Both the position numbers and the translations under genes were made by a program. Of a DNA stretch of 64,000 nucleotides, positions 1-64,000 are shown in pieces. Location: assembly GCF_002909235.1 (NCBI RefSeq), contig NZ_PHQQ01000007.1:62001-126000 (forward strand), in the 5' to 3' direction. Source of the stretch: Arenibacter catalasegens. GTDB lineage: Bacteria; Bacteroidota; Bacteroidia; Flavobacteriales; Flavobacteriaceae. Position 1 is the stretch's first letter, and the number at the start of each line of letters is the position of its first letter. The notes under the pieces are model-generated. The model searched no databases. It was not told the origin of the DNA and saw only the letters and a program-made list of their open reading frames with translations.

Positions 1-401
1 GTTCCTCTGGACCTGGAGGTCAATCGGTGAACACAACTTATAGCGCCGTACGTTTAACCCACTTACCTACAGGCTTGGTGGCCCAGTGCCAAGATCAGAA
101 ATCACAGCACAAAAACAAGGAAAAGGCATTCAAGGTGTTGCGCTCGCGTTTGTATGATATGGAACTGGCAAAAAAGCAGGAGGAAGATTCTGCCAAGAGA
201 AATTCCCAAGTGAGCAGTGGTGACCGTTCCGCTAAAATTAGAACCTATAATTATCCACAAGGCAGGGTAACCGACCATAGAATCGGTTTAACTCTTTATG
301 ACTTGCAAAACATTATTAATGGGGATATTCAACGTATCATAGACGAACTAAGTTTAGTCGAGAATACGGAGAAATTAAAAGAAGCCTCTGAGATTTTTTA
401 A
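1..401 (+). CDS. prfA: Peptide chain release factor 1, C-terminal part (5' end outside window)
   Basis: Class I release factor that reads UAA and UAG in the ribosomal A site and triggers peptide release through its GGQ loop. The reading frame is open from base 3, and the first codons read [20 protein letters not shown], which contains the catalytic GGQ. The downstream RSRLYDME and [16 protein letters not shown] segments are typical of domains 3 and 4. The GTG at base 27 is an internal Val codon, not a start, so the gene begins upstream of the window. pyrF follows after 5 bases, which suggests cotranscription. RF1 is preferred over RF2 from the C-terminal sequence pattern; the PxT/SPF anticodon region is not visible. 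Confidence 0.93.
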
Positions 402-406
402 TTCCT

Positions 407-1225
407 ATGACCACTCAGTTTTTAGTTGAACAGATCCGAAAAAAGGAATCCTTTCTTTGTATAGGATTGGATACAGACTTGGATAAAATTCCAAAGCACT
501 TACTAAATGAGAATGATCCCATTTTTGCATTTAATAAGGGCATTATAGATGCCACACACCATTTGTGTGTTGCCTACAAACCCAATATTGCCTTTTATGA
601 GGCATACGGAATAAAAGGTTGGCAGGCTTTGGAAAAAACGATTAACTATTTAAATAGCAATTATCCTGAAATATTTACTATTGCGGATGCCAAACGCGGC
701 GATATAGGCAATACTTCCTCGAGATATGCCAAGGCATTTTTTGAAGATCTGGGCTTTGACTCGATTACCATTGCACCATATATGGGAAGAGATTCTGTGG
801 AGCCGTTTTTAACTTTTAAGGATAAGCATACTATACTATTGGCACTTACTTCCAATATGGGGGCATTTGATTTTCAGACGAAGATAGTAGAGGGTCAGGA
901 GCTGTATAAGGAGGTTTTGGAAATTTCAAAAACCTATGCAAATTCAGGAAATTTAATGTATGTCGTAGGAGCAACAAAAGCTACTTTTTTGACTGAAATA
1001 AGAAAAATTGTCCCTGAGAGTTTTTTGCTGGTACCAGGGGTAGGGGCACAGGGCGGCAGTTTATCCGAAGTCTGTAAATATGGTATGAACGATAATGTGG
1101 GACTTTTGGTGAATTCCTCAAGAGGAATTATTTACGCCTCGGACCAAAAAGATTTTGCGCAGGTATCGGCTGAAAAGGCTAGAGAACTGCAATTGGAAAT
1201 GAGTTTGGAGCTAAAAAAACGCTAA
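407..1225 (+). CDS. pyrF: Orotidine 5'-phosphate decarboxylase
   Basis: Converts OMP to UMP, the last step of de novo pyrimidine synthesis, in the cytoplasm. The 272-residue length and the sequence fit the longer type-2 PyrF subfamily common in Bacteroidota. The catalytic Asp-Lys motif is [10 protein letters not shown] at about residues 94-103. The N-terminal [14 protein letters not shown] and the phosphate-binding [10 protein letters not shown] near residue 210 are also family features. It sits 5 bases after prfA on the same strand, and the ATG start fits that spacing. Nothing looks degraded. Confidence 0.96.
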
Positions 1226-1230
1226 AGCTT

Positions 1231-1428
1231 TTATTGAACCAAGTTTTGGATTATTTTTTGGATTTTCATGGCTTTCAATTCAAAAAACTCAGCAAGTTTT
1301 AAATCTGAATGTTTAATACTTGAAGCCTTATCCATGAAATTTTGATACTGGTACTCCAATAAGTTAATTTCATGGGTACCGTTCTCCATAGGTGTAACTG
1401 AGCCGACTTTGCAATATTGATTTTCCAT
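1231..1428 (-). CDS. Small conserved hypothetical protein
   Basis: A 65-residue protein beginning MENQYCKVGSVTPMENGTHE. The frame stays open to 1461, but the extra 11 residues (MFLFIFVKKIF) look like translated AT-rich leader, so the internal ATG at 1428 is preferred. It is mostly helical and charged, with no signal peptide or membrane segment. It converges on pyrF, with 5 bases between the two stop codons. I do not recognise a named domain. Function unknown. Confidence 0.55.
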   Translation of the reverse strand: MENQYCKVGSVTPMENGTHEINLLEYQYQNFMDKASSIKHSDLKLAEFFELKAMKIQKIIQNLVQ

Positions 1429-1612
1429 AAATATTTTTTTAACAAATATAAATAGAAACAAGGTTCAAACAGACTCTGTTAGGGGGTATTGGTCTAATAA
1501 TCAGGTAATTTATCTATTTTTTAACCTAGCGGTAATGTCAGTGGTATAATTTGATATTTTTGAACCTTATCACGGCTATTATATTTAATGCTACTTTTAT
1601 AAAAAATGCATA

Positions 1613-2392
1613 TTGATCAGTTATAATACACATATTCATAATACTTCCATTAAATGGGTGACTTTTGTACACGGTGCGGGAGGTAGCTCCACTATTTGGT
1701 ATAAGCAGCTCAGGGAATTTAAAAAACATTTTAATGTACTTCTTTTAGATCTTAGGGGGCATGGAAACTCCAAGCCTAATCTTAAGGACGCCTTTAAGGA
1801 TAAGTATACATTTGATAATATAACCGAGGATATATTGGAGGTTATCAATTACGAAAAAATTGAAAGATCTCATTTTATAGGGATTTCTCTGGGTACCATT
1901 CTAATTCGAAATTTGGCCGAAAAGCATCCACATAGGGTGGAAAGCATGATTATGGGCGGGGCTATTATGAAATTGAATCTAAGGTCCCAGATATTGATGA
2001 AGCTCGGTGTTATATTAAAATCAATAGTTCCTTATTTATGGCTGTATAAATTTTTTGCATTTGTGATTATGCCAAATAAGAATCATAAGGAGTCCCGTTT
2101 GCTTTTTGTTAGAGAAGCCAAGAAATTATACCAAAAGGAATTCATACGCTGGTTTAAATTAACATCGGAAATTAATCCTTTACTCCATTTTTTCAGAACG
2201 GTTGATATTAAAATCCCAACACTCTATGTGATGGGTGCCGAGGATTATTTGTTTTTACCTACCATTAAACAAATTGTTCAGGATCATAAAAGTTCAGAGT
2301 TGATTGTAGTCCAAAACTGTGGGCATGTGGTGAATGTAGAGCAACCACAATTTTTTAATGATACGGTAATAGAATATCTATTAGTGAAATAG
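1613..2392 (+). CDS. Alpha/beta hydrolase
   Basis: Cytoplasmic alpha/beta-hydrolase fold protein of 259 residues; substrate unknown. The oxyanion-hole motif HGAGGS is at residues 20-25, the nucleophile elbow GISLGT places Ser92, the acid is probably Asp211 in GAEDYLF, and the base is His238 in NCGHVVNVEQP. The start is a TTG at 1613; the ATGs at 1588 and 1606 are out of frame, and the one at 1606 runs into a stop after six codons. The gene stands alone, with a strong hairpin about 100 bases downstream. Esterase or C-C hydrolase activity is possible, but nothing nearby identifies a pathway. Confidence 0.85.
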   Translation: MISYNTHIHNTSIKWVTFVHGAGGSSTIWYKQLREFKKHFNVLLLDLRGHGNSKPNLKDAFKDKYTFDNITEDILEVINYEKIERSHFIGISLGTILIRNLAEKHPHRVESMIMGGAIMKLNLRSQILMKLGVILKSIVPYLWLYKFFAFVIMPNKNHKESRLLFVREAKKLYQKEFIRWFKLTSEINPLLHFFRTVDIKIPTLYVMGAEDYLFLPTIKQIVQDHKSSELIVVQNCGHVVNVEQPQFFNDTVIEYLLVK

Positions 2393-2488
2393 TCCATAGA
2401 CCTTTCTCAGGATATTTTATGAAATTGGGTCCATCTTAACGGTCGCAATTATAGCAATACTTCGTGATAATAAATTAACACTAGGTCA

Positions 2489-2520
2489 TAAAAAAAACCG
2501 GTGCTCCCACCGGTTTTAAA
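2489..2520. terminator. Bidirectional stem-loop terminator
   Basis: An AAAACCGGTG stem, a short CTCC loop and the CACCGGTTTT complement, flanked by A and T runs. It lies between the hydrolase gene on the plus strand and the DUF4197 gene on the minus strand and could end both transcripts. Confidence 0.75.
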
Positions 2521-2665
2521 CTAACTAACTCAAAAAATACTAACTCAAACTTTTATTTTATAGTTGTATTGCCATTTTGGCAATTAATAGGCTGTAGCGT
2601 ATACTTGTAATTGTAACGGATAGAAATTAGATTTATTGTGCAAATTTCATATAAATTTTAAACCT

Positions 2666-3367
2666 TTAATCCTGCATGGCAAAAACCTTTTTTAATACAG
2701 TTGTGGTTCTAGAAGATACCTTGGTTCTAATTTCTTTTTCTTCCACGGCAATCATCGTAAATACACCTTTCAAAGCTTCTTGGGTAACATAATCCGTTAG
2801 GTCCGGATTTACATTATTGGTAAGGGGTATGTTGTTGTATCTCGTGATAAGATTATTCCATATTTTATCTGCCCCCACTTTTTCAAAGGAAGTTTTAATA
2901 ACTGGATTAAACTTATTGTAGAGTTCTGTTTGTGTAGTATTGGTAAGGTAGACAGTAGCTGCATTGTCCGATCCCAATAGAATATTTTTAGCGTCGTTAA
3001 AGTTGATTCCTTTAACGGCGTTCACAAATATGGGAGTTGCTTCTTTAACGGCATCCTCAGCTGCCCTGTTCAGAATTTTAAGTCCTTCATCGGCTAAATT
3101 GGACAAACCTATATCCCTTAGGGTCTTGTCTACTTTTTGCAGTTCCTCCGGGAGTATAATTTTTACAAGTTCGTTATTTAAAAACCCATCGGTTTGGGTT
3201 AGTTTACTTACTTGTTTATCAATGCCCATAGTAAGGGCCTCTCTAAGTCCATTTGCAATTTCGTCATTGCCGATGGCGCCTCCTTGTGGTAATTGATTCA
3301 CCACCTGTTGTAATTCTGAACAACCTAAAAATTGGAATAGGATTACGGCTAATAATATTTTTTTCAT
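2666..3367 (-). CDS. DUF4197 family lipoprotein
   Basis: Predicted envelope lipoprotein of 233 residues. The N-terminus MKKILLAVILFQFLGCSELQ carries a lipobox (FLGC), so Cys16 would be lipidated after cleavage. The body matches the DUF4197 pattern: an ALTMGIDKQVSKLT segment, the ILPEELQKVDKTLRDIGL block, and the C-terminal VTQEALKGVFTMIAVEEKEIR. The family is widespread in Bacteroidota and Proteobacteria, and its function is unknown. It is monocistronic, with the shared terminator downstream. Confidence 0.85.
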   Translation of the reverse strand: MKKILLAVILFQFLGCSELQQVVNQLPQGGAIGNDEIANGLREALTMGIDKQVSKLTQTDGFLNNELVKIILPEELQKVDKTLRDIGLSNLADEGLKILNRAAEDAVKEATPIFVNAVKGINFNDAKNILLGSDNAATVYLTNTTQTELYNKFNPVIKTSFEKVGADKIWNNLITRYNNIPLTNNVNPDLTDYVTQEALKGVFTMIAVEEKEIRTKVSSRTTTVLKKVFAMQD

Positions 3368-3422
3368 TTCTAAATTTTAATGTTATTACTATAACTTAAG
3401 CTATTGGGATTTAGTACATGGA

Positions 3423-4274
3423 TTACGAGAAAATTACCGTCTTGTTATTATAGACCATGGTTTTTCTTCTAATATGAAGTTTTACGGCTCTGGAAAGAAC
3501 AATTTTCTCCAAATCTCGCCCCTTGGTTATAAAGTCACTAATGCTATGTGCGTGGGTTACAGTAGTAACATCCTGCTCTATTATAGGACCAGCATCCAGT
3601 TCCTCGGTAACATAATGGCTTGTGGCCCCAATAATTTTAACCCCTCTTTCAAAGGCAGCGTGGTAAGGCTTAGCGCCAGCGAATGCAGGAAGAAACGAAT
3701 GGTGTATGTTAATAATTTTATTGGGATACTGGTCAATGACTTTGCCACTCACTATTTGCATATATCGGGCCAATACAATAAAATCTATTTGGTACTCCTT
3801 TAAAAGGGCCAATTGACGGTTTTCCGCTTCACTTTTTGTGCTTTTTGTTATCGGAATATGGAAAAAAGGAATTTCGAATTGTTTGGCTACATATTCTAAT
3901 TCACTGTGATTGCTAAGGATAAAGGGTATCTCAACCTCCAATTCGCCTATATTGTATCTGCTTAATAAATCATATAAACAATGATTGTATTTAGAAACGA
4001 ATAGGGCCATTTTTGGTTTAAAGGATCCCAAATGCAAACTCCACTCCATTTGGTAGGGTTGGGCCAATTCGCTTTCAAATTCTTGTTTCAAATTCTTCAC
4101 TGCCGGAATGTTCTTTTCAAAATCACTTTCCAGTCTCATGAAAAACACACCAGCTTCTTTATCTACGTGTTGATCAATGTAAATTATATTGCCGCCTTTT
4201 TTATGTATAAATCCAGTTACGGTACTTATTATTCCAGATTGGTCTGGGCAATTAATGAGGATGGTTGTCTTCAA
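3423..4274 (-). CDS. purU: Formyltetrahydrofolate deformylase
   Basis: Hydrolyses 10-formyl-THF to formate and THF, balancing one-carbon pools and supplying formate for PurT. An ACT domain covers about residues 1-80 (TTILINCPDQSGIISTVTGF). The formyltransferase-like catalytic domain follows, with INIHHSFLPAFAGAKPYHAA containing the catalytic Asn-His-His region and LDAGPIIEQD the essential Asp. The 283-residue length is normal for PurU. Two extra residues after the usual VFS-type end are unremarkable. It is transcribed alone; the next gene upstream is divergent icmF. Confidence 0.95.
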   Translation of the reverse strand: MKTTILINCPDQSGIISTVTGFIHKKGGNIIYIDQHVDKEAGVFFMRLESDFEKNIPAVKNLKQEFESELAQPYQMEWSLHLGSFKPKMALFVSKYNHCLYDLLSRYNIGELEVEIPFILSNHSELEYVAKQFEIPFFHIPITKSTKSEAENRQLALLKEYQIDFIVLARYMQIVSGKVIDQYPNKIINIHHSFLPAFAGAKPYHAAFERGVKIIGATSHYVTEELDAGPIIEQDVTTVTHAHSISDFITKGRDLEKIVLSRAVKLHIRRKTMVYNNKTVIFS

Positions 4275-4465
4275 AGTATACTTGTTTTAAGCTGTAAAAT
4301 TAGGATTTTAGGAATGAAGTACTCTTACTAGGGACTATTTTTATAATATTCTAATTTTATGACTGTATATTTTGCGATTTCGCTAAATTGCACCCAAATA
4401 ATTGTCTTTTATTTGACTTTTAAAATGTGGAAACCTAGGTATTTCAATATCTCCAATAACAGCAG

Positions 4466-4482
4466 TGCGGAACTACTCCGCA
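4466..4482 (+). promoter_or_regulatory. Small hairpin in the icmF leader
   Basis: TGCGGA, a 5-base loop and TCCGCA form a perfect 6-bp stem 48 bases before the icmF ATG. It could be part of the 5' UTR or an operator. No cobalamin riboswitch consensus was seen in this 255-base gap. Confidence 0.3.
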
Positions 4483-4529
4483 ATAGGTGATTTTAATGAG
4501 ATCAATTAAAGTGTAATAGTATTGTTAAT

Positions 4530-7500
4530 ATGAAGCAGCAGCTCCCGTATATTCCAAAAAATAAGGTTCGTATCGTCACCGCTGCATCCCTTTTTGATGG
4601 TCATGATGCTGCTATTAATATGATGCGACGCATTATTCAGTCCACAGGGGTGGAAGTTATTCATTTAGGTCATGATCGAAGTGTATGGGAGGTTGTGGAA
4701 TGTGCCATTCAGGAAGATGTGAATGCCATAGCCATAACTTCATATCAGGGAGGGCATAATGAGTATTTTAAATATATGTACGACCTTTTATTGGAGAGGG
4801 GTGCAGGCCACATTAAAATTTTTGGTGGGGGTGGAGGGGTAATCTTGCCCGAGGAAATTAAGGATTTAATGGATTACGGCGTAACCCGAATATATTCCCC
4901 AGATGCAGGTAGGACTATGGGGCTGCAGGGTATGATCAATGATCTGGTCCGGCAAAGCGATTTTCCTATTCCATCTTTCAAAGAGCCTAAGGGTAAAAAA
5001 ATTGGTCAATATTTAAAAGAAAGGAATGCGAATGCCATAGCTAGGCTCATAACTTTGGCCGAAAACAGGCACGAGGAATTTACAAAGATATTTTCGGGTT
5101 TAACACGCTCTAAAAGTACCGTGCCGGTACTTGGAGTTACAGGAACGGGAGGTGCTGGGAAGTCTAGTTTGGTAGATGAATTGGTCCGAAGGTTTTTAGT
5201 GGACTTTCAAAGTAAATCTATTGGAATAATTTCCGTGGACCCCTCAAAAAGAAAAACCGGTGGTGCCTTGTTGGGAGATCGTATTCGCATGAATGCTATT
5301 AACGATTCCCGAGTCTATATGCGTTCATTGGCTACCCGGCAATCCAATTTGGCGTTATCCCAACATGTTGATGAGGCAATTCAAGTACTAAAAGCTGCGG
5401 AATTCGACTTAATTATTTTGGAAACTTCGGGAATAGGACAATCGGATACCGAGATAATAGAACACTGTGATGTTTCTCTCTACGTCATGACGCCCGAATT
5501 TGGTGCGGCAACACAGTTGGAGAAAATAGATATGTTGGATTTTGCAGATATAGTGGCCATTAACAAGTTCGATAAAAGAGGGGCTCTTGATGCACTTCGG
5601 GATGTGAAAAAACAATATGTGCGTAATCATGGACTTTGGGAGGCTGATCCAGATGAGCTACCTATTTTCGGTACCGTGGCCTCACAGTTTAATGATCCAG
5701 GAATGAATCGTTTGTATAAGTCGGTCATGGACAAGTTGGTTACAAAAACCGGAACGGCTTTCAATTCTCAATTCGAAATTACCATTACCGATGCACAAAA
5801 GATTTTTATAATACCTCCTTCCCGAACTCGTTACCTATCGGAAATAGCCGAAAACAATAGGTCTTTTGATAAAAGGGCCCGTTCTCAAGCGGACCTGGCC
5901 CAAAGATTATATGGTATTTTTATTACTATTAAATCTATTTCTGGAGTAGACACCAATATAGATTTTAATTCATTTCTGAAGAAAAGCGGGTTAGATATCG
6001 ACGGAATACTAAAGTTGTCCGTGCCTGAGGATAAAAAACTGTTATTGGAGCTATTGTCGAAGGAATTCGACCATATAAAAATGAATTTGGATCGCAATAA
6101 CTGGGAACTTATCTTGAATTGGGAAAACAGGGTTCAACAGTACGGATTGCCAGTCTTCAAATTCAACGTAAGGGGAAAGGAAATTAAAATTGAAACACAT
6201 ACAAAATCCTTAGCCCACACGAAAATTCCTAAAATAGCGCTTCCAAAATATCAGGCTTGGGGAGACATTCTAAGCTGGATTCTTCAGGAAAACACGCCAG
6301 GTGAGTTTCCTTATACTGCTGGACTTTATCCATTTAAGCGAACAGAGGAAGATCCAGCCCGGATGTTTGCCGGAGAGGGTGGTCCGGAACGTACAAATAG
6401 GCGATTCCATTATGTTAGCTTGGGGTTATCGGCCAAGCGATTATCAACAGCCTTTGATTCGGTAACCCTTTATGGCCATGATCCTGATAACAGGCCGGAT
6501 ATCTATGGCAAAATAGGCAATGCGGGCGTTTCTGTTTGTTGTTTGGACGACGCGAAGAAATTGTATTCCGGTTTCGATCTGTGTAGTCCCACAACCTCTG
6601 TGAGTATGACCATTAATGGTCCTGCACCTATGTTGTTGGGGTATTTTTTGAATGCAGCTATTGATCAAAATTGTGAGAAGTATATTATTAAAAATGGATT
6701 GGAAAAAGAGGTTGAAAATAAAATAGCGACAATTTATAAGGGCCAGGGCCTGATGAGACCTAAATATATAGGTGGGCTGCCCGAGGGCAATAATGGTCTA
6801 GGGCTAATGCTTTTAGGAATTACTGGAGATCAAATCTTGCCCAGTGATGTATATGCGGAAATTAAAAAGAAAACACTGAATAAGGTAAGGGGTACTGTGC
6901 AAGCAGATATCTTAAAGGAGGATCAGGCTCAAAATACCTGTATTTTTTCTACGGAATTTGCCCTGCGTCTAATGGGTGATGTTCAGGATTACTTTATAAA
7001 GAACGACGTCCGTAATTTTTATTCGGTTTCTATTTCAGGTTATCACATTGCAGAGGCAGGAGCCAACCCTATTACTCAATTAGCCTTTACGCTTTCTAAC
7101 GGTTTTACTTATGTGGAGTATTATTTAAGCCGTGGGATGGATATCAATAAATTTGGTCCTAATCTGTCTTTTTTCTTTTCCAATGGGACTGATCCCGAAT
7201 ATGCGGTGATAGGGAGGGTTGCCCGTAGGATTTGGGCAAAAGCTATGAATTTTAAATACGATGCCGGTCCAAGGGCACAGATGTTAAAGTATCATATTCA
7301 AACTTCGGGCCGCAGCTTGCATGCCCAGGAAATTGATTTTAACGACATCCGAACTACTTTACAAGCGCTCTACGCTATCTATGATAATTGTAATTCTTTA
7401 CATACCAACGCTTATGATGAGGCAATAACCACCCCCACAGAGGAGTCGGTTCGTAGGGCCATGGCCATTCAATTAATAATAAACAAGGAATTGGGCCTCA

Positions 7501-7988
7501 CTAAAAATGAAAATCCATTACAGGGGTCATTTATAATAGAAGAATTGACAGACTTGGTAGAGGAGGCCGTATTGTTGGAATTTGACCGTATTACGGAACG
7601 TGGGGGAGTTCTTGGGGCCATGGAAACAATGTATCAGAGGTCTAAGATTCAGGAGGAGAGCCTATATTATGAAACGCTAAAGCACAATGGGGACTTACCT
7701 ATTATTGGGGTCAATACGTTTTTAAACTCCAAAGGTTCACCTACAATTTTGCCGGCAGAGGTTATCCGGGCCACAGAGGCTGAAAAACAGGCTCAAATTG
7801 ATACATTGGAAAAATTACACACTAGAATGGGCGATTCGGCAAGGCAACAATTAGAGGATTTGAAGTTGGCAGTCATTAAAGGTGATAATATTTTTGAAAG
7901 ACTAATGGAGGTTACAAAGTTCTGTTCCTTAGGACAAATTACCAAAGCATTATTTGGAGTAGGAGGGCAGTATAGGAGGAATATGTAA
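4530..7988 (+). CDS. icmF: Fused isobutyryl-CoA mutase IcmF
   Basis: An adenosylcobalamin-dependent enzyme that interconverts isobutyryl-CoA and n-butyryl-CoA, with its own G-protein chaperone built in. Domain order in the 1152 residues is diagnostic: an N-terminal B12-binding domain ([10 protein letters not shown], ligand His25), a MeaB-type GTPase with P-loop GTGGAGKSS from Gly205, a linker, then the TIM-barrel mutase from about residue 560. Phe613 in RMFAGEG sits where methylmalonyl-CoA mutases usually carry Tyr, which favours isobutyryl-CoA. All domains look intact. A divergent four-helix protein and an Lrp regulator lie downstream. Some IcmF proteins also act on isovaleryl-CoA, so substrate is family-level inference. 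Confidence 0.95.
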
Positions 7989-8100
7989 TGTAGATAAAGC
8001 ACTTAGACTACCTTAAGATTCAATTAGTTCCACTAATTGCTTTCAGTTTCCGAAACATCCTTAATTTATAGGTAATTAGGAGGTTGTAGTACTAATAACC

Positions 8101-8493
8101 CTAACTCCGAATGGATCGTCTCCAAACTTTGTACATTCTTCTGAAACTTTTTATTTCGCTTCTAAGAAGGTTTAAGTATTCCTTTTCTTTGACGCCATCT
8201 TTTTCTAAACCGGTACAATAAGAGTTTATGTTTCTAATTATAACATTGATGAAGGTGGCACTTCTCATTCTAGCTGCGTGACATTCAGAGCGCTCCGCTG
8301 CTGCTATTTGTTGAGGAATTAAAATGGAATCCGTTAAAAGGGAATCTACCATAATATCCCGTAGGCTGTTGGATTGATAAAGCTTTAGCAAATCCTTATT
8401 GTAAGATAGGTACGATGCAATTTCCCTGCTCATCTGTAAAAGATCCAAGGATTTGCGATAAATAGGAATCGTACTTAAGTTTTTATAGGGCAT
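8101..8493 (-). CDS. Conserved hypothetical, four-helix-bundle-like protein
   Basis: A 130-residue, strongly helical, basic protein without signal peptide. The start MPYKNLSTIPIYRKSLDLLQ and the end KEYLNLLRSEIKSFRRMYKV resemble Bacteroidota proteins of the 23S-rRNA intervening-sequence / four-helix-bundle type. That similarity is from memory of the pattern, not a search. Between the central helices is an ERSECHAARMRSAT stretch that looks different in composition and may be a short insertion. It is convergent with icmF and divergent from the Lrp-type regulator. Function unknown. Confidence 0.6.
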   Translation of the reverse strand: MPYKNLSTIPIYRKSLDLLQMSREIASYLSYNKDLLKLYQSNSLRDIMVDSLLTDSILIPQQIAAAERSECHAARMRSATFINVIIRNINSYCTGLEKDGVKEKEYLNLLRSEIKSFRRMYKVWRRSIRS

Positions 8494-8607
8494 TTTTTAT
8501 GGCAACTTTTGATATATAAAATTACGTAGAAATTAAGGAATATTAGTTTATATAATAAGGTAAAATTGTACATTAGCTATTGAAAGTTAATAATTTTAAT
8601 CATTTAC

Positions 8608-9063
8608 GTGTTGAATACAAAGATTGATGTCCTTAATTGGAAGATTTTAAAATTGCTACAGGAAAATGCCCGGGAATCTTTTGCGAATATTGGCAGGAAA
8701 GTAGGGTTAACTCCTCCTGCGGTTGCAGAAAGGGTGAAAAAAATGGAGGATTTGGGTGTTATTACAGGGTATAAAGCTGTGGTGTCCCATTCCCATACGG
8801 GATATCAATTAAAAGCTATAATTACGTTGCGTGCCTTTATGGGAAAATTACGACCATTTTTAGAAATTGTAAACACCTATGAGGAAGTCGTTAATTGTTA
8901 TCGGATTACAGGAAATGAAAATATTATTATGTTGGTGGTCCTAAAGGATCAATTTCATTTAGAAAAATTTATAGATAAGCTTATACAATATGGAGAGACC
9001 CGTACCCATATTATCTTGTCGGATGTAGTTTCTAACGCTCCCATTAGAAAGAGGGAGGTATAA
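8608..9063 (+). CDS. Lrp/AsnC family transcriptional regulator
   Basis: A feast/famine regulator of 151 residues. An N-terminal winged helix-turn-helix covers about residues 4-60 (WKILKLLQENARESFANIGR, then VGLTPPAVAERVKKME), followed by the RAM/AsnC effector domain (VVNCYRITGNENIIMLVVL). It probably binds DNA as a dimer or higher oligomer and senses an amino acid or related metabolite. The start is GTG at 8608, or TTG at 8611. Because icmF belongs to branched-chain metabolism, regulation of icmF is a reasonable but unproven idea. Confidence 0.9.
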   Translation: MLNTKIDVLNWKILKLLQENARESFANIGRKVGLTPPAVAERVKKMEDLGVITGYKAVVSHSHTGYQLKAIITLRAFMGKLRPFLEIVNTYEEVVNCYRITGNENIIMLVVLKDQFHLEKFIDKLIQYGETRTHIILSDVVSNAPIRKREV

Positions 9064-9104
9064 GTGCGATGTTAAATTGATTTTGCAAACGGAATTTTCA
9101 ATTA

Positions 9105-9122
9105 AAAGAGGTTAACCTCTTT
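9105..9122. repeat. 18-bp perfect palindrome
   Basis: AAAGAGGTTAACCTCTTT, 42 bases after the Lrp-type regulator stop codon. There is no loop and no following T-run, so it is more like a dimeric protein site than a terminator. Confidence 0.4.
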
Positions 9123-9285
9123 GGTGCTAATGTATTTATTATTTAATTTAATGTATTATAAAGGGCTAGTTAAAAAGTTGGCCGTGTTTAACTTTGCTTA
9201 AACTATAGTTTTCCGAATCTCTGAGATATCTTAGAATGAAGGAAAGGAGTATTAATTTGGCTAGATATTTGATGACAATAAGTCT

Positions 9286-10698
9286 ATGAAGAAATTTATA
9301 TTATTTCTGTTCCTTGGGGCGGTTTTTTTTGGTAATTCGCAGATAACCTTGAAGAAAGGTATCGTAATCGATTCGATCATAGTAAAGGATTCAATATCGG
9401 AAAGTTTTTCACTATACCTTCCTACTAGTTTTGAAATGGACAAGAATTGGCCCATCCTTTTTGTTTTTGATATGGCGGGCAGGGGTAAACAGGCCATTCG
9501 TATGTTCAAGGATGCGGCTGAAAACCAAGGGTATATCCTAGCGGCCTCAAACAATGTTAACGACTCTTTGACCACCTCCCAAAATATTTTGATAACGGGG
9601 AGAATGTTCAATGAAATTATAACGCTATTACCTATCCAAAAGGACAGGACCTATAGTGCCGGATTTGATAGTGGGGCCAGATTTGCATCTGTTTTACCCA
9701 TTTTTGTAAAAGGTATAGCTGGGGTAATATCCAGTGGTGCAGTATATCCTAATTTAGAGATATTGGATGTTAATAATTTATTTCAGTTCATAGGAATCGT
9801 AGGCAAGGAAGATTATGCATATCCCGAAATGTTGATAGGAAAATCGCTATTGAGTAAATTGAAATTTCCAAATCAATTAATAGTATTTAACGGGGGTCAT
9901 GAATGGCCCCAAGCCCAATATCTGGAAAAAGCTCTGGAAATTTTCACTTTATCTGCAATGGCTAAGGGAAAAATTGTGAAAGATGAAGCTTATGTAAATA
10001 GTACTTTTACTCAAAATCTGAAGGAAATAGATCGTTTAATTAATTCCAAAGGCTTAATTGAAGCTAATAACTTATTGGAGGAAGTTATGTCTGTATATAG
10101 AGCGTTCAAGGACACAGATTCCTTAAAAAAAATAAAACGTGAATTGAAAAAAGACAAAGTTTTCAAGACTATGACCCGTAATGAAAATAATACCTTGTTG
10201 AAGGAGTCTTTTATAAAGGAAGATTATGTTTATTATTTGGAGGAGGATTTGGCTACCTATAATTACAATAACTTGGGTTGGTGGATATACCAAATGGGGG
10301 AGTTAAAAAGGTATGATAAAAGTAAAATTGCGGCCGAACGGGAAATGGGAAAACGACTTTTGGGGTATGTAAATGCATTAATCGAGGATAATATGGATAT
10401 TGTTCAAGGAGGGGGTCAGGTAGACCAAGAGGTCTTGAGTCTACTTTGGATGCTAAAGACAGTTACGGATCCTGATGATTATAGTTATTACTTGAAGATA
10501 ATAGCTAACAGTGCCAATATGGAAGACTATGGAACCTCACTGTTTTATTTGGAGGAATTATTGAAAAACGGGTATACCGATAAAGCAGAATTATATAGTT
10601 TGGAAGGTACCGCCCTGCTGCGTATAACGCCAGAATTCAATGAGATTGTGGCAAAATATTTAAAAGATGCCCGTTACGATGTCATTGAGGAGAGATAG
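9286..10698 (+). CDS. Exported alpha/beta-hydrolase-like protein with Asp in the nucleophile position
   Basis: A 470-residue secreted protein with signal peptide MKKFILFLFLGAVFFGNSQ. The first half resembles PHB-depolymerase or esterase-type alpha/beta hydrolases: a strand WPILFVFDMAGRG (usual oxyanion region), a nucleophile elbow, GKEDYAYPEM, and FNGGHEWPQ supplying His205. The elbow reads AGFDSGARFA, so Asp128 replaces the Ser of the usual GFSGG. The second half (about 220-470) is helical and may be a repeat domain. It may be a pseudoenzyme, or use Asp as nucleophile like haloalkane dehalogenases. No partner gene is evident. Confidence 0.7.
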   Translation: MKKFILFLFLGAVFFGNSQITLKKGIVIDSIIVKDSISESFSLYLPTSFEMDKNWPILFVFDMAGRGKQAIRMFKDAAENQGYILAASNNVNDSLTTSQNILITGRMFNEIITLLPIQKDRTYSAGFDSGARFASVLPIFVKGIAGVISSGAVYPNLEILDVNNLFQFIGIVGKEDYAYPEMLIGKSLLSKLKFPNQLIVFNGGHEWPQAQYLEKALEIFTLSAMAKGKIVKDEAYVNSTFTQNLKEIDRLINSKGLIEANNLLEEVMSVYRAFKDTDSLKKIKRELKKDKVFKTMTRNENNTLLKESFIKEDYVYYLEEDLATYNYNNLGWWIYQMGELKRYDKSKIAAEREMGKRLLGYVNALIEDNMDIVQGGGQVDQEVLSLLWMLKTVTDPDDYSYYLKIIANSANMEDYGTSLFYLEELLKNGYTDKAELYSLEGTALLRITPEFNEIVAKYLKDARYDVIEER

Positions 10699-10908
10699 GT
10701 GCCTCTTGTGAATTATCATGCTGTTGCAATCCTTGGTATTATTCAATGTCCATCTTCTCTAATTGGTTATTGGAGAATAAAAAAATTCTTGTTTTCCTGG
10801 ATTTTGTATAAGAATTTGCACTGCGAATCCGTCTTGCCAACCGTTAGATTTTAAGAATTTTTTTATTCAGAAATAGGGATGTTGTATTTTTATGCCAAAA
10901 GCAGGAAA

Positions 10909-11547
10909 ATGAAGCAGTTATTTTTGATTTTAGTGATATTAACATGGGGTTGTAAGGAGAAAAGATATCACGATCAGGAGCAAAAGAAAATCGCGTCACT
11001 AGACACCGATGCTCTGGAGGAAATTGTGCAATTTCAAAATAAAATGAATGCGGAATTCAAAGATCCTGAAACGTCCCCCTTACCGGATAGGTTTAGAAAG
11101 GATTTTACTACCTTGGATTTCTATAAACCGGACACTACTTATAGGGTAATTGCAAATTTTATCAGAACGCCTGGGGCCTTACCTTTTCTAATGCCTACGA
11201 CAACAGAAAGACAGACGGAGGAGGTTGTATATGGGGTAGTGACTTTTACTCTTAAAGGCCGCTCCCATAAGCTGGAAGTATATCAAAATCAGGAATTAAT
11301 GCAGCAGGAGAAGTATACAGATTATTTATTCTTGCCCTTTGCCGACCTTACCAATGGGGAGGAAACCTATGGTGGCGGTAGATATCTGGACTTATCCATT
11401 CCTGACGGTGAAACCATTATTCTCGATTTTAACAAGGCTTATAACCCTTATTGCGCATATAACCCAAAATATTCCTGTCCATTGGTGCCCAAACAAAATA
11501 GACTGAATCTGGAGATTTTAGCAGGAGTGAAGGCATTTAAAAAGTGA
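10909..11547 (+). CDS. DUF1684 domain lipoprotein
   Basis: A 212-residue predicted lipoprotein. The ATG at 10909 gives MKQLFLILVILTWGCKEK with a lipobox at WGC; the longer frame from 10879 adds residues that spoil the signal peptide. The DUF1684 pattern is clear: DFYKPDTTYRVIANF, TTTERQTEEVVYGVVTF, LFLPFADLTNGEETYGGGRY, and the C-terminal FNKAYNPYCAYNPKYSCPLV with paired Cys. The family's function is unknown. It ends just before a strong terminator. Confidence 0.88.
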   Translation: MKQLFLILVILTWGCKEKRYHDQEQKKIASLDTDALEEIVQFQNKMNAEFKDPETSPLPDRFRKDFTTLDFYKPDTTYRVIANFIRTPGALPFLMPTTTERQTEEVVYGVVTFTLKGRSHKLEVYQNQELMQQEKYTDYLFLPFADLTNGEETYGGGRYLDLSIPDGETIILDFNKAYNPYCAYNPKYSCPLVPKQNRLNLEILAGVKAFKK

Positions 11548-11559
11548 TAAAAATATAAA

Positions 11560-11584
11560 AGCCCAGCAATTATATTGCTGGGCT
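11560..11584. terminator. Bidirectional terminator between the DUF1684 and porin genes
   Basis: AGCCCAGCAA, loop TTATA, TTGCTGGGCT: a perfect 10-bp stem with A-rich and T-rich flanks, placed between two convergent genes. Confidence 0.85.
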
Positions 11585-11607
11585 ATAAATAATAAACTCA
11601 ATTTTTT

Positions 11608-12675
11608 TTAGAAAGAATACACTGCGGCAAGAACAAATGAAGATAAACTCTTTTGTGGAGCCAAATCAGTATCTAGAAAGCTAAAGGAATCATCCGATGC
11701 GCTATCCAATCGCAATTCTGGTTTGATTATTAAATTTCCTATTGTAGCACTTCCAGTAAGTGTTACTGCAAAAACACTGGAATCTTCAACACCTGTTCCA
11801 ATTGCACCATAGTCTCCTGTTTCAGTGAAATATTCACCTCTTAACCCTAGGGTGAAGTTCTCAGAAGTAGCGTATTGTGGATAAAGAGCTACTCCGGCGA
11901 AACCAATATCATCATTATCGTAAATGGCTGCATTGAGTCCCAAGAAGAATTCATCCGATAGGTCAAACCCACCTGTAAAGTCAATCTCAAATGCCCCGTC
12001 ATCGGCTAGGAAGTTTAAGAATTGTCCGCTATAGCCTAATTGAGCACCAAAAGCATATTTTTCGGTGGGATTCAATTCGGTTTGATCCGTAGGATTCATG
12101 ATGGCCAACATTAAGCTAAAGTCATCAGATAAGGTAAAGTCTGCTTTTAAGCCTGTATGGGAAAAAGGACCGTATGAAAATAAGTAAGAAGTGCTATAGT
12201 TAAAGTTAGCTACAGGAGAAATTACTTCATAACCTAAAAAGGTATTGAAATTTCCAAAGGTCAATTTTACAGATTCACTTACATTCCAGTATACATATAA
12301 CTGGTTTACAATGTTTCCGGTAGCGGAATACAATGGTGAGGCAAAAATGGCATCGGTTCCTCTAGGTCCAAAAACAAGATCGGCAACAAATCCTACATCC
12401 TCGCCTTCGTAACCGGCTATTACATTGGCCATACCCAATGCAAAACCTGGTAGATTGGCAAAAGAAGATCCAGGAGCCGCATTGGGGGCACCCGAAGTCT
12501 CGTCAAAACCGTTGTCACCATTTAGGTTTGTCCTGTAATAAGCATCCACACTACCACTAATCGTGAATTTTTTATCTTCTTTTTCCTCCTCTTGAGCGAA
12601 GGTTACTGTTGAAGCAAGAACAAATGCAAGTAATAGTAAATTTTTTACGTATTTTGTGTAAATAATCGTTTTCAT
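11608..12675 (-). CDS. Outer-membrane beta-barrel porin linked to amtB
   Basis: A 355-residue outer-membrane protein. Signal peptide MKTIIYTKYVKNLLLLAFVLASTVTFAQ is followed by a Glu/Lys-rich linker and a barrel of alternating aromatic strands that ends in YSF, a typical terminal aromatic for BAM recognition. The pattern (SGSVDAYYRTNLNGDN, FLGYEVISPVANFNYSTSY) resembles the OmpL-like beta-barrel porin-2 family. It follows amtB on the same strand with a hairpin in the 112-base gap, so it may be partly cotranscribed. A role in letting ammonium or small nitrogen compounds across the outer membrane is inferred from position only. Confidence 0.8.
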   Translation of the reverse strand: MKTIIYTKYVKNLLLLAFVLASTVTFAQEEEKEDKKFTISGSVDAYYRTNLNGDNGFDETSGAPNAAPGSSFANLPGFALGMANVIAGYEGEDVGFVADLVFGPRGTDAIFASPLYSATGNIVNQLYVYWNVSESVKLTFGNFNTFLGYEVISPVANFNYSTSYLFSYGPFSHTGLKADFTLSDDFSLMLAIMNPTDQTELNPTEKYAFGAQLGYSGQFLNFLADDGAFEIDFTGGFDLSDEFFLGLNAAIYDNDDIGFAGVALYPQYATSENFTLGLRGEYFTETGDYGAIGTGVEDSSVFAVTLTGSATIGNLIIKPELRLDSASDDSFSFLDTDLAPQKSLSSFVLAAVYSF

Positions 12676-12743
12676 AATTCAATGGTTTGTATCCTATATC
12701 AGGATGTTAATTATATATTGAGTTGCTATATTGAAAAGGTTAT

Positions 12744-12773
12744 TAACGGAGCGTTCTGCAAAACGCTCCGTTA
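12744..12773 (-). terminator. Intercistronic hairpin between amtB and the porin
   Basis: TAACGGAGCGTT, 6-base loop, AACGCTCCGTTA, a perfect 12-bp stem, flanked on the minus strand by AAAAGG and CCTTTT. It could attenuate read-through from glnK-amtB into the porin gene or stabilise the upstream mRNA. Confidence 0.65.
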
Positions 12774-12787
12774 CCTTTTAGGTGTTA

Positions 12788-14038
12788 TTAGTGTTGGTTC
12801 ATCCTGAAATCGGCATAAGCATCCATTCCGTGCTCATGTAAATCTAGGCCTTCCAATTCTTCATCTTTGGAAACTCTGATTCCTGAAGTTTTCTTAATTG
12901 TATAGAGGATGATAAATGCTGTAAGGCAGCAGAATACGCCAGTAGCGGCTACTCCTGTTAATTGGTATAAAAGTTGGGATAGACCGGCCTTAACTCCGAA
13001 GATACCTACTGCTAAAGTACCCCAGATACCACAAATAAGATGCACCGCAACGGCTCCAACAGGGTCATCCAATTTTAATTTGTCTACCAATGCAACACCA
13101 AGGACAATAATTACCCCGGCCAATAGACCAATAATAATGGCTTCCATAGGAGACATTAAATCCGCTCCGGCAGTTATTCCTACCAAACCACCCAAGATAC
13201 CATTTAACATCATGGTAAGGTCATAGTTCTTGTAAAGAATTGTTGAGAAAATAAAAGCCCCGATACCACCTGCAGCTGCTGCTAAGCAAGTTGTAACCAA
13301 TACTATTGAAGTACCTGCTGGATCTGCGGATAAAACTGATCCACCATTAAATCCAAACCATCCCAACCAAAGAATAAGAACGCCTGCTGCTGCCAAAGGT
13401 ATGTTGTGGCCAGGAATCGCATTTGGTTTTCCATCTTCGCCGAACTTACCAATTCTAGGTCCTAATATATAGATAGCGATCAAAGCTGCCCATCCTCCAA
13501 CGGAGTGAACCAATGTAGATCCTGCAAAATCATGGAAACCACCAGCATCACCGCCAAGTGTGGACAAGAATCCACCGCCCCATTGCCAAGATCCTACTAT
13601 AGGATAAACCAATCCTACATAGATAACGGTGAATATCATAAAACCACCAAGTTTAATACGTTCTGCTACTGCTCCAGAAACTATAGTAGCCGCTGTTGCG
13701 GCAAACATCGCCTGAAAAAGAAAATCTGTCCAATACGTATACCCTTCATTATAGCTTAGGTCTAAACTTCCGTCAGCTAGGATTGGAGCTTCTATACCAA
13801 ATCCTGCAAAACCTAGAAAACCGTTGAAATCACCAGGATACATTAGGTTAAAGCCGCCTATATAGTAAAGGAGTAACCCTATACATATAATGAATACGTT
13901 CTTAAATAAAATATTGATTGTGTTTTTTTGTCTGGTTAGTCCGATTTCCAAAAGTGAAAATCCTAAATGCATGAAGAATACGAGAGCCGTACATATCATC
14001 ATCCAAACGTTATTTGCTGTAAATAATCCTACGTCCAT
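12788..14038 (-). CDS. amtB: Ammonium transporter
   Basis: Inner-membrane Amt/Rh channel for NH4+/NH3 uptake, 416 residues with about eleven hydrophobic segments. Family signatures include DFAGSTLVHSVGGWAALI and AVAVHLICGIWGTLAVG, which supply the twin pore histidines. The C-terminal tail DEELEGLDLHEHGMDAYADF matches the conserved region that meets P-II. There is no cleavable signal peptide. glnK lies immediately upstream (31 bases), the usual glnK-amtB pairing, so P-II would block this pore under nitrogen excess. Confidence 0.96.
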   Translation of the reverse strand: MDVGLFTANNVWMMICTALVFFMHLGFSLLEIGLTRQKNTINILFKNVFIICIGLLLYYIGGFNLMYPGDFNGFLGFAGFGIEAPILADGSLDLSYNEGYTYWTDFLFQAMFAATAATIVSGAVAERIKLGGFMIFTVIYVGLVYPIVGSWQWGGGFLSTLGGDAGGFHDFAGSTLVHSVGGWAALIAIYILGPRIGKFGEDGKPNAIPGHNIPLAAAGVLILWLGWFGFNGGSVLSADPAGTSIVLVTTCLAAAAGGIGAFIFSTILYKNYDLTMMLNGILGGLVGITAGADLMSPMEAIIIGLLAGVIIVLGVALVDKLKLDDPVGAVAVHLICGIWGTLAVGIFGVKAGLSQLLYQLTGVAATGVFCCLTAFIILYTIKKTSGIRVSKDEELEGLDLHEHGMDAYADFRMNQH

Positions 14039-14069
14039 GTTGTTAATTGTTTGTTGGTTCTTAATTTTT

Positions 14070-14408
14070 TTAGTTGATTCCTGCTTTTCCGCTTTCTTTT
14101 GTTCTGATGCGATAGGCTTCTAAAACTTCCGAAACGAAAATTTTACCGTCACCTACATTACCAGAATATGCGGTTTCCAGAATCGTATTAACGGTACGTT
14201 CTAAGAACTCATCCGATATCACAATGGAAAGATACCTGCGTTGAATGTCGGATGTACTATAGGAAATGCCTCTATAGACATGACCTTCTTTTTCATTGCC
14301 GACACCAGTTACGTCCCAGTAACTAAAAAAGTTTACTTCGATTAGATGTAACGCTTTTTTTACGTCATCAAATTTTGACTTCCTAATAATTGCCTCGATT
14401 TTTTTCAT
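14070..14408 (-). CDS. glnK: P-II family nitrogen regulatory protein
   Basis: A trimeric 2-oxoglutarate/ATP/ADP sensor, 112 residues. The N-terminus MKKIEAIIRKSKFDDVKKAL and the C-terminal GNVGDGKIFVSEVLEAYRIRT are standard P-II blocks. The T-loop reads VTGVGNEKEGHVYRGISYST, keeping a Tyr at the position of E. coli Tyr51 but differing from the usual KGFGRQKGHTELYRGAEY. With amtB next, a GlnK-type role in gating AmtB is likely. Two inverted repeats and a -7-like box lie upstream. Whether the Tyr is uridylylated is unknown; no glnD is in this window. Confidence 0.93.
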   Translation of the reverse strand: MKKIEAIIRKSKFDDVKKALHLIEVNFFSYWDVTGVGNEKEGHVYRGISYSTSDIQRRYLSIVISDEFLERTVNTILETAYSGNVGDGKIFVSEVLEAYRIRTKESGKAGIN

Positions 14409-14430
14409 AATTGATTTATTATTTATGAGG

Positions 14431-14438
14431 CAAAAATA
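14431..14438 (-). promoter_or_regulatory. Putative -7 box of the glnK-amtB promoter
   Basis: On the minus strand this reads TATTTTTG, a match to the Bacteroidota TAnnTTTG element, 22 bases before the glnK start. The -33 region would fall inside the inverted repeat at 14451-14476. Confidence 0.4.
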
Positions 14439-14450
14439 TATATTAAAATG

Positions 14451-14476
14451 ATACCCCCCTATTTTTTAGGGGGTAT
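14451..14476. promoter_or_regulatory. Inverted repeat 1 upstream of glnK
   Basis: ATACCCCC and GGGGGTAT flank an AT-rich centre, 43-68 bases upstream of glnK, covering the expected -33 region. Candidate operator or activator site. Confidence 0.45.
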
Positions 14477-14504
14477 ATGCTTCATAATTACATATTAAAT
14501 AAAA

Positions 14505-14529
14505 ACTACCCATATATTTTAAGGGTAGT
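14505..14529. promoter_or_regulatory. Inverted repeat 2 upstream of glnK
   Basis: ACTACCC and GGGTAGT flank an 11-base AT spacer, 97-121 bases upstream of glnK. It shares the TACCC/GGGTA core with inverted repeat 1; the two centres are about 54 bases apart, roughly five helical turns. Confidence 0.45.
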
Positions 14530-14708
14530 GTGATTCGAAAATGTTATTTATGATAATATGTTAATATAATTAACACTTGTTTAGGTGAAAACCTGAAATA
14601 TTCGTGCCTTTTTCAGCTTTTTGCTATTGATAATGCAGGAAATTGCATAAAATCGCTAGAAAAACGGAAATGACAAGAATTACTTACAATCGTGTATATG
14701 GAAAATTG

Positions 14709-15074
14709 TTACTTGGAAAACCAGAATCCGGCAGCCACGGCAAGGACTCCTATGATTAGACTGGCAAGAGTGTAGCCGGTGAAATAAATAAAATCGCCGG
14801 TTTTTAAAAAAGAGTGTTGTTCCAGGGCAAAGGTTGAAAAAGTAGTGAAGCCACCGCAGAAGCCAGTGGTTAATAATAAGGTCTGATTTGAGGAAAGTAA
14901 ATTATTTTTAAAAGAAAGCCCGATGATAAAACCAATCAGCAAGCATCCTATAATATTTACAATAAATGTTCCGAGAAAGAAATTGTGAAAAGTGTTATTG
15001 AAGGATTTACTTAATAGAAAGCGCAATCCACTTCCTAAGCCCCCTCCTAAAAAGACCAATAGAAATTGCTTCAT
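14709..15074 (-). CDS. fluC: Fluoride ion channel FluC (CrcB)
   Basis: A dual-topology fluoride channel of 121 residues with four hydrophobic segments, protecting the cytoplasm from fluoride. Signatures are the N-terminal GGGLGSGLRFLLS, NIIGCLLIGF and the pore-lining GFCGGFTTFSTFALE. A single gene implies a homodimer. No fluoride riboswitch consensus was seen in the sequence upstream of its start (15075-15217). Confidence 0.95.
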   Translation of the reverse strand: MKQFLLVFLGGGLGSGLRFLLSKSFNNTFHNFFLGTFIVNIIGCLLIGFIIGLSFKNNLLSSNQTLLLTTGFCGGFTTFSTFALEQHSFLKTGDFIYFTGYTLASLIIGVLAVAAGFWFSK

Positions 15075-15217
15075 TGCATTTTAATTTTTATTCCTTGTAT
15101 AAAGTAAATAAAAATTACCATACCCATAAGGTTCTTAAAAATTTGCATTGGATTGTCATCAATACTATATAAGGTAGTATTTATACAAAGATGCACATAT
15201 TTCTTTTTAGACTAGAT

Positions 15218-15424
15218 TTAAACTGCCTTTTTATATTTCGAGTTAATTAAATCTAGGGGGAAGATTACTGTTGTAGATTCTGAAATATTTTTGACGGACT
15301 TTTCTTTCTTTTTCGGACTACTGTTAAAACTAACTAAAAAAAGCAATGTGTTTATACCAATAAGAACTAATAGAATACTGAAAAAAGTTACCATACAACT
15401 AAACGATTTAGTTACCAAACGCAA
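15218..15424 (-). CDS. Small single-span membrane protein
   Basis: A 68-residue frame; the ATG at 15394 gives a tidier 58-residue product beginning MVTFFSILLVLIGIN, one transmembrane segment followed by a basic, polar tail. That start is very like the 28-residue protein at 32476-32562 (MTTFFTILLTLLVIN, 10 of 15 identical), which argues both are real and belong to one tiny-protein family. Function unknown. It is followed on the same strand by fluC, 143 bases away. Confidence 0.5.
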   Translation of the reverse strand: MRLVTKSFSCMVTFFSILLVLIGINTLLFLVSFNSSPKKKEKSVKNISESTTVIFPLDLINSKYKKAV

Positions 15425-15510
15425 AATTACGCCTTTTCGTATATTTTACGCTGTAAAAATTCAGAATGTTCTTAGTGGCTGTGCTTTTTATTATGAAGCG
15501 ATATAATTTG

Positions 15511-15699
15511 TTAATTTTTAAGGAAAAACTTAATAAGAAATAATATTATTATGAATAATGTGAAGAAAAGTCCTACCCATTTAACTCCTTTGTAATTTTT
15601 TTTATGGAGTTTCATGTCTTTTTGATAGGCAATTATGGTAATTACTACAAATGCGACAAAAAAAAGACCTGCAAAAATTAATTGTCCGGTACTGAACAT
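15511..15699 (-). CDS. Small two-span membrane protein
   Basis: A 62-residue protein from the ATG at 15699 (MFSTGQLIFAGLFFVAFVVI); the frame extends six codons further upstream to 15717. There are two hydrophobic segments separated by a basic loop YQKDMKLHKKNYKGVKW. The pattern is familiar from unnamed short flavobacterial proteins. It is divergent from the MazG-like gene, with about 40 bases between starts. Confidence 0.65.
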   Translation of the reverse strand: MFSTGQLIFAGLFFVAFVVITIIAYQKDMKLHKKNYKGVKWVGLFFTLFIIILFLIKFFLKN

Positions 15700-15740
15700 A
15701 TTTCTATTTTTACGCAAATCTAACTTAAATAATTACAATT

Positions 15741-16130
15741 ATGAAAAGTAAACTGAGTGCGGTAGAATTGTTCCATAATTCTTTTGGGTTGGGTGTTTCC
15801 AAAGAGATTAAGGCAGATTTGGGAAAGGATAAGAATTTACTTCGCTTTAATTTAATGGATGAGGAGAACAATGAATATTTAGAGGCTGCTACCAATAATG
15901 ATGTGGTAGAAGTGGCTGATGCCCTTGGAGATATGCTTTATATATTGTGTGGGACCATACTGGAGCACGGAATGCAATACAAAATAGAAGAGGTTTTTGA
16001 GGAAATTCAGAGAAGTAATATGAGTAAATTGGGGAAAGATGGCAAACCAATTTACAGGGAAGATGGGAAAGTCCTAAAGGGGCCAAATTATTTTAAACCC
16101 AATATAGTTGATATTTTGGATAAAAAATAG
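15741..16130 (+). CDS. MazG-like / phosphoribosyl-ATP-pyrophosphohydrolase-fold protein
   Basis: A 129-residue all-alpha NTP pyrophosphohydrolase-like protein. The metal-binding signature is present as DEENNEYLEA near residues 41-50 and EVADALGDMLYILCG near 57-71 (ExxE...ExxD type). It probably removes non-canonical or damaged nucleotides; the exact substrate is unknown. The C-terminal KLGKDGKPIYREDGKVLKGP is typical of this phage- and bacteria-wide subfamily. It ends before a strong bidirectional terminator shared with ilvE. Confidence 0.85.
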   Translation: MKSKLSAVELFHNSFGLGVSKEIKADLGKDKNLLRFNLMDEENNEYLEAATNNDVVEVADALGDMLYILCGTILEHGMQYKIEEVFEEIQRSNMSKLGKDGKPIYREDGKVLKGPNYFKPNIVDILDKK

Positions 16131-16169
16131 CCTTAGAAAATAAAGAATTCATCTGTGAGTTTAAAAAAA

Positions 16170-16202
16170 AAGGCCCCTCATCCTTTAAAGAAGAGGGGCC
16201 TT
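16170..16202. terminator. Bidirectional terminator
   Basis: AAGGCCCCTC and GAGGGGCCTT form a 10-bp stem between the convergent MazG-like and ilvE genes, preceded by an A-run and followed by TTGTC. Confidence 0.85.
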
Positions 16203-16228
16203 GTCATAATGAAAATGGTATATAATTA

Positions 16229-17299
16229 TTATACCTCCACTTGATATCTCCAACCAAATTTATCTTCGGCCTTATTGTATTGTATATCTGTAATGCGTTT
16301 CTTTAACAAGGAGGCATAACTATCTTTTAATTCTGGCAGATCATAATCCTTGTTCTGGAATCCAAAAGTAGCAATAGGTGAAATTACAGCCGCAGTACCT
16401 GCTCCGAACATTTCTTTCAGAGAACCGTTCTTAGAGGCTTCAACAACCTCTTTTACAGTAATTTTTCTAACCTCCACATTTATATTTTCGTCTTTGGCAA
16501 TGTCTATGATGCTCTTTCTGGTAATACCGTCCAATATCCTATCACTAGTAGGGCTGGTAATTAAAGTGTCATTTATCCTTATGAAAATATTCATGGCTCC
16601 GGCCTCCTCAATATATTCGTGGTTGTTATCATCAGTCCAAATTACCTGATTATAGCCTTTCTCAACTGCCAATTGGGTAGGGTAAAATTGTCCAGCGTAA
16701 TTACCGCCGGCCTTGGCAAAGCCTACACCGCCATTTGCAGATCGGGAATATTTTTCTTCTATCAAGACTTTAACTTTCCCGGCAAAATAAGAGTCAGATG
16801 GAGAACAAGCAATTATAAACTTATACTCGCTAGAAGGTGAGGCGTGGAATCCATTGCCACTGGCAAACACAAAAGGTCTAATGTACAAGGAACTTCCTTC
16901 CTTAGTCGGAATCCATTTATGGTCCAACTTTAAAAGTGCCTTTAAGCCCTCCATAAAGTAATCTTCAGGGAATTCTGGCATAGCCAGTCTCTTGGACGAA
17001 ATGTTAATTCGTTTTTGGTTTTCCAATGGACGAAAAAGCCAAACATTTTTGTCTTCATCCTTGTAGGCTTTCATTCCTTCAAAAACAGATTGCCCATAAT
17101 GGAAAATTTTAGCGGATGGGTCCAGTGTAATCGGTTGATATGGAACTATTGTAGGGAGTTCCCAAGCCCCGTTCTTATAATTACAGATCATCATATGATC
17201 TGTAAAATATTTCCCAAACGATAAATTATCAAAATCTACTTTATCAATTTTTGAACCTTTAACTTTCTCAACTATTATTGAATTTAAAACAGTTTGCAT
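16229..17299 (-). CDS. ilvE: Branched-chain amino acid aminotransferase
   Basis: A PLP fold-type IV enzyme that transfers the amino group between Leu, Ile or Val and 2-oxoglutarate. The 356-residue length fits the group II BCAT family. The PLP lysine is in GVGFAKAGGNYAGQFYP, and EYIEEAGAMNIFI is the conserved block after it. The phosphate-binding GTAAVISP lies near residue 300. It is monocistronic and divergent from the DUF4920 remnant. Confidence 0.95.
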   Translation of the reverse strand: MQTVLNSIIVEKVKGSKIDKVDFDNLSFGKYFTDHMMICNYKNGAWELPTIVPYQPITLDPSAKIFHYGQSVFEGMKAYKDEDKNVWLFRPLENQKRINISSKRLAMPEFPEDYFMEGLKALLKLDHKWIPTKEGSSLYIRPFVFASGNGFHASPSSEYKFIIACSPSDSYFAGKVKVLIEEKYSRSANGGVGFAKAGGNYAGQFYPTQLAVEKGYNQVIWTDDNNHEYIEEAGAMNIFIRINDTLITSPTSDRILDGITRKSIIDIAKDENINVEVRKITVKEVVEASKNGSLKEMFGAGTAAVISPIATFGFQNKDYDLPELKDSYASLLKKRITDIQYNKAEDKFGWRYQVEV

Positions 17300-17404
17300 A
17301 GAGATTTAATTTAAAGCAATAAAATTAAGCAAATATCATTAGTAGTACTTCTTTTTTCGTCTAAAAATACCCAGTTTTGTAAAGTGATATAAATTCTGGC
17401 TATT

Positions 17405-17897
17405 ATGAAATAATTTAACATTTTGATTGCCATTTTTTTGACGTTTACCGCTTGTAAGCCACAAAATAAACCCAAGGAACCGTTGGGAAAGGAAAACTAT
17501 GAGTACTTTGGAGACCAAATTGCTGAAATTAACGCAGTGACATGTAAGATAATGCTGAAAAATTATCAAAAAATGGCCACGTCCGATACACTTGTTTGCC
17601 AATTTTATGGTCGGGTTACAGAGGTTTGCAGCCTAAAAGGCTGTTGAATGAAATTGGAATTGGTAAACGGGGTAGAAAGTTTGGTGAAATACAAGGATTA
17701 TTGATTTTTTATGCCAAGGGATATTTTGGGTAAACAAGTCATCGTAAATGGTTTGGCCTATATTGAGGAAAGTAGCGTTGAAGCCCAAAGGCATATTGCT
17801 GATGATGGCGGAAAATCCAAAGAAGAAATTGCCGAAATAACTGAAATTAAAGAAAACCTACGCCTTTGAAGCAGATGGTGTATTGATAAGAAAATAA
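17405..17897 (+). pseudogene. Decayed DUF4920 family gene
   Basis: Read as one frame from the ATG at 17405, this stretch encodes a recognisable DUF4920 envelope protein, but it has a stop at codon 3 (TAA 17411), a TGA at 17645 where the family has Trp (GC-W-MKL), a TGA at 17702 after KYKDY, and a +1 frameshift near 17850-17860. After the shift the expected end TYAFEADGVLIRK and stop (17895-17897) appear. The signal peptide region (FNILIAIFLTFTACK) is also visible. So all parts remain, yet no full product can be made. mnmD begins one base after its stop, suggesting a former operon. Confidence 0.88.
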
Positions 17898-17898
17898 T

Positions 17899-18564
17899 TT
17901 GAAAAGGAAAATTATTACCACAGCAGACGGATCTAAAACAATTCAAATTGAAGATTGGAACGAACAGTACCATTCTATTCATGGCGCTGTCCAGGAGGCC
18001 TACCATGTCTTTATAAAGAATGGCTTATCCCTTTTCCATGATCGGTCGATATCTATTTTGGAAATTGGTTTCGGAACTGGATTAAACACGCTTATAACTT
18101 TATTGGAATCGGATAAGCAAGGTTTGGAAGTTACTTATAAGGGTGTTGAAGCTTATCCCGTGCTTCCGGAGGAATTAGACCAGTTGGGCTATAGCGGAGC
18201 TCTGAAAGCAAAGGAGTTTGAACAGTATTTTTTAAAGATGCACCAAACTTCATGGGGAGAATTGCATCAAATTAGATCCAATTTTTCTTTGATAAAACAG
18301 CAATTGGATTTTAGGGAAATATCGGACATTAATACTATTGATCTAATTTATTTTGATGCTTTTGGTGCCCGGGTACAGCCAGAGCTTTGGACGGAGGATG
18401 TTTTTGCTATAATGTTCAAAGCATTGAAAAAAGATGGTGTGCTGGTAACTTATTCAGCAAAGGGAAGTGTAAGGAGAGCTATGCAGGCTGTAGGGTTTGT
18501 TGTGGAACGATTGCCAGGCCCTCCTGGAAAAAGAGAAATGCTCCGAGCCTTAAAGGTATCATAA
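17899..18564 (+). CDS. mnmD: tRNA (5-methylaminomethyl-2-thiouridine)-methyltransferase MnmD
   Basis: SAM-dependent methyltransferase for the final step of mnm5s2U34 formation in tRNA anticodons, here a stand-alone protein rather than fused to the MnmC oxidase. The 221 residues include the SAM motif ILEIGFGTGLNTL, IDLIYFDAFGARVQPELWT, and the C-terminal LPGPPGKREMLRA. The start is TTG at 17899, one base after the stop of the DUF4920 remnant, so it may have relied on translation of that gene. Confidence 0.92.
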   Translation: MKRKIITTADGSKTIQIEDWNEQYHSIHGAVQEAYHVFIKNGLSLFHDRSISILEIGFGTGLNTLITLLESDKQGLEVTYKGVEAYPVLPEELDQLGYSGALKAKEFEQYFLKMHQTSWGELHQIRSNFSLIKQQLDFREISDINTIDLIYFDAFGARVQPELWTEDVFAIMFKALKKDGVLVTYSAKGSVRRAMQAVGFVVERLPGPPGKREMLRALKVS

Positions 18565-18703
18565 ATAGTAATCTTGTATTATGGATTATTTAACGATCTA
18601 CAACCGTAGATTGTTAAACCTAAACTAAATACAAGTGCTTCAATATTAAAAACCCATATATTTATATCTAAGTTGATGGAAAGATAGAAAAGATAGAAAG
18701 GAT

Positions 18704-19666
18704 ATGAAGGTTCTAGTAACGGGTGCAACAGGTTTGGTGGGGAGTGAAATTGTAAATTTGTGTAAACAAAATAATATTTCGGTTAATTACTTGACCACCA
18801 GTAGAAACAAAATTGTTTCTCAAACGGACTATAATGGCTATTATTGGAATCCCAGCAAGAATGAAATAGATGTTGATTGTTTTGAAGGGGTTACTGCAAT
18901 AATCAATCTGGCTGGAACAAGTATTTCCAAAAGATGGACCAAGAATAATAAAAAAAAGATACTAAACAGTAGGGTTGATTCCTTAAGGACTTTATTGGGT
19001 GCTATACCAGAAGATGGTATGCACGGTATTAAAATAATTGTGTCCGCTTCTGCCATAGGTATCTACCCTAATTCCTTGTCCCAATATTATAAGGAAGATG
19101 AGGTAAATATTGATAACAGTTTTTTAGGGGAGGTAGTATCCACTTGGGAGAAGGAGGTTGATGCGTTTGAAAAAGTTAATATTAAAACCGCCAAAATTAG
19201 GATAGGATTGGTGGTCTCTAATAAGGGGGGGGCTTTGCCTGAAATAGCTAAGCCTATAAAATGTTACTTAGGCGCGTCATTAGGGTCTGGTAACCAATGG
19301 CAATCTTGGATTCATCTCCATGATTTGGGTAGAATATTTCTACACGTTATGACCAAAGAGCTGACGGGAATATTTAACGGGGTAGCTCCAAATCCGGTTA
19401 CTAACGTAAAGCTTACAAAAGAATTGGCAGGAGTTTTAGAAAAACCGCTTTTCTTACCCAATATTCCTAAAACCGTGATGCGATTGGTTTTGGGTGAAAT
19501 GTCATATTTGCTATTTGTCAGTCAGCGCGTAAGTTGTAAAAAAATTGAAAATTCAGGATTCGATTTTATCTATCCAAATATATGTAGGGCCTTAGAAAAC
19601 ATTTATAAGGAGAAGGGCGAACATAGGACTCAGGATACACTTTATCAGAACGAGTTCATTTCCTAG
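18704..19666 (+). CDS. TIGR01777 family NAD(P)-dependent epimerase
   Basis: An atypical short-chain dehydrogenase/reductase of 320 residues. The Rossmann motif VLVTGATGLVGSEIV is at the N-terminus; ATIINLAG-type strand (AIINLAGTSI), SASAIGIYPNS and the downstream WQSWIHLHDL are hallmarks of the YfcH/TIGR01777 group. No substrate is established for the family. The last 20 or so residues after ALENIYKEKG are extra and polar. It is followed by a clear terminator. Confidence 0.88.
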   Translation: MKVLVTGATGLVGSEIVNLCKQNNISVNYLTTSRNKIVSQTDYNGYYWNPSKNEIDVDCFEGVTAIINLAGTSISKRWTKNNKKKILNSRVDSLRTLLGAIPEDGMHGIKIIVSASAIGIYPNSLSQYYKEDEVNIDNSFLGEVVSTWEKEVDAFEKVNIKTAKIRIGLVVSNKGGALPEIAKPIKCYLGASLGSGNQWQSWIHLHDLGRIFLHVMTKELTGIFNGVAPNPVTNVKLTKELAGVLEKPLFLPNIPKTVMRLVLGEMSYLLFVSQRVSCKKIENSGFDFIYPNICRALENIYKEKGEHRTQDTLYQNEFIS

Positions 19667-19693
19667 GGATACATGGAGATTGTAAGAATTGTG

Positions 19694-19721
19694 AACATCC
19701 GTCATTGGCGGATGTTTTTTT
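19694..19721 (+). terminator. Rho-independent terminator of the epimerase gene
   Basis: AACATCCG, 7-base loop, CGGATGTT and a T-run, 28 bases after the epimerase stop codon. Confidence 0.85.
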
Positions 19722-19735
19722 ATAAAGTTTAATGA

Positions 19736-19774
19736 CATTATGACATTTTTAAAGAATTGGCAGTACTTTTGCCA
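19736..19774 (+). promoter_or_regulatory. Putative grpE-dnaJ promoter with -24/-12-like element
   Basis: TTGGCAGTACTTTTGCCA at 19757-19774 has GG and GC dinucleotides exactly 12 bases apart in a TGGCAG-N5-TTGC context, matching the sigma-54 consensus. A tandem ATGACATT repeat lies just upstream at 19733-19748. The same bases also contain TACTTTTG, a match to the housekeeping TAnnTTTG box, but no good -33 TTTG is at the right distance. Start codon of grpE is 33 bases downstream. Confidence 0.5.
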
Positions 19775-19806
19775 TCTCAAATCGGAAGTATATAAATGTA
19801 TTTTAA

Positions 19807-20379
19807 ATGAGCAACGAAAATAAAACAGAAGAAATGGAAGATGATGTTCTAAATAATTTAGAAAATCAAGACGTAGAACAAGACGGTTCATCTGTTGGGA
19901 ACGAGGATTTAGAAAATGGAGAGGAGCTTAGTCTTGAAGAGCAATTACAGGAAGACCTTAAAAAGGAAAAAGACAAATTTTTGCGTCTTTTTGCAGAGTT
20001 CGAGAATTACAAAAGACGGACTTCAAAGGAAAGGATAGATTTGTTTAAAACGGCAGGTCAAGAAGTTATAGTATCCTTATTACCGGTAATCGATGATTTT
20101 GAGCGTGCAATAAGAGAAATTTCCAAATCAGAGGATCAGGAAATGTTTAAAGGAGTTGAATTAATAAGCAACAAGTTCAAGGAAACTTTAAAAAATAAGG
20201 GTCTTCAGGAATTGGAGGTAAAAGAAGGTGATGCCTTCGATGCAGAGATTCACGATGCCATCACACAGATTCCAGCTCCAAGCAAAAAGTTGAAAGGTAA
20301 AATTATAGATGTAGTTGAAAAGGGTTTTAAACTGGGGGATAAAATTATACGCCATCCAAAAGTGGTTGTTGGAAATTAA
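19807..20379 (+). CDS. grpE: Nucleotide exchange factor GrpE
   Basis: Releases ADP from DnaK and acts as a thermosensor in the chaperone cycle. 190 residues: an acidic N-terminal tail, a long coiled coil (residues about 45-95, DKFLRLFAEFENYKRRTSKE) and the C-terminal beta domain ending ELGDKIIRHPKVVVGN-like (KLGDKIIRHPKVVVGN). dnaJ follows after 9 bases. dnaK is not in this window. Confidence 0.96.
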   Translation: MSNENKTEEMEDDVLNNLENQDVEQDGSSVGNEDLENGEELSLEEQLQEDLKKEKDKFLRLFAEFENYKRRTSKERIDLFKTAGQEVIVSLLPVIDDFERAIREISKSEDQEMFKGVELISNKFKETLKNKGLQELEVKEGDAFDAEIHDAITQIPAPSKKLKGKIIDVVEKGFKLGDKIIRHPKVVVGN

Positions 20380-20388
20380 AAATATTTT

Positions 20389-21522
20389 ATGAAGGAGGAC
20401 TATTATGAAATCTTGGGCATTGGAAAGAATGCTACAGCGGCAGAAGTAAAGAAGGCTTATCGTAAAAAAGCAATAGAGTATCATCCTGACAAAAACCAGG
20501 GTGACGTAAAGGCCGAGGAAATGTTTAAAAAGGCAGCTGAAGCTTATGAAGTTCTCAGTGACCCCAATAAGAAGGCACGTTATGATCAATACGGACATGC
20601 AGCCTTTGAGGGCGGCGGCGGATTTGGCGGCGGCGGAATGAACATGGATGACATTTTTAGTCAGTTCGGCGATATATTTGGTGGCGCTTTCGGTGGCGGT
20701 GGTGGCGGCTTTAGTGGTTTCTCAGGATTTAGCGGCGGCGGCGGTGGTCAAAGACGTGTTAAGGGAAGTAACCTAAGAATAAGGGTTAAACTAACCTTGG
20801 AGGAAATTGCCAATGGTGTAGAAAAGAAAATTAAGGTAAGGAGAAAGATTCAGGCAGAAGGGGTTACCTACCAAACCTGTGGCACCTGTGGGGGTCGTGG
20901 GCAAGTAACCAAAATCACCAATACAATTCTGGGTAGAATGCAGACGGCAGCTACCTGTAGCACTTGTGGGGGTAGTGGACAAATGATCGATAAGAAACCT
21001 ACCGATGCGGATGCCAATGGTTTAACAGTTTCCGAGGAAACTGTAAGTGTTAATATTCCCGCAGGAGTTGAGGACGGTATGCAGTTAAAAGTGCCCAATA
21101 AAGGAAACGATGCTCCGGGAAATGGGGTTCCGGGCGATTTGTTGGTGGCTATTGAGACGGAAGAGCATGAAACCCTAAAGAGGGAAGGCGATAATCTACA
21201 TTACGACCTTTATATCAGTATTTCCGAAGCTGTATTGGGTACCTCAAAAGAGATCGACGCTGTTGGTGGTAAGGTGAGGATCAAATTGGAGGCAGGGATA
21301 CAATCTGGCAAAATTCTTAGGTTAAGAGGTAAAGGTATTTCTAGCCTTAATGGATATGGCAGTGGTGATCTATTGGTACATGTCAATGTCTGGACGCCCA
21401 AGGAGTTGAATAAAGAGCAAAAAGACTTTTTTGAACGTATGCAGAATAACGAAAATTTTGAACCCAGACCAGAGAAATCGGATAAATCATTCTTTGAAAA
21501 GGTCAAGGATATGTTCTCATAA
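20389..21522 (+). CDS. dnaJ: Chaperone protein DnaJ
   Basis: Hsp40 cochaperone of 377 residues that delivers clients to DnaK and stimulates its ATPase. J-domain residues 1-70 with HPD at 32-34; a Gly/Phe-rich linker (about 80-125); then a cysteine-rich region with only two CxxCxGxG motifs, at Cys164 (CGTCGGRG) and Cys190 (CSTCGGSG), against four in E. coli DnaJ. The C-terminal client-binding domains and the end SFFEKVKDMFS are intact. Two motifs would still bind one zinc. This appears usual for Flavobacteriaceae (recalled, not searched). Confidence 0.95.
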   Translation: MKEDYYEILGIGKNATAAEVKKAYRKKAIEYHPDKNQGDVKAEEMFKKAAEAYEVLSDPNKKARYDQYGHAAFEGGGGFGGGGMNMDDIFSQFGDIFGGAFGGGGGGFSGFSGFSGGGGGQRRVKGSNLRIRVKLTLEEIANGVEKKIKVRRKIQAEGVTYQTCGTCGGRGQVTKITNTILGRMQTAATCSTCGGSGQMIDKKPTDADANGLTVSEETVSVNIPAGVEDGMQLKVPNKGNDAPGNGVPGDLLVAIETEEHETLKREGDNLHYDLYISISEAVLGTSKEIDAVGGKVRIKLEAGIQSGKILRLRGKGISSLNGYGSGDLLVHVNVWTPKELNKEQKDFFERMQNNENFEPRPEKSDKSFFEKVKDMFS

Positions 21523-21612
21523 TAGTAGTAATTTAAGGTTTAAATAAAAAACGTATATTTGAGTTAATGTTGGGAAACCAATATTATTTTCTTTTTCATA
21601 GCAATTTTTTTT

Positions 21613-21649
21613 CCCATCCTTGATTCGTTAAGGGTGGGTTTTGTTTTTT
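21613..21649 (+). terminator. Terminator of grpE-dnaJ
   Basis: CCCATCCTT, 8-base loop, AAGGGTGGG (one G-T pair) then TTTTGTTTTTT. The right arm and what follows resemble the end of the long unit of the array that begins here. Confidence 0.7.
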
Positions 21650-22286
21650 AGTTCAACCCCATTTTTATAAGCTCCAAAGGAGCGAAATAAAGATGGATGG
21701 TTGAACTAATCCCGCCCTTTGGCGGGATCTTCACGTTACCCCTGGTGGGTTATGTTAGTGAAACCCCGTTTTTATAAGCCCCGAAAGGGGTGCAATAAAC
21801 GCGGCAGGTTGAACTAATCCCGCTCCTTGGCGGGATCTCTTTGTTGTAGTGTCCGCAAGCCCTAAAGGGGTGCAATAAAGATGGATGGTTGAACTAATCC
21901 CGCCCTTTGGCGGGATCTTCACGTTACCCCGGGTGGGTTATGTTAGTGAAACCCCGTTTTTATAAGCCCCGAAAGGGGTGTAATAAACGCGGCAGGTTGA
22001 ACTAATCCCGCCCCTTGGCGGGATCTCTTTGTTGTAGTGTCCGCAAGCCCCGAAAGGGGTGCAATAAACGCGGCAGGTTGAACTAATCCCGCCCCTTGGC
22101 GGGATCTCTTTGTTGTAGTGTCCGCAAGCCCTAAAGGAGCGAAATAAAGATGGATGGTTGAACTAATCCCGCCCTTTGGCGGGATCTTCACGTTACCCCG
22201 GGTGGGTTTTGTTAGTGAAACCCTGGCTTTAAGAGCTTCAAGGAAGCGAATTAGAAATGGATGGTTCCCCTTGGGGATCTCAACGT
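21626..22286. repeat. Array of two alternating hairpin-rich intergenic repeat units
   Basis: Six full units plus a degenerate seventh, in the order long-short-long-short-short-long-remnant. Units start (AAGC) at 21669, 21776, 21857, 21964, 22045, 22126 and 22231, giving lengths 107, 81, 107, 81, 81 and 105. Each begins with a small hairpin (for example CCCCGAAAGGGG), then AATAAA, then GGTTGAACTAATCCCGCC and a second hairpin ATCCCGCC-(4)-GGCGGGAT. Long units add an ACCC...GGGT segment and end AAACCCCGTTTTTAT; short ones end TTGTTGTAGTGTCCGC. A partial unit overlaps the dnaJ terminator. GC content is far above the surroundings. No unit encodes a plausible protein. Confidence 0.9.
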
Positions 22287-22525
22287 TTTACACGGTATTT
22301 TTTTTTGCTGTAATTTGAATAGTTAGTTGTTTTTAGGAGGGATATGAGTCATTATCGCTTCATTTATCTTCTTTTTTATGGATTTTTTATTTCAAAATTT
22401 CACTTGGGCCTAAGCTTATAATATCCTTCTAGTATAATATATAAAAAAGCTTTAAAAGGAATAATTTATAATATTCCAGCCTATCTCTTAAATAGCAATT
22501 ATATATCTTTGAGGAAATTGCGTGC

Positions 22526-23449
22526 ATGAATAATATATTGGTCGCTAAAGAGGTTTCTAAGCAGTTTGGGAGCCATATAGCTCTCAACAAAGTTTCATTA
22601 GAAATTCCCAAGAACAGTATCTATGGCTTGCTTGGTCCTAACGGAGCAGGGAAGACTACTTTAATACGGATAATCAATCAAATAATCTATCCGGATCAAG
22701 GGGAAATTTTATTTGATGGAAAGCCCTTGCAGCCCAATCACATATCCATGATCGGGTATTTGCCGGAGGAAAGGGGACTTTATAAAAGTATGAAAGTAGG
22801 CGAGCAGGTCCTATATCTTGCCCAATTAAAGGGACTCTCCAAGGCAGATGCAAAAAGCAGATTAAAATATTGGTTTGATCGTTTTGAAATAGGGGATTGG
22901 TGGAACAAGAAAATTCAGGAACTTTCAAAAGGAATGGCGCAAAAGATCCAGTTTATCGTCACAGTTTTGCACGAACCAAAGCTTTTAATTTTCGATGAGC
23001 CATTTAGTGGGTTCGACCCTATAAATGCCAATCTTATAAAGGATGAAATTCTTCTGCTTAGGGAAAAGGGCACATCCATTATATTTTCCACACATAGAAT
23101 GGAATCTGTAGAGGAATTATGTGACTATATCGCGCTAATACACCAGTCGGAAAAATTATTGGATGGAAAGCTTAGTGATATAAAAAAAGCATATAAGAAC
23201 AACATTTATAAGGTAGGTTTGGGGGTGCAAAGCCCCAATGGACTTTTGGAAGACTTAAAGGATAAATTTCAAATTCTTTCCTCGGAATATGTAGATGGCG
23301 GGCTACAGTTAAACTTCACCGTGCAACTGCCCACAGATGAAACAGGCCCCTTTTTATCACATTTATCGGGCAAGGCAAATGTCAATAATTTCTCGGAAAA
23401 AATTCCATCGGCCAACGATATATTTATTAGAACCGTTCAATCCAAATAA
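22526..23449 (+). CDS. ABC transporter ATP-binding protein (NatA-like)
   Basis: ATPase subunit of an ABC-2 type exporter, 307 residues. Walker A GPNGAGKTT near residue 38, signature LSKGMAQK, Walker B LLIFDEPFSGFDP and switch His in STHRMES are all intact. A C-terminal extension of about 90 residues follows the ATPase core, as in NatA/YhaQ-type proteins. The permease starts 5 bases downstream. Substrate unknown; sodium or drug export is only a family guess. Confidence 0.92.
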   Translation: MNNILVAKEVSKQFGSHIALNKVSLEIPKNSIYGLLGPNGAGKTTLIRIINQIIYPDQGEILFDGKPLQPNHISMIGYLPEERGLYKSMKVGEQVLYLAQLKGLSKADAKSRLKYWFDRFEIGDWWNKKIQELSKGMAQKIQFIVTVLHEPKLLIFDEPFSGFDPINANLIKDEILLLREKGTSIIFSTHRMESVEELCDYIALIHQSEKLLDGKLSDIKKAYKNNIYKVGLGVQSPNGLLEDLKDKFQILSSEYVDGGLQLNFTVQLPTDETGPFLSHLSGKANVNNFSEKIPSANDIFIRTVQSK

Positions 23450-23454
23450 TATAT

Positions 23455-24792
23455 ATGGGCAAGTTGTCACTCATCATAAAACGAGAGTATTTAGCAAAGG
23501 TTAGGAATAAGTCCTTTGTGATCATGACATTTTTGAGTCCAATCCTAATGGTGGGGATGGTTGTTCTTATTGTTTACCTAACTAAGGTTAATGATAATGA
23601 AGTAAGGACTATTGGAGTACTGAATGAGAGTAATTATTTTTCAACAGATTTTCAGGGTACCGAAAGTACCTCTTTTGTAAGACTTAAGGATATAGATTTG
23701 GAGGCTGCCAAGGATTCTGTTCAAAATATGGGATTTTATGGATTGCTTTATATCCCAAACGAATTGGACTTGGAAAAGGTGGCTAGTAGGTCCTTCTTTT
23801 ATACTAAGGAGCCTCCTGGTACTAATGTTTTGGACAATTTGGAAAATGTATTTGAAGACCGTCTACGATTGCGAAGATTACAGGAATTAGGGGTTTCGGT
23901 ATCCGATTTTGAAAGTGTCGACAACAATTTTCAAATTAATACAGCTACCTATTCCGGAGATCAGAACCTGAAAGGTATAACCGAATTAAAGGCCTTTATA
24001 GGAGGGGGATTTGGGTACCTAATAATGATGTTCATCATTATATATGGTGGATTTGTTATGCGCAGTGTAATTGAGGAAAAAACATCTAGGATAATAGAGG
24101 TTATTATTTCTTCTGTAAAACCTTTTCAGCTTATGCTAGGGAAAATAATAGGGACTTCTTTGGCTGGAGTTACCCAGTTTGCTATTTGGATCATTTCGGC
24201 CTTTCTAATGTTTGGAGTGTTGATTCTGGTTTTCGATATTGATCCTTCAGGCTTTAATTCGGAAGCTGCTAACGCCCCAGGCCTGATGGGGGGAGCAGCG
24301 TATATGGCAACATCGGATTCCGCAATTCAATTGTATGCAAATGAACTTTTTAGGATACCATGGATTATGCTTATTTGTTTTTTTGTAATCTATTTTATCC
24401 TGGGTTATTTAATTTATAGTTCAATATATGCTGCAATAGGGGCTGCTGTGGATAATGAAACAGACACACAACAGTTTATATTTCCTATTATTCTACCATT
24501 AATGTTGGCCATTTATGTGGGGTTCTTTTCTGTTTTTAATAACCCACATGGTCCTATAGCCGTGGCGTTTTCTTTATTTCCTTTGACCTCGCCCATTGTG
24601 ATGATGATGCGTTTGCCAGGTGGCATAGGGGAAGGAGGTGTCCCTATTTGGGAGGTGGTAGCATCTATTTCACTATTGATTATTACTTTTATCGGTATCG
24701 TATGGTTGGCTGCAAAAATTTATAGGGTCGGAATATTGATGTACGGTAAAAAACCATCCTATAAAGACCTATTTAAATGGCTGAAATATTAG
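23455..24792 (+). CDS. ABC-2 type transporter permease (NatB-like)
   Basis: Membrane partner of the preceding ATPase, 445 residues. One N-terminal transmembrane segment (SFVIMTFLSPILMVGMVVLI), a large extracytoplasmic domain (about 45-180), then five or six C-terminal segments with the ABC2_membrane_3 pattern VIEEKTSRIIEVIISSVKPFQ. It starts 5 bases after the ATPase gene and ends one base before the mechanosensitive channel gene. Confidence 0.92.
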   Translation: MGKLSLIIKREYLAKVRNKSFVIMTFLSPILMVGMVVLIVYLTKVNDNEVRTIGVLNESNYFSTDFQGTESTSFVRLKDIDLEAAKDSVQNMGFYGLLYIPNELDLEKVASRSFFYTKEPPGTNVLDNLENVFEDRLRLRRLQELGVSVSDFESVDNNFQINTATYSGDQNLKGITELKAFIGGGFGYLIMMFIIIYGGFVMRSVIEEKTSRIIEVIISSVKPFQLMLGKIIGTSLAGVTQFAIWIISAFLMFGVLILVFDIDPSGFNSEAANAPGLMGGAAYMATSDSAIQLYANELFRIPWIMLICFFVIYFILGYLIYSSIYAAIGAAVDNETDTQQFIFPIILPLMLAIYVGFFSVFNNPHGPIAVAFSLFPLTSPIVMMMRLPGGIGEGGVPIWEVVASISLLIITFIGIVWLAAKIYRVGILMYGKKPSYKDLFKWLKY

Positions 24793-24793
24793 A

Positions 24794-25690
24794 ATGGAAG
24801 AAATAAAGAATATTGTTAAAGTTGTAAATGAATTCCTTGCTTACAAAATTTGGCCTGGAGATAAGGTGGTCATAACGGCCGGTACCTTATTAATTATTAT
24901 TATTTCTGTAATTGTAGTAACCTATGCCTTAAAATTGGTTCACAGATTGGTTACGGCAAAGTTACCAGAGGAGGATAAGAATAAGTTTATAAGCATTTTT
25001 GGGTTTTTAAGATACCTGTTCTATATAATGGTGGTATTGGTTATTCTTCATACCTCCGGGGTTAATCTCACTGTCCTGTTGACTGCATCTGCCGCGTTGT
25101 TTGTAGGTTTGGGATTTGCACTTCAATATTTGTTCCAGGATATTATTTCGGGAATCTTAATCATTTTGGATCAGTCTTTGCGTGTAGGCGATATTATTGA
25201 GGTAAATCAAAAAGTTGGCCAGGTCTTTGAAATTCGCTTAAGGACAACAAGGGCACTCACTAGGGATGACAAGGTAATCATAATTCCTAACCACCAATTT
25301 TTAACAGATAGTATTTATAATTATACCCAAAATCATAAAAGTACCAGAGAGAGCGTTAAGATTGGGGTTGCTTATGGGAGCGATGTTAATTTAGTGACCA
25401 AAATATTGGAAAATATAACAAGTGATCAAAAAGGGGTTTTAAAAAATCCTAAGCCTTTTGTGCTATTTGAAGACTTTGGGGATTCTGCGTTATTGTTTTC
25501 CATCAATTTTTATATTAGCGACAGTTATGGAGATCCAAAAATTAAAAGTGCTATGCGGTATAGGATAGATGCGAAATTCAGGGAACATAATATAAGTATA
25601 CCCTTTCCACAAAGGGATATTCATTTGTTTCAATCCCGACCATTAAAAACTTCACAGGTCGATAATAATAGTGCTGGGTATGGGAATTAA
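24794..25690 (+). CDS. MscS family mechanosensitive ion channel
   Basis: A small-conductance channel of 298 residues that opens under membrane tension. Three N-terminal membrane segments; the pore helix region is ASAALFVGLGFALQYLFQDI, followed by the MscS beta domain SGILIILDQSLRVGDIIEV. The C-terminal alpha/beta vestibule ends in a short polar tail. Its last 20 bases overlap the start of the next gene, pointing to translational coupling. Confidence 0.93.
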   Translation: MEEIKNIVKVVNEFLAYKIWPGDKVVITAGTLLIIIISVIVVTYALKLVHRLVTAKLPEEDKNKFISIFGFLRYLFYIMVVLVILHTSGVNLTVLLTASAALFVGLGFALQYLFQDIISGILIILDQSLRVGDIIEVNQKVGQVFEIRLRTTRALTRDDKVIIIPNHQFLTDSIYNYTQNHKSTRESVKIGVAYGSDVNLVTKILENITSDQKGVLKNPKPFVLFEDFGDSALLFSINFYISDSYGDPKIKSAMRYRIDAKFREHNISIPFPQRDIHLFQSRPLKTSQVDNNSAGYGN

Positions 25691-26558
25691 AATAGGAAGG
25701 CTTGGATTTCTTTTTGGATTCATTTTGCTAGTGAATTTCTGTCCTGCCCAGACACCTGATGTTTTTAGGTTGGAGTATATGCTAATGCCAAGGAATACGG
25801 CTGAGGCAAAATTATCTAGAATAAAATTGGTAGCCAACTTGCCAATTAAAGTGGGAAAGAACGATAATATTATTGTTGGTGGCGAGTACAATCGGATAGC
25901 CTTTGATCTTAATCGTGGAGCACCATATGACGATGTTATAACGGAAACGTTTCATGTAGCCGATTTTAATATGGCCTACATATTGCAATACAATCAAGAT
26001 TGGCGTTTTGTGGGAGTCGTTACTCCTCGATTATCTTCGACATTGACCAACGATATAGGTGATGGTGATGTATCTTTAAATGTCACGATCGGGGCACTTC
26101 GGGATAGGCCGAATATTGAAAAACCAACGCGATTGGTATTGGGAGTGGCTTATAATTCAACGGTGGCGGTAAGAATACCATTGCCTTTGGTTTATTTTGA
26201 AAAGAGGTTTCATCCTAATTGGGCATATGTTATTGGAGCGCCCAAGAGTGGTATGAAATACTTTTTTAATGACAAACATATGCTTCAAACAGAATTTATA
26301 GTGGACGGATATTATGTAAACTTACAGAATACGGTGATTAGCTCGGATTCTGGGATTGCTTCTTCCATTTCAACATCTGTTGCATTATTTACATTGGGAT
26401 ATCAATATGCTGTGGCCAAAAATATTTTCTTTTATGGTTATGCAGGGCATACCTTGTTTCAAGCTGGGGTGTTGAGGGATGATGATCGAAATAATATATT
26501 TACGTTGAACGATCAACCTAGTTTCTATTTTAGAACAGGTTTTAGAATTGGAATTTAA
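25671..26558 (+). CDS. DUF6268 family outer-membrane beta-barrel protein
   Basis: A 295-residue predicted outer-membrane barrel. Signal peptide region MLGMGIKIGRLGFLFGFILLVNFCPAQ (starts could be 25671 or the ATG at 25680); then repeated amphipathic strands such as NIIVGGEYNRIAFDL and a C-terminus FYFRTGFRIGI with terminal aromatic/hydrophobic pattern. It overlaps mscS by 20 bases and precedes the sigma-54 activator by 11 bases. Function unknown. Confidence 0.75.
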   Translation: MLGMGIKIGRLGFLFGFILLVNFCPAQTPDVFRLEYMLMPRNTAEAKLSRIKLVANLPIKVGKNDNIIVGGEYNRIAFDLNRGAPYDDVITETFHVADFNMAYILQYNQDWRFVGVVTPRLSSTLTNDIGDGDVSLNVTIGALRDRPNIEKPTRLVLGVAYNSTVAVRIPLPLVYFEKRFHPNWAYVIGAPKSGMKYFFNDKHMLQTEFIVDGYYVNLQNTVISSDSGIASSISTSVALFTLGYQYAVAKNIFFYGYAGHTLFQAGVLRDDDRNNIFTLNDQPSFYFRTGFRIGI

Positions 26559-26569
26559 AATACTTAGTT

Positions 26570-27733
26570 ATGTCTAGAATATTAGTTATTGAAGATGAAT
26601 CGGCTATTAGAAGGGTTTTGGTGAAAATTCTTTCTGAAGAGAATGAAAACTATAAAGTAGAGGAGGCTGAAGATGGTTTGATAGGGTTGGAAACCATAAA
26701 AAAAGATGATTTTGATCTTGTTTTATGTGATATAAAGATGCCAAAAATGGATGGTGTTGAGGTGCTGGAAGCTGTTCGTAAAATAAAACCTGAAATCCCT
26801 TTTATCATGATTTCCGGACATGGGGATCTGGATACGGCCGTTAATACCATGAGAATAGGGGCCTTTGATTATATATCCAAGCCGCCAGATTTAAATAGGT
26901 TGTTGACTACGGTTCGCAATGCTTTGGATAGAAAGGAATTGGTGGTGGAGAACAAAATTTTAAAGAAAAAAGTCAGTAAAAATTATGAGATGATCGGAGA
27001 GAGTAAAGAGATTTCCGTAATCAAAGAAATGATCGAGAAGGTAGCTCCTACCGATGCCAGAGTACTTATTACGGGTTCTAATGGTACGGGAAAGGAACTT
27101 GTGGCACATTGGATTCATGAAAAGAGTGAGAGAAATGGAAATCCTATGATAGAGGTAAACTGTGCGGCCATCCCATCCGAATTGATCGAAAGTGAGCTTT
27201 TTGGACATGTCAAGGGGGCTTTTACTTCAGCCGTCAAGGATAGGGCCGGTAAGTTCGAAGCAGCCAATAGTGGTACCATATTTTTAGACGAGATAGGAGA
27301 TATGAGCCTGTCGGCACAGGCAAAAGTTCTTCGTGCACTCCAAGAAAATAAAATAAGCAGGGTAGGATCTGATAAGGACATTAAAGTAGATGTTAGGGTG
27401 GTTGCTGCGACCAACAAGGATCTAAAGACGGAAATAGAAAGTGGAAGGTTTCGGGAGGATTTGTACCACAGGCTGGCAGTGATATTGATAAAGGTACCCT
27501 CATTAAATGATAGACGAGAAGATATTCCGTTACTCATAAAGCATTTCTCCGAGAAAATTGCTTCAGAACATGGAAGCGCACCTAAATCATTTTCTTCAAA
27601 GGCAATTTCCTTGTTAAAGGGGTATGATTGGACGGGAAATATTAGGGAATTAAGGAACGTTGTAGAACGTCTTATAATTCTTGGTAGCAACGAAGTAACT
27701 GAAGAGGATGTGAAATCCTTTGCCAGTAAATAA
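26570..27733 (+). CDS. Sigma-54-dependent response regulator without a DNA-binding domain
   Basis: An NtrC-family protein of 387 residues: receiver domain 1-120 (DLVLCDIKMPKM holds the phospho-Asp), then the AAA+ domain with Walker A GSNGTGKE near 168, Walker B GTIFLDEIGD, and the arginine-finger region. The sigma-54-contacting loop reads GAFTSA (216-221) instead of GAFTGA. It stops at EEDVKSFASK, right after the AAA+ lid, so the usual Fis-type helix-turn-helix is absent; it would have to act from solution or through another protein. It closes a five-gene run. No cognate kinase is adjacent. Confidence 0.9.
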   Translation: MSRILVIEDESAIRRVLVKILSEENENYKVEEAEDGLIGLETIKKDDFDLVLCDIKMPKMDGVEVLEAVRKIKPEIPFIMISGHGDLDTAVNTMRIGAFDYISKPPDLNRLLTTVRNALDRKELVVENKILKKKVSKNYEMIGESKEISVIKEMIEKVAPTDARVLITGSNGTGKELVAHWIHEKSERNGNPMIEVNCAAIPSELIESELFGHVKGAFTSAVKDRAGKFEAANSGTIFLDEIGDMSLSAQAKVLRALQENKISRVGSDKDIKVDVRVVAATNKDLKTEIESGRFREDLYHRLAVILIKVPSLNDRREDIPLLIKHFSEKIASEHGSAPKSFSSKAISLLKGYDWTGNIRELRNVVERLIILGSNEVTEEDVKSFASK

Positions 27734-27887
27734 GGTGATACTTTTTGTTGCCCTAATTTAGGTTTGGGGCAAGCACCAGGCGATTGTGAATTCTAGAAGG
27801 AATATTTGATTTAGGGCCCTATCGTCAGGCGACCACTATGCCCATAGGAAATTTGGCCTTTAGGAATGGGTTTCTAAGCCATAATTC

Positions 27888-28577
27888 CTATTTTTTGCAG
27901 TCTCCAAGGCGCTCAAGGGCTTTTGATGCAATTTCCTTGGTTCTTAAGTTATAGTATTTTTTGCCTTCGGAAAGGCGAGGATTTAAAAGTTGCTGTTCGC
28001 AAATATTAAATATGTTTTGTGTATATGCCAAAGCCTCCGCACAATCCACGGACTCTACTACCTTGTCCAAGGATACTTTAAACTTCGCCAAGGCAATATC
28101 AACCTTATTCTCAAGGGTTTTATTGTCCATAAGTTTTTCGGATTTTTTCGCTGCTATGGCTGTCTTGGTATTCATTGCCAAAACGTCATTGTTATACCTA
28201 CTGTCATGGGAGTCGTGCTCATCTAAGGCCTCGAGGCTTCCTGTGGCGTTGTCCAACGCTTTTTCAAGTAATATTTTAGCACTTGGCATGGAAATGGCCT
28301 TAGTGGCATTGGTTAAATTAAGAGAGCTTTCATGGATAAGTTCCATAGCATGTTCACAGCCACAATCCTCTAATTGGGATTTTGATTTAACTATGGCATT
28401 CAAAGCCTTATAAGCAAAATACTTGGACATATTAATGTCTTCGGTGGATATGGCTTTTTCAGTTTGTGATTGTATGTAGGCTAAATTGGAACCAGCATAT
28501 TCACAGGCTTTGTTATTCTTGAAAGATGAGAAAATAAACATTGCCAAGGAGCAAACAGTTATAACGTAAAGTCTCAT
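27888..28577 (-). CDS. Exported helical hypothetical protein
   Basis: A 229-residue protein with a weak signal peptide (MRLYVITVCSLAMFIFSSFK) and long helices rich in Ala, Lys and Ser. Six cysteines fall in CEYAG, CGCEH, DCAEAL, NICEQQ and DCKK positions, suggesting disulfides in the periplasm. The family is not one I can name, though similar proteins occur in other Flavobacteriaceae by memory. It converges with the sigma-54 activator gene. Confidence 0.7.
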   Translation of the reverse strand: MRLYVITVCSLAMFIFSSFKNNKACEYAGSNLAYIQSQTEKAISTEDINMSKYFAYKALNAIVKSKSQLEDCGCEHAMELIHESSLNLTNATKAISMPSAKILLEKALDNATGSLEALDEHDSHDSRYNNDVLAMNTKTAIAAKKSEKLMDNKTLENKVDIALAKFKVSLDKVVESVDCAEALAYTQNIFNICEQQLLNPRLSEGKKYYNLRTKEIASKALERLGDCKK

Positions 28578-28990
28578 AAAGTAGGATTTAGTTTCTTGTT
28601 ATACTGGGAAATATAACCTTGTAAAGATAATCCTACGGCCGTATTCCTCCATGTTTTTTTCGACGAAGTACAGTTGTTGGATTTGTTTTTAGACGAACAG
28701 AGGCTTTCTTCGGACAAATGGTGATTCTTTTATAGGGTTTTTAATAGGAATAATCGATGAAGTTCCTTGTCAGATTTCAATGTTCTATTAATAATTACCT
28801 CAATTCCTTAGAATTGGGTTAGGCATTGTTCCCGTGTTTACCGTGAGGTCTGGATTGGATTGTATACTGCGTTCAAATACCATAGAAATTCGGTTTCTTA
28901 TAAATTCGGGCCTTAACTTTTAGGTAGTTTGAATAATTTCATATATTTTTTGTTTCTAATTGCTCTATATAGGAGCGCTAAGCATTATCC
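28578..28990. other. Intergenic region, no gene found
   Basis: About 410 bases between the divergent hypothetical and PPK2 genes. I see no convincing frame, tRNA or long hairpin; the AT-rich end near 28930-28990 probably holds the PPK2 promoter. Confidence 0.5.
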
Positions 28991-29869
28991 ATGAAAAACA
29001 TAGAGGCAGCTACATATAGAGTTGATAGCGAAATTGAATTGGCAGACTTAAATACTAGGGAAGATTTTGAATCGTCAGATAAAAAATTAAGAAAAGCACT
29101 GGAAAATATTAGAATAGAGCTGGGAGAGTTTCAGGATACCTTGTATGCCCATTCCAAATACAGTGTACTAATTTGTTTGCAGGGTACGGATACCGCTGGT
29201 AAGGATAGCCTAATTAGGGAAGTGTTCAAAGATTTTAATGCGAGGGGCGTTGTAGTCCATAGTTTTAAGGTGCCGACAGAATTAGAGTTAAAGCACGACT
29301 ATATTTGGCGACACTATATAGCCCTTCCGGCAAAAGGAAAATTTGGTGTTTTTAATCGCACACATTATGAAAACGTTTTGGTGACCAGGGTGCATCCGGA
29401 ATACATTATGAACGAACATATCCCAGGTATCCATAGTGTATCGGATATAGACCAAAGTTTTTGGGACAAGCGTTTTGAACAAATAAACAATTTTGAACGG
29501 CACATTGCGGAAAACGGAACTATAATATTTAAATTCTTCCTGCATTTGTCAAAAGAGGAACAACGGCAACGCTTGTTGCGCAGATTGGACTTAAAGAAGA
29601 AAAATTGGAAGTTTTCTCCCGGCGATTTAAAGGAAAGGTTAATATGGGATGAATACCAAAACTGTTACCAAGATGCCTTAAATAACACCTCAAAACCTCA
29701 TGCCCCGTGGTTTGTAATTCCATCCGACAATAAAAAGGCGGCCCGCGTAATTGTGGCCTCTATTTTGTTTGAAGAGTTAAAAAAATACAAAGATATAAGG
29801 GAACCAGAACTGAATGATAAAATAAAGGCTAATTTAGAAGATTATAAAAAGCAACTGGAAAACGAATGA
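28991..29869 (+). CDS. ppk2: Polyphosphate kinase 2 family protein
   Basis: Transfers phosphate between polyphosphate and nucleotides (AMP, ADP or NDPs). The 292 residues carry Walker A GTDTAGKDSLIREVF, the lid-region FNRTHYENVLVTRVHPEY, and RLLRRLDLKKKNWKFSPGDL. These are standard for short PPK2 proteins of class I or III; the exact nucleotide preference cannot be told by eye. Its stop codon overlaps the M28 peptidase start by four bases (ATGA). Confidence 0.92.
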   Translation: MKNIEAATYRVDSEIELADLNTREDFESSDKKLRKALENIRIELGEFQDTLYAHSKYSVLICLQGTDTAGKDSLIREVFKDFNARGVVVHSFKVPTELELKHDYIWRHYIALPAKGKFGVFNRTHYENVLVTRVHPEYIMNEHIPGIHSVSDIDQSFWDKRFEQINNFERHIAENGTIIFKFFLHLSKEEQRQRLLRRLDLKKKNWKFSPGDLKERLIWDEYQNCYQDALNNTSKPHAPWFVIPSDNKKAARVIVASILFEELKKYKDIREPELNDKIKANLEDYKKQLENE

Positions 29870-31239
29870 GATATATATTAGTAGTATTTCTACTCATAGC
29901 AACACAAGTCAAGGCTCAAAATAGTGATCAAAAACAGATTAAGGAAATTTATAATTCGGCACTAACCAATGGTAACGGCTATGCTTGGCTAAATTATCTA
30001 TCGAACCAAATAGGAGGTCGACTTTCAGGGTCACTACAGGCGCAGCAGGCAGTCGAATACACCAAAAAGGTTTTGGATTCCATGGGTCTAGATCGGGTAT
30101 GGCTCCAGCCGGTTAAGGTGCCCAAATGGGTGCGAGGTACTCCGGAATTTGCCTATATAGAAAGTGACCCGGGATTAACCAATAATGTTCCCATTTGTGC
30201 ATTGGGAGGGTCTGTCGCAACTCCTTTTGGAGGTATAAAGGCAGGGGTGGTTGAGGTAAACGGTATTGAGGGATTAAAAGCATTGGGGAAAGAAAAAATT
30301 CAAGGCAAGATCGTGTTTTTTAATAAACCTATGGATCCTGCCAACATAAACACCTTTCAGTCTTATAGAGGTTGCTCGGACCAACGGTATTCCGGTGCGG
30401 CCGAAGCGGCTAAATATGGTGCCGTAGGGGTAATTGTTAGATCCTTAAATCTACGGTTGGATGATTTTCCCCATACTGGGGCAATGAGTTATGGGGATAC
30501 TAAAATAGACGACAGGATTCCAGCAGCAGCAATAAGTACTAATGGTGCAGAACTTCTCAGTACTACCCTCAAGCTTAATCCTAGTATAAATTTTTTCTTT
30601 AGACAAAATTGTAAAATATTACCGGACGCGGATTCTTTTAATGTAATTGGGGAAATAAAAGGGAGTACTTATCCTAATGAAGTTATAATAGTGGGCGGCC
30701 ATTTGGATTCGTGGGATTTGGGAGATGGTTCCCATGATGACGGTGCCGGATGTGTACAGAGTATGGAAGTACTAAGATTGCTAAAGAATACAGGGTATAA
30801 GCCTAAACGCACAATCCGGGTGGTGCTCTTTATGAACGAGGAAAACGGACTAAGAGGCGGTACCACTTATGCAGAGCAAGCCTCCAAGGGAAATGAAAAA
30901 CACATTTTTGCCCTTGAAAGTGATTCAGGGGGATTTACGCCCCGTGGATTTTCCTTCGATTGCAGTGAGGCCAATTTTACTCAGGTAGAGGGTTGGAAAA
31001 GTATGTTTGAACCCTATTTGGTTCATCTCTTCATTAAAGGAGGGAGTGGGTCAGATATAGGACCTTTAAAAAGCGATAACAATGTTTTGGCAGGACTGAG
31101 ACCTGATTCCCAACGTTATTTTGATCACCACCATTCTGAAAACGACACCTTTGCACATGTCAATAGACGTGAATTGGAACTTGGGGCGGCTGCTATGACC
31201 AGTTTGATCTATCTCTTTGACCAATATGGAATTAAGTAA
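29866..31239 (+). CDS. Exported M28 family metallopeptidase (carboxypeptidase Q-like)
   Basis: A secreted, probably di-zinc, exopeptidase of 457 residues. Signal peptide MRYILVVFLLIATQVKAQ; a PA-type insert around residues 115-220; then zinc-ligand motifs GGHLDSWDLGDGSHDDGAG and NEENGLRGG, and HHHSENDTF near the C-terminus. The arrangement fits the plasma glutamate carboxypeptidase/CPQ subgroup. The four-base overlap with ppk2 means the two are cotranslated, though no shared pathway is evident. Confidence 0.92.
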   Translation: MRYILVVFLLIATQVKAQNSDQKQIKEIYNSALTNGNGYAWLNYLSNQIGGRLSGSLQAQQAVEYTKKVLDSMGLDRVWLQPVKVPKWVRGTPEFAYIESDPGLTNNVPICALGGSVATPFGGIKAGVVEVNGIEGLKALGKEKIQGKIVFFNKPMDPANINTFQSYRGCSDQRYSGAAEAAKYGAVGVIVRSLNLRLDDFPHTGAMSYGDTKIDDRIPAAAISTNGAELLSTTLKLNPSINFFFRQNCKILPDADSFNVIGEIKGSTYPNEVIIVGGHLDSWDLGDGSHDDGAGCVQSMEVLRLLKNTGYKPKRTIRVVLFMNEENGLRGGTTYAEQASKGNEKHIFALESDSGGFTPRGFSFDCSEANFTQVEGWKSMFEPYLVHLFIKGGSGSDIGPLKSDNNVLAGLRPDSQRYFDHHHSENDTFAHVNRRELELGAAAMTSLIYLFDQYGIK

Positions 31240-31363
31240 TTGCTGTCTGCGACCCACTTAATTAGGTTACACACATAGAAACAGTGCTTTTTATTAAGTT
31301 TAGATAGGGCTTCAATAGGTACCTTCTATGCTCCCAAGTTTTTCTAAAAAGAAAACTTATCCT

Positions 31364-31371
31364 TACCTTTG
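31364..31371 (+). promoter_or_regulatory. Putative -7 promoter box
   Basis: TACCTTTG, an exact TAnnTTTG match 24 bases before the PPIase start codon; the -33 region is T-rich (31338-31345). Confidence 0.55.
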
Positions 31372-31394
31372 CAGACTAATAAAAAAACAGTGAT

Positions 31395-32327
31395 ATGCAA
31401 GACGGAATTTACGCAAAATTCAATACTTCGAAAGGAGAAATAGTGGTAAAACTTACCCATGATAAAACACCTGGGACCGTAGGAAACTTTGTAGCCTTGG
31501 CAGAAGGTAATTTGGAAAATAGTGTCAAAGCACAAGGTAAGCCATATTATGACGGTTTAAAATTTCATAGGGTTATTCCAGATTTCATGGTACAAGGTGG
31601 ATGTCCACTTGGTACAGGAACCGGAGATGGGGGTTATAAATTTGATGATGAATTCCATCCAGATCTTACACATGATGCCCCTGGAGTACTATCTATGGCC
31701 AATGCTGGCCCAGGAACCAACGGGACTCAATTTTTCATTACCCATGTGGCTACTCCATGGTTGGATAACAAACATACCGTTTTTGGTCATGTAGTAGAAG
31801 GCCAAGATATAGTGGACGCCATTAAGCAAGGTGATAAAATTGAAAGTTTAACCATTGAAAGAATTGGTACCGAAGCTGATGCATGGAATGCGGTTGAGGC
31901 ATTTAGAACTTTTGAGGGCTCAAGGGAAAAGAGATTGGCAGAAGAAAAGAATAAATTAGCTGGCGAACTGGATAAGGTAGCTGCTGGTTTTGATGAAACG
32001 GCAAGTGGACTTAGGTATAAAATTGTTCAAGAAGGAAAAGGAGCCAAAGCTGTGAGCGGAAAAAATGTTTCCGTTCATTATGAGGGATCTTTGTTAGACG
32101 GTCAGGTTTTTGATTCTTCTTATAAGAGAAAAGAGCCTATTAGCTTTCAGTTAGGTGTTGGGCAGGTAATCCCAGGATGGGACGAAGGAGTAGGTCTATT
32201 GAAAGTAGGGGATAAAGCCAGGTTTGTTATTCCATCTAATTTGGGCTACGGTAGCGCTGGTGCAGGAGGAGTAATTCCACCAAATGCTACCCTTATATTT
32301 GACGTTGAATTAATGGGGGTAGGTTAA
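31395..32327 (+). CDS. Dual-family peptidyl-prolyl isomerase (cyclophilin-FKBP fusion)
   Basis: A 310-residue cytoplasmic protein joining two unrelated PPIase folds. The cyclophilin half (about 1-155) has [32 protein letters not shown] and [11 protein letters not shown] helical linker (about 165-205, [20 protein letters not shown]) leads to an FKBP half (about 210-310) with [27 protein letters not shown] and [16 protein letters not shown]. Both sites look intact. Such dual immunophilins have been described in Flavobacterium. No signal peptide. A clear terminator follows. Confidence 0.95.
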
Positions 32328-32350
32328 TAGCCCGAACATTTTAAAATTAT

Positions 32351-32380
32351 AAGGTTCTAAGAAATTAGAACCTTTTTTTT
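32351..32380 (+). terminator. Terminator of the PPIase gene
   Basis: AAGGTTCTAA, loop GAAA, TTAGAACCTT and a T8 run. Confidence 0.9.
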
Positions 32381-32451
32381 GCCCAAGGGTCAATATTTAT
32401 AAGTCTATATGGCATATTGAGCCCCAAGAGATAATTAATGGGTAAAGCACT

Positions 32452-32475
32452 AATCGATTTTTGTGAAAATCGATT
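32452..32475. repeat. AT-rich inverted repeat
   Basis: AATCGATTTT, TGTG, AAAATCGATT: a perfect 10-bp stem ending one base before the last (stop) codon of the 28-residue membrane-protein gene; may serve as its terminator on the minus strand. Confidence 0.45.
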
Positions 32476-32562
32476 TTATCTTTTGGTCCTATTAAGACTT
32501 AATACCAGTAGCGCTATATTTATTACCAATAAAGTTAAAAGAATGGTGAAAAAGGTGGTCAT
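32476..32562 (-). CDS. Tiny single-span membrane protein (28 residues)
   Basis: A short frame starting MTTFFTILLTLLVIN, continuing as one hydrophobic helix and ending SLNRTKR before TAA, so a classic small membrane protein with a positive cytoplasmic tail. Its start matches the protein at 15218-15394 in 10 of 15 positions, and an inverted repeat sits at its stop. That paralogy is the main evidence for coding. Function unknown; regulators of membrane complexes often have this size. Confidence 0.6.
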   Translation of the reverse strand: MTTFFTILLTLLVINIALLVLSLNRTKR

Positions 32563-32749
32563 GTAATTATTATTTATAATGGTGTAAACTCAGTGTTTGT
32601 AGCTAAGATGATAAAAGTGGTAAAAGGTTGCGTTTAAAATATAATAGTTACCTATGAAGATGTAAAAGCTGAAGGGGGTGTAGTTGAAATGAGGAAAAGT
32701 GAAGTGCTGTGGTTTTCCTATTTGTTTTTTGGTTAGGGCCAATAAAAAA

Positions 32750-32767
32750 CCCATCCTAGTGGATGGG
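32750..32767 (-). terminator. Terminator of the cold-shock gene
   Basis: On the minus strand CCCATCC, ACTA, GGATGGG followed by TTTTTTATT, about 35 bases after the csp stop codon. Confidence 0.85.
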
Positions 32768-32801
32768 CTCTATTTTCTAAAAAAAAATTGTACCGTAATT
32801 A

Positions 32802-32993
32802 TTAAATCACTTTTACATTTACTGCGTTCAATCCTTTTTTACCTTGTTGTAGTTCAAATTCTACAACATCACCTTCGCGAATTTCGTCGATTAAACCAGA
32901 AATGTGTACAAAGTGATCTTCGCTTGAGCCATCTTCAGTGATAAATCCGAAACCTTTGGAATCATTGAAGAATTTTACTGTTCCTTTATTCAT
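32802..32993 (-). CDS. Cold-shock domain protein
   Basis: A 63-residue single CSD protein that binds single-stranded RNA and DNA. RNP1 (KGFGFI) and RNP2 (DHFVHIS) are present in MNKGTVKFFNDSKGFGFI and EDHFVHIS. The length is typical of CspA-like proteins in Bacteroidota. It is monocistronic with its own terminator; the long leader upstream (to 33351) could carry temperature control. Confidence 0.95.
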   Translation of the reverse strand: MNKGTVKFFNDSKGFGFITEDGSSEDHFVHISGLIDEIREGDVVEFELQQGKKGLNAVNVKVI

Positions 32994-33351
32994 TATAAAA
33001 AATTAAATTAGGTGCGAATATAAGGTTTAATTATTTAACTATATGATTTTTTGATAGTTATATTTTTTTAGACAGGGTCGCAATTTATCAAGGTATCAAA
33101 ATTAAACCGCTAATTCTCTGTGAGTTAATGGTCTTGGTCCGTTATCCTTTTTCCTTAAACCAATCAAATTTCATTGTTGTGGCCTATATGCTCTAAATAA
33201 AAAAAAGTAAGATTATAGCTCTAGGGTGGGGGGTATGGCGTTCCCCAGTAGTTTAAAACAAGATGGCGAAGGTATGGGCTTTTAAACAATAAAGTCCTCC
33301 TAGAAATAGAAAGACTTTAAAGTTTGACGAGTGTTTTTTAGATAAAAAATA
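32994..33351. other. Intergenic region between csp and the peroxiredoxin gene
   Basis: About 360 AT-rich bases; no frame of note. It probably contains the csp promoter and 5' leader on the minus strand and the 3' end of the peroxiredoxin transcript. No clear terminator was seen. Confidence 0.4.
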
Positions 33352-33990
33352 TTAAATATTAGGCTGCGGTGTCATCCTTAAATAAGGCTTAATTTCTTCT
33401 ACCCCTTTGGTAAATATTTTTTTAGCATCTTCAGTGTTTATGGCTGGACTAATAACAACCCTATCTCCATTTTCCCAGTTTGCGGGAGTAGCTACCTTGT
33501 GATAAGCAGTTAATTGAAGCGAATCAATAACCCTTAGCAATTCGTGAAAATTACGCCCTGTAGATGCCGGATAAGTGATAATAAGTTTAACCGTTTTGTC
33601 CGGTGCTATAATATAAACGGAACGCACTGTTAAGCTGTCATTTGCGTTAGGATGTATCATATCATATAAGGTGGAAACCTTTTTGTCCTCATCAGCAATA
33701 ATGGGAAAGTTAACAGTGGTGTGCTGTGTTTCATTTATATCCTTGATCCATTCTCCGTGCGATGCCACACCGTCAACGCTAAGTGCCAGCATTTTTACAT
33801 TACGTTTGTCAAACTCTGGTTTAAATTTTGCAGCAGTTCCCAACTCAGTGGTACAAACAGGAGTAAAATCCGCTGGGTGCGAAAACAAAATGCCCCATCC
33901 CTCGCCTAAATAATCATATAAATTGATCATTCCCATTGAACTGTCTGCTGTAAAATCAGGGGCCGCGTCGCCCAATCGTATAGTTGCCAT
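33352..33990 (-). CDS. Peroxiredoxin, Prx6 type
   Basis: A thiol peroxidase of 212 residues reducing H2O2 and organic peroxides. The peroxidatic motif is SHPADFTPVCTTELG with Cys near residue 47. The long C-terminal domain (RVIDSLQLTAYHKVATPANW, GDRVVISP) is diagnostic for the Prx6 group. Only one Cys is in the peroxidatic region and none near the C-terminus, so it is a 1-Cys type. Monocistronic. Confidence 0.94.
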   Translation of the reverse strand: MATIRLGDAAPDFTADSSMGMINLYDYLGEGWGILFSHPADFTPVCTTELGTAAKFKPEFDKRNVKMLALSVDGVASHGEWIKDINETQHTTVNFPIIADEDKKVSTLYDMIHPNANDSLTVRSVYIIAPDKTVKLIITYPASTGRNFHELLRVIDSLQLTAYHKVATPANWENGDRVVISPAINTEDAKKIFTKGVEEIKPYLRMTPQPNI

Positions 33991-34356
33991 ATTATAGTGA
34001 TTTAGATAAAAATTAATATCCTATAAAATTAGTAGATTACATTGTAATCGACTTTTTTAAAAGGTTAAAAAAGTATTAAAATTTAATAAAAATAAATAAC
34101 CTTTTAATTAATTATTTCAATTCCATTTTCTTTGTTTTTTTACTTATAACCCTTTGAAAAGCAATATGTAGACTATTTTTTTTAAAAGATTTACGGTAGG
34201 AATAATGCTTCAAAATTTTAGTTTAAATCAATTTCAAGGATTATTATTAATTACCATAATAAGATGGCTTATTTTGATAGTGGAAATTCATGGCATCAAC
34301 AAAATAATTTAATCGGATATCTACTAAATTAAATTAAACTTTTTTAATTTTAGTCT
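33991..34356. other. AT-rich intergenic region
   Basis: About 365 bases, extremely AT-rich, between divergent genes for the peroxiredoxin and the YfiT-like protein. No frame, repeat or strong hairpin seen; presumably two promoters. Confidence 0.4.
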
Positions 34357-34908
34357 ATGGAAGAAAGAACCCTAGAAGAATTAAAATATCCCATTGGCCA
34401 TTTTGTTTTTACTGAAAATGTAGGCGATATAATTTTGTCCGATTGGATCTCTGAACTGGAAGCGTTGCCTACTCGTTTGGAAGACTTGGTGGTTAATCTG
34501 AATGAGGAGCAGTTGAATACTCCTTACCGTCCAGGTGGGTGGACTATTAGACAAGTGGTACATCATATTGCGGATAGTCATCATCATAGTTATACCAGGT
34601 TTAAATGGGCCTTGACAGAAGATAGCCCTATTATAAAAGCATATAACGAGAAGGAATGGAGCAATTTATTTGATGCCAATAATGCACCAATTTCCTTTTC
34701 ATTGAATTATCTTAAGGCACTACATGCAAAATTGGTATATCTATTAAAGGGCTTGTCCAAGGAGGATCTGCAAAGAGTATTTATTCATCCCGATGGCAAT
34801 GTAGCCGTAAGCCTTATGGAAAATATTGGAAAATATGCCTGGCACGGGAATCATCATTTAGCACATATTGAAGGTTTAATAGACCGCAAGGGCTGGAATT
34901 GTTCATAA
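34357..34908 (+). CDS. YfiT/BstA-like metal-dependent transferase (DinB fold)
   Basis: A 183-residue DinB four-helix-bundle protein. Metal ligands are the His of RQVVHHIADSHHHSY and the two His of WHGNHHLAHI, the same spacing as Bacillus YfiT. The N-terminal YPIGHF motif is also typical. YfiT/BstA proteins are linked to bacillithiol or other thiol transfer; whether this organism makes bacillithiol cannot be seen here. Monocistronic. Confidence 0.9.
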   Translation: MEERTLEELKYPIGHFVFTENVGDIILSDWISELEALPTRLEDLVVNLNEEQLNTPYRPGGWTIRQVVHHIADSHHHSYTRFKWALTEDSPIIKAYNEKEWSNLFDANNAPISFSLNYLKALHAKLVYLLKGLSKEDLQRVFIHPDGNVAVSLMENIGKYAWHGNHHLAHIEGLIDRKGWNCS

Positions 34909-34983
34909 TAATTGTACAGTTTTGCTAGTACTAAACTTATCTTCACTGTATGTTTTTAAAATGTAGGACCCTTAAGGTGGTTG

Positions 34984-35541
34984 TTATTTTTTCCACTTAA
35001 TATTGCATCCCATGCTGGGTTTTTGATTGGTATTTACTTCTGCTCCAGCAAGTAGGGCGTCCATGGCGCCTTTTAGATCTGCTCCATTCACCTGGGTTCC
35101 ATTGCCAGGGCGGGAGTTGTCAAACTGACCTCGATACACTAATTTTAAATCATCGTCGAATAAGTAGAAATCCGGGGTACAGGCTGCATCGTAGGCTTTG
35201 GCGACCTCTTGCGACTCATCGTACAAATATGGGAAAGTATACTTTTGCTCTACACTGATTAATTTCATTAAATGAGGCGCATCCTGCGGATAGTTTTCCA
35301 CGTCGTTACTGGAAATTGCAATAAATAAAATATCTTTATGTTGGTATTCCATAGCTGTTTTAACTATTTCGGTATTAAGATGCTTTACAAATGGGCAGTG
35401 GTTGCAAATAAACATGATTACGGTGCCCTTGGAGCCTTTTAATTCATGAAGGCTTTTGCGTTTATCCGATGTGGTGTCGAGCAATTTAAAGTTTGGGGCT
35501 ACGGTCCCTAAGGGTAACATTTTACTAAGTGTATTGGCCAT
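34984..35541 (-). CDS. Thioredoxin-fold protein (Prx-like-1 group)
   Basis: A 185-residue AhpC/TSA-like protein. The N-terminal GTVAPNFKLLDTTSDKRKSL leads to MFICNHCPFVKHL, whose CNHC pair replaces the usual thioredoxin CxxC and marks the PRX_like1 family. CTPDFYLFD and RGQFDNSRPGN are other family blocks. No signal peptide, so cytoplasmic. Substrate unknown; a disulfide or peroxide reductase role is inferred. It converges with the YfiT-like gene. Confidence 0.88.
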   Translation of the reverse strand: MANTLSKMLPLGTVAPNFKLLDTTSDKRKSLHELKGSKGTVIMFICNHCPFVKHLNTEIVKTAMEYQHKDILFIAISSNDVENYPQDAPHLMKLISVEQKYTFPYLYDESQEVAKAYDAACTPDFYLFDDDLKLVYRGQFDNSRPGNGTQVNGADLKGAMDALLAGAEVNTNQKPSMGCNIKWKK

Positions 35542-35650
35542 GACTTTAATATTTAGAGGATAGGTCCTTTACAAAGTTAAATCAAATTGAAGTTACTTGT
35601 ATAAGGATCGGACATTTGTTGTTTATAGGTTAGCCTTTAGATTATTGGTA

Positions 35651-35956
35651 ATGAGAAATTCTTATACAAACTTATTGGAAGTGATATTCGACGTGAAAAA
35701 AGCGGGTTTCACAGAGGATTTAAATTTATGTGAAGTGGGAATAGAAACTAAAAAATTAAAACGGATTCATTCCTCAAAGGAATTGAATGTAGTTCAATAC
35801 TATAGATTTGAGGGAATGAGCGATCCGGATGATAATATGATTCTATATGCTATAGAAACTTCAAGTGGTGACAAGGGCCTTTTGGTTGATGCCTACGGAG
35901 TGTATTCCGGTAATGTCCCTAGAGCAATTATTGATAAATTGAGAATTGTTAGATGA
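35651..35956 (+). CDS. Conserved hypothetical protein upstream of csaA
   Basis: About 101 residues from the ATG at 35651 (MRNSYTNLLEVIFDVKKAGF); the frame opens at 35597, but those residues look like leader. The pattern TEDLNL, YYRFEGMSDPDDNMILYAIE and KGLLVDAYGVYSG is conserved in Bacteroidota proteins sometimes mislabelled phosphoribosylpyrophosphate synthetase. No catalytic motif is visible. Its stop overlaps the csaA start (ATGA). Confidence 0.75.
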   Translation: MRNSYTNLLEVIFDVKKAGFTEDLNLCEVGIETKKLKRIHSSKELNVVQYYRFEGMSDPDDNMILYAIETSSGDKGLLVDAYGVYSGNVPRAIIDKLRIVR

Positions 35957-36291
35957 ACGAAACGATTACTTGGCCTGATTTCTCCAAAATAGATATGAGG
36001 GTAGGCACGATTATAGAAATAAAAGATTTTCCTGAAGCCAAAAATCCTGCCTATCAGATTTACGTGGATTTTGGCCTGGATATTGGGATAAAGAAATCCT
36101 CGGCCCAAATTACGGAAAGGTACTCCAAGGTGGAACTTTTGGGGAAACAGGTAATTGCGGTGGTAAATTTCCCTAAAAAACAAATTGCAAATTTTATGAG
36201 CGAATGTCTTATATTAGGTGCTGTTGACGGTTCCGACGTAATATTGTTGCAACCGGAAACAAAAGTATACAACGGACTTAAAATTTCTTAA
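35953..36291 (+). CDS. csaA: CsaA-like tRNA-binding domain protein
   Basis: A 112-residue OB-fold protein of the EMAP-II/CsaA type, dimeric, binding tRNA and in Bacillus acting as a secretion-linked chaperone. The motif FSKIDMRVGTIIEIKDFPEA and the DFGLDIGIKKSSAQIT block match the family, as does FMSECLILGA near the end. It overlaps the preceding gene by four bases and is followed after three bases by a TTG-start symporter gene. Confidence 0.92.
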   Translation: MNETITWPDFSKIDMRVGTIIEIKDFPEAKNPAYQIYVDFGLDIGIKKSSAQITERYSKVELLGKQVIAVVNFPKKQIANFMSECLILGAVDGSDVILLQPETKVYNGLKIS

Positions 36292-36294
36292 TAT

Positions 36295-37215
36295 TTGATT
36301 TCTACCCCCCTGGACAAGATCCATATAGACTTTAATGAACAATCGCTTTGGGTGCTGAACATCGCATTGGCCATGGTTATGTTCGGGATTGCTTTGGATA
36401 TTTCCTTGGATGATTTTAGAAGATTGGTCAGAAAACCAAAACCCCTTTTTATAGGTGTTTTGAGTCAGTTTATTTTATTGCCTGCAGTCACCTTTGTTTT
36501 AGTACTGCTGGTAGAACCGTTACCGAGTATTGCATTGGGTATGTTTATGGTTGCCGCTTGTCCGGGGGGCAATATTTCCAATTTTATTTCGCATTTAGCA
36601 CAAGGGAATACGGCCCTATCCGTTAGTCTAACGGCTGTAGCTACCTTATTGGCTGTGGTTATGACCCCTTTAAACCTTCAATTTTGGGGTTCCTTTTATG
36701 GCCCAACGGCGGACTTGTTGCAAGAAGTTGCCATTTCACCAATTTCAATGATCAAATTAGTAGCATTGATTTTGGGGTTGCCACTAATTTTGGGGATGTC
36801 GCTTAATTATATAAGGCCTAACTGGGCAATGAAAACAGCCAAGGTATTGAAAGCACTATCCCTAATATTTTTTATAGTGCTAATTTTTGTAGCCTTATAT
36901 GATAATAGGGATATTTTTATGGATTACGTACTCTACGTATTTTGGATCGTGGTTTTACATAACCTTTTGGCATTTGTTACCGGATATTCGGTGGCGAGTG
37001 TTCTAGGCCTTTCACAGAAGAATAAAAGAACCATAGCCATAGAAACTGGAATCCAGAATTCAGGATTAGGCCTTCTCCTTATATTTACTTTTTTTGACGG
37101 AATGGGTGGGATGGCACTTTTGGCGGCTTTTTGGGGAATATGGCACTTGGTGTCCGGATTAACCTTGGCCACTTTATGGGGATACAAACCAATTGATAAA
37201 AAAGAACTTGTTTGA
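36295..37215 (+). CDS. Bile acid:sodium symporter (SBF) family transporter
   Basis: An inner-membrane sodium-coupled transporter of 306 residues with nine to ten hydrophobic helices. The hallmark crossover region is AACPGGNISNFISHLAQGNTALS; NSGLGL near residue 260 is the second. Start is TTG at 36295, three bases after csaA. Substrate unknown; relatives move bile acids, pantoate or other organic anions. Its stop overlaps the next start (TTGA). Confidence 0.9.
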   Translation: MISTPLDKIHIDFNEQSLWVLNIALAMVMFGIALDISLDDFRRLVRKPKPLFIGVLSQFILLPAVTFVLVLLVEPLPSIALGMFMVAACPGGNISNFISHLAQGNTALSVSLTAVATLLAVVMTPLNLQFWGSFYGPTADLLQEVAISPISMIKLVALILGLPLILGMSLNYIRPNWAMKTAKVLKALSLIFFIVLIFVALYDNRDIFMDYVLYVFWIVVLHNLLAFVTGYSVASVLGLSQKNKRTIAIETGIQNSGLGLLLIFTFFDGMGGMALLAAFWGIWHLVSGLTLATLWGYKPIDKKELV

Positions 37216-38252
37216 AGAAAATTGGATATCTTTTTTTTGGGGTATGGATCCGTACGGCACTAACTTGTTATTTTTCCAAGATAAAGGTTGATGGTCTGCA
37301 CCATGTGCCTTCAGGAAAGCCTTTAATGTTTTTGGCAAATCATCAAAATGCTTTGCTAGACGCCCTTCTAATTGCAACTCATTGCAATCGGAAGCCTTAT
37401 TTTTTAACAAGGTCGGATGTGTTTAAAACATCAATATTAAAAATGCTTTTCGAATTTTTGCGGATGATCCCAGTGTATAGAATCAGGGATGGTAAGGATT
37501 CCTTGAAAGGGAATACTGCTATTTTTGAACGTTGTTCGAGTCTTTTGCTAGAAGGAGAGGCCATTCTTATTTTTCCGGAAGGGAACCATTCCTTGCAACG
37601 TAGGGTCCGGCCTCTGAGCAAAGGCTTTACGCGTATTTTGTTTTTGGCTTTGGAAAACAACCCTTCAATGGAGATAGGCATTATACCTATTGGTGTGAAT
37701 TACGCAAGTGCAGCACATTTTCCCGACAAAGCAGCCTTGTATTATGGCAGGGAAATAATAGTTCAGGATTTTTTTGATAAGGACGATTTATCCGGATCTA
37801 CAAACCGATTGAAGCAGGAAGTGTATCATCAATTAAAAAAACTAACCGCGCATATAGAGGTACAGGCCAATTACGATAGTATAGCACAAAAATTAGATAA
37901 CTCCGATGTGGATTATTTAGATCCCAAAGCGGTTAATCTAGTTTTGGAGAAAGAGGAAATAATAATAATACCTAAATCCAACGGAAAAGCTTCGATAATC
38001 AAATACTTATTTAAAGGCTTATTTATTGTACTGAATTTCCCTATGATAATTTTATGGTCCATGTTCATTAGGCCTAAAGTAAAAGAACTGGAATTTCTGA
38101 GTACTACTCGATTTATGTTTGTCTTATTGTTTTACCCATTCCAAATTCTTTTTATTGGGTTAGGAGCGTTTATGCTCTATAATGGGCAGATGGTATTGGC
38201 TATTTGCTTGTTACACCTCATACTAAATGTCGTTCTAGTAAAGTTGCAATGA
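37212..38252 (+). CDS. PlsC-type 1-acyl-sn-glycerol-3-phosphate acyltransferase family protein
   Basis: A 346-residue membrane-associated acyltransferase. The catalytic block NHQNALLDALL and the FPEGNHS motif are present, with GIIPIGVNY as the third conserved segment. Hydrophobic helices near the C-terminus (about 270-345) anchor it. It starts with TTG overlapping the symporter stop. It may acylate lysophospholipids or make ornithine-type lipids; the family is broad. Confidence 0.88.
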   Translation: MKKIGYLFFGVWIRTALTCYFSKIKVDGLHHVPSGKPLMFLANHQNALLDALLIATHCNRKPYFLTRSDVFKTSILKMLFEFLRMIPVYRIRDGKDSLKGNTAIFERCSSLLLEGEAILIFPEGNHSLQRRVRPLSKGFTRILFLALENNPSMEIGIIPIGVNYASAAHFPDKAALYYGREIIVQDFFDKDDLSGSTNRLKQEVYHQLKKLTAHIEVQANYDSIAQKLDNSDVDYLDPKAVNLVLEKEEIIIIPKSNGKASIIKYLFKGLFIVLNFPMIILWSMFIRPKVKELEFLSTTRFMFVLLFYPFQILFIGLGAFMLYNGQMVLAICLLHLILNVVLVKLQ

Positions 38253-38367
38253 GGAGGTTAGTCTAAAAGTTTTGATATGTGATACACTTCCCATTTCGGG
38301 ACATAATGGTAATGGGACACTGTCTTGAGGTACCGGGAGAATAATTTGGGGGAAATGTGTAAATAAA

Positions 38368-38392
38368 AACGGCCCCATATTCAAGGGCCGTT
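38368..38392. terminator. Bidirectional terminator
   Basis: AACGGCCC and GGGCCGTT with a 9-base loop, A-rich before and T-rich after, between the convergent acyltransferase and DUF3276 genes. Confidence 0.85.
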
Positions 38393-38416
38393 ATGTTTTA
38401 TAAAAAGATAAATGGA

Positions 38417-38788
38417 TTAAATATCGTCAAAGCTTACGTCTGTAAAACTGTCGGTAGAGTTTATGGATCCATTTTCCTCAGAATCTTCCTTCTTAAAATC
38501 TTTTTGATGACGTTCTGATATTACTTCTGAACCCTTTTCATCAATAATATAGTCCATCATCTCATCTAAATTCTCCTTGAAGGCGGTAAAGTCTTCTTTA
38601 TATAAATAAATCTTGTGTTTCTTATAATGAAAAGAGCCATCATCATGAGTAAATTTTTTGCTTTCAGTAACAGTTAAATAATAATCACCTGCTTTTGTGC
38701 TTCTAACATCGAAAAAATAAGTTCTTCTTCCTGCCCGTAAAACTTTTGAATAAATTTCTTCTTGGTCCATTAAATCTTTATCGCTCAT
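38417..38788 (-). CDS. DUF3276 / PUR-alpha-like nucleic-acid-binding protein
   Basis: A 123-residue protein of the bacterial PUR family, which in Borrelia and Bacteroidota binds single-stranded DNA or RNA. The core is KVLRAGRRTYFFDVRSTKAG, LTVTESKK and KHKIYLYKEDFTAF. The acidic Ser/Asp-rich tail after residue 95 is low complexity. It lies downstream of the ABC exporter on the same strand, 80 bases away. Confidence 0.9.
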   Translation of the reverse strand: MSDKDLMDQEEIYSKVLRAGRRTYFFDVRSTKAGDYYLTVTESKKFTHDDGSFHYKKHKIYLYKEDFTAFKENLDEMMDYIIDEKGSEVISERHQKDFKKEDSEENGSINSTDSFTDVSFDDI

Positions 38789-38868
38789 TTCGTCTAGTGT
38801 ATAGTTAATTTTTCATAGGTATATATCTGTCAAAAGTGGAAAAAAAAACCTAATCTAACAACATTTTT

Positions 38869-40623
38869 CTATTTTTCTTTTTCAGAAAGTTGGTGCCTAT
38901 ACAGCTCTTTGTAGTATCCTTCAACAGAATTTAATTCTTCATGTGTCCCTTGCTGCATTAATTTTCCGTTCTCGAGAACTATTATTTTATCCGCGTTTTT
39001 GGCAGAAGAAACCCTATGACTAACTATAAGAGTGGTCTTGTTTTTGGATTCATTTTTCAGTTGATTTAAAATTTCCTCTTCGGTTTCCGTGTCAACAGCA
39101 GAAAGACAATCGTCAAACAGATATATTTGCGGATCCTTGAGGAGTGCACGCGCAATGGAAACACGTTGTTTTTGACCTCCACTTAGGGTAATGCCCCTTT
39201 CTCCCAAGATGGTTTCATACTGTTTGGTAAAGCCCATAATGTTTTCGTGTACAACCGCTTTCTTGGCTACGGCGATAATTTCCTCATCTGTGGATTTTTC
39301 CTTGCCAAATTTTATGTTGTTTTTGATAGAGTCCGAGAAAAGAAATGCATCTTGAGGAACGGCACCAATCGATTTTCGTAAGCTTTGTAGATTTAATTCC
39401 TTAATTGGAATCTCATCAATAAGAATTTCTCCAGAGTCGATGTCGTACAATCTGGCAATAAGGTCTAAAATGGTCGATTTTCCAGATCCTGTTTTTCCAA
39501 GGATGGCAACGGTCTCTCCTTTATTTATGGTAAATGATATATTGTTTAAGGCTGTAATGTTGGTGTCTTCATAAGTGAAGGTGACATTTTTAAACTCCAC
39601 TTTTCCTGATATTGGGGTATCCTTGTCTACGGTACTTACTATATTGGGCTCTTCCTGCAAAAATTGATTTATCCTTTTTTGCGATGCTTCTGCCCTTTGC
39701 ACAATAGATGTTACCCAACCTACGACCGCTACTGGCCATGTTAGCATGTTTACATATAAAATAAATTCGGCAATGATACCTATTGAGGCTATTTCGCCGT
39801 CTATATATTGTTTACCACCAACGTAGATGACAAAAATATTACTTATCCCGATCAACAAGATCATCAATGGAAAAAACCAGGCATTCACCTTGGCCAGATC
39901 CATACTTTTGTCTTTCCCATCCAGAGCCAAATGTTTTAGTTCCGCGTTTACCTTGGGTTCCAAAGCATACGCCTTTATAACAGAAATTCCGGAAAAAGAT
40001 TCCTGGGTAAAAGTAGATAGCGTGGATAAAAATTCTTGAACAACAGTACTGCGCTTATGAATGATCTTACTGATCTGATAAATTAGTACAGACAATATAG
40101 GTAAGGGCAACAAGGCGTATAGCGCCAATACAGGCGCTTTTATAAACATAAGGGGAACAAGGCAAACGAAAAGTGTTAGTGTTTGAATACCATACATTAT
40201 GGCAGGGCCACCGTAAAGCCTAACCTGGTTGACATCCTCACTAATTCTATTCATTAAATCTCCAGTTCTGTTCTTTTTGTAGAAATTAAGGCTTAAAAGC
40301 TGATAGTGGTCAAACACTTCATTTTTTAGATCGTACTCTATGTATCTGGAAACATTAATGATTGTCTGCCTCATTAGAAAGGTAAAAAAGCCAGATAGTA
40401 ATGCCGCTCCCACGATAATTAGGATGTATTCCAGAAGCATTTCCTTGGCTTCGGACTTTACAATATCATTGCCAATATAACCCTCTACGACTTCAATGGA
40501 TTTTTTTACATAAGAAGGCATAACCAGTTGAAAAATACGGGCTATCATTGTGATTACAATACCGACAAGGAGTTTAAATCGATACTTTTTAAAATATTTA
40601 TTTAGATGTTTAAGTTCTTTCAT
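38869..40623 (-). CDS. ABC exporter, fused permease-ATPase, with Asp after Walker B
   Basis: A type-IV half transporter of 584 residues: six membrane helices (about 1-320) and a C-terminal ATPase with Walker A GKTGSGKS, Q-loop, signature LSGGQKQR and switch His (IVSHRVSSA). Walker B reads IYLFDDCLSAVD, so Asp stands where the catalytic Glu of MsbA-type proteins is. MdlA/YheI-type halves of heterodimeric exporters share this. No second half-transporter gene is adjacent. Lipid or drug export is possible. Divergent from nusB. Confidence 0.92.
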   Translation of the reverse strand: MKELKHLNKYFKKYRFKLLVGIVITMIARIFQLVMPSYVKKSIEVVEGYIGNDIVKSEAKEMLLEYILIIVGAALLSGFFTFLMRQTIINVSRYIEYDLKNEVFDHYQLLSLNFYKKNRTGDLMNRISEDVNQVRLYGGPAIMYGIQTLTLFVCLVPLMFIKAPVLALYALLPLPILSVLIYQISKIIHKRSTVVQEFLSTLSTFTQESFSGISVIKAYALEPKVNAELKHLALDGKDKSMDLAKVNAWFFPLMILLIGISNIFVIYVGGKQYIDGEIASIGIIAEFILYVNMLTWPVAVVGWVTSIVQRAEASQKRINQFLQEEPNIVSTVDKDTPISGKVEFKNVTFTYEDTNITALNNISFTINKGETVAILGKTGSGKSTILDLIARLYDIDSGEILIDEIPIKELNLQSLRKSIGAVPQDAFLFSDSIKNNIKFGKEKSTDEEIIAVAKKAVVHENIMGFTKQYETILGERGITLSGGQKQRVSIARALLKDPQIYLFDDCLSAVDTETEEEILNQLKNESKNKTTLIVSHRVSSAKNADKIIVLENGKLMQQGTHEELNSVEGYYKELYRHQLSEKEK

Positions 40624-40755
40624 CCGATAGTAAACAGAAATTGCAGCATTTATGGATTACAATTCGGCAAAGATAGTTTTTTGAATCTTAAACAAATGTT
40701 ATAAAACACATAAGATAATACCGAAAAACGTAGCTAGGATTAAAAAATATAATCC

Positions 40756-40763
40756 TACTTTTG
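40756..40763 (+). promoter_or_regulatory. Putative -7 promoter box of nusB
   Basis: TACTTTTG matches TAnnTTTG, 41 bases before the nusB start. Confidence 0.5.
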
Positions 40764-40803
40764 TACCCGAAAGTTTTATTTATTTTACTAAAGTTCTTTA
40801 AAA

Positions 40804-41751
40804 ATGCTTACAAGAAGGCACATTAGGGTTAAAGTTATGCAATGTATTTATGCATTGACACAATCGAAGGATGATTCGCTTGAAAAACAGGAAAAATTTT
40901 TGAGAGTAAGCATAGAAAACATGTACACCCTTTACTTGTTAATGCTGAGTCTTTTCATAGAATTGCACGAAAGGGCACAGAATCAGGTAAACCTTTCTTC
41001 CAAAAAATATCTAACAAACACCTCGGATTCCTTTCCAAACAAGGAAAAGTTTCTGGGTAATAAATTACTTCTTCAAATTTCTGGTAACAAGTCTTTAAAG
41101 GATGAGTTGTCTAAAAGAAAACTGAACAATTGGTATTTAAACGAGGAGTATATTAAGATTATATATAAGGAGATAATGGAAAGCGATGTATATGCTACTT
41201 ATATGTCCACTGCCACTAGTACATACGATGAGGATAAAAAGCTGGTTTTAGATCTGTTTCGAGAGATCATTGCTCCTAACGAAAAGATTTATGATTATTT
41301 TGAAGATGATAAATTAACCTGGGTAGATGATATTCCTATCGTAAATACTTATCTCTTAAAGCAGTTTAAAAAAGTAAAGGAAAGTAGTGTTCCATCTTAT
41401 TTTTTACCACCCCTTTTTAAGGATGAGGATGATATGGTGTATGCCAATAGACTTTTGACGAAAACGCTACTGAACAATGCGAAATTGGAAAATGAGATCG
41501 AAGGTAAAACCCCGAATTGGGATAAAGATAGGATTGCTGATATTGATGCCATATTATTAAAAATGGCAATTTGTGAGTTACTTAACTTTCCATCGATACC
41601 GGAGAGAGTTACCATAAACGAGTTTTTAGAAATTGCCAAGGAATATTCAACACCTAAAAGTAGCATATTCATCAATGGAATATTGGATAAGTTGGTAAGG
41701 GAGTATAAGGAGGCCGGCAAACTAAAAAAAGTGGGTAGAGGTTTATTGTAA
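40804..41751 (+). CDS. nusB: Transcription antitermination factor NusB, long Bacteroidota form
   Basis: NusB with NusE (S10) forms the antitermination complex on rRNA operons. This protein has 315 residues, about twice E. coli NusB. The conserved N-terminal MLTRRHIRVKVMQCIYALTQ and the C-terminal NusB core (DAILLKMAICELLNFPSIPE, RVTINEFLEIAKEYSTPKSS, IFINGILDKLVREY) are separated by a long helical insert (about 35-200), as in other Bacteroidota. DUF1573 and yajC follow, a common order in this family of bacteria. Confidence 0.94.
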   Translation: MLTRRHIRVKVMQCIYALTQSKDDSLEKQEKFLRVSIENMYTLYLLMLSLFIELHERAQNQVNLSSKKYLTNTSDSFPNKEKFLGNKLLLQISGNKSLKDELSKRKLNNWYLNEEYIKIIYKEIMESDVYATYMSTATSTYDEDKKLVLDLFREIIAPNEKIYDYFEDDKLTWVDDIPIVNTYLLKQFKKVKESSVPSYFLPPLFKDEDDMVYANRLLTKTLLNNAKLENEIEGKTPNWDKDRIADIDAILLKMAICELLNFPSIPERVTINEFLEIAKEYSTPKSSIFINGILDKLVREYKEAGKLKKVGRGLL

Positions 41752-41763
41752 GTAAATATTCCT

Positions 41764-41771
41764 TAATTTTG
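41764..41771 (+). promoter_or_regulatory. Putative -7 box upstream of the DUF1573 gene
   Basis: TAATTTTG matches TAnnTTTG 13 bases after nusB, so the DUF1573-yajC pair may have its own promoter. Confidence 0.4.
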
Positions 41772-41882
41772 CGCAAAATAAAAATTAAAACAGTTGAAAT
41801 GAGCTACAGGAATTCTTGAAATCGATCAAGATGTTTAATGGCGAATTACTTCTGACTTTTAAAAACAATTAAATATAAACAG

Positions 41883-42356
41883 ATGAAAAGATTATTCTTA
41901 ACCTTAAGTGTTTTTTCTGTACTTGTGCTTTTTTCGTGTAAAGAAAAAGCCTCCAGTAAAATCGAAGCCTCCAATGTAGAAGTTGCTGCTGAAAGAGATG
42001 CAGCCTCAAAAAGTCTTCCAGTAATGGAGTTCGATAAAGTAGAACATGATTTTGGATCGATCGATCAAAACGCACCACAAGAAACTATTTTTACTTTTAC
42101 AAATACTGGTGATGCTCCATTGATTATTACCGACGCAAAAAGTAGCTGTGGATGTACTATTCCAGAATTTCCAAAGAATACTCCAATTGCACCAGGTGAA
42201 AAAGGTGAAATGTTGGTTAAGTTCAATGGCTCTGGGCAAAATCAGATTACCAAAAATATTACCGTTACTGCCAACACTAGCAAAGGAACGGAAACTCTTA
42301 CAATTAAAGCATTTGTAACTCCTAAAGGAGCAGGTCCTGTAGGTCCTGTTAAATAA
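41883..42356 (+). CDS. DUF1573 domain lipoprotein
   Basis: A 157-residue predicted lipoprotein with signal MKRLFLTLSVFSVLVLFSCK and Cys19 as lipidation site. The DUF1573 (ASH-like beta-sandwich) core reads KVEHDFGSIDQN, FTFTNTGDAPLIITDAKSSC, then GCTIPEFPKNTPIAPGEKG. Function unknown; genes of this type are often next to yajC, as here (12 bases). Confidence 0.92.
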   Translation: MKRLFLTLSVFSVLVLFSCKEKASSKIEASNVEVAAERDAASKSLPVMEFDKVEHDFGSIDQNAPQETIFTFTNTGDAPLIITDAKSSCGCTIPEFPKNTPIAPGEKGEMLVKFNGSGQNQITKNITVTANTSKGTETLTIKAFVTPKGAGPVGPVK

Positions 42357-42368
42357 TTAGATTAAATT

Positions 42369-42656
42369 ATGTTAGAACAATATCCATATCTTCCGCTTAT
42401 ATTGATGTTTGTAGTGGTTTATTTTTTTATGATAGCCCCGCAAAGAAAACGTCAAAAGCAAGAGAAGAAATTTACAGAGGAGTTAAAAAGAGGAGATAAA
42501 GTGGTTACCAAAAGTGGTATGCACGGAAAAATATTCGAATTAAGTGACAATGATTTTTCCTGCATAATCGAAACTATGGCCGGAAAAATAAAATTTGATC
42601 GTTCCTCTATTTCCATGGAAATGAGTAAAAAATTGAACGAACCCGAAAAGAAATAA
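42369..42656 (+). CDS. yajC: Preprotein translocase subunit YajC
   Basis: Accessory membrane subunit of SecDF-YajC, 95 residues. One transmembrane helix (YLPLILMFVVVYFFMIAP) then the conserved RPQRKRQ-like segment (APQRKRQKQEKKFTEELKRG) and DKVVTKSGMHGKI. It is followed by a strong terminator, so the usual neighbour coaE is not cotranscribed here. Confidence 0.95.
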   Translation: MLEQYPYLPLILMFVVVYFFMIAPQRKRQKQEKKFTEELKRGDKVVTKSGMHGKIFELSDNDFSCIIETMAGKIKFDRSSISMEMSKKLNEPEKK

Positions 42657-42678
42657 TTTCTTCTTGAATAGTATTAGG

Positions 42679-42706
42679 AGCACCAACCAAAAGTTGGTGC
42701 TTTTTT
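42679..42706 (+). terminator. Terminator after yajC
   Basis: AGCACCAAC, CAAAA loop, GTTGGTGC and six Ts. Confidence 0.92.
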
Positions 42707-42751
42707 GTTATAATATTTTGTACATTAAGGGTTTATATACTTCATATTACC

Positions 42752-44071
42752 ATGATACAGAATAGACGCAAATTCATAAAAAAGAGTTCCCTATTGGCAA
42801 TGGGCACTGGAGCAGCATTTTTAATTCCAATGGACTTATTGGCCGCTATTAGAAGGAATATAAGTCCAAACGACAAAATAGGGGTGGGATTGATCGGTTG
42901 CAATGGGATGGGCTTTCACGATTTAAGTTCCATGCTTAAGATGAGTGAAATTCAGGTTGTAGCTCTATGCGACGTGGATGATGGAGTGTTAAGAAAGAGA
43001 ACTGCCGATTTAGAAAAGGCCGGAATAAAAAAGCCGAAGTTATATAAGGACTATAGGGAATTATTGGGAGATAAAGATGTTGATGTGGTAATTATAGGTA
43101 CACCAGATCATTGGCATTGTCTACAGCTTTCAGATGCGGTAAAGGCGGATAAAGACGTGTATTGTGAAAAACCCTTGGCCAATTCCATTGAGGAATGTAA
43201 CCTTATGCTAAATTCCGTGCAGGCAAGTGATCGAATGGTGCAAATAGGGCAGTGGCAAAGGAGTCAGCCCCATTTTGTAGATGCCATAGATTTTGTCCAT
43301 TCCGGAAAATTGGGGGAAATTCGCCTAGCAAAAGCATGGGCCTATCAGGGTTGGATGGGAGCTATTCCTGTTTTGCCAGATACCGCTACACCTGCTGGTG
43401 TGGATTATGATATGTGGTTGGGACCTGCTCCCAAGAAACCTTTTAATGCCAATAGGTTCCATTTTAATTTCAGGTGGTATTGGGATTATGCAGGGGGATT
43501 AATGACGGATTGGGGAGTGCATCTTATGGATTATGCCCTATATGGAATGAAGGCCAATACGCCAAAATCGGTAATGGCGTTGGGCGGTAAGTTCGCTTAT
43601 CCCAATGATGCTTCAGAAACACCGGATACATTGCAGACCGTCTATGAGTATGATGGTTTTTCCATCTTATGGGAACATGCTACAGGGATAGATAATGGTA
43701 ATTACGGCCGAGATCATGGTATTTCCTTTATCGGTAATAATGGCACCCTGGTTTTGGACCGTAAGGGATGGGAAGTAATCGCCGAAAAGGATAAAATGCA
43801 AAGTATACCTTTGCAACAAAACCAAGGAAACGGTCTGGACAATCACACATTAAATTTTATTGAGGCAGTAAAATCCCGTGACGCTTCCAAACTAAAAGCG
43901 CCTTTAAAAGTTGGGTATGATGCTGCTTTGGTTTGCCATATGGGAAACATAGCTTTTAAAACGGGCAACAGAATTTATTGGGACAATTCTTTGGGCCAAT
44001 TTTCTGATGATAGTTCCAATGCATTCATAAATGCGCATTACCATAATGGTTGGGAGTTGCCAAAAGGTTAG
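42752..44071 (+). CDS. Gfo/Idh/MocA family oxidoreductase with Tat-like signal
   Basis: An NAD(P)-dependent sugar or cyclitol oxidoreductase-like protein of 439 residues. The N-terminus NRRKFIKKSSLLAMGTGAAF is a Tat-type signal, so it is probably exported folded with its cofactor. The Rossmann motif VGLIGCNGMG and the catalytic region YCEKPLANS are present; FHFNFRWYWDYAGGLMTDWG lies in the C-terminal domain. Exported members in Bacteroidota act on glycans, for example as glycoside-cleaving NAD enzymes. Substrate unknown. Monocistronic. Confidence 0.88.
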   Translation: MIQNRRKFIKKSSLLAMGTGAAFLIPMDLLAAIRRNISPNDKIGVGLIGCNGMGFHDLSSMLKMSEIQVVALCDVDDGVLRKRTADLEKAGIKKPKLYKDYRELLGDKDVDVVIIGTPDHWHCLQLSDAVKADKDVYCEKPLANSIEECNLMLNSVQASDRMVQIGQWQRSQPHFVDAIDFVHSGKLGEIRLAKAWAYQGWMGAIPVLPDTATPAGVDYDMWLGPAPKKPFNANRFHFNFRWYWDYAGGLMTDWGVHLMDYALYGMKANTPKSVMALGGKFAYPNDASETPDTLQTVYEYDGFSILWEHATGIDNGNYGRDHGISFIGNNGTLVLDRKGWEVIAEKDKMQSIPLQQNQGNGLDNHTLNFIEAVKSRDASKLKAPLKVGYDAALVCHMGNIAFKTGNRIYWDNSLGQFSDDSSNAFINAHYHNGWELPKG

Positions 44072-44387
44072 TAAAAACATCAAAATTATCATTTTCAGTA
44101 GCTTAGTGATGTGAGTTGGGTTTTGAATTGCTAAGTAGTTTATGTTGCAACATTTTGTTATATCGAGCAAATAGCGCATTTCAATTTGGTTTTTGTTCCC
44201 ATCAATTTTCTAGTTCACTTTTAAGTGAGTTCTAATAGGGTTTCTCCATTATAAACAGAAAGGCGTCCGCAAGGTTAGAGAATAAGTAAAATAATGTATA
44301 TTTTGCGGAGATAATATAATTGAGTTCTTAATTTAAATTCCACATCAACCAAACCTTTGTTTTAAAAACTTAATAAAATAAATACTT
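44072..44387. other. Intergenic region before the FAD oxidoreductase gene
   Basis: About 315 bases. I see no frame, tRNA or repeat. A weak ACTT/AAGT hairpin lies near 44220. Presumably the promoter of the FAD oxidoreductase gene is at its end. Confidence 0.35.
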
Positions 44388-46175
44388 ATGAAATATTTGA
44401 TTGTGATTTTATGCTTCTTTAGTTTGAATATAGCTAAATCACAGGAGTTGTTGCTGGAAGCGGAAAGTTTTGATGATAAAGGGGGGTGGGTCGTGGATCC
44501 CCAATTTATTGAACAAATGGGGTCTTCCTATCTTCAAGCTCACGGTATGGGCGTAGCTGTAGAAAATGCACGAACCCAGGTAATTTTCAAAAAAAATGGT
44601 GACTATAAAGTTTGGGTACGAACCAAAAATTGGGTACCGGGAGATTGGGAAGCACCGGGAAAATTTCAGATAAAAGTAAATGATTTGGTGTTGGGAAATA
44701 CCCTTGGCCTCCGTTCTGGCTGGGGTTGGGAATATGCTGGAGCTGTTCAGATAAAGAATGTAAAGAATACTTTGGAACTTGTAGATCTTACAGGTTTTAA
44801 TGGCCGTTGTGATGCCATCTATTTTACTACTTCTGACGTTGAACCGCCTTCATCTATGAAAAAGTTGGCTACTTGGAGGAAAACTGTAGTTATGGAGCCC
44901 TTGGCACCCAAAGTTACCAAGAAGTATGACCTAGTTGTTGTAGGAGGAGGAATTGCTGGTTGCGCAGCGGCTATAGCGGCCGCAGAACAAGGGCTTCAGG
45001 TTGCGTTAATTCATGACCGACCTGTTTTGGGAGGTAATGCCAGTAGCGAAATTAGGGTACATACCTTGGGTATATACGGAAATTTTGAAAGGATTCTTAA
45101 AAAGTTGGATACCGAACATTATCCCAATGGATCTCCCGAAGCACATAAAGACCAAATAAAAAGGGATAACAATGTGAAAAGTTATGAGAATATTTCCCTC
45201 TTTTTAAATTGGAGGGCGTATGATGCAAAAGCTGTTGAAAATAAGATCAGCTATGTAGATGCGCGACAAACTGCAACCTCCGAGCGCATTCGTTTTGAGG
45301 CGCCACTTTTTGTAGATTCAACCGGTGATGGTTGGATAGGTTTTTGGGCCGGTGCAGAATTTTCTTATGGACGGGAAAGTGTAGATCAATATGGGGAAGA
45401 ATGGAAAGAGCATGGGGAATTATGGAGTCCAAAGCAACCCGACAATGCTGTAATGGGATCTTCGGTGCTGTGGCGTTCCTTTGAAGCGGACCATAAGGAA
45501 GACTTTCCTGAAGTGCCTTGGGCAATGCCAGTGGCTAGAGATTATGCCAAAGTCAAGGGAGAATGGCAGTGGGAGTTTAGCCGTAATGATCTTAATCAAA
45601 TAGACGATGCCGAGGAAATTCGCGATCATATGCTAAGGGCTATTTATGGTTCATTCGGTAATGCAAAAAAGATACCGGAAAATGCCAATCGAAAATTGGA
45701 ATGGGTATCTTATCTAGTTGGTAAACGGGAATCCAGAAGATTGGTCGGGGATTATATATTTACCTTGAATGATGCTAAATCTGGCCGCACTTTTCCCGAT
45801 GGCGTAGTTGAGGAAACTAGGGAAGTGGATGTTCATTATCAGACGGTGTTGGAGGATGAGAAAAATCCTGACTTTATTTCTGAGGCACTTTTTTACAAGA
45901 CGCCTAAATATTATATCCCTTACCGAAGTTTGTATTCAAAAAATATTAGCAATTTATTTATGGCCGGCAGGAACTTCAGTACCTCACATGTTGGTCTGGG
46001 CGGACCAAGGGTAATGAGAACTACGGGGCAAATGGGGGCGGCTGTAGGCTTTGCGGCCTCACTTTGTAAAAAGTACGATGTTGACCCCAGAGATATTTAT
46101 TCTGGGTATTTGGAGGAATATATGAATCTTATCGAAAAACAAAAATATACACCTATTCCAGATTCCAAGAAATAG
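44388..46175 (+). CDS. Exported FAD-dependent oxidoreductase with N-terminal beta-sandwich
   Basis: A secreted flavoprotein of 595 residues. Signal peptide MKYLIVILCFFSLNIAKSQ; residues about 20-155 form a beta-rich module (LLLEAESFDDKGGW, KNGDYKVWVRTKNW) like those attached to xanthan-lyase-type proteins; then a dinucleotide-binding motif LVVVGGGIAGCAAAIAAAE near residue 184 and the FAD_oxidored pattern GGNASSEIRVHTLG. FMAGRNFSTSHVGLGGPRVM near the end closes the FAD site. The substrate is probably a glycan-derived molecule, by family. It follows the Gfo/Idh gene, 316 bases away. Confidence 0.88.
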   Translation: MKYLIVILCFFSLNIAKSQELLLEAESFDDKGGWVVDPQFIEQMGSSYLQAHGMGVAVENARTQVIFKKNGDYKVWVRTKNWVPGDWEAPGKFQIKVNDLVLGNTLGLRSGWGWEYAGAVQIKNVKNTLELVDLTGFNGRCDAIYFTTSDVEPPSSMKKLATWRKTVVMEPLAPKVTKKYDLVVVGGGIAGCAAAIAAAEQGLQVALIHDRPVLGGNASSEIRVHTLGIYGNFERILKKLDTEHYPNGSPEAHKDQIKRDNNVKSYENISLFLNWRAYDAKAVENKISYVDARQTATSERIRFEAPLFVDSTGDGWIGFWAGAEFSYGRESVDQYGEEWKEHGELWSPKQPDNAVMGSSVLWRSFEADHKEDFPEVPWAMPVARDYAKVKGEWQWEFSRNDLNQIDDAEEIRDHMLRAIYGSFGNAKKIPENANRKLEWVSYLVGKRESRRLVGDYIFTLNDAKSGRTFPDGVVEETREVDVHYQTVLEDEKNPDFISEALFYKTPKYYIPYRSLYSKNISNLFMAGRNFSTSHVGLGGPRVMRTTGQMGAAVGFAASLCKKYDVDPRDIYSGYLEEYMNLIEKQKYTPIPDSKK

Positions 46176-46248
46176 TTTGTTGGGTATTCATCCATCTAGG
46201 AAGTCTCTAAATCTAGTTTAGATATATGAAAGGAGTAAGTAAATCTTC

Positions 46249-47361
46249 ATGAAAATAATAATTGCGACAATACTATTTTGTGGATTTGGATTGGTATGGA
46301 CTCAGAAAATAGAGTTGATCAATACTAGTGTTTCCCAAAATAAAACGTTGAGCAAAAAACCGGAGTTCTTTGCATTGGAATGGCAAGAAGGATTGGTATT
46401 AAAAAATAAAACAACACCATTTTTTATAAAGGTAGAGACTATAGGCAATCAAAATGTTGATCTCCTTGTTAACGAGCAGAATAGACCTGTACTTTATACA
46501 GCTGATATTTGTACTCCGGTCTGTGCAGATGGCGAATGTAGGCTAATGTACCTTACACTTTATTGGAATTTATTGGGTGCATATGTTGGTTATGATAAGG
46601 TGGAGGGCCAGACATTGACGAAACATGATCATGAGGAATTCTTGGGCCAGGATTATGAGAAATTACACTATTTATTAATGGATGATAATTCGATCCTGAA
46701 AAGAAAAAAAATTAATGAGTTGGTGGAGAAACCAGAGGAGTCTGAGCTTGATGGTGCAGACGCCAAAGCGGGAGCCACCATAACCGAGGTAAAGGAATCT
46801 GTGGTAGACGGGGCGCTCTATTCTTGTTATGTAGCTTGGCATATTGCCCACGGTCCCATTAATGGTGAACTGCAGGAATATACTACCTCCATGTATGACA
46901 ATAAATTGAAACGGTTTATGTTAATGAGTAATGTACAGGATTATCAAATGTATGCGCTAAAGACTCTTAACGATGAGGAGTATATTGACTACAAGGACCG
47001 GATAGTTCAGATTTTCAAAGAAGGTATTCCCTTGGTACGTACCTATATTGTCCAAAATCTTCCTAAATTGTTCTGGGAAACCGATAGCCTACAAATCCTA
47101 TTTTGGGATAATTTTGCTACTGTGGATATCAACAACAGAAGTTTATTGCTAAATCATGTTCAGCAGGCGCCGGTTGAGGTATTGGTCTTATTGAGCGGTA
47201 ATTTGGAGATAATGACTAAAAATCAACTCAAATTATTCCTAGCGGCCATTAAAAATAAGGTGAAGACCAATTCTGAAATTAATGCCAATTTATTGATTTT
47301 TGTAAATTCGGGTAAGCATACATACGCTTATATTGTAGCCGAATTTTTGGAGACCTTGTAA
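46249..47361 (+). CDS. Exported protein of unknown family with DAxAGAT and Cys motifs
   Basis: A 370-residue protein with signal peptide MKIIIATILFCGFGLVWTQ. I do not recognise a named domain. Two features stand out: three cysteines spaced C88-x3-C92-x4-C97 in TADICTPVCADGECRLMYLT, and D171-A-K-A-G-A-T177, which resembles the SGAT site where FMN is covalently bound in NqrC/RnfG-type domains. KHDHEEFLGQDYEKLHYLLMD lies between them. The C-terminal third is helical, HEAT-like. It sits between the FAD oxidoreductase and the CstA-family gene. A redox role is conceivable but unproven. Confidence 0.7.
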   Translation: MKIIIATILFCGFGLVWTQKIELINTSVSQNKTLSKKPEFFALEWQEGLVLKNKTTPFFIKVETIGNQNVDLLVNEQNRPVLYTADICTPVCADGECRLMYLTLYWNLLGAYVGYDKVEGQTLTKHDHEEFLGQDYEKLHYLLMDDNSILKRKKINELVEKPEESELDGADAKAGATITEVKESVVDGALYSCYVAWHIAHGPINGELQEYTTSMYDNKLKRFMLMSNVQDYQMYALKTLNDEEYIDYKDRIVQIFKEGIPLVRTYIVQNLPKLFWETDSLQILFWDNFATVDINNRSLLLNHVQQAPVEVLVLLSGNLEIMTKNQLKLFLAAIKNKVKTNSEINANLLIFVNSGKHTYAYIVAEFLETL

Positions 47362-47417
47362 TAAATAGAAAAGTGTAAGTAGAGTTAAAAAAGAATCAAA
47401 ATTATAACATTATTTAA

Positions 47418-48857
47418 ATGATATCATTCTTATTATCGATTGGAGCTTTAATACTAGGCTATTTTACTTACGGAAAATTTGTGGAACGGATTTTTGGTGT
47501 GGATAAGGATAGGGAAACCCCGGCAGTACGCCTTAGGGATAATGTAGATTTTATGACATTGCCCACCTGGAAGGTATTTTTGATTCAATTTTTAAACATA
47601 GCGGGATTGGGACCAATTTTTGGTGCAATAGCTGGAGCGATGTTTGGACCGGCCGCCTTTTTATGGATTGTATTGGGAAGTATTTTTGCAGGTGCTGTGC
47701 ACGACTATTTTTCCGGAATGTTATCTATAAGGCATGATGGGTTGAGCATCAGTGAAGTGGTGGGAATATATCTTGGAACCACCGCAAAACAATTTATGCG
47801 CTTTTTTTCGGTAGTCCTTTTGATATTTGTTGGAACTGTTTTTTTGGTAGGACCCGCAAAAATAATTGATGGTATGACGGGGAATATCTGGAGTGTGTGG
47901 ATTTGGGTGGCCATTATTTTGGTTTACTACATTCTTTCCACATTACTGCCTATAGATAAATTAATAAGTAAGCTCTACCCAATATTTGGGGTAGCTATGC
48001 TGCTTATGGCCATTGGGTTGCTTATTGCTCTCTTTTTTGGAGATTATAATATTCCTGAATTGGTACCGAGTAATTTAAGAAATATGACCAATGACCCCGA
48101 GGCAACACCATTGTTTCCAATTTTATTTATAACTATTGCATGTGGTGCCATTTCAGGATTCCATGCTACCCAGTCTCCATTAATGGCACGCTGTATGAAA
48201 AACGAAACCCTTGGAAGAAAGATATTTTACGGAACCATGGTAACGGAGGGAATCGTGGCCTTAATTTGGGCTGCTGCTGCCATGACCTTTTTTGGAAATG
48301 TGGAAGAATTAAATGGAGCAATGTTAGCTAATAACAATAACGCTGCCTGGGCAGCCAATGAAATATCGCTTAATATGTTGGGTAAGTTCGGCGGCATACT
48401 GGCCTTATTGGGAATAGTTGCTGCCCCAATTACTTCGGGAGATACCGCATTTAGGTCGGCACGCCTAATATTATCGGATATCTTTAAGTCGAACCAAAAA
48501 AAAATAATCAATAGGCTTCTTATTAGCCTACCCTTGTTCATCATCGCCTTCGCACTAACACAGATAGACTTTGGAATTATATGGCGCTATTTTGCATGGA
48601 GTAACCAAACCTTGGCCATGATCGTGCTTTGGACCATAACGGCATATTTAATCTATGAAAACAAGGCCTACTGGGTAACCCTATTGCCAGCCATTTTTAT
48701 GACCATGGTATGTAGTACCTATATTTTAATAGCCCCGGAAGGATTCCAACTATCCAATGAAATCTCCTATATAGGTGGAACTCTAATAACATTGACCATC
48801 ACTATCGCATTTTGGGTTTATACCTCCCAAAAGAAAAAAGTCTTTGTAGGGATATAA
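47418..48857 (+). CDS. cstA: CstA family (carbon starvation) transporter
   Basis: A multi-span inner-membrane transporter of 479 residues, short compared with E. coli CstA (701). Family signatures: FLIQFLNIAGLGPIFGAIAG, AAFLWIVLGSIFAGAVHDYF, GAISGFHATQSPLMARCM and GDTAFRSARLI. CstA proteins take up peptides or pyruvate under carbon limitation. It starts 56 bases after the preceding exported protein, so cotranscription is possible. No partner yjiX-like gene is visible. Confidence 0.93.
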   Translation: MISFLLSIGALILGYFTYGKFVERIFGVDKDRETPAVRLRDNVDFMTLPTWKVFLIQFLNIAGLGPIFGAIAGAMFGPAAFLWIVLGSIFAGAVHDYFSGMLSIRHDGLSISEVVGIYLGTTAKQFMRFFSVVLLIFVGTVFLVGPAKIIDGMTGNIWSVWIWVAIILVYYILSTLLPIDKLISKLYPIFGVAMLLMAIGLLIALFFGDYNIPELVPSNLRNMTNDPEATPLFPILFITIACGAISGFHATQSPLMARCMKNETLGRKIFYGTMVTEGIVALIWAAAAMTFFGNVEELNGAMLANNNNAAWAANEISLNMLGKFGGILALLGIVAAPITSGDTAFRSARLILSDIFKSNQKKIINRLLISLPLFIIAFALTQIDFGIIWRYFAWSNQTLAMIVLWTITAYLIYENKAYWVTLLPAIFMTMVCSTYILIAPEGFQLSNEISYIGGTLITLTITIAFWVYTSQKKKVFVGI

Positions 48858-48904
48858 GAATTATTTCTCATATACTTCTTTTGAAGACGGGCAATAAATA
48901 CTCC

Positions 48905-49158
48905 TTACAAATAACTCAGCCACCATTTATCACGATTATTAAGCTTATAGATCATGTACTTTTTGTATAAGGGATATAGTGCAAGTATTAATCCGATCCA
49001 TATTAAATAAACAATCCAAAGGGCATATCCACATCTGTGGGGTCAATAAAAAATGAACCATAATTAAAATAGTCCCTAACATGGTCTAGGGCCATAATAA
49101 CCATGACCAAACCTCTTAATATATCAATGGATTCTATTCGGTTGGTTTTTGGTTGCAT
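48905..49158 (-). pseudogene. Internally deleted DUF1624 / heparan-glucosaminide acetyltransferase-like gene
   Basis: The minus strand opens with [20 protein letters not shown] and [17 protein letters not shown], the N-terminus of DUF1624 membrane acyltransferases. After DPTDVD (about residue 44) the sequence jumps, out of frame, into [20 protein letters not shown] and ends NNRDKWWLSYL at 48905, the normal C-terminus. About 300 codons of membrane domain are missing and the frames do not match at the join (about 49021-49035). The remaining frame stops after LFI. So this is a relic left by one deletion. Confidence 0.85.
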
Positions 49159-49295
49159 AAATATAATGTTGTTTTTGGTTGATTATTAGAGCACATTATA
49201 ACTGGGTAATAATTGCAGATGTAGTTTTAACTTGCTTAAATATACCAACTACCTCCGGATTCTTTATAGAGTTGGGCCATACGCCTGGAATATTA

Positions 49296-50939
49296 TTAGG
49301 ATTTAAAAATCACGTTTTGGTCAGCTTCAAACCATGTTTTGTACAAGGGCTGGAATACCCTTTCCAAACTATTTCTCTTTATTTTTAATGTTGGAGTGGA
49401 AAATCCATTGGCAACGTTCCATTCCTCTTCCATAACTACAACTTTGGATATTTTCTCATGTTTTTGCAGACTTGGATTAATGTCTAAAATGGTTTGATGT
49501 AAACTTTTACTTAGATCATCTTTGGATTTGGACTTTCCTAAAGATGAGACGGTAACTAGCGCAATAGGCTGAGGTATACCTGTGCCAACGACGCAGATCT
49601 GTTCAATATCGGTATTCTTTGAAATTTGAAGTTCTATAGGAGCTGGGGATATGTATTTTCCTTTATCGGTTTTAAATTGATCTTTCACTCTTCCTGTGAT
49701 TGTTAAATAACCTTCATGATCGTATTCGCCGATATCCCCGGTTTTAAAATATCCATACACATCAAAAACTTCCGCTGTTATTTCCGGTGCTTTGTAATAA
49801 CCCTTAAAAAGACAATTGTTTAAAATTAAAATTTCACCTTCCTCAGAGAATTTAATTTTCACCCCTTCCAGTGCTTTGCCTACAGTACCTATTTTACTTT
49901 GACCGGATAAATTGGTATGTGAAATACAACAATCCTCCGTCATACCATAGGCTTGTTGAATAGTGATGCCAATAGTATTATACCATTTAACCAAACTACT
50001 AGCAATGGGTGCAGCCGCCGAGGCAATGAATGATGCGTTGGACAATCCCAATTTGGTCTGGATTTTTTTCTTTATTGATTTGTTTACGAATGGGATGGAT
50101 AATAGTAAGGATAATTTCCTTTGTGGAAGACTTTCCAAAATTTTTTCTTGAAATTTGGTCCAAATTCTAGGTACGCCAAAGAAAATATCCGGTTGTAATT
50201 TTTCTAAATTCTCGGCGAATGTTTCCAAAGAATAAGGAAAGGTTATCTGGCCGCCATAAAAAAGTATTCCATTGCAAAAAGCACGTTCCGCAACATGTGC
50301 CAAAGGCAAATAAGAAAAAAATTTGGGATTCTTTGGGAGGTTTATGACCTGGGTAAATGTACTTGAACTATTGGTGAAATTCCCTGAAGTATGCATTACT
50401 CCTTTTGGTTGTCCCGTAGTTCCAGAGGTATATATAATTGTCCGTAGATCATCGCTTTTCGGTATACACAAATCCATCAACTCCAATTCCTGGTTCAAAA
50501 TGTCTTCCCAATATAATCCGGTATTAGCTCCAAATGCTTTTACACTAATTATGGGGATATTGGGAATGCCTGTTTTTTGGGATGCAAAATCGTCCAGTTT
50601 CCCAATAATAATGGCTTTGGATTCACTATGTGTTAATATTTGATTTATCCCTTCGGAGGTCAATGTTGGGTAGATGGGAATGGAAATAAATCCTGCCATG
50701 GATATGGCCAAATCCGCCATAATCCAGTGGGGGCAATTTTTGGAAAGCAAGGCAATATGACTTTTGTTAGGTAGTCCTAGTTTCAATAAATACGAAGCCA
50801 ATTTTCTCATTTCAATCCCAGCATCGGAATATGAAATGCTCTTTTGATGGCTCTCAAAATTCTGAATCAAGAACGGCTTACTTGGTGTTTCCTTTTCCCA
50901 ATAAAGAAAAGCCTCTATTGAAGAACTGAAATTATTCAT
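49296..50939 (-). CDS. AMP-forming acyl-CoA ligase
   Basis: An ANL-family ligase of 547 residues activating a fatty or aryl acid to its CoA thioester. The ATP loop is IIYTSGTTGQPKGVMHTSG near residue 168; QQAYGMTEDCC is motif A5; TGDIGEYDHEGYLTITGRVK and the catalytic-lysine region follow. It resembles long-chain (FadD15-type) ligases, but acid specificity cannot be read. It is the last gene of a tight minus-strand operon (gaps 17, 15 and 12 bases). Confidence 0.92.
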   Translation of the reverse strand: MNNFSSSIEAFLYWEKETPSKPFLIQNFESHQKSISYSDAGIEMRKLASYLLKLGLPNKSHIALLSKNCPHWIMADLAISMAGFISIPIYPTLTSEGINQILTHSESKAIIIGKLDDFASQKTGIPNIPIISVKAFGANTGLYWEDILNQELELMDLCIPKSDDLRTIIYTSGTTGQPKGVMHTSGNFTNSSSTFTQVINLPKNPKFFSYLPLAHVAERAFCNGILFYGGQITFPYSLETFAENLEKLQPDIFFGVPRIWTKFQEKILESLPQRKLSLLLSIPFVNKSIKKKIQTKLGLSNASFIASAAAPIASSLVKWYNTIGITIQQAYGMTEDCCISHTNLSGQSKIGTVGKALEGVKIKFSEEGEILILNNCLFKGYYKAPEITAEVFDVYGYFKTGDIGEYDHEGYLTITGRVKDQFKTDKGKYISPAPIELQISKNTDIEQICVVGTGIPQPIALVTVSSLGKSKSKDDLSKSLHQTILDINPSLQKHEKISKVVVMEEEWNVANGFSTPTLKIKRNSLERVFQPLYKTWFEADQNVIFKS

Positions 50940-50956
50940 GACGGTATTTTTTTAGA

Positions 50957-52006
50957 TTAAAAATTATTGTCGTCAACGTCTTTAATGAATTTGATCAATC
51001 CAGTGAAATAGGTCTTTTGGTCATCGTATTGCGATAAATGGCTGCCATTTGGGCATAATAAAAATCTGCCCTTTGGTAGTTCTTGGGACATCCATTCCAT
51101 GTATTTCGGATCCATGGTATCATGTGTGGCACCGATAACCAAGGTAGGAACTGTAATGGTTTTTAATCTCTCGGAGACATCCCAGCCCTTTAAAGAGGCA
51201 TTGCCGGTAACCCCAAATTCACTATAACCTTGCATAAAAACATAAATATTGGGGTTGAGGTGGGCCATTGCGCGATTAATGGATTCTGGCCATTTATTCA
51301 TAGGCAATCTTAAAAAGTGTTCGGTATAGTAATGTTGCATTACGAGTTCCGAATATTTGGGATTCATAAAATCATCATTGGCCTCCATTGCCTTTATTTC
51401 CTTATAGACCTCAGGAGGTAATTGTGGCCCCAGCACTTCAGCAGCATATTTCTCATATTCTGGTATGCTGGCCATCATATTGGAAATAATAAGTCCTTTT
51501 AAATTATCTTGATATTTCAAGGCGTACTCCATCGCCAAAATACCGCCCCAAGATTGCCCAAGAAGGTAAAAGTTGTCTTTATTAAGGTTTAGTGCTTTTC
51601 GAACTTGCTCCACTTCCTCAACAAAATGATCTGTGGTCCAAAGAGTGGAATCATTTGGTTTGTCACTGTAATAGGAGTCCAATTGATCGTAATAAATATA
51701 TTCAATTTCTTCTTTTGGTAAATAACCATCAAAACATTCAAAAAATTCGTGTGTACCACCTGGACCCCCATGAAGTAATAACACCTTCATTTTGGGATTG
51801 TTGCCTACCCGTTTAGTCCATACCTTAAAAATTCCTTTAGGGGTATTGATGGCTATCATATTGATTCCGCCTGTAAATTGATCTTCGCTATTGGAGTAAT
51901 CCATATAGGTGGATGTGGGCTCCGTTTCCATTTTTGATTCTTGTTTTTCCGCACAGGAAACTAAAAAAACAAGAAAAATGTTCGTGATTAAAAATACTGT
52001 TCTCAT
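50957..52006 (-). CDS. Proline-iminopeptidase-like S33 hydrolase, lipoprotein
   Basis: An exported alpha/beta hydrolase of 349 residues. MRTVFLITNIFLVFLVSCAEK is a lipoprotein signal with Cys18. The oxyanion motif LLLHGGPGGTHEF and nucleophile GQSWGG are diagnostic of the prolyl aminopeptidase (S33) family; GATHDTMDP gives the acid and NGSHLSQYD the base His. Relatives cleave N-terminal proline or act as amide hydrolases or epoxide-type enzymes. Operon position with the O-methyltransferase and ligase hints at a small-molecule role. Confidence 0.9.
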   Translation of the reverse strand: MRTVFLITNIFLVFLVSCAEKQESKMETEPTSTYMDYSNSEDQFTGGINMIAINTPKGIFKVWTKRVGNNPKMKVLLLHGGPGGTHEFFECFDGYLPKEEIEYIYYDQLDSYYSDKPNDSTLWTTDHFVEEVEQVRKALNLNKDNFYLLGQSWGGILAMEYALKYQDNLKGLIISNMMASIPEYEKYAAEVLGPQLPPEVYKEIKAMEANDDFMNPKYSELVMQHYYTEHFLRLPMNKWPESINRAMAHLNPNIYVFMQGYSEFGVTGNASLKGWDVSERLKTITVPTLVIGATHDTMDPKYMEWMSQELPKGRFLLCPNGSHLSQYDDQKTYFTGLIKFIKDVDDNNF

Positions 52007-52021
52007 AACTACAACGTATTT

Positions 52022-53059
52022 TTATTTTATAGCTATCGCCGCACTTGTTGGACCTTTCAACGGCATTAATGAAGTTGATTTAAATCCTGCCTCCAGGGCC
52101 ATTTTATTAAAATCGGAAGCAGAGAAGTCATAACCTTCAGCCGTCTCAATAAGCATGTTCAGGGACATCAAAAGCCCAAAGGCATTTTTACTTCTTTCAT
52201 TATCTATAATATTTTCGATTACAACAAAGGCACCTCCTTTAGGTAGGGCATCATATGCTTTTTTTATAAGGGCCTTTTTATCCTTGGTACCCCAGTCATG
52301 TAAAATGTTACCCATGGTAATGATATCCGATTTTGGAAAATCATCAGTAAAAAAATCTCCTGATGTGATTTTCACCTTATCCTTTAAACCCATATTCTGG
52401 ACGTTTTCCTTTGCAATGGGCTCTACCTGGGGCAGATCCATGGATGTACATTGCATATGTTGATTGTTCATGGCTACGTGAGCCGCTAAAAATCCTCCCG
52501 CCCCACCAATATCGCAAAGGGTTTTGTAATTCGAAAAATTAAATGCCTTGGCAAATTCTATAAAATTTCCCATTTGTACCCCGGCCATTGCTCCAACAAA
52601 TTCCCGAAGTTTTTTTGGATCTGCATAAACCGCTTCAAAAATGGGTTTTCCACCATTTTTGGTTTCATTTTGCGGCAAGCCCGTTTTTAGTCCATCCTCC
52701 AAATTGTTCCAAAAGGGGTACAAACGGTTGTTGCACATTTCCAAAATTCCACCTATGTAGGTAGGTTTGTTCTTGTCCAGAAAGAAATCGGCATCCTCTG
52801 CATTACCGTAAAGAGCACTTTCTTTTAATCCCTTTCTTTTCAAAAAGCCCATCGCTACCAAGGCATCCAAAAAATCATATAGGCTTCGAGAGTGCAAACT
52901 TAGCCTGGATTGAATGTCTTTACCAGATAATTCCCGTTTCGCCAAAATGGTAAAAAGGTCCATATTTACTGCTGTAAGCAAGGTTTTGGTGCCAAAAAAT
53001 CCGGTACCGACCTGCATAATTTTTGAAGGGTCCAATGTTATCTTTTCTGCTGTTTCCAT
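52022..53059 (-). CDS. O-methyltransferase (plant-type, acetylserotonin MT-like)
   Basis: A SAM-dependent O-methyltransferase of 345 residues. An N-terminal dimerisation winged helix (about 15-95, including GKDIQSRLSLHSRSLYDFLD) precedes the SAM fold with LCDIGGAGGFLAAHVA, SMDLPQVEPIA and the catalytic GNILHDWGTKDK, whose His is the general base in this family. Substrates are usually hydroxylated aromatics or polyketides. It lies 12 bases after the thioesterase gene in the operon. Confidence 0.92.
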   Translation of the reverse strand: METAEKITLDPSKIMQVGTGFFGTKTLLTAVNMDLFTILAKRELSGKDIQSRLSLHSRSLYDFLDALVAMGFLKRKGLKESALYGNAEDADFFLDKNKPTYIGGILEMCNNRLYPFWNNLEDGLKTGLPQNETKNGGKPIFEAVYADPKKLREFVGAMAGVQMGNFIEFAKAFNFSNYKTLCDIGGAGGFLAAHVAMNNQHMQCTSMDLPQVEPIAKENVQNMGLKDKVKITSGDFFTDDFPKSDIITMGNILHDWGTKDKKALIKKAYDALPKGGAFVVIENIIDNERSKNAFGLLMSLNMLIETAEGYDFSASDFNKMALEAGFKSTSLMPLKGPTSAAIAIK

Positions 53060-53071
53060 GTTACAAAGTAT

Positions 53072-53617
53072 TTAGATTAATATGTCAGTTGTATTTTTTA
53101 AAAGTTGGTAATCACTACTAAATATGTCATGTATTTCTGCTGAAATTTTCAATTCATCAACTGTGACACCACAATTTTTGAATATCATTTTTAAATCCTG
53201 TGCCTTCTTGTCTTTCCAAAAAGCGGCTTTTGTATAGCCAATGGCACACACTTGGTTATTTTGTTCAAAAACCTGACTGTGATAGACCCATTTGTCATCC
53301 CATCCTTCCAGGATAAGGGTGATTTTGAAAGTTGACCACATTTTTAATGGTTTTTTGTAGATAATTTTTTGAGACCCTAATACCGCATACATCCCTTTTT
53401 TTACAGTATTCTCAAATAGTTTTGAGCGAAACATTTTCTCAAATCGAATGAAGTCCATGTAATAAGCGTACTTGGCATTGGACATATATCTGAAGGTGTC
53501 GCAATCTAAAATACTAACCCTTTGTTTTCTAGTTTGATTAGATGTCAGATCAACTTCCTTCCAAAATAATTTGGAACCTATAAAAATGTATAGTAGCTGT
53601 AACCAATAATAGACCAT
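53072..53617 (-). CDS. Hotdog-fold acyl-CoA thioesterase-like protein (THEM6 type)
   Basis: A 181-residue 4HBT-type protein with a short hydrophobic N-terminus (MVYYWLQLLYIFIGSKLFW). The pattern RVSILDCDTFRYMSNAKYAYYMD and GSQKIIYKKPLKMWSTFKI matches the THEM6/4HBT_2 family, although Asp-containing catalytic spacing (RYMSNAKYAYYMD in place of HMNNARYLRELD) is variant. It probably hydrolyses an acyl-CoA. First gene of the four-gene operon, 90 bases downstream of the SnoaL-like gene. Confidence 0.82.
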   Translation of the reverse strand: MVYYWLQLLYIFIGSKLFWKEVDLTSNQTRKQRVSILDCDTFRYMSNAKYAYYMDFIRFEKMFRSKLFENTVKKGMYAVLGSQKIIYKKPLKMWSTFKITLILEGWDDKWVYHSQVFEQNNQVCAIGYTKAAFWKDKKAQDLKMIFKNCGVTVDELKISAEIHDIFSSDYQLLKNTTDILI

Positions 53618-53706
53618 TAAAAATTTGTTGATTTTCGATTATATAAGTTTATTTTTATCGGCCAACGTTGCTTGGTTTTCGACATTCCCGTTTATCCTTG
53701 TTTTTT

Positions 53707-54633
53707 CTATTTATAGACTGCATCATTAAGTTGTTTAGTATCCACATATTGCTGAAAAGCAATCACCTTTCCGTCATGAAGCGTCCAAAGATGGGCCGCC
53801 TGTGCATCTATAAGAGCTCCATTTGTCTTTAATTTGGCATTGTATCTCAGGGTAGCCAGCACTTGGTTATTACTCATTTCGTGAAGCTCAATATCCGTAA
53901 GGTTAAAGTATTCATGTTCCGCTCCTAGGCGCGCAAAGACCCCATTGACTACGGCATCCGGTCCTTTATAGGGATTTCCGTCCGCAAGTTCATTGCCTTC
54001 GGCCTCGTTCCAAACAATATTGGCATCCATTGCAGCTAGTACGGTAGGAATGTCGCCCACAGCGAAGGCTTTGTAAAGACCGTCGATAATATTCTCATTA
54101 TCAGGGTTGGAAAGCAAACCCAACTGTTGCAGGAACACCATATTGTCCATAAAATCTTGTTCTTGGGCTATCTTGCCATTTTTCATTTTCACCAGAGTTA
54201 CTCCATCCACGTTTACGCTTTTTCCCGTTGGCGGAATTCCAAAAAAATCATCGGTATGGGTTCCCTTAAAATTCCAATATTTTACAATTTTATCGCCCTG
54301 CCCGAAGACATCCATGATAGTGAAGTTGACCTCAGAAAATCCGGTAAGGTAATTTTGATAGTAGGCCTTAAACCCTTCAATGCCTATAATATTTTCGGGA
54401 GTGGAAATGAGGGTTATGTTGGTGTCAAAATTCTTGTTGTTGATTTCGTCAATTTTTCCTTGATTAATAATTTCGTCCCATACCTGGGAATACATTTTAA
54501 TGTCCTTTTTGATGTTGCTTTTTTGAGCAATTCCCGGAGCGGAAATAAATAGAATTACTAACACCAATAGAATAGTGTTAGTAATTGTGTTATTACCAAT
54601 TATGTTGGGTTTTTGTTTATTTTTTGAAATCAT
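53707..54633 (-). CDS. Exported protein with two SnoaL-like domains
   Basis: A 308-residue protein with a hydrophobic signal (TILLVLVILFISAPGIAQ) and two NTF2/SnoaL-like domains, about 45-175 and 180-305. The first domain has GTHTDDFFGIPPTGKSVNVD and QEQDFMDNMVFLQQLGLL, the ester-cyclase pattern shared with the two neighbours at 55664 and 59048. The second domain (YKGPDAVVNGVFARLGAEHE) is the general NTF2 type. Exported SnoaL proteins of unknown substrate are common in Bacteroidota. Enzyme activity is unproven. Confidence 0.82.
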   Translation of the reverse strand: MISKNKQKPNIIGNNTITNTILLVLVILFISAPGIAQKSNIKKDIKMYSQVWDEIINQGKIDEINNKNFDTNITLISTPENIIGIEGFKAYYQNYLTGFSEVNFTIMDVFGQGDKIVKYWNFKGTHTDDFFGIPPTGKSVNVDGVTLVKMKNGKIAQEQDFMDNMVFLQQLGLLSNPDNENIIDGLYKAFAVGDIPTVLAAMDANIVWNEAEGNELADGNPYKGPDAVVNGVFARLGAEHEYFNLTDIELHEMSNNQVLATLRYNAKLKTNGALIDAQAAHLWTLHDGKVIAFQQYVDTKQLNDAVYK

Positions 54634-54704
54634 AATGGTTTAGTTTAAGGGTTGTAGGATTATCTGGTTTACCATGTATATTAAACAGACTAGGCCACTA
54701 TAGT

Positions 54705-55601
54705 TTATATTTTTTCTTTAGTTAATACTCGAATCTTCTTTTTCCCATTTTCGTTTAATTCGGAAATGGTCAATCTAGTGGTGTTTAAGGATAAAATTTC
54801 AAAATGATAGCTCAACTTACGTTTTGTGTCAATACCGGGAAGGGTAAAGGTATTGTCTCCCAAATAATTGAAATTGACACCATACAGCTCGTTTTTCATC
54901 CAAAGAGCATTGTCCTTATTAAAGAAGACTTTTTTTAGAAGCTTTTTATCGTCGGTATAAACGCCAACCAATTTGTCAATAGCAGCCGATTCGGGACTTA
55001 GGTTTTGTGACATATTTACGTCAAAGACAACTTTTTTGCTGCCATTGTTCAAGCGTTCCACACTCAAAATCCTTTTTTTTGCAGTTGGGGAAGAAGCGGA
55101 TTCGTCTTTGTCTAAATAGTCATCACCAATAAAATAGAGTTGTGTTACCAAGGGTTGATAGCCGGTTGCAGATATCATCATATGAAAATGCGCGGGCCGA
55201 ATAGTTCCATCACCCACGTCATAAGGTACCGGTAGAATGGTATTGAAGTTATAATTGCCATTTGAATCGGAATAGGTAGTGCCACGATAACGATAATCCT
55301 GGGAGGTGTTATCGTAAACACCCCGTGCATCGCAATGCCATAGTTCTATTTTGGCCTTAGGGTAGGGGGTCGTACAGTCGTTATGGTTTATTTTCCCAAT
55401 GAGTTCAATAGAATCTCCCATTTCACCTTTAATGGATAGACTATTGCGCAGTGGACTATTGGGTCTATAAAACGGACCCAATATATCGGTTGTCGTTTCG
55501 CAATCTCCTACATAACTATGCCCATCAAACCGAACAAAACCAGAGGTACTTATTGCAATGGCAAACAGAGCCGTATTATTGACAAAAGTTCTTCTTTCCA
55601 T
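54705..55601 (-). CDS. Exported intradiol-ring-cleavage dioxygenase-like protein
   Basis: A 298-residue protein with a signal or Tat-like start (MERRTFVNNTALFAIAIS). The dioxygenase core holds GPFYRPNSPLR, WHCDARGVYDN (Tyr ligand), YRYRGTTYSDSNGNY (second Tyr) and RPAHFHMMI with the two His iron ligands. All four ligands of the Fe(III) site are thus present. The protein is longer at the C-terminus (about 90 extra residues of beta structure). Intradiol enzymes cleave catechols; an exported one would act on aromatics in the periplasm. Confidence 0.88.
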   Translation of the reverse strand: MERRTFVNNTALFAIAISTSGFVRFDGHSYVGDCETTTDILGPFYRPNSPLRNSLSIKGEMGDSIELIGKINHNDCTTPYPKAKIELWHCDARGVYDNTSQDYRYRGTTYSDSNGNYNFNTILPVPYDVGDGTIRPAHFHMMISATGYQPLVTQLYFIGDDYLDKDESASSPTAKKRILSVERLNNGSKKVVFDVNMSQNLSPESAAIDKLVGVYTDDKKLLKKVFFNKDNALWMKNELYGVNFNYLGDNTFTLPGIDTKRKLSYHFEILSLNTTRLTISELNENGKKKIRVLTKEKI

Positions 55602-55663
55602 TTTATAGTTGATTTAATAATTTTAACTATTATGTAAATTGATTCAGAACATTTAGATTATCA

Positions 55664-56584
55664 TTACTTAAGAGCTGGCATGGTATATCCTAACTGTTCG
55701 TAAACTACTAGGTTGTCATAAAAGGCATCTTCACGAACGGCTTTTCCAGAGGTGTCGAAAAGCCAGACACTAATTCCTTGGGTTTTAATTTTTTTGTTGG
55801 TAGGTGCATTTCCCATGAATTCTCCTTTATTGGTGCCAGTACATGTCCAGTTTATATAGGCCTTGTTGCCGGATATTACCGTTTTGTCCAGGCTTACCTT
55901 AAAGTCAGGAAAGGCAATGTGATAGACTCCCATAAAGTCGCCATAATCCGATTGTTTTTTGGCGATGGTGACCCCGTTGGCCGTTCTTGTGACATTTTTA
56001 GCCAAATTACCATACATTAATTCCTTATCATTTGTATTCCATGCTTTGATGACATTGTCCATAGTAGCCTGAATAGCTTTTTCATCGGCAGACATGCTGT
56101 TTTTCATTTCCATTTCCTGAACGGCCAGAACCACTTCCGTGGGATCCCACATCCCAACTTCTCGAACAATTTTACCATCTGCGAAACGAAATGTTAGATG
56201 TATAGGGATATTCACCACTTGACCATTACCTGCAAGTGTGCCTTGCCAGTCTAACCAACAATTTACCCATGTCTCCCCATCATCCGTGAGCACCATTTCA
56301 TATTCTTGGTCTTTATCAAGGAAACTCCTTTGAGAGTAGGTCAATTCCGTTTGTTTATGAAAAGCCAAGGCCTCCTCGGGCGTTAAGGGAGATTCTTTTG
56401 AATTATAATAAGTCTTCGAGGTATCGGCATAGATACTGGAGTCATATGTTTTATTATTGTAATTGTCGATTAATTTCTTTACTGTATTGATTTCCGGTGA
56501 ACTTTGTGTGTAACGTTCCGGTTTTTTTTCTTGACAGGCCGTTATAAAAGCTATTGCGAGCCCAATAATTAGTAATTTTTTCAT
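55664..56584 (-). CDS. Lipoprotein with two SnoaL-like domains
   Basis: A 306-residue predicted lipoprotein (MKKLLIIGLAIAFITACQEK, Cys17). An N-terminal NTF2-like half (about 30-160, WLDWQGTLAGNGQVVNIPIH) and a C-terminal SnoaL half with DFKVSLDKTVISGNKAYINW, GTNKGEFMGNAPTNKK and REDAFYDNLVVYEQLGYTMP. The last segment aligns with the ends of the proteins at 53707 and 59048. It lies 62 bases upstream of the dioxygenase gene in transcription order. Confidence 0.83.
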   Translation of the reverse strand: MKKLLIIGLAIAFITACQEKKPERYTQSSPEINTVKKLIDNYNNKTYDSSIYADTSKTYYNSKESPLTPEEALAFHKQTELTYSQRSFLDKDQEYEMVLTDDGETWVNCWLDWQGTLAGNGQVVNIPIHLTFRFADGKIVREVGMWDPTEVVLAVQEMEMKNSMSADEKAIQATMDNVIKAWNTNDKELMYGNLAKNVTRTANGVTIAKKQSDYGDFMGVYHIAFPDFKVSLDKTVISGNKAYINWTCTGTNKGEFMGNAPTNKKIKTQGISVWLFDTSGKAVREDAFYDNLVVYEQLGYTMPALK

Positions 56585-56647
56585 GATGCTTTCATTTTTT
56601 GTTTGGACCTGACGGGATTAAAGCTCCCGTCAGGTTTTGTGCCAAAA

Positions 56648-57082
56648 CTATTTTTTGGTTAATTCCGGATTTTCTTGATATATCTCGTCGGAATGGGTTA
56701 CCACGTATTTACTCCACGACTTAATAAATGCCAAGCGGTCTTCTTCCTTGGGCCATGCAGTTTTCATCAATTCATTCTGCTTATTGGATGCGGCTTCTAT
56801 ATCGTTCCAATTGGCATACTCACTAATTACAACCAAATCGCGTAAGTCGGCACCCGATATATGGTGGAACACTTTTTCACTGATAACCTTATCGTTTTTG
56901 AAGGTTATTTTTTCAGAAAATTCTTTTAAATGGGCATTGAGCTCTGCCCGAGATCCATTTTCAGGTATACTTAGTTTCCAGGTGGTTACAGTATAATAAT
57001 GCCCCTCTTGTGCTGCTCCAGTAGTGGGAATAAAAAAGGCCATTACTATTAGTGTCCCAATAATTGATTTTAGTGATTTCAT
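56648..57082 (-). CDS. Exported ABM-like (dimeric alpha/beta barrel) protein
   Basis: A 144-residue protein from the ATG at 57082 (MKSLKSIIGTLIVMAFFIPT then GAAQ, a signal peptide); the frame opens at 57130. The mature part, YYTVTTWKLSIPENGSRAEL, DLVVISEYANWNDIEAASNK and a final helix, fits a single ferredoxin-like domain of the EthD/ABM type. No active-site residue is evident. Function unknown. Confidence 0.72.
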   Translation of the reverse strand: MKSLKSIIGTLIVMAFFIPTTGAAQEGHYYTVTTWKLSIPENGSRAELNAHLKEFSEKITFKNDKVISEKVFHHISGADLRDLVVISEYANWNDIEAASNKQNELMKTAWPKEEDRLAFIKSWSKYVVTHSDEIYQENPELTKK

Positions 57083-57235
57083 AGATTTTAGAGTTTCTGT
57101 TATTAATTGATTGTTAGTCAAATTGTACATTTATTTTCCCTTAGAGATATAATTTGAAGTGAACTTCACATCGAAATTGTATTGATACTAATTCAAACAT
57201 TTATTTAAAACTTATAAAGCTGTTTGAAGGTGATG

Positions 57236-58018
57236 CTACTGCCCTGATGGCGCTACTACTTTTACAATCCGGTAGACAAAGCTGATGCGCTGATCAATCT
57301 CTAGTTCGCCAATCTCTGTAAGACCATCTGTTGGAAATACCGCATTCGGACCCCAAGTGGGATCTAGTGCTTCCTTTAAGCTGGAATAAAGGTCAAAAGA
57401 AATTGTGTTGGCCTGCATATTGGGACCGGAGGGGGTCAGTATTCTAGCATTTCCCCAGGCCTTCTGTTTCGTTTTGCCACTATTCATTGCTGATCCAATA
57501 AAAGGGCCCCAATGCTTTTCTTCCAGCTCGATCAAATTCCCGGGATTAGAGGCATTGTGATAAATAATTTTAACAAATTTATAATCCTTTTCTGGTATTG
57601 CATTACTGGCCTTGACCCATACTTCGGGTTTTACAAATATGGTATGGATTACCTTACTCATAGAAAAAGTTTCCATTTTATCCATAGGAACATCAGGCCA
57701 AACCCCAGATGGATCCCAGATATTTGCTGTCGCGTCAATGTCTTTAAAGGTATTGATGAACAAAATATTAGGAGAGTTGGGCTCATCAAAACCGCCGACC
57801 TTCTGAAACAGCCCCCAGAATATCAGATTCCCTTTGGATAAAGCATTTTCGGCAACTTTACTCCAATATTTGGTTTCCCTAGAAATGAATTCTTCCATTT
57901 GATCGGGTGCTACCTGTCTGTACTGATATACACTTATGCCCTTGTTGACGTCATCTTGGGCATTCAGCTTAATACTGAATAAAAAAACAAAAACCAGCAT
58001 AAGTTTTGCTAATTTCTC
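57236..58018 (-). CDS. Exported duplicated alpha/beta-barrel protein
   Basis: The ATG at 58018 gives about 260 residues beginning MEKLAKLMLVFVFLFSIKLNA-Q, a clean signal peptide; the upstream start at 58042 adds eight residues. Two similar halves (VYQYRQVAPDQMEEFISRET and KFVKIIYHNASNPGNLIELE) each look like one ferredoxin-like domain. It resembles the proteins at 58206 and 62680 in layout: signal, YW-containing helix, second half starting near residue 140. Function unknown. Confidence 0.75.
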   Translation of the reverse strand, partial: EKLAKLMLVFVFLFSIKLNAQDDVNKGISVYQYRQVAPDQMEEFISRETKYWSKVAENALSKGNLIFWGLFQKVGGFDEPNSPNILFINTFKDIDATANIWDPSGVWPDVPMDKMETFSMSKVIHTIFVKPEVWVKASNAIPEKDYKFVKIIYHNASNPGNLIELEEKHWGPFIGSAMNSGKTKQKAWGNARILTPSGPNMQANTISFDLYSSLKEALDPTWGPNAVFPTDGLTEIGELEIDQRISFVYRIVKVVAPSGQ

Positions 58019-58082
58019 CATGCAATGAATAGTTGTTTTCATAATGTTTGATTTTGCTGTTATTACTTTTTTGTCAAAAAAG

Positions 58083-58196
58083 CAGGCATGCTGGTTTTAG
58101 CGTTGGTTGGTATATTTTCTTTACTTAGTTGCTAATTCAAATTGAAAATTTACTTACTACGTATCACCTTATAGTTTTTTTACTAGAGCATGCCTG
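58083..58196. repeat. Separated 10-bp inverted repeat
   Basis: CAGGCATGCT at 58083-58092 and AGCATGCCTG at 58187-58196 are perfect complements flanking most of the 163-base gap between two exported-barrel genes. Could fold an mRNA hairpin with a large loop; chance is possible. Confidence 0.3.
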
Positions 58197-58205
58197 TTTA
58201 TGTAT

Positions 58206-58973
58206 TTAATTCGATGGCTTATAAGCAAGGTCTGGGTGCATTTCACCTGTCTCCGTTTCGTATTTCAGTACATAACCAAAGAGTTCTTCGAAAAGTTTTT
58301 TTCCTTCCTCCCCTAATAATGCTTCATTTGCTTTAGATTTCTTGGCATGATCCTCTTCGTCTACTGCGGAAATTACTGCGAGATAGTAATCTCCCATAGT
58401 GCCAAATCCATTGTGGTAAATACGATAGTACTCCTTGGATCCTTTTTTTGCATATAAGGCTTTTAACTCTTTAAGTTTTCCCTTAAGATTTTGGAGATTG
58501 CTGGGAGTTACATTTAAAAAATGCCATTTTCTGTAGTTTTGACCCTCAGTGGTAGTACTGATGCCTTCTGGCATATAGGTAAGTTCTTTGTTTAGATAAA
58601 TTACATAATCGCCATGTTTGTCATAACATTCATTAAACCGCCTAAACAAATCTTTAAAGGCATCCTCTCCCATTTTATCAGATAAGGGCTCAAAGACGTT
58701 CTTATCCAATTCCGCCATATTTTCTATAGGTGAAATGTTGAAATATCTACCTGTAGAGGTGGATGCCACTTGCCAGCTAGCCCCTTCGAGCTTATGTTTT
58801 TTACATGCTTCCATAAAATCCTTGGATACCTCGTTGTATTTTTGGATCATGGAAGGTTTTACCTGGTCCTCGTGGACATAATAGGCTTGGTTTTTTTCAC
58901 CTTGCGCCAATGCTAGGCTAGGAGTCAATAGCCCTAATAATATAATGACAAATGATTTTTTAAAGTTTCTCAT
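58206..58973 (-). CDS. Exported duplicated alpha/beta-barrel protein
   Basis: A 255-residue secreted protein: signal MRNFKKSFVIILLGLLTPSL then ALAQ. The first half (AYYVHEDQVKPSMIQKYNEV to PIENMAELD) and second half (WHFLNVTPSNLQNLKGKLKE to DYYLAVISAVDEED) are two ferredoxin-like repeats. It shares this plan with 57236 and 62680 but little exact sequence. No catalytic motif is seen. Function unknown; a binding or scaffold role is as likely as catalysis. Confidence 0.75.
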   Translation of the reverse strand: MRNFKKSFVIILLGLLTPSLALAQGEKNQAYYVHEDQVKPSMIQKYNEVSKDFMEACKKHKLEGASWQVASTSTGRYFNISPIENMAELDKNVFEPLSDKMGEDAFKDLFRRFNECYDKHGDYVIYLNKELTYMPEGISTTTEGQNYRKWHFLNVTPSNLQNLKGKLKELKALYAKKGSKEYYRIYHNGFGTMGDYYLAVISAVDEEDHAKKSKANEALLGEEGKKLFEELFGYVLKYETETGEMHPDLAYKPSN

Positions 58974-59047
58974 AATTTTAAAGTTTAGTTAATAATGTTG
59001 ATTTTAATATTAGTTTTATTTTTAGAAGGGAACATTTATTAAGTACC

Positions 59048-59587
59048 CTATTTAAGATTTGGAGCTACTAAGGTGTATCCCAATTGTTGCAGAAACTCCA
59101 ATTCATTGTAAAAAATATCTTCTTGGTATATTTTACCCTCTTCATTAAAATAGAGATGTGAAAACCCATTTATTTTAACTTTTTTACCCGTAGCAATTAC
59201 ATCTGCAAATTGTCCTGTATGGGTTCCGGTGAAGACCCAGTTTACATATCCTTGATTTTCACAGACATTACTATTGCTCGTAAATATATTATGGTCGGGG
59301 AATCCAGTACTATATAGGCTTAGTCTTGCTTTTAATTCCGATCTATTGGTAACCACGGGAATTCCGTTCATATTTCTTATATAATTGTCTGTTACCAAGC
59401 CATTAATCTCTTCCTCATCCTTAATGTTTAAATAGGTGCCAATAGCCAACGCAAGACGGGCATTTTTATGAATTACCTGGTTTCCATTGTTTTCTGATTT
59501 TATGTCATTACCCACAGGTTTTTGGTTGTTTTTGCAAGAAATACAACCTATAACCATAAACATAAAAAGTATTATTGGTGATTTCAT
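59048..59587 (-). CDS. SnoaL-like lipoprotein
   Basis: A 179-residue predicted lipoprotein (MKSPIILFMFMVIGCISCKN with Cys15 or Cys18). One SnoaL-like ester-cyclase domain: YVNWVFTGTHTGQFADVIAT, KKVKINGFSHLYFNEEGKIY and the end QEDIFYNELEFLQQLGYTLV. The GTHTGxF and EDxFYNxL..LQQLGYT segments match the proteins at 53707 and 55664. Divergent from the histidine kinase gene, 184 bases away. Confidence 0.83.
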   Translation of the reverse strand: MKSPIILFMFMVIGCISCKNNQKPVGNDIKSENNGNQVIHKNARLALAIGTYLNIKDEEEINGLVTDNYIRNMNGIPVVTNRSELKARLSLYSTGFPDHNIFTSNSNVCENQGYVNWVFTGTHTGQFADVIATGKKVKINGFSHLYFNEEGKIYQEDIFYNELEFLQQLGYTLVAPNLK

Positions 59588-59770
59588 GCCGATATAATAA
59601 CGCTCTACTTTAAACTAATTAATCGGATTTTATGCAGATAATCAATCCTTTAAGGACGGAGGCCATGATTTATTGTCCGAGCAGGTGGTTTTAATTACCT
59701 AATGAAATATGCAAATAATATTCGTATATTTAAGAACCCCTGCTTTTTAAAGTATTTGATAGTTTAAATA

Positions 59771-61723
59771 ATGGGCAAACACCACTACATAGCAGTTTCC
59801 ATCACTATTTTATTTAGTTCATTATTATATGGTCAACTCATAGATTTTGACAGGGATATTCCTTATCAAAAAGTGTTTGTGGATACCGACAATTTTGGAG
59901 CCTCCTATCTGGACCATTTGGAGATTTTTTATGAAAGTGCCCCTACGGATACCTTGCAATTTGAAATCCTGAATGATTTGGCATATTATTGGCATACGCG
60001 TAACCTAACAAAGGCTTTGAATTTTACTAGGGTAGGCTTAAAACGAACTATTGATCATAATAATAAGCTCTGGAATGGCCGATTTCAGATTACGCAAGGC
60101 GCCATTCTTCTGCGTATGGAAAAACTGGACAGTGCCCAAATAGTCTTGGAAGAAGCCAAAAGTAAAGTGTTGGCCAAGGATCTGGCTTTTTTAAACACCC
60201 AACTAGGTTATGTTTATGAACGTCGAGGGCGACTAGACCGGGCTGCCGATTATGCCATGGAAGCACTACGGTTAGGGGAGGAGCAAAATGACAAAAGGGC
60301 AATTGCCGTTGCTTATAGTGATTTGAGCAATATTTTTTGGAAACAGGCCAAATATGATAAGGGATTAAAATATGGTATCAAAGCCATTATCCTCTTTGAA
60401 GAACGTGGAATAATGGATTTGGATTATGACTTTACACTCTATGTTGTAGCCAACAACTACCTTAAATTAAATAGGCATGAAGAAGCACTAAAATATTTTG
60501 AACATTCTTTGGCTATTGGTGAACGATACGGTTTTTATAATAATTTAAGTGATGTTTATATTTCTCTTGTGGATTTGTACGCATATTTAAACGAGTACAA
60601 GAAAGCCGAAAATGCCGGACTTAATGCCATTAAATATGCCGAGTTGTTGGATAATGATTTTATGCTGATGCGATCATGGCTATCCATCGGGAAATTGCAG
60701 AATTTGCAGGGAAAATATAAGAATGGTATAGAAAGTCTTCAAATGTCACTTAATGTGGCTACCTCTGATTTTGGGGATGAATTTTATTTGAGTCAGGCAT
60801 ATGAAGCCTTGGGAAAAGCTTTCGCGGGGGACCATAATTACATGGAAGCTTACAAGGCATTTTCAGAATATGACGGCCTTAAGAAGGAAATTTTCACAGC
60901 AGAATCCGATCACCGTATTGCCTTATTGCAAACGGAATTTGACGTTGCACAAAAAGAGGACACTATAATTCTTCAGCGGGGAACGATAAAAAAACAACAG
61001 AGTAACCAGACTTTGACTTCCATAATCACTGGATTATTATTGTTTCTCTTGGTCTTGGGAGTTCTGTCTATTAGAAATAACCGAAGAAAAAACATACTAC
61101 TACAGCATCAAAATAAAGAGAAGGAATTCCTGATAAAGGAAATACATCACCGGGTTAAAAATAATATGGAAGTGGTCTCCAGTTTGCTTTCACTACAATC
61201 TACGCATATAGACGACAAAAAAATAAAGGAAAACATGCACCAAATCCAAAATCGGATTCAGAGTATGAGTATGATTCATCAAAATTTATATCAGGGAAAG
61301 AATTTGGCGACTATAGAGATGAGGAATTATTTTAAAATTCTGGGTGATTATGTACTCCATTCTTACGGTGCAGAGCAAAGGATTAGCATGTTTTTTGACA
61401 TGAAGAAGATCGAACTAAATGTTGACATTGCAACGCCTATTGGATTAATTGTTAATGAGTTGATTACAAATTCATTGAAATATGCTTTTCCCCACAATCT
61501 TCATGGTAAAATTACCATATCCTTGGAGCAGAAGACCACTCATTTAGAACTAAAGGTTAACGACAATGGCATTGGTTTCACAGAGGGAAATAAGGCTAAT
61601 GGCACCGGTTTTGGGACCCAGTTGATAGCACTTTTGACCAAGCAATTGGACGGTAAAATGGTGTTAAGACAAAAGAAAGGAACTTCAGTATCCTTTGAAT
61701 TTCAACATCACAAAGCAGCCTGA
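59771..61723 (+). CDS. TPR-containing sensor histidine kinase (HisKA_2)
   Basis: A 650-residue sensor. After a signal-like N-terminus come TPR-type helical repeats (about 60-390, for example YERRGRLDRAADYAMEALRL), a transmembrane segment at about 415-435, a short coiled linker, the phosphoacceptor helix EIHHRVKNNMEVVSSLLSLQ (His459/His460) and a HATPase domain with GLIVNELITNSLKYAF, NDNGIGF and NGTGFGTQL. The sensor TPRs are outside the cytoplasm, so a protein or peptide signal is likely. The response regulator follows after 2 bases. Confidence 0.93.
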   Translation: MGKHHYIAVSITILFSSLLYGQLIDFDRDIPYQKVFVDTDNFGASYLDHLEIFYESAPTDTLQFEILNDLAYYWHTRNLTKALNFTRVGLKRTIDHNNKLWNGRFQITQGAILLRMEKLDSAQIVLEEAKSKVLAKDLAFLNTQLGYVYERRGRLDRAADYAMEALRLGEEQNDKRAIAVAYSDLSNIFWKQAKYDKGLKYGIKAIILFEERGIMDLDYDFTLYVVANNYLKLNRHEEALKYFEHSLAIGERYGFYNNLSDVYISLVDLYAYLNEYKKAENAGLNAIKYAELLDNDFMLMRSWLSIGKLQNLQGKYKNGIESLQMSLNVATSDFGDEFYLSQAYEALGKAFAGDHNYMEAYKAFSEYDGLKKEIFTAESDHRIALLQTEFDVAQKEDTIILQRGTIKKQQSNQTLTSIITGLLLFLLVLGVLSIRNNRRKNILLQHQNKEKEFLIKEIHHRVKNNMEVVSSLLSLQSTHIDDKKIKENMHQIQNRIQSMSMIHQNLYQGKNLATIEMRNYFKILGDYVLHSYGAEQRISMFFDMKKIELNVDIATPIGLIVNELITNSLKYAFPHNLHGKITISLEQKTTHLELKVNDNGIGFTEGNKANGTGFGTQLIALLTKQLDGKMVLRQKKGTSVSFEFQHHKAA

Positions 61724-61725
61724 TT

Positions 61726-62460
61726 ATGAATCAAACTACCCGTATTTTAATTGTTGAGGATGATATGATCATCGCTGCAAATATTTCTGTACAACTCACC
61801 AATTTGGGCTATGAAGTAATCGGCATTGAAACTAGAGGGGAAGAGGCTATTTTACATGCTTCGGCGAACACTCCGGATATTATTTTATTGGATATTAACC
61901 TGAAAGGAAGGGTAAATGGTATTGAAGCGGCAATTCAGATTCAGAAATTCAAAAGAATTCCCATAATATACCTTACGGCCAATAGTGATGAAGCTACCTT
62001 TACCAAGGCTAAAGCTACACATCCATACGCGTTTATTTCCAAGCCGTTTAATAATCTGGATTTGCAACGTACCATTGCCTTAGTAGTGGATCAAATTAAG
62101 GAAAATAATCAGGATACCGAGGATATTCCTGAAAATTTCGAGGTCATGGTAGACCGAATCTTTGTAAGGCATAATGGGCGAATGGTAAAACTACTTCTCG
62201 ACGAAATTCTTTATATCGAGGCCGATAGAAATTACAGTAATATCATCACATCAAATGGCAACTATCTGATTAGTACTACACTTAAGGTTGTGGGAAATGA
62301 AATTAAGAACCATATGTTTATTCGGGTGCATAGATCTTTTATAGTCAATATTTTTAAATTGGATGTAGTAGCGGATAACCATTTGGAAATTAATAGAAAA
62401 GTAATCCCTTTAAGTAAATCGTTCAAAGAAAATCTTCTTAAACACCTACATACTATATAA
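61726..62460 (+). CDS. LytTR family response regulator
   Basis: Partner of the kinase just upstream, 244 residues. The receiver domain (1-120) has phospho-Asp56 in ILLDINLKG and the switch Lys in FISKPF. The LytTR DNA-binding domain (about 140-244) has LLLDEILYIEADRNYSNII and FIRVHRSFIVNIFKLD. LytTR proteins bind paired direct repeats near promoters. Proximity suggests control of the flanking exported-protein genes, which is inference. Confidence 0.94.
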   Translation: MNQTTRILIVEDDMIIAANISVQLTNLGYEVIGIETRGEEAILHASANTPDIILLDINLKGRVNGIEAAIQIQKFKRIPIIYLTANSDEATFTKAKATHPYAFISKPFNNLDLQRTIALVVDQIKENNQDTEDIPENFEVMVDRIFVRHNGRMVKLLLDEILYIEADRNYSNIITSNGNYLISTTLKVVGNEIKNHMFIRVHRSFIVNIFKLDVVADNHLEINRKVIPLSKSFKENLLKHLHTI

Positions 62461-62679
62461 AATAAAAATGTCTAGGCTTTGGTAATTTTTTGCGTATCTA
62501 CGGACAATAATGGCTTTGGTTCATCCTAATCTCCTGAATTTTACGGGATTTATTATTTTATTTGGGATAAGCCAACCTATGGTTCAAAGGAGCCATACCT
62601 CGGTATTTGGTTTGGGCTTTGATTATGAAACGGATTGAATAATTCGAAAGAGTAGTATTAACCAATAGCACCTAATTTT

Positions 62680-63468
62680 ATGAAAAATTTATTAATTCTA
62701 TTCGCTTTATTGATGGTGAGCAATTTGACTATTGCTCAGGAAAAACTATATCTCGTATTTGAATTCATGAAAGTGGATAACGAACAGGAAATGGAGTATA
62801 ACGCCACAGAAGAGTTTTGGGAAAAAATTCAGGTGCAACGGATAAAAGCCGGTGATATTATGGGCTGGGACCTTTGGGCACTTAGTCCGGGGGGAGAACA
62901 GCAAGGATTTCAATACGTTACCGTCACCGTATTTAACGACCCTGTAAAGATGATGGATGGTAGTAGTTGGTCACAGCTTTTGGATAGGGCCAAAGCGGCT
63001 TATCCTAAAATGGCTGAAGCGGATATTAATAAAAAAATACAACATTCCTCGGCAACAAGGGATCTGGCAGTAAGAATATTTACGGAAGAAATTGCCACGA
63101 CCAAAGGAGATTTTGATATGCCTTTGGGTACCGTGGCCCAGATAGACATGATGAAGGTAGACCTTATGAACTACGGTGCTTATGAAAAGGCAGAGATGGA
63201 AATCTTTCAACCAATTCACCAAAAAGTTGTCGACGCTGGAGAAAAAGCCAATTGGGGATTAATACGATTTATTAATCCTATAGGAAGTGATACATACGCT
63301 TCCCATATGACGGTAAGCATGTTTAAGGATTATAAGCAAGCCTTGAACCAAAATATCAATTGGGAAGAGGGAGCAACCCCGGTATCCACCAAAGCTATGG
63401 AAGTCGGCTTAGGGTTAAGGGACATGAAATATGTTTATATGGCTAATTTGATTAGAAAGGCACGGTAG
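62680..63468 (+). CDS. Exported duplicated alpha/beta-barrel protein
   Basis: A 262-residue secreted protein with signal MKNLLILFALLMVSNLTIAQ. Layout matches 57236: first half KLYLVFEFMKVDNEQEMEYN, with EEFWEKIQVQRIKAGDIMGW, second half VAQIDMMKVDLMNYGAYEKA and HMTVSMFKDYKQAL. Two ferredoxin-like domains are probable. No named family. It follows the response regulator by 220 bases on the same strand and may be its target. Confidence 0.75.
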   Translation: MKNLLILFALLMVSNLTIAQEKLYLVFEFMKVDNEQEMEYNATEEFWEKIQVQRIKAGDIMGWDLWALSPGGEQQGFQYVTVTVFNDPVKMMDGSSWSQLLDRAKAAYPKMAEADINKKIQHSSATRDLAVRIFTEEIATTKGDFDMPLGTVAQIDMMKVDLMNYGAYEKAEMEIFQPIHQKVVDAGEKANWGLIRFINPIGSDTYASHMTVSMFKDYKQALNQNINWEEGATPVSTKAMEVGLGLRDMKYVYMANLIRKAR

Positions 63469-63499
63469 TCTATTATCTTTTTTTGTCGAATTTTAAATT

Positions 63500-63534
63500 A
63501 GAAAAACCTGTAACGTTACGTTACAGGTTTTTCT
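63500..63534. terminator. Strong bidirectional terminator
   Basis: AGAAAAACCTGTAACG, 3-base loop, CGTTACAGGTTTTTCT: a perfect 16-bp stem between the convergent exported-protein and rpiA genes. Confidence 0.92.
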
Positions 63535-63577
63535 GTTTATTGTGCCCAAAAATTCAGTTGTTTGGATTGGCGATTTA

Positions 63578-64000
63578 TTAAATAGCCTGAACCTTCTTAT
63601 TTTTTATTGTTATGGCACTTTCTCCTTTGCCTACAATAATAATATCGGCCATATCCAAGAATAGGCCAGTTTCTACAATACCTGGAATCTGTTTTAGGCT
63701 GCTTTCCAACAATGGCATATTCGTAATATGCGCTATATTAAGGTCTAGGATAAAATTACCCTCATCAGTGATAAAATTTGCACCATTCTTTTTTCTTAAA
63801 TTAGGCTGAAGTCCTCTTTCTTTTAGTAACAGCTCTATTTTCTGGGTAGCCAACGGAATGGTTTCTACGGGTAATTTAAAAGCACCCAACCTTTTTACCT
63901 CTTTTTGTGAATCGGCAATGATTATGACTAAATCGGAATTATACGTCAATATTTTCTCCCTTAACAAAGCACCTCCACCACCTTTTATAAGTTGCATATA
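63578..64000 (-). CDS. rpiA: Ribose-5-phosphate isomerase A, C-terminal part (5' end outside window)
   Basis: Interconverts ribose 5-phosphate and ribulose 5-phosphate in the pentose phosphate pathway. The visible part has the catalytic-loop LIKGGGGALLREKI, ADSQKEVKRLGAFKLPVE and the C-terminal GIVETGLFLDMADIIIVGKG. The ATG near 63997 is internal; the frame runs on past the window edge, so roughly the N-terminal third is missing here. It is convergent with the exported-protein gene across a strong terminator. Confidence 0.93.
   Translation of the reverse strand, partial: YMQLIKGGGGALLREKILTYNSDLVIIIADSQKEVKRLGAFKLPVETIPLATQKIELLLKERGLQPNLRKKNGANFITDEGNFILDLNIAHITNMPLLESSLKQIPGIVETGLFLDMADIIIVGKGESAITIKNKKVQAI

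Follow-up and report, generated by a model that had tools for sequence, protein, structure and literature searches.

Some Bacteroidota appear to use a sensor kinase and its REC-LytTR response regulator, acting through a conserved DNA site, to switch on a set of small exported proteins that belong to two folds. The window, which is the whole 64,000-nucleotide stretch of Arenibacter catalasegens DNA analysed here, would contain the home copy of this conserved two-component regulon, whose products would be mainly small exported proteins of the NTF2/SnoaL-like and ferredoxin-like-barrel (ABM-like) families. We put the probability of the explanation as a whole, a two-component regulon together with aromatic or quinone chemistry outside the cytoplasm, at about one half; the regulatory design, as judged from sequence comparisons, is very probable.

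The exported set of the window comprises three SnoaL/NTF2-type proteins, four barrel-type proteins and one intradiol dioxygenase with a twin-arginine-type leader, with the TPR kinase and the regulator in its middle (Table 1). This confirms the gene content claimed in the sequence-only reading, namely three SnoaL-type and four barrel proteins, a dioxygenase with all iron ligands, a kinase and a LytTR regulator. Among the papers listed in our literature searches, none describes this protein set.

Table 1. Genes and candidate regulatory sites of the locus, in window coordinates.
Feature	Coordinates	Strand	Description
AMP-binding ligase	49296..50939	-	possible unit end
Alpha/beta hydrolase lipoprotein, proline-iminopeptidase-type	50957..52006	-	
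O-methyltransferase (Methyltransf_2)	52022..53059	-	no signal peptide by crude rule
Thioesterase-like (4HBT_2)	53072..53617	-	no signal peptide by crude rule
Sno1	53707..54633	-	exported SnoaL protein; second half DUF4440-like (below cut-off)
IDO	54705..55601	-	intradiol dioxygenase; RRxF twin-arginine-type leader; Y96, Y127, H138, H140
Sno2	55664..56584	-	exported lipoprotein with SnoaL domain(s)
ABM1	56648..57130	-	exported barrel-type; length of a single domain
ABM2	57236..58042	-	exported barrel-type; ABM4-related
ABM3	58206..58973	-	exported two-repeat barrel-type; often adjoins regulator in Flavobacteriaceae
Sno3	59048..59587	-	exported lipoprotein-type SnoaL/NTF2-like; minus-strand run starts here
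-7-like box, operator 1	59615..59622	-	TTAATTAG; position 60-67 counted from operator start
Candidate operator 1	59652..59681	-	CTCGGACA-N13-TCCGTCCT, reads toward Sno3; half-sites 21 bp apart
Sensor kinase	59771..61723	+	leader, TPR region, hydrophobic segment, HisKA_2, HATPase_c
REC-LytTR response regulator	61726..62460	+	presumed activator at operators 1 and 2
Candidate operator 2	62499..62528	+	TACGGACA-N13-TTCATCCT, reads toward ABM4
-7-like box, operator 2	62557..62564	+	TTTATTTG; position 59-66 from operator start, 1 base off usual offset
ABM4	62680..63468	+	exported two-domain barrel-type; own operator

Both domains of the regulator score above the curated cut-offs (REC 71.5 bits, cut-off 30.2; LytTR 58.9 bits, cut-off 22.6), and the adjoining gene encodes a kinase with a HisKA_2 match of 89 bits and an EIHHRVKNN segment. 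The pair resembles LytTR-type two-component systems such as E. coli YpdA/YpdB in combining a REC-LytTR regulator with a kinase partner, but the kinase is of the TPR-HisKA_2 rather than the LytS type, the half-sites are TTCGGACA/TTCGTCC rather than GGCATTTCAT, and the predicted regulon consists of exported NTF2/barrel proteins. LytTR proteins prefer a site period of 21 bp, and the candidate operator, TTCGGACA-N13-TTCGTCCTA, has this period, with a 13-nt spacer between 8-nt half-sites. The spacer also falls within the 11-13 nt separating the two half-sites of LytTR-type two-component systems according to PMC4847170. LytTR regulator mutations after antibiotic coevolution are reported in PMC10197871; a link to the window set is not established.

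The exact operator form is present twice in the home genome, both times inside the cluster, upstream of Sno3 and upstream of ABM4. The first of these sites is kept in the orthologous gap of five other loci (L003, L094, L095, L096 and L097) and the second upstream of ABM4 in three (L003, L094 and L004). Eight genomes that have a related regulator contain 19 exact sites, of which 17 lie upstream of an NTF2 or barrel gene; eight of these 17 are located away from the regulator. At L136 an exact site lies ~65 bp upstream of an NTF2 gene, and at L132 the gene downstream of the site is a 148-aa ABM-type ORF (Pfam ABM 21.9 bits, E 2e-4; cut-off 23.1 bits). A fasciclin lipoprotein was ruled out as the L132 target because its gene flanks the site on the opposite side. 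In most sites a box resembling the -7 promoter element, whose consensus is given as TANNTTTG in PMC6847099, lies at one constant distance from the operator. The conserved site is a likely operator, new here, and this shared predicted element ties the set to the kinase-regulator pair, as the sequence-only reading had supposed. The loci of more distant regulators (L086-L089 and L099-L101; 34-43% identity) gave no operator-like site scoring >13.8 and no barrel or NTF2 match. A scan for sigma-70-type promoters was uninformative (54 found, 54.9 expected). Hairpins were noticed in two intergenic gaps.

In the proposed mechanism the kinase, with its extracytoplasmic TPR region, would sense a cue and phosphorylate the regulator, which would bind two half-sites, TTCGGACA and TTCGTCC(T), spaced by 21 bp and lying immediately upstream of a housekeeping-type Bacteroidota promoter. 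We infer that the bound regulator activates this promoter, because the sites are conserved and their spacing to the -7-like box is fixed. Individual lineages would supplement the two exported families with an intradiol dioxygenase of the Tat type, a RidA-like exported protein, a cupin or a lipoprotein hydrolase.

Among 345 Bacteroidota genomes, 16 have regulator relatives and 12 have ABM3; both are found together in seven, and no more than 5 kb apart in six of these. Absence of the set from other genomes had been named in advance as grounds for abandoning the idea of a functional cluster, which survives because the set co-occurs across several genera. The enrichment count leaves out the window (WIN), L003 and, as duplicates, L079-L082, avoiding profiles trained on test loci, and its distant-regulator class comprises eight loci including L102, which lies between two regulator relatives of G190 and contains neither of them.

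The dioxygenase, around which the sequence-only reading had arranged the other proteins, is an accessory of the set and not part of its core, because a regulator orthologue is present in only six of 36 dioxygenase loci (L003, L004, L009, L011, L031 and L036); it was rejected as an anchor on the same count. Its relatives occur in eight of the 345 genomes and lie beside the regulator in one of the eight, the home genome. Two others (G190 and G203) have a dioxygenase with barrel and NTF2 neighbours and no regulator nearby, and the remaining five have neither the regulator nor the barrel/NTF2 set near it. The gene lies inside an operator-led run in four loci (the window, L003, L004 and L011). The window protein matches PF00775 with 90.5 bits (cut-off 27.3), and no Pfam domain besides Dioxygenase_C was found in it. 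Like intradiol dioxygenases of this family (chlorocatechol 1,2-dioxygenase 1s9a; intradiol-domain protein 8r2v) it combines that domain with four residues (Table 1) that we take to be the iron ligands (two Tyr and two His), and these are kept in 15 of 15 dioxygenase sequences; unlike known members it has a twin-arginine-type leader, a C-terminal extension of ~100 aa and three invariant cysteines. Against the listed NCBIfam catechol, chlorocatechol and protocatechuate dioxygenase equivalogs it reaches at best 81.7 bits, far below the 359.25 required.

The barrel assignment begins from ABM4, in which two ferredoxin-like repeats match solved proteins of the dimeric alpha/beta-barrel fold. ABM1-ABM3 are tied to it by iterative profile search, and the structure model of ABM3 is poor and of low confidence. 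None of the four has a Pfam family match, PF03992 (ABM) included at E<=0.1, and in the aligned barrel set PF03992 is found in one of 15 proteins (E 0.12). Identity to the two-domain ferredoxin-fold proteins CT0912 (3gn6), PenE (9kdp), anthrone-oxidase-like 5f9p and sulfur oxygenase reductase (2cb2) is 7-12%, and unlike these the window barrels are predicted to be exported and lack a Pfam family. Foldseek comparison over the best 1000 chains indicated no single enzyme class. The three Sno proteins share PF07366 (98.1, 70.4 and 58.8 bits; gathering cut-off 28.4) with the SnoaL polyketide cyclases of the NTF2-like superfamily, from which they differ in their predicted export and in that two are ~300 aa long with apparent tandem domains. 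All three fall below the TIGR02096 cut-off; against the SnoaL methyl-ester cyclase model NF033407, Sno1 scores 32.4 bits where 200 is required, and the other two are absent at E<=0.1.

To our knowledge, the known enzymes of the exported classes need no diffusible cofactor, and the co-encoded SAM-, CoA-, ATP- or NAD-dependent partners score as lacking a signal peptide. The exported proteins may act as binders of small aromatic or quinone-type molecules outside the cytoplasm, or may oxidise, isomerise or cleave them there; the cofactor-dependent steps that finish the process would take place in the cytosol. A periplasmic pathway is plausible, and we give this chemistry a little less than an even chance. 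More tentative is a narrower form, an inducible extracytoplasmic pathway built only from enzyme types free of diffusible cofactors within one LytTR regulon, the SAM, NAD and CoA steps of the same operons being cytosolic. The types concerned are barrel oxygenases, NTF2/SnoaL isomerase-cyclases, a non-heme-iron ring-cleaving dioxygenase and a hydrolase.

Exported paralogues under a single sensor, with effector sets that vary between lineages, would also suit a protective regulon. Its exported proteins would render toxic quinones or aromatic antibiotics harmless or sequester them, either in the periplasm or on the cell surface, and its kinase would respond to the toxin or to damage of the envelope. 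The weak solved relatives found for Sno3 are consistent with this (8r20, whose chain is named 'hydroxylase', and SnoL, 2gex and 8r2b; E 0.004-0.006). Among the annotated genes of the runs, however, none that recurs throughout was recognisable as encoding an efflux pump or known resistance function; many other genes of the runs are unannotated, and we consider protection unlikely. We consider it rather improbable that the NTF2 and barrel proteins are non-catalytic ligand carriers or baits outside the cytoplasm, by way of which a signal molecule would reach the TPR kinase. Several exported paralogues do adjoin the kinase and the barrels are diverged (12-25% identity to ABM4, two close ABM4 orthologues excepted), but ABM3 residues H34, D36, R148 and Y186 are kept in 13 of 13 sequences and the dioxygenase retains all of its metal ligands.

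The ligase, thioesterase and Methyltransf_2 genes come next on the same strand, separated by short gaps, as would be expected if they and the SnoaL proteins helped to make an aromatic or polyketide-like metabolite for export. This is very improbable: the SnoaL and barrel proteins are themselves predicted to be exported, the cluster proteins that were scanned showed neither a polyketide synthase nor a peptide synthase domain, and of the 36 dioxygenase loci only L003 (Arenibacter) has ligase and thioesterase matches. A chance neighbourhood of common exported proteins might be suspected, given that such genomes encode many exported proteins (107 of 334 control ORFs were classed as SP or lipoprotein), but the recurrence over genera with cross-genus synteny, the control regions, and the operator evidence including off-locus sites make it extremely improbable.

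Under the regulon explanation, a number of uncharacterised exported Bacteroidota proteins share a candidate regulator and a DNA site, and have promoters that can be tested; among them are barrels that match no Pfam family and SnoaL/NTF2 proteins whose names come from antibiotic enzymes of the cytosol. What was an 'exported protein of unknown function' would become part of a regulon whose inducer could be screened for with a single reporter, and if the proposed chemistry is true, aromatic or quinone processing would take place outside the cytoplasm by enzymes that do not depend on a supply of cofactors.

The cluster lies in a genome of 5.45 Mb. On the minus strand Sno3, ABM3, ABM2, ABM1, Sno2, IDO and Sno1 follow one another (Sno, exported SnoaL/NTF2-type proteins; ABM, exported barrel-type proteins; IDO, an exported intradiol dioxygenase), and after Sno1 come genes for a thioesterase, an O-methyltransferase, a lipoprotein hydrolase and an AMP-ligase; the distances between genes through this stretch are short enough for a single unit with the Sno, ABM and IDO genes. 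Divergent from this run are the TPR-HisKA_2 kinase and REC-LytTR regulator, followed after a 219 bp gap by ABM4. Pfam confirmed the SnoaL, dioxygenase, kinase and regulator domains, and gave no match to any of the four barrel-type proteins at E 0.1. Of the loci compared, the nearest from a named species is L003 of Arenibacter hampyeongensis, where the best copies of the matched genes show 79-92% protein identity, gene order is largely kept and Sno1 is unmatched. It contains a second ABM3 copy, and in the place of Sno1 it has a different NTF2 gene together with a short-chain dehydrogenase gene; the effector set turns over. A 10-bp hairpin without a T-run (CCTGACGGGA...TCCCGTCAGG) lies between ABM1 and Sno2 and is possibly a processing or attenuation site. 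In both species the ABM3-ABM2 gap has ACAGG(C/T)ATGC at its start and (C/T)ATGCCTG plus a T-run at its end, possibly a terminator with a very long loop.

One motif is common to the Sno3-kinase gap (six genomes) and to the gap upstream of ABM4 (four genomes). In the orientation facing the exported-protein gene it reads TTCGGACA-N13-TTCGTCCTA, two half-sites 21 bp apart; LytTR sites described in PMC4847170 consist of two repeats with 11-13 nt between them. The exact core is present at two places in the window, both in this cluster, and nowhere else in the home genome; a reversed control pattern occurs there once (not at all in a tighter search). We scored the window and 67 further loci with a weight matrix built from ten sites. 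Seven of the nine regulator-clade loci outside matrix building (L009, L011, L031, L036, L090, L091, L092, L093 and L098) have sites scoring at least 18.7, against maxima of 15.8 in shuffled DNA, 17.4 in loci without the regulator (L035) and 14.5 in 20 control regions plus window positions 1-53000. In L090 the matrix found no site, and in L091 the correctly placed site is weak (14.8); their genomes have sites of 25.9-30.6 elsewhere (L129, L130). In a tree of 23 regulators (read without support values) the 16 from site-bearing genomes form one clade, and no site reaching 14 is present in the loci of the other seven.

When 29 sites, among them the weak one of L091 but neither L136 nor L157, are aligned by this likely operator, a TNNNTT box starts at position 60 in 22 of them, in 19 of the 25 that remain without four near-duplicates, and in 13 of the 18 outside the matrix. 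No other TNNNTT offset between positions 32 and 95 exceeds 9, and shuffling the 25 sites 2000 times gave at most 8 at a single offset; at the window's ABM4 site the box starts at 59. According to PMC6847099 the flavobacterial -7 element is TANNTTTG, whose first T lies at -12. By our arithmetic the operator would therefore lie at about -71 to -43. This is a usual position for an activator.

The exact pattern GGAYGRA-N13-TGTCCG, searched in 345 genomes drawn evenly from the Bacteroidota, is not specific when bare, with matches in 95. Among Flavobacteriaceae it matches six of eight regulator-positive versus one of 30 regulator-negative genomes, five of those six having themselves supplied motif sites. 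We inspected all 19 matches in the eight genomes that have both a regulator of the window's clade and any exact match (G000, 2; G107, 1; G126, 2; G130, 2; G134, 3; G194, 2; G226, 1; G234, 6). Seventeen precede an NTF2/SnoaL or barrel/ABM gene, a count that includes seven sites used in motif building and one (L132) whose gene was identified as ABM-type only once the operator pointed there (Pfam E 2e-4, slightly below the cut-off). Eight of these sites are not at the regulator locus, four in G234 and one each in G126, G130, G134 and G226, the last adjoining another kinase of the same family. Of the remaining two, that of L157 falls inside a coding ORF and that of L129 precedes the gene of an exported beta-helix protein. 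The latter, a large protein with MopE-type metal-binding repeats behind a perfect operator and a -7-like box, is perhaps a regulon member of a different kind.

Profile searches of the same sample found IDO in 8 genomes (E<=1e-40), the regulator in 16 (E<=1e-60) and ABM3 in 12 (E<=1e-10). Regulator and ABM3 occur together in seven (hypergeometric p = 7e-8, uncorrected for relatedness, two of the seven being of one genus), less than 5 kb apart in six (G000, G107, G130, G134, G198, G234) and far apart in G103. The ABM3 relative in G198 has one in-frame TAA and an open part of 209 aa, and may be decaying or reflect a sequencing error. The dioxygenase, around which the sequence-only reading had grouped the set, occurs with the regulator in three genomes and with ABM3 in two; outside the home genome IDO and regulator are on different contigs (G064, G190), and barrel and NTF2 genes lie near IDO in G190 and G203. 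The layout common to L094, L095, L096 and L097 is Sno3, ABM3 and a Sno2-type gene, divergent from the kinase, with an intervening cupin-like gene in L095 and L097, a regulator facing the kinase in L096 and ABM4 following the regulator in L094.

When families were grown from the window proteins on a database combining test with control regions, regulator loci (n=14, 273 kb) yielded 14 barrel and 21 NTF2 matches, dioxygenase loci lacking the regulator (n=34, 559 kb) 5 and 14, control regions (n=22, 440 kb) one of each, and loci assigned to a distant-regulator class (n=8) none of either. Barrel and NTF2 families still cluster where this regulator is absent, and in L106, a 17-kb stretch that lacks the LytTR pair, the two folds travel together. 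A dense cluster within it holds ABM3, three Sno1-like genes and CMD, ABM, GYD and EthD genes, and NIPSNAP and cupin families match there below threshold. At L105 the pair is replaced by a Y_Y_Y/HisKA_3 kinase with a LuxR-type regulator, adjoining barrel, ABM3 and NTF2 genes.

Coordinates of features in the window and in other loci
Feature	Sequence	Positions	Strand
Start of Sno3-to-AMP-ligase run	window	downward from 59587	-
Kinase	window	59771..61723	+
Regulator	window	61726..62460	+
Operator ahead of Sno3	window	59652..59681	-
Operator ahead of ABM4	window	62499..62528	+
ABM1-Sno2 hairpin	window	56585-56647	-
ABM3-ABM2 gap	window	58043-58205	-
ABM3-ABM2 gap	L003	7379-7545	
IDO segment with C34, C76 and C90	window	55332-55502	-
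Changed effector content (second ABM3, Sno1 replacement)	L003	5802-6569; 11065-12714	
ABM3 relative with TAA (L068)	G198:C1	3073196-3073948	
Dense NTF2/ABM/GYD/EthD/CMD genes	L106	9892-17305	
Y_Y_Y/HisKA_3 kinase and LuxR-type regulator	L105	5382-8156	
Beta-helix protein with operator	L129	8291-11833	
Second IDO copy, Ferruginibacter	L009	15676-16563	
Second IDO copy, Ferruginibacter	L031	15030-15917	

All 15 of 15 relatives of IDO keep Y96, Y127, H138 and H140, together with R3, R4 and F6 of the twin-arginine-type leader and three cysteines (C34, C76 and C90), one of them within the WHCD segment. Structures have been solved for related chlorocatechol, catechol, hydroxyquinol and protocatechuate dioxygenases; IDO falls far under the listed NCBIfam equivalog cut-offs, which therefore give it no substrate name. 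Four loci (the window, L003, L004 and L011) have operator-led runs containing IDO. The second Ferruginibacter copy is diverged, with about 40% identity to the window's IDO, and lies 4-5 kb from the first.

Beyond the observed gene content, linkage, conserved site and promoter geometry, we infer that the extracytoplasmic TPR region of the kinase would sense a cue, that phosphotransfer to the REC-LytTR regulator would follow, and that the regulator would bind the predicted operator and activate transcription. The individual parts are of known kinds. Searches of the open-access literature listed no description of this gene set or operator, and as far as they reach, the regulon, its operator and its exported effectors appear not to have been described in combination.

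By a crude rule applied to operator-led gene runs, near-duplicate genomes counted, 29 of 30 NTF2 and all 23 barrel proteins are predicted to be exported, together with RidA-like (5/5) and cupin-like (2/2) proteins and hydrolases (2/2); two of four dioxygenases and the L132 ABM-type ORF were not scored as exported, nor were any of 14 methyltransferases, SDRs, epimerases, thioesterases and ligases. These runs also hold several membrane proteins and unassigned genes. To our knowledge, known enzymes of the exported classes work without NAD(P)H, ATP or SAM, a property that suits the periplasm. Rival, less favoured readings give the exported set a protective, a binding-only or a biosynthetic role. 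Small phenols, quinones or aromatic polyketides would be the simplest substrate class common to an intradiol dioxygenase, a Methyltransf_2 O-methyltransferase and a barrel fold resembling that of an anthrone-oxidase-like protein, an assignment that we hold at slightly under even odds.
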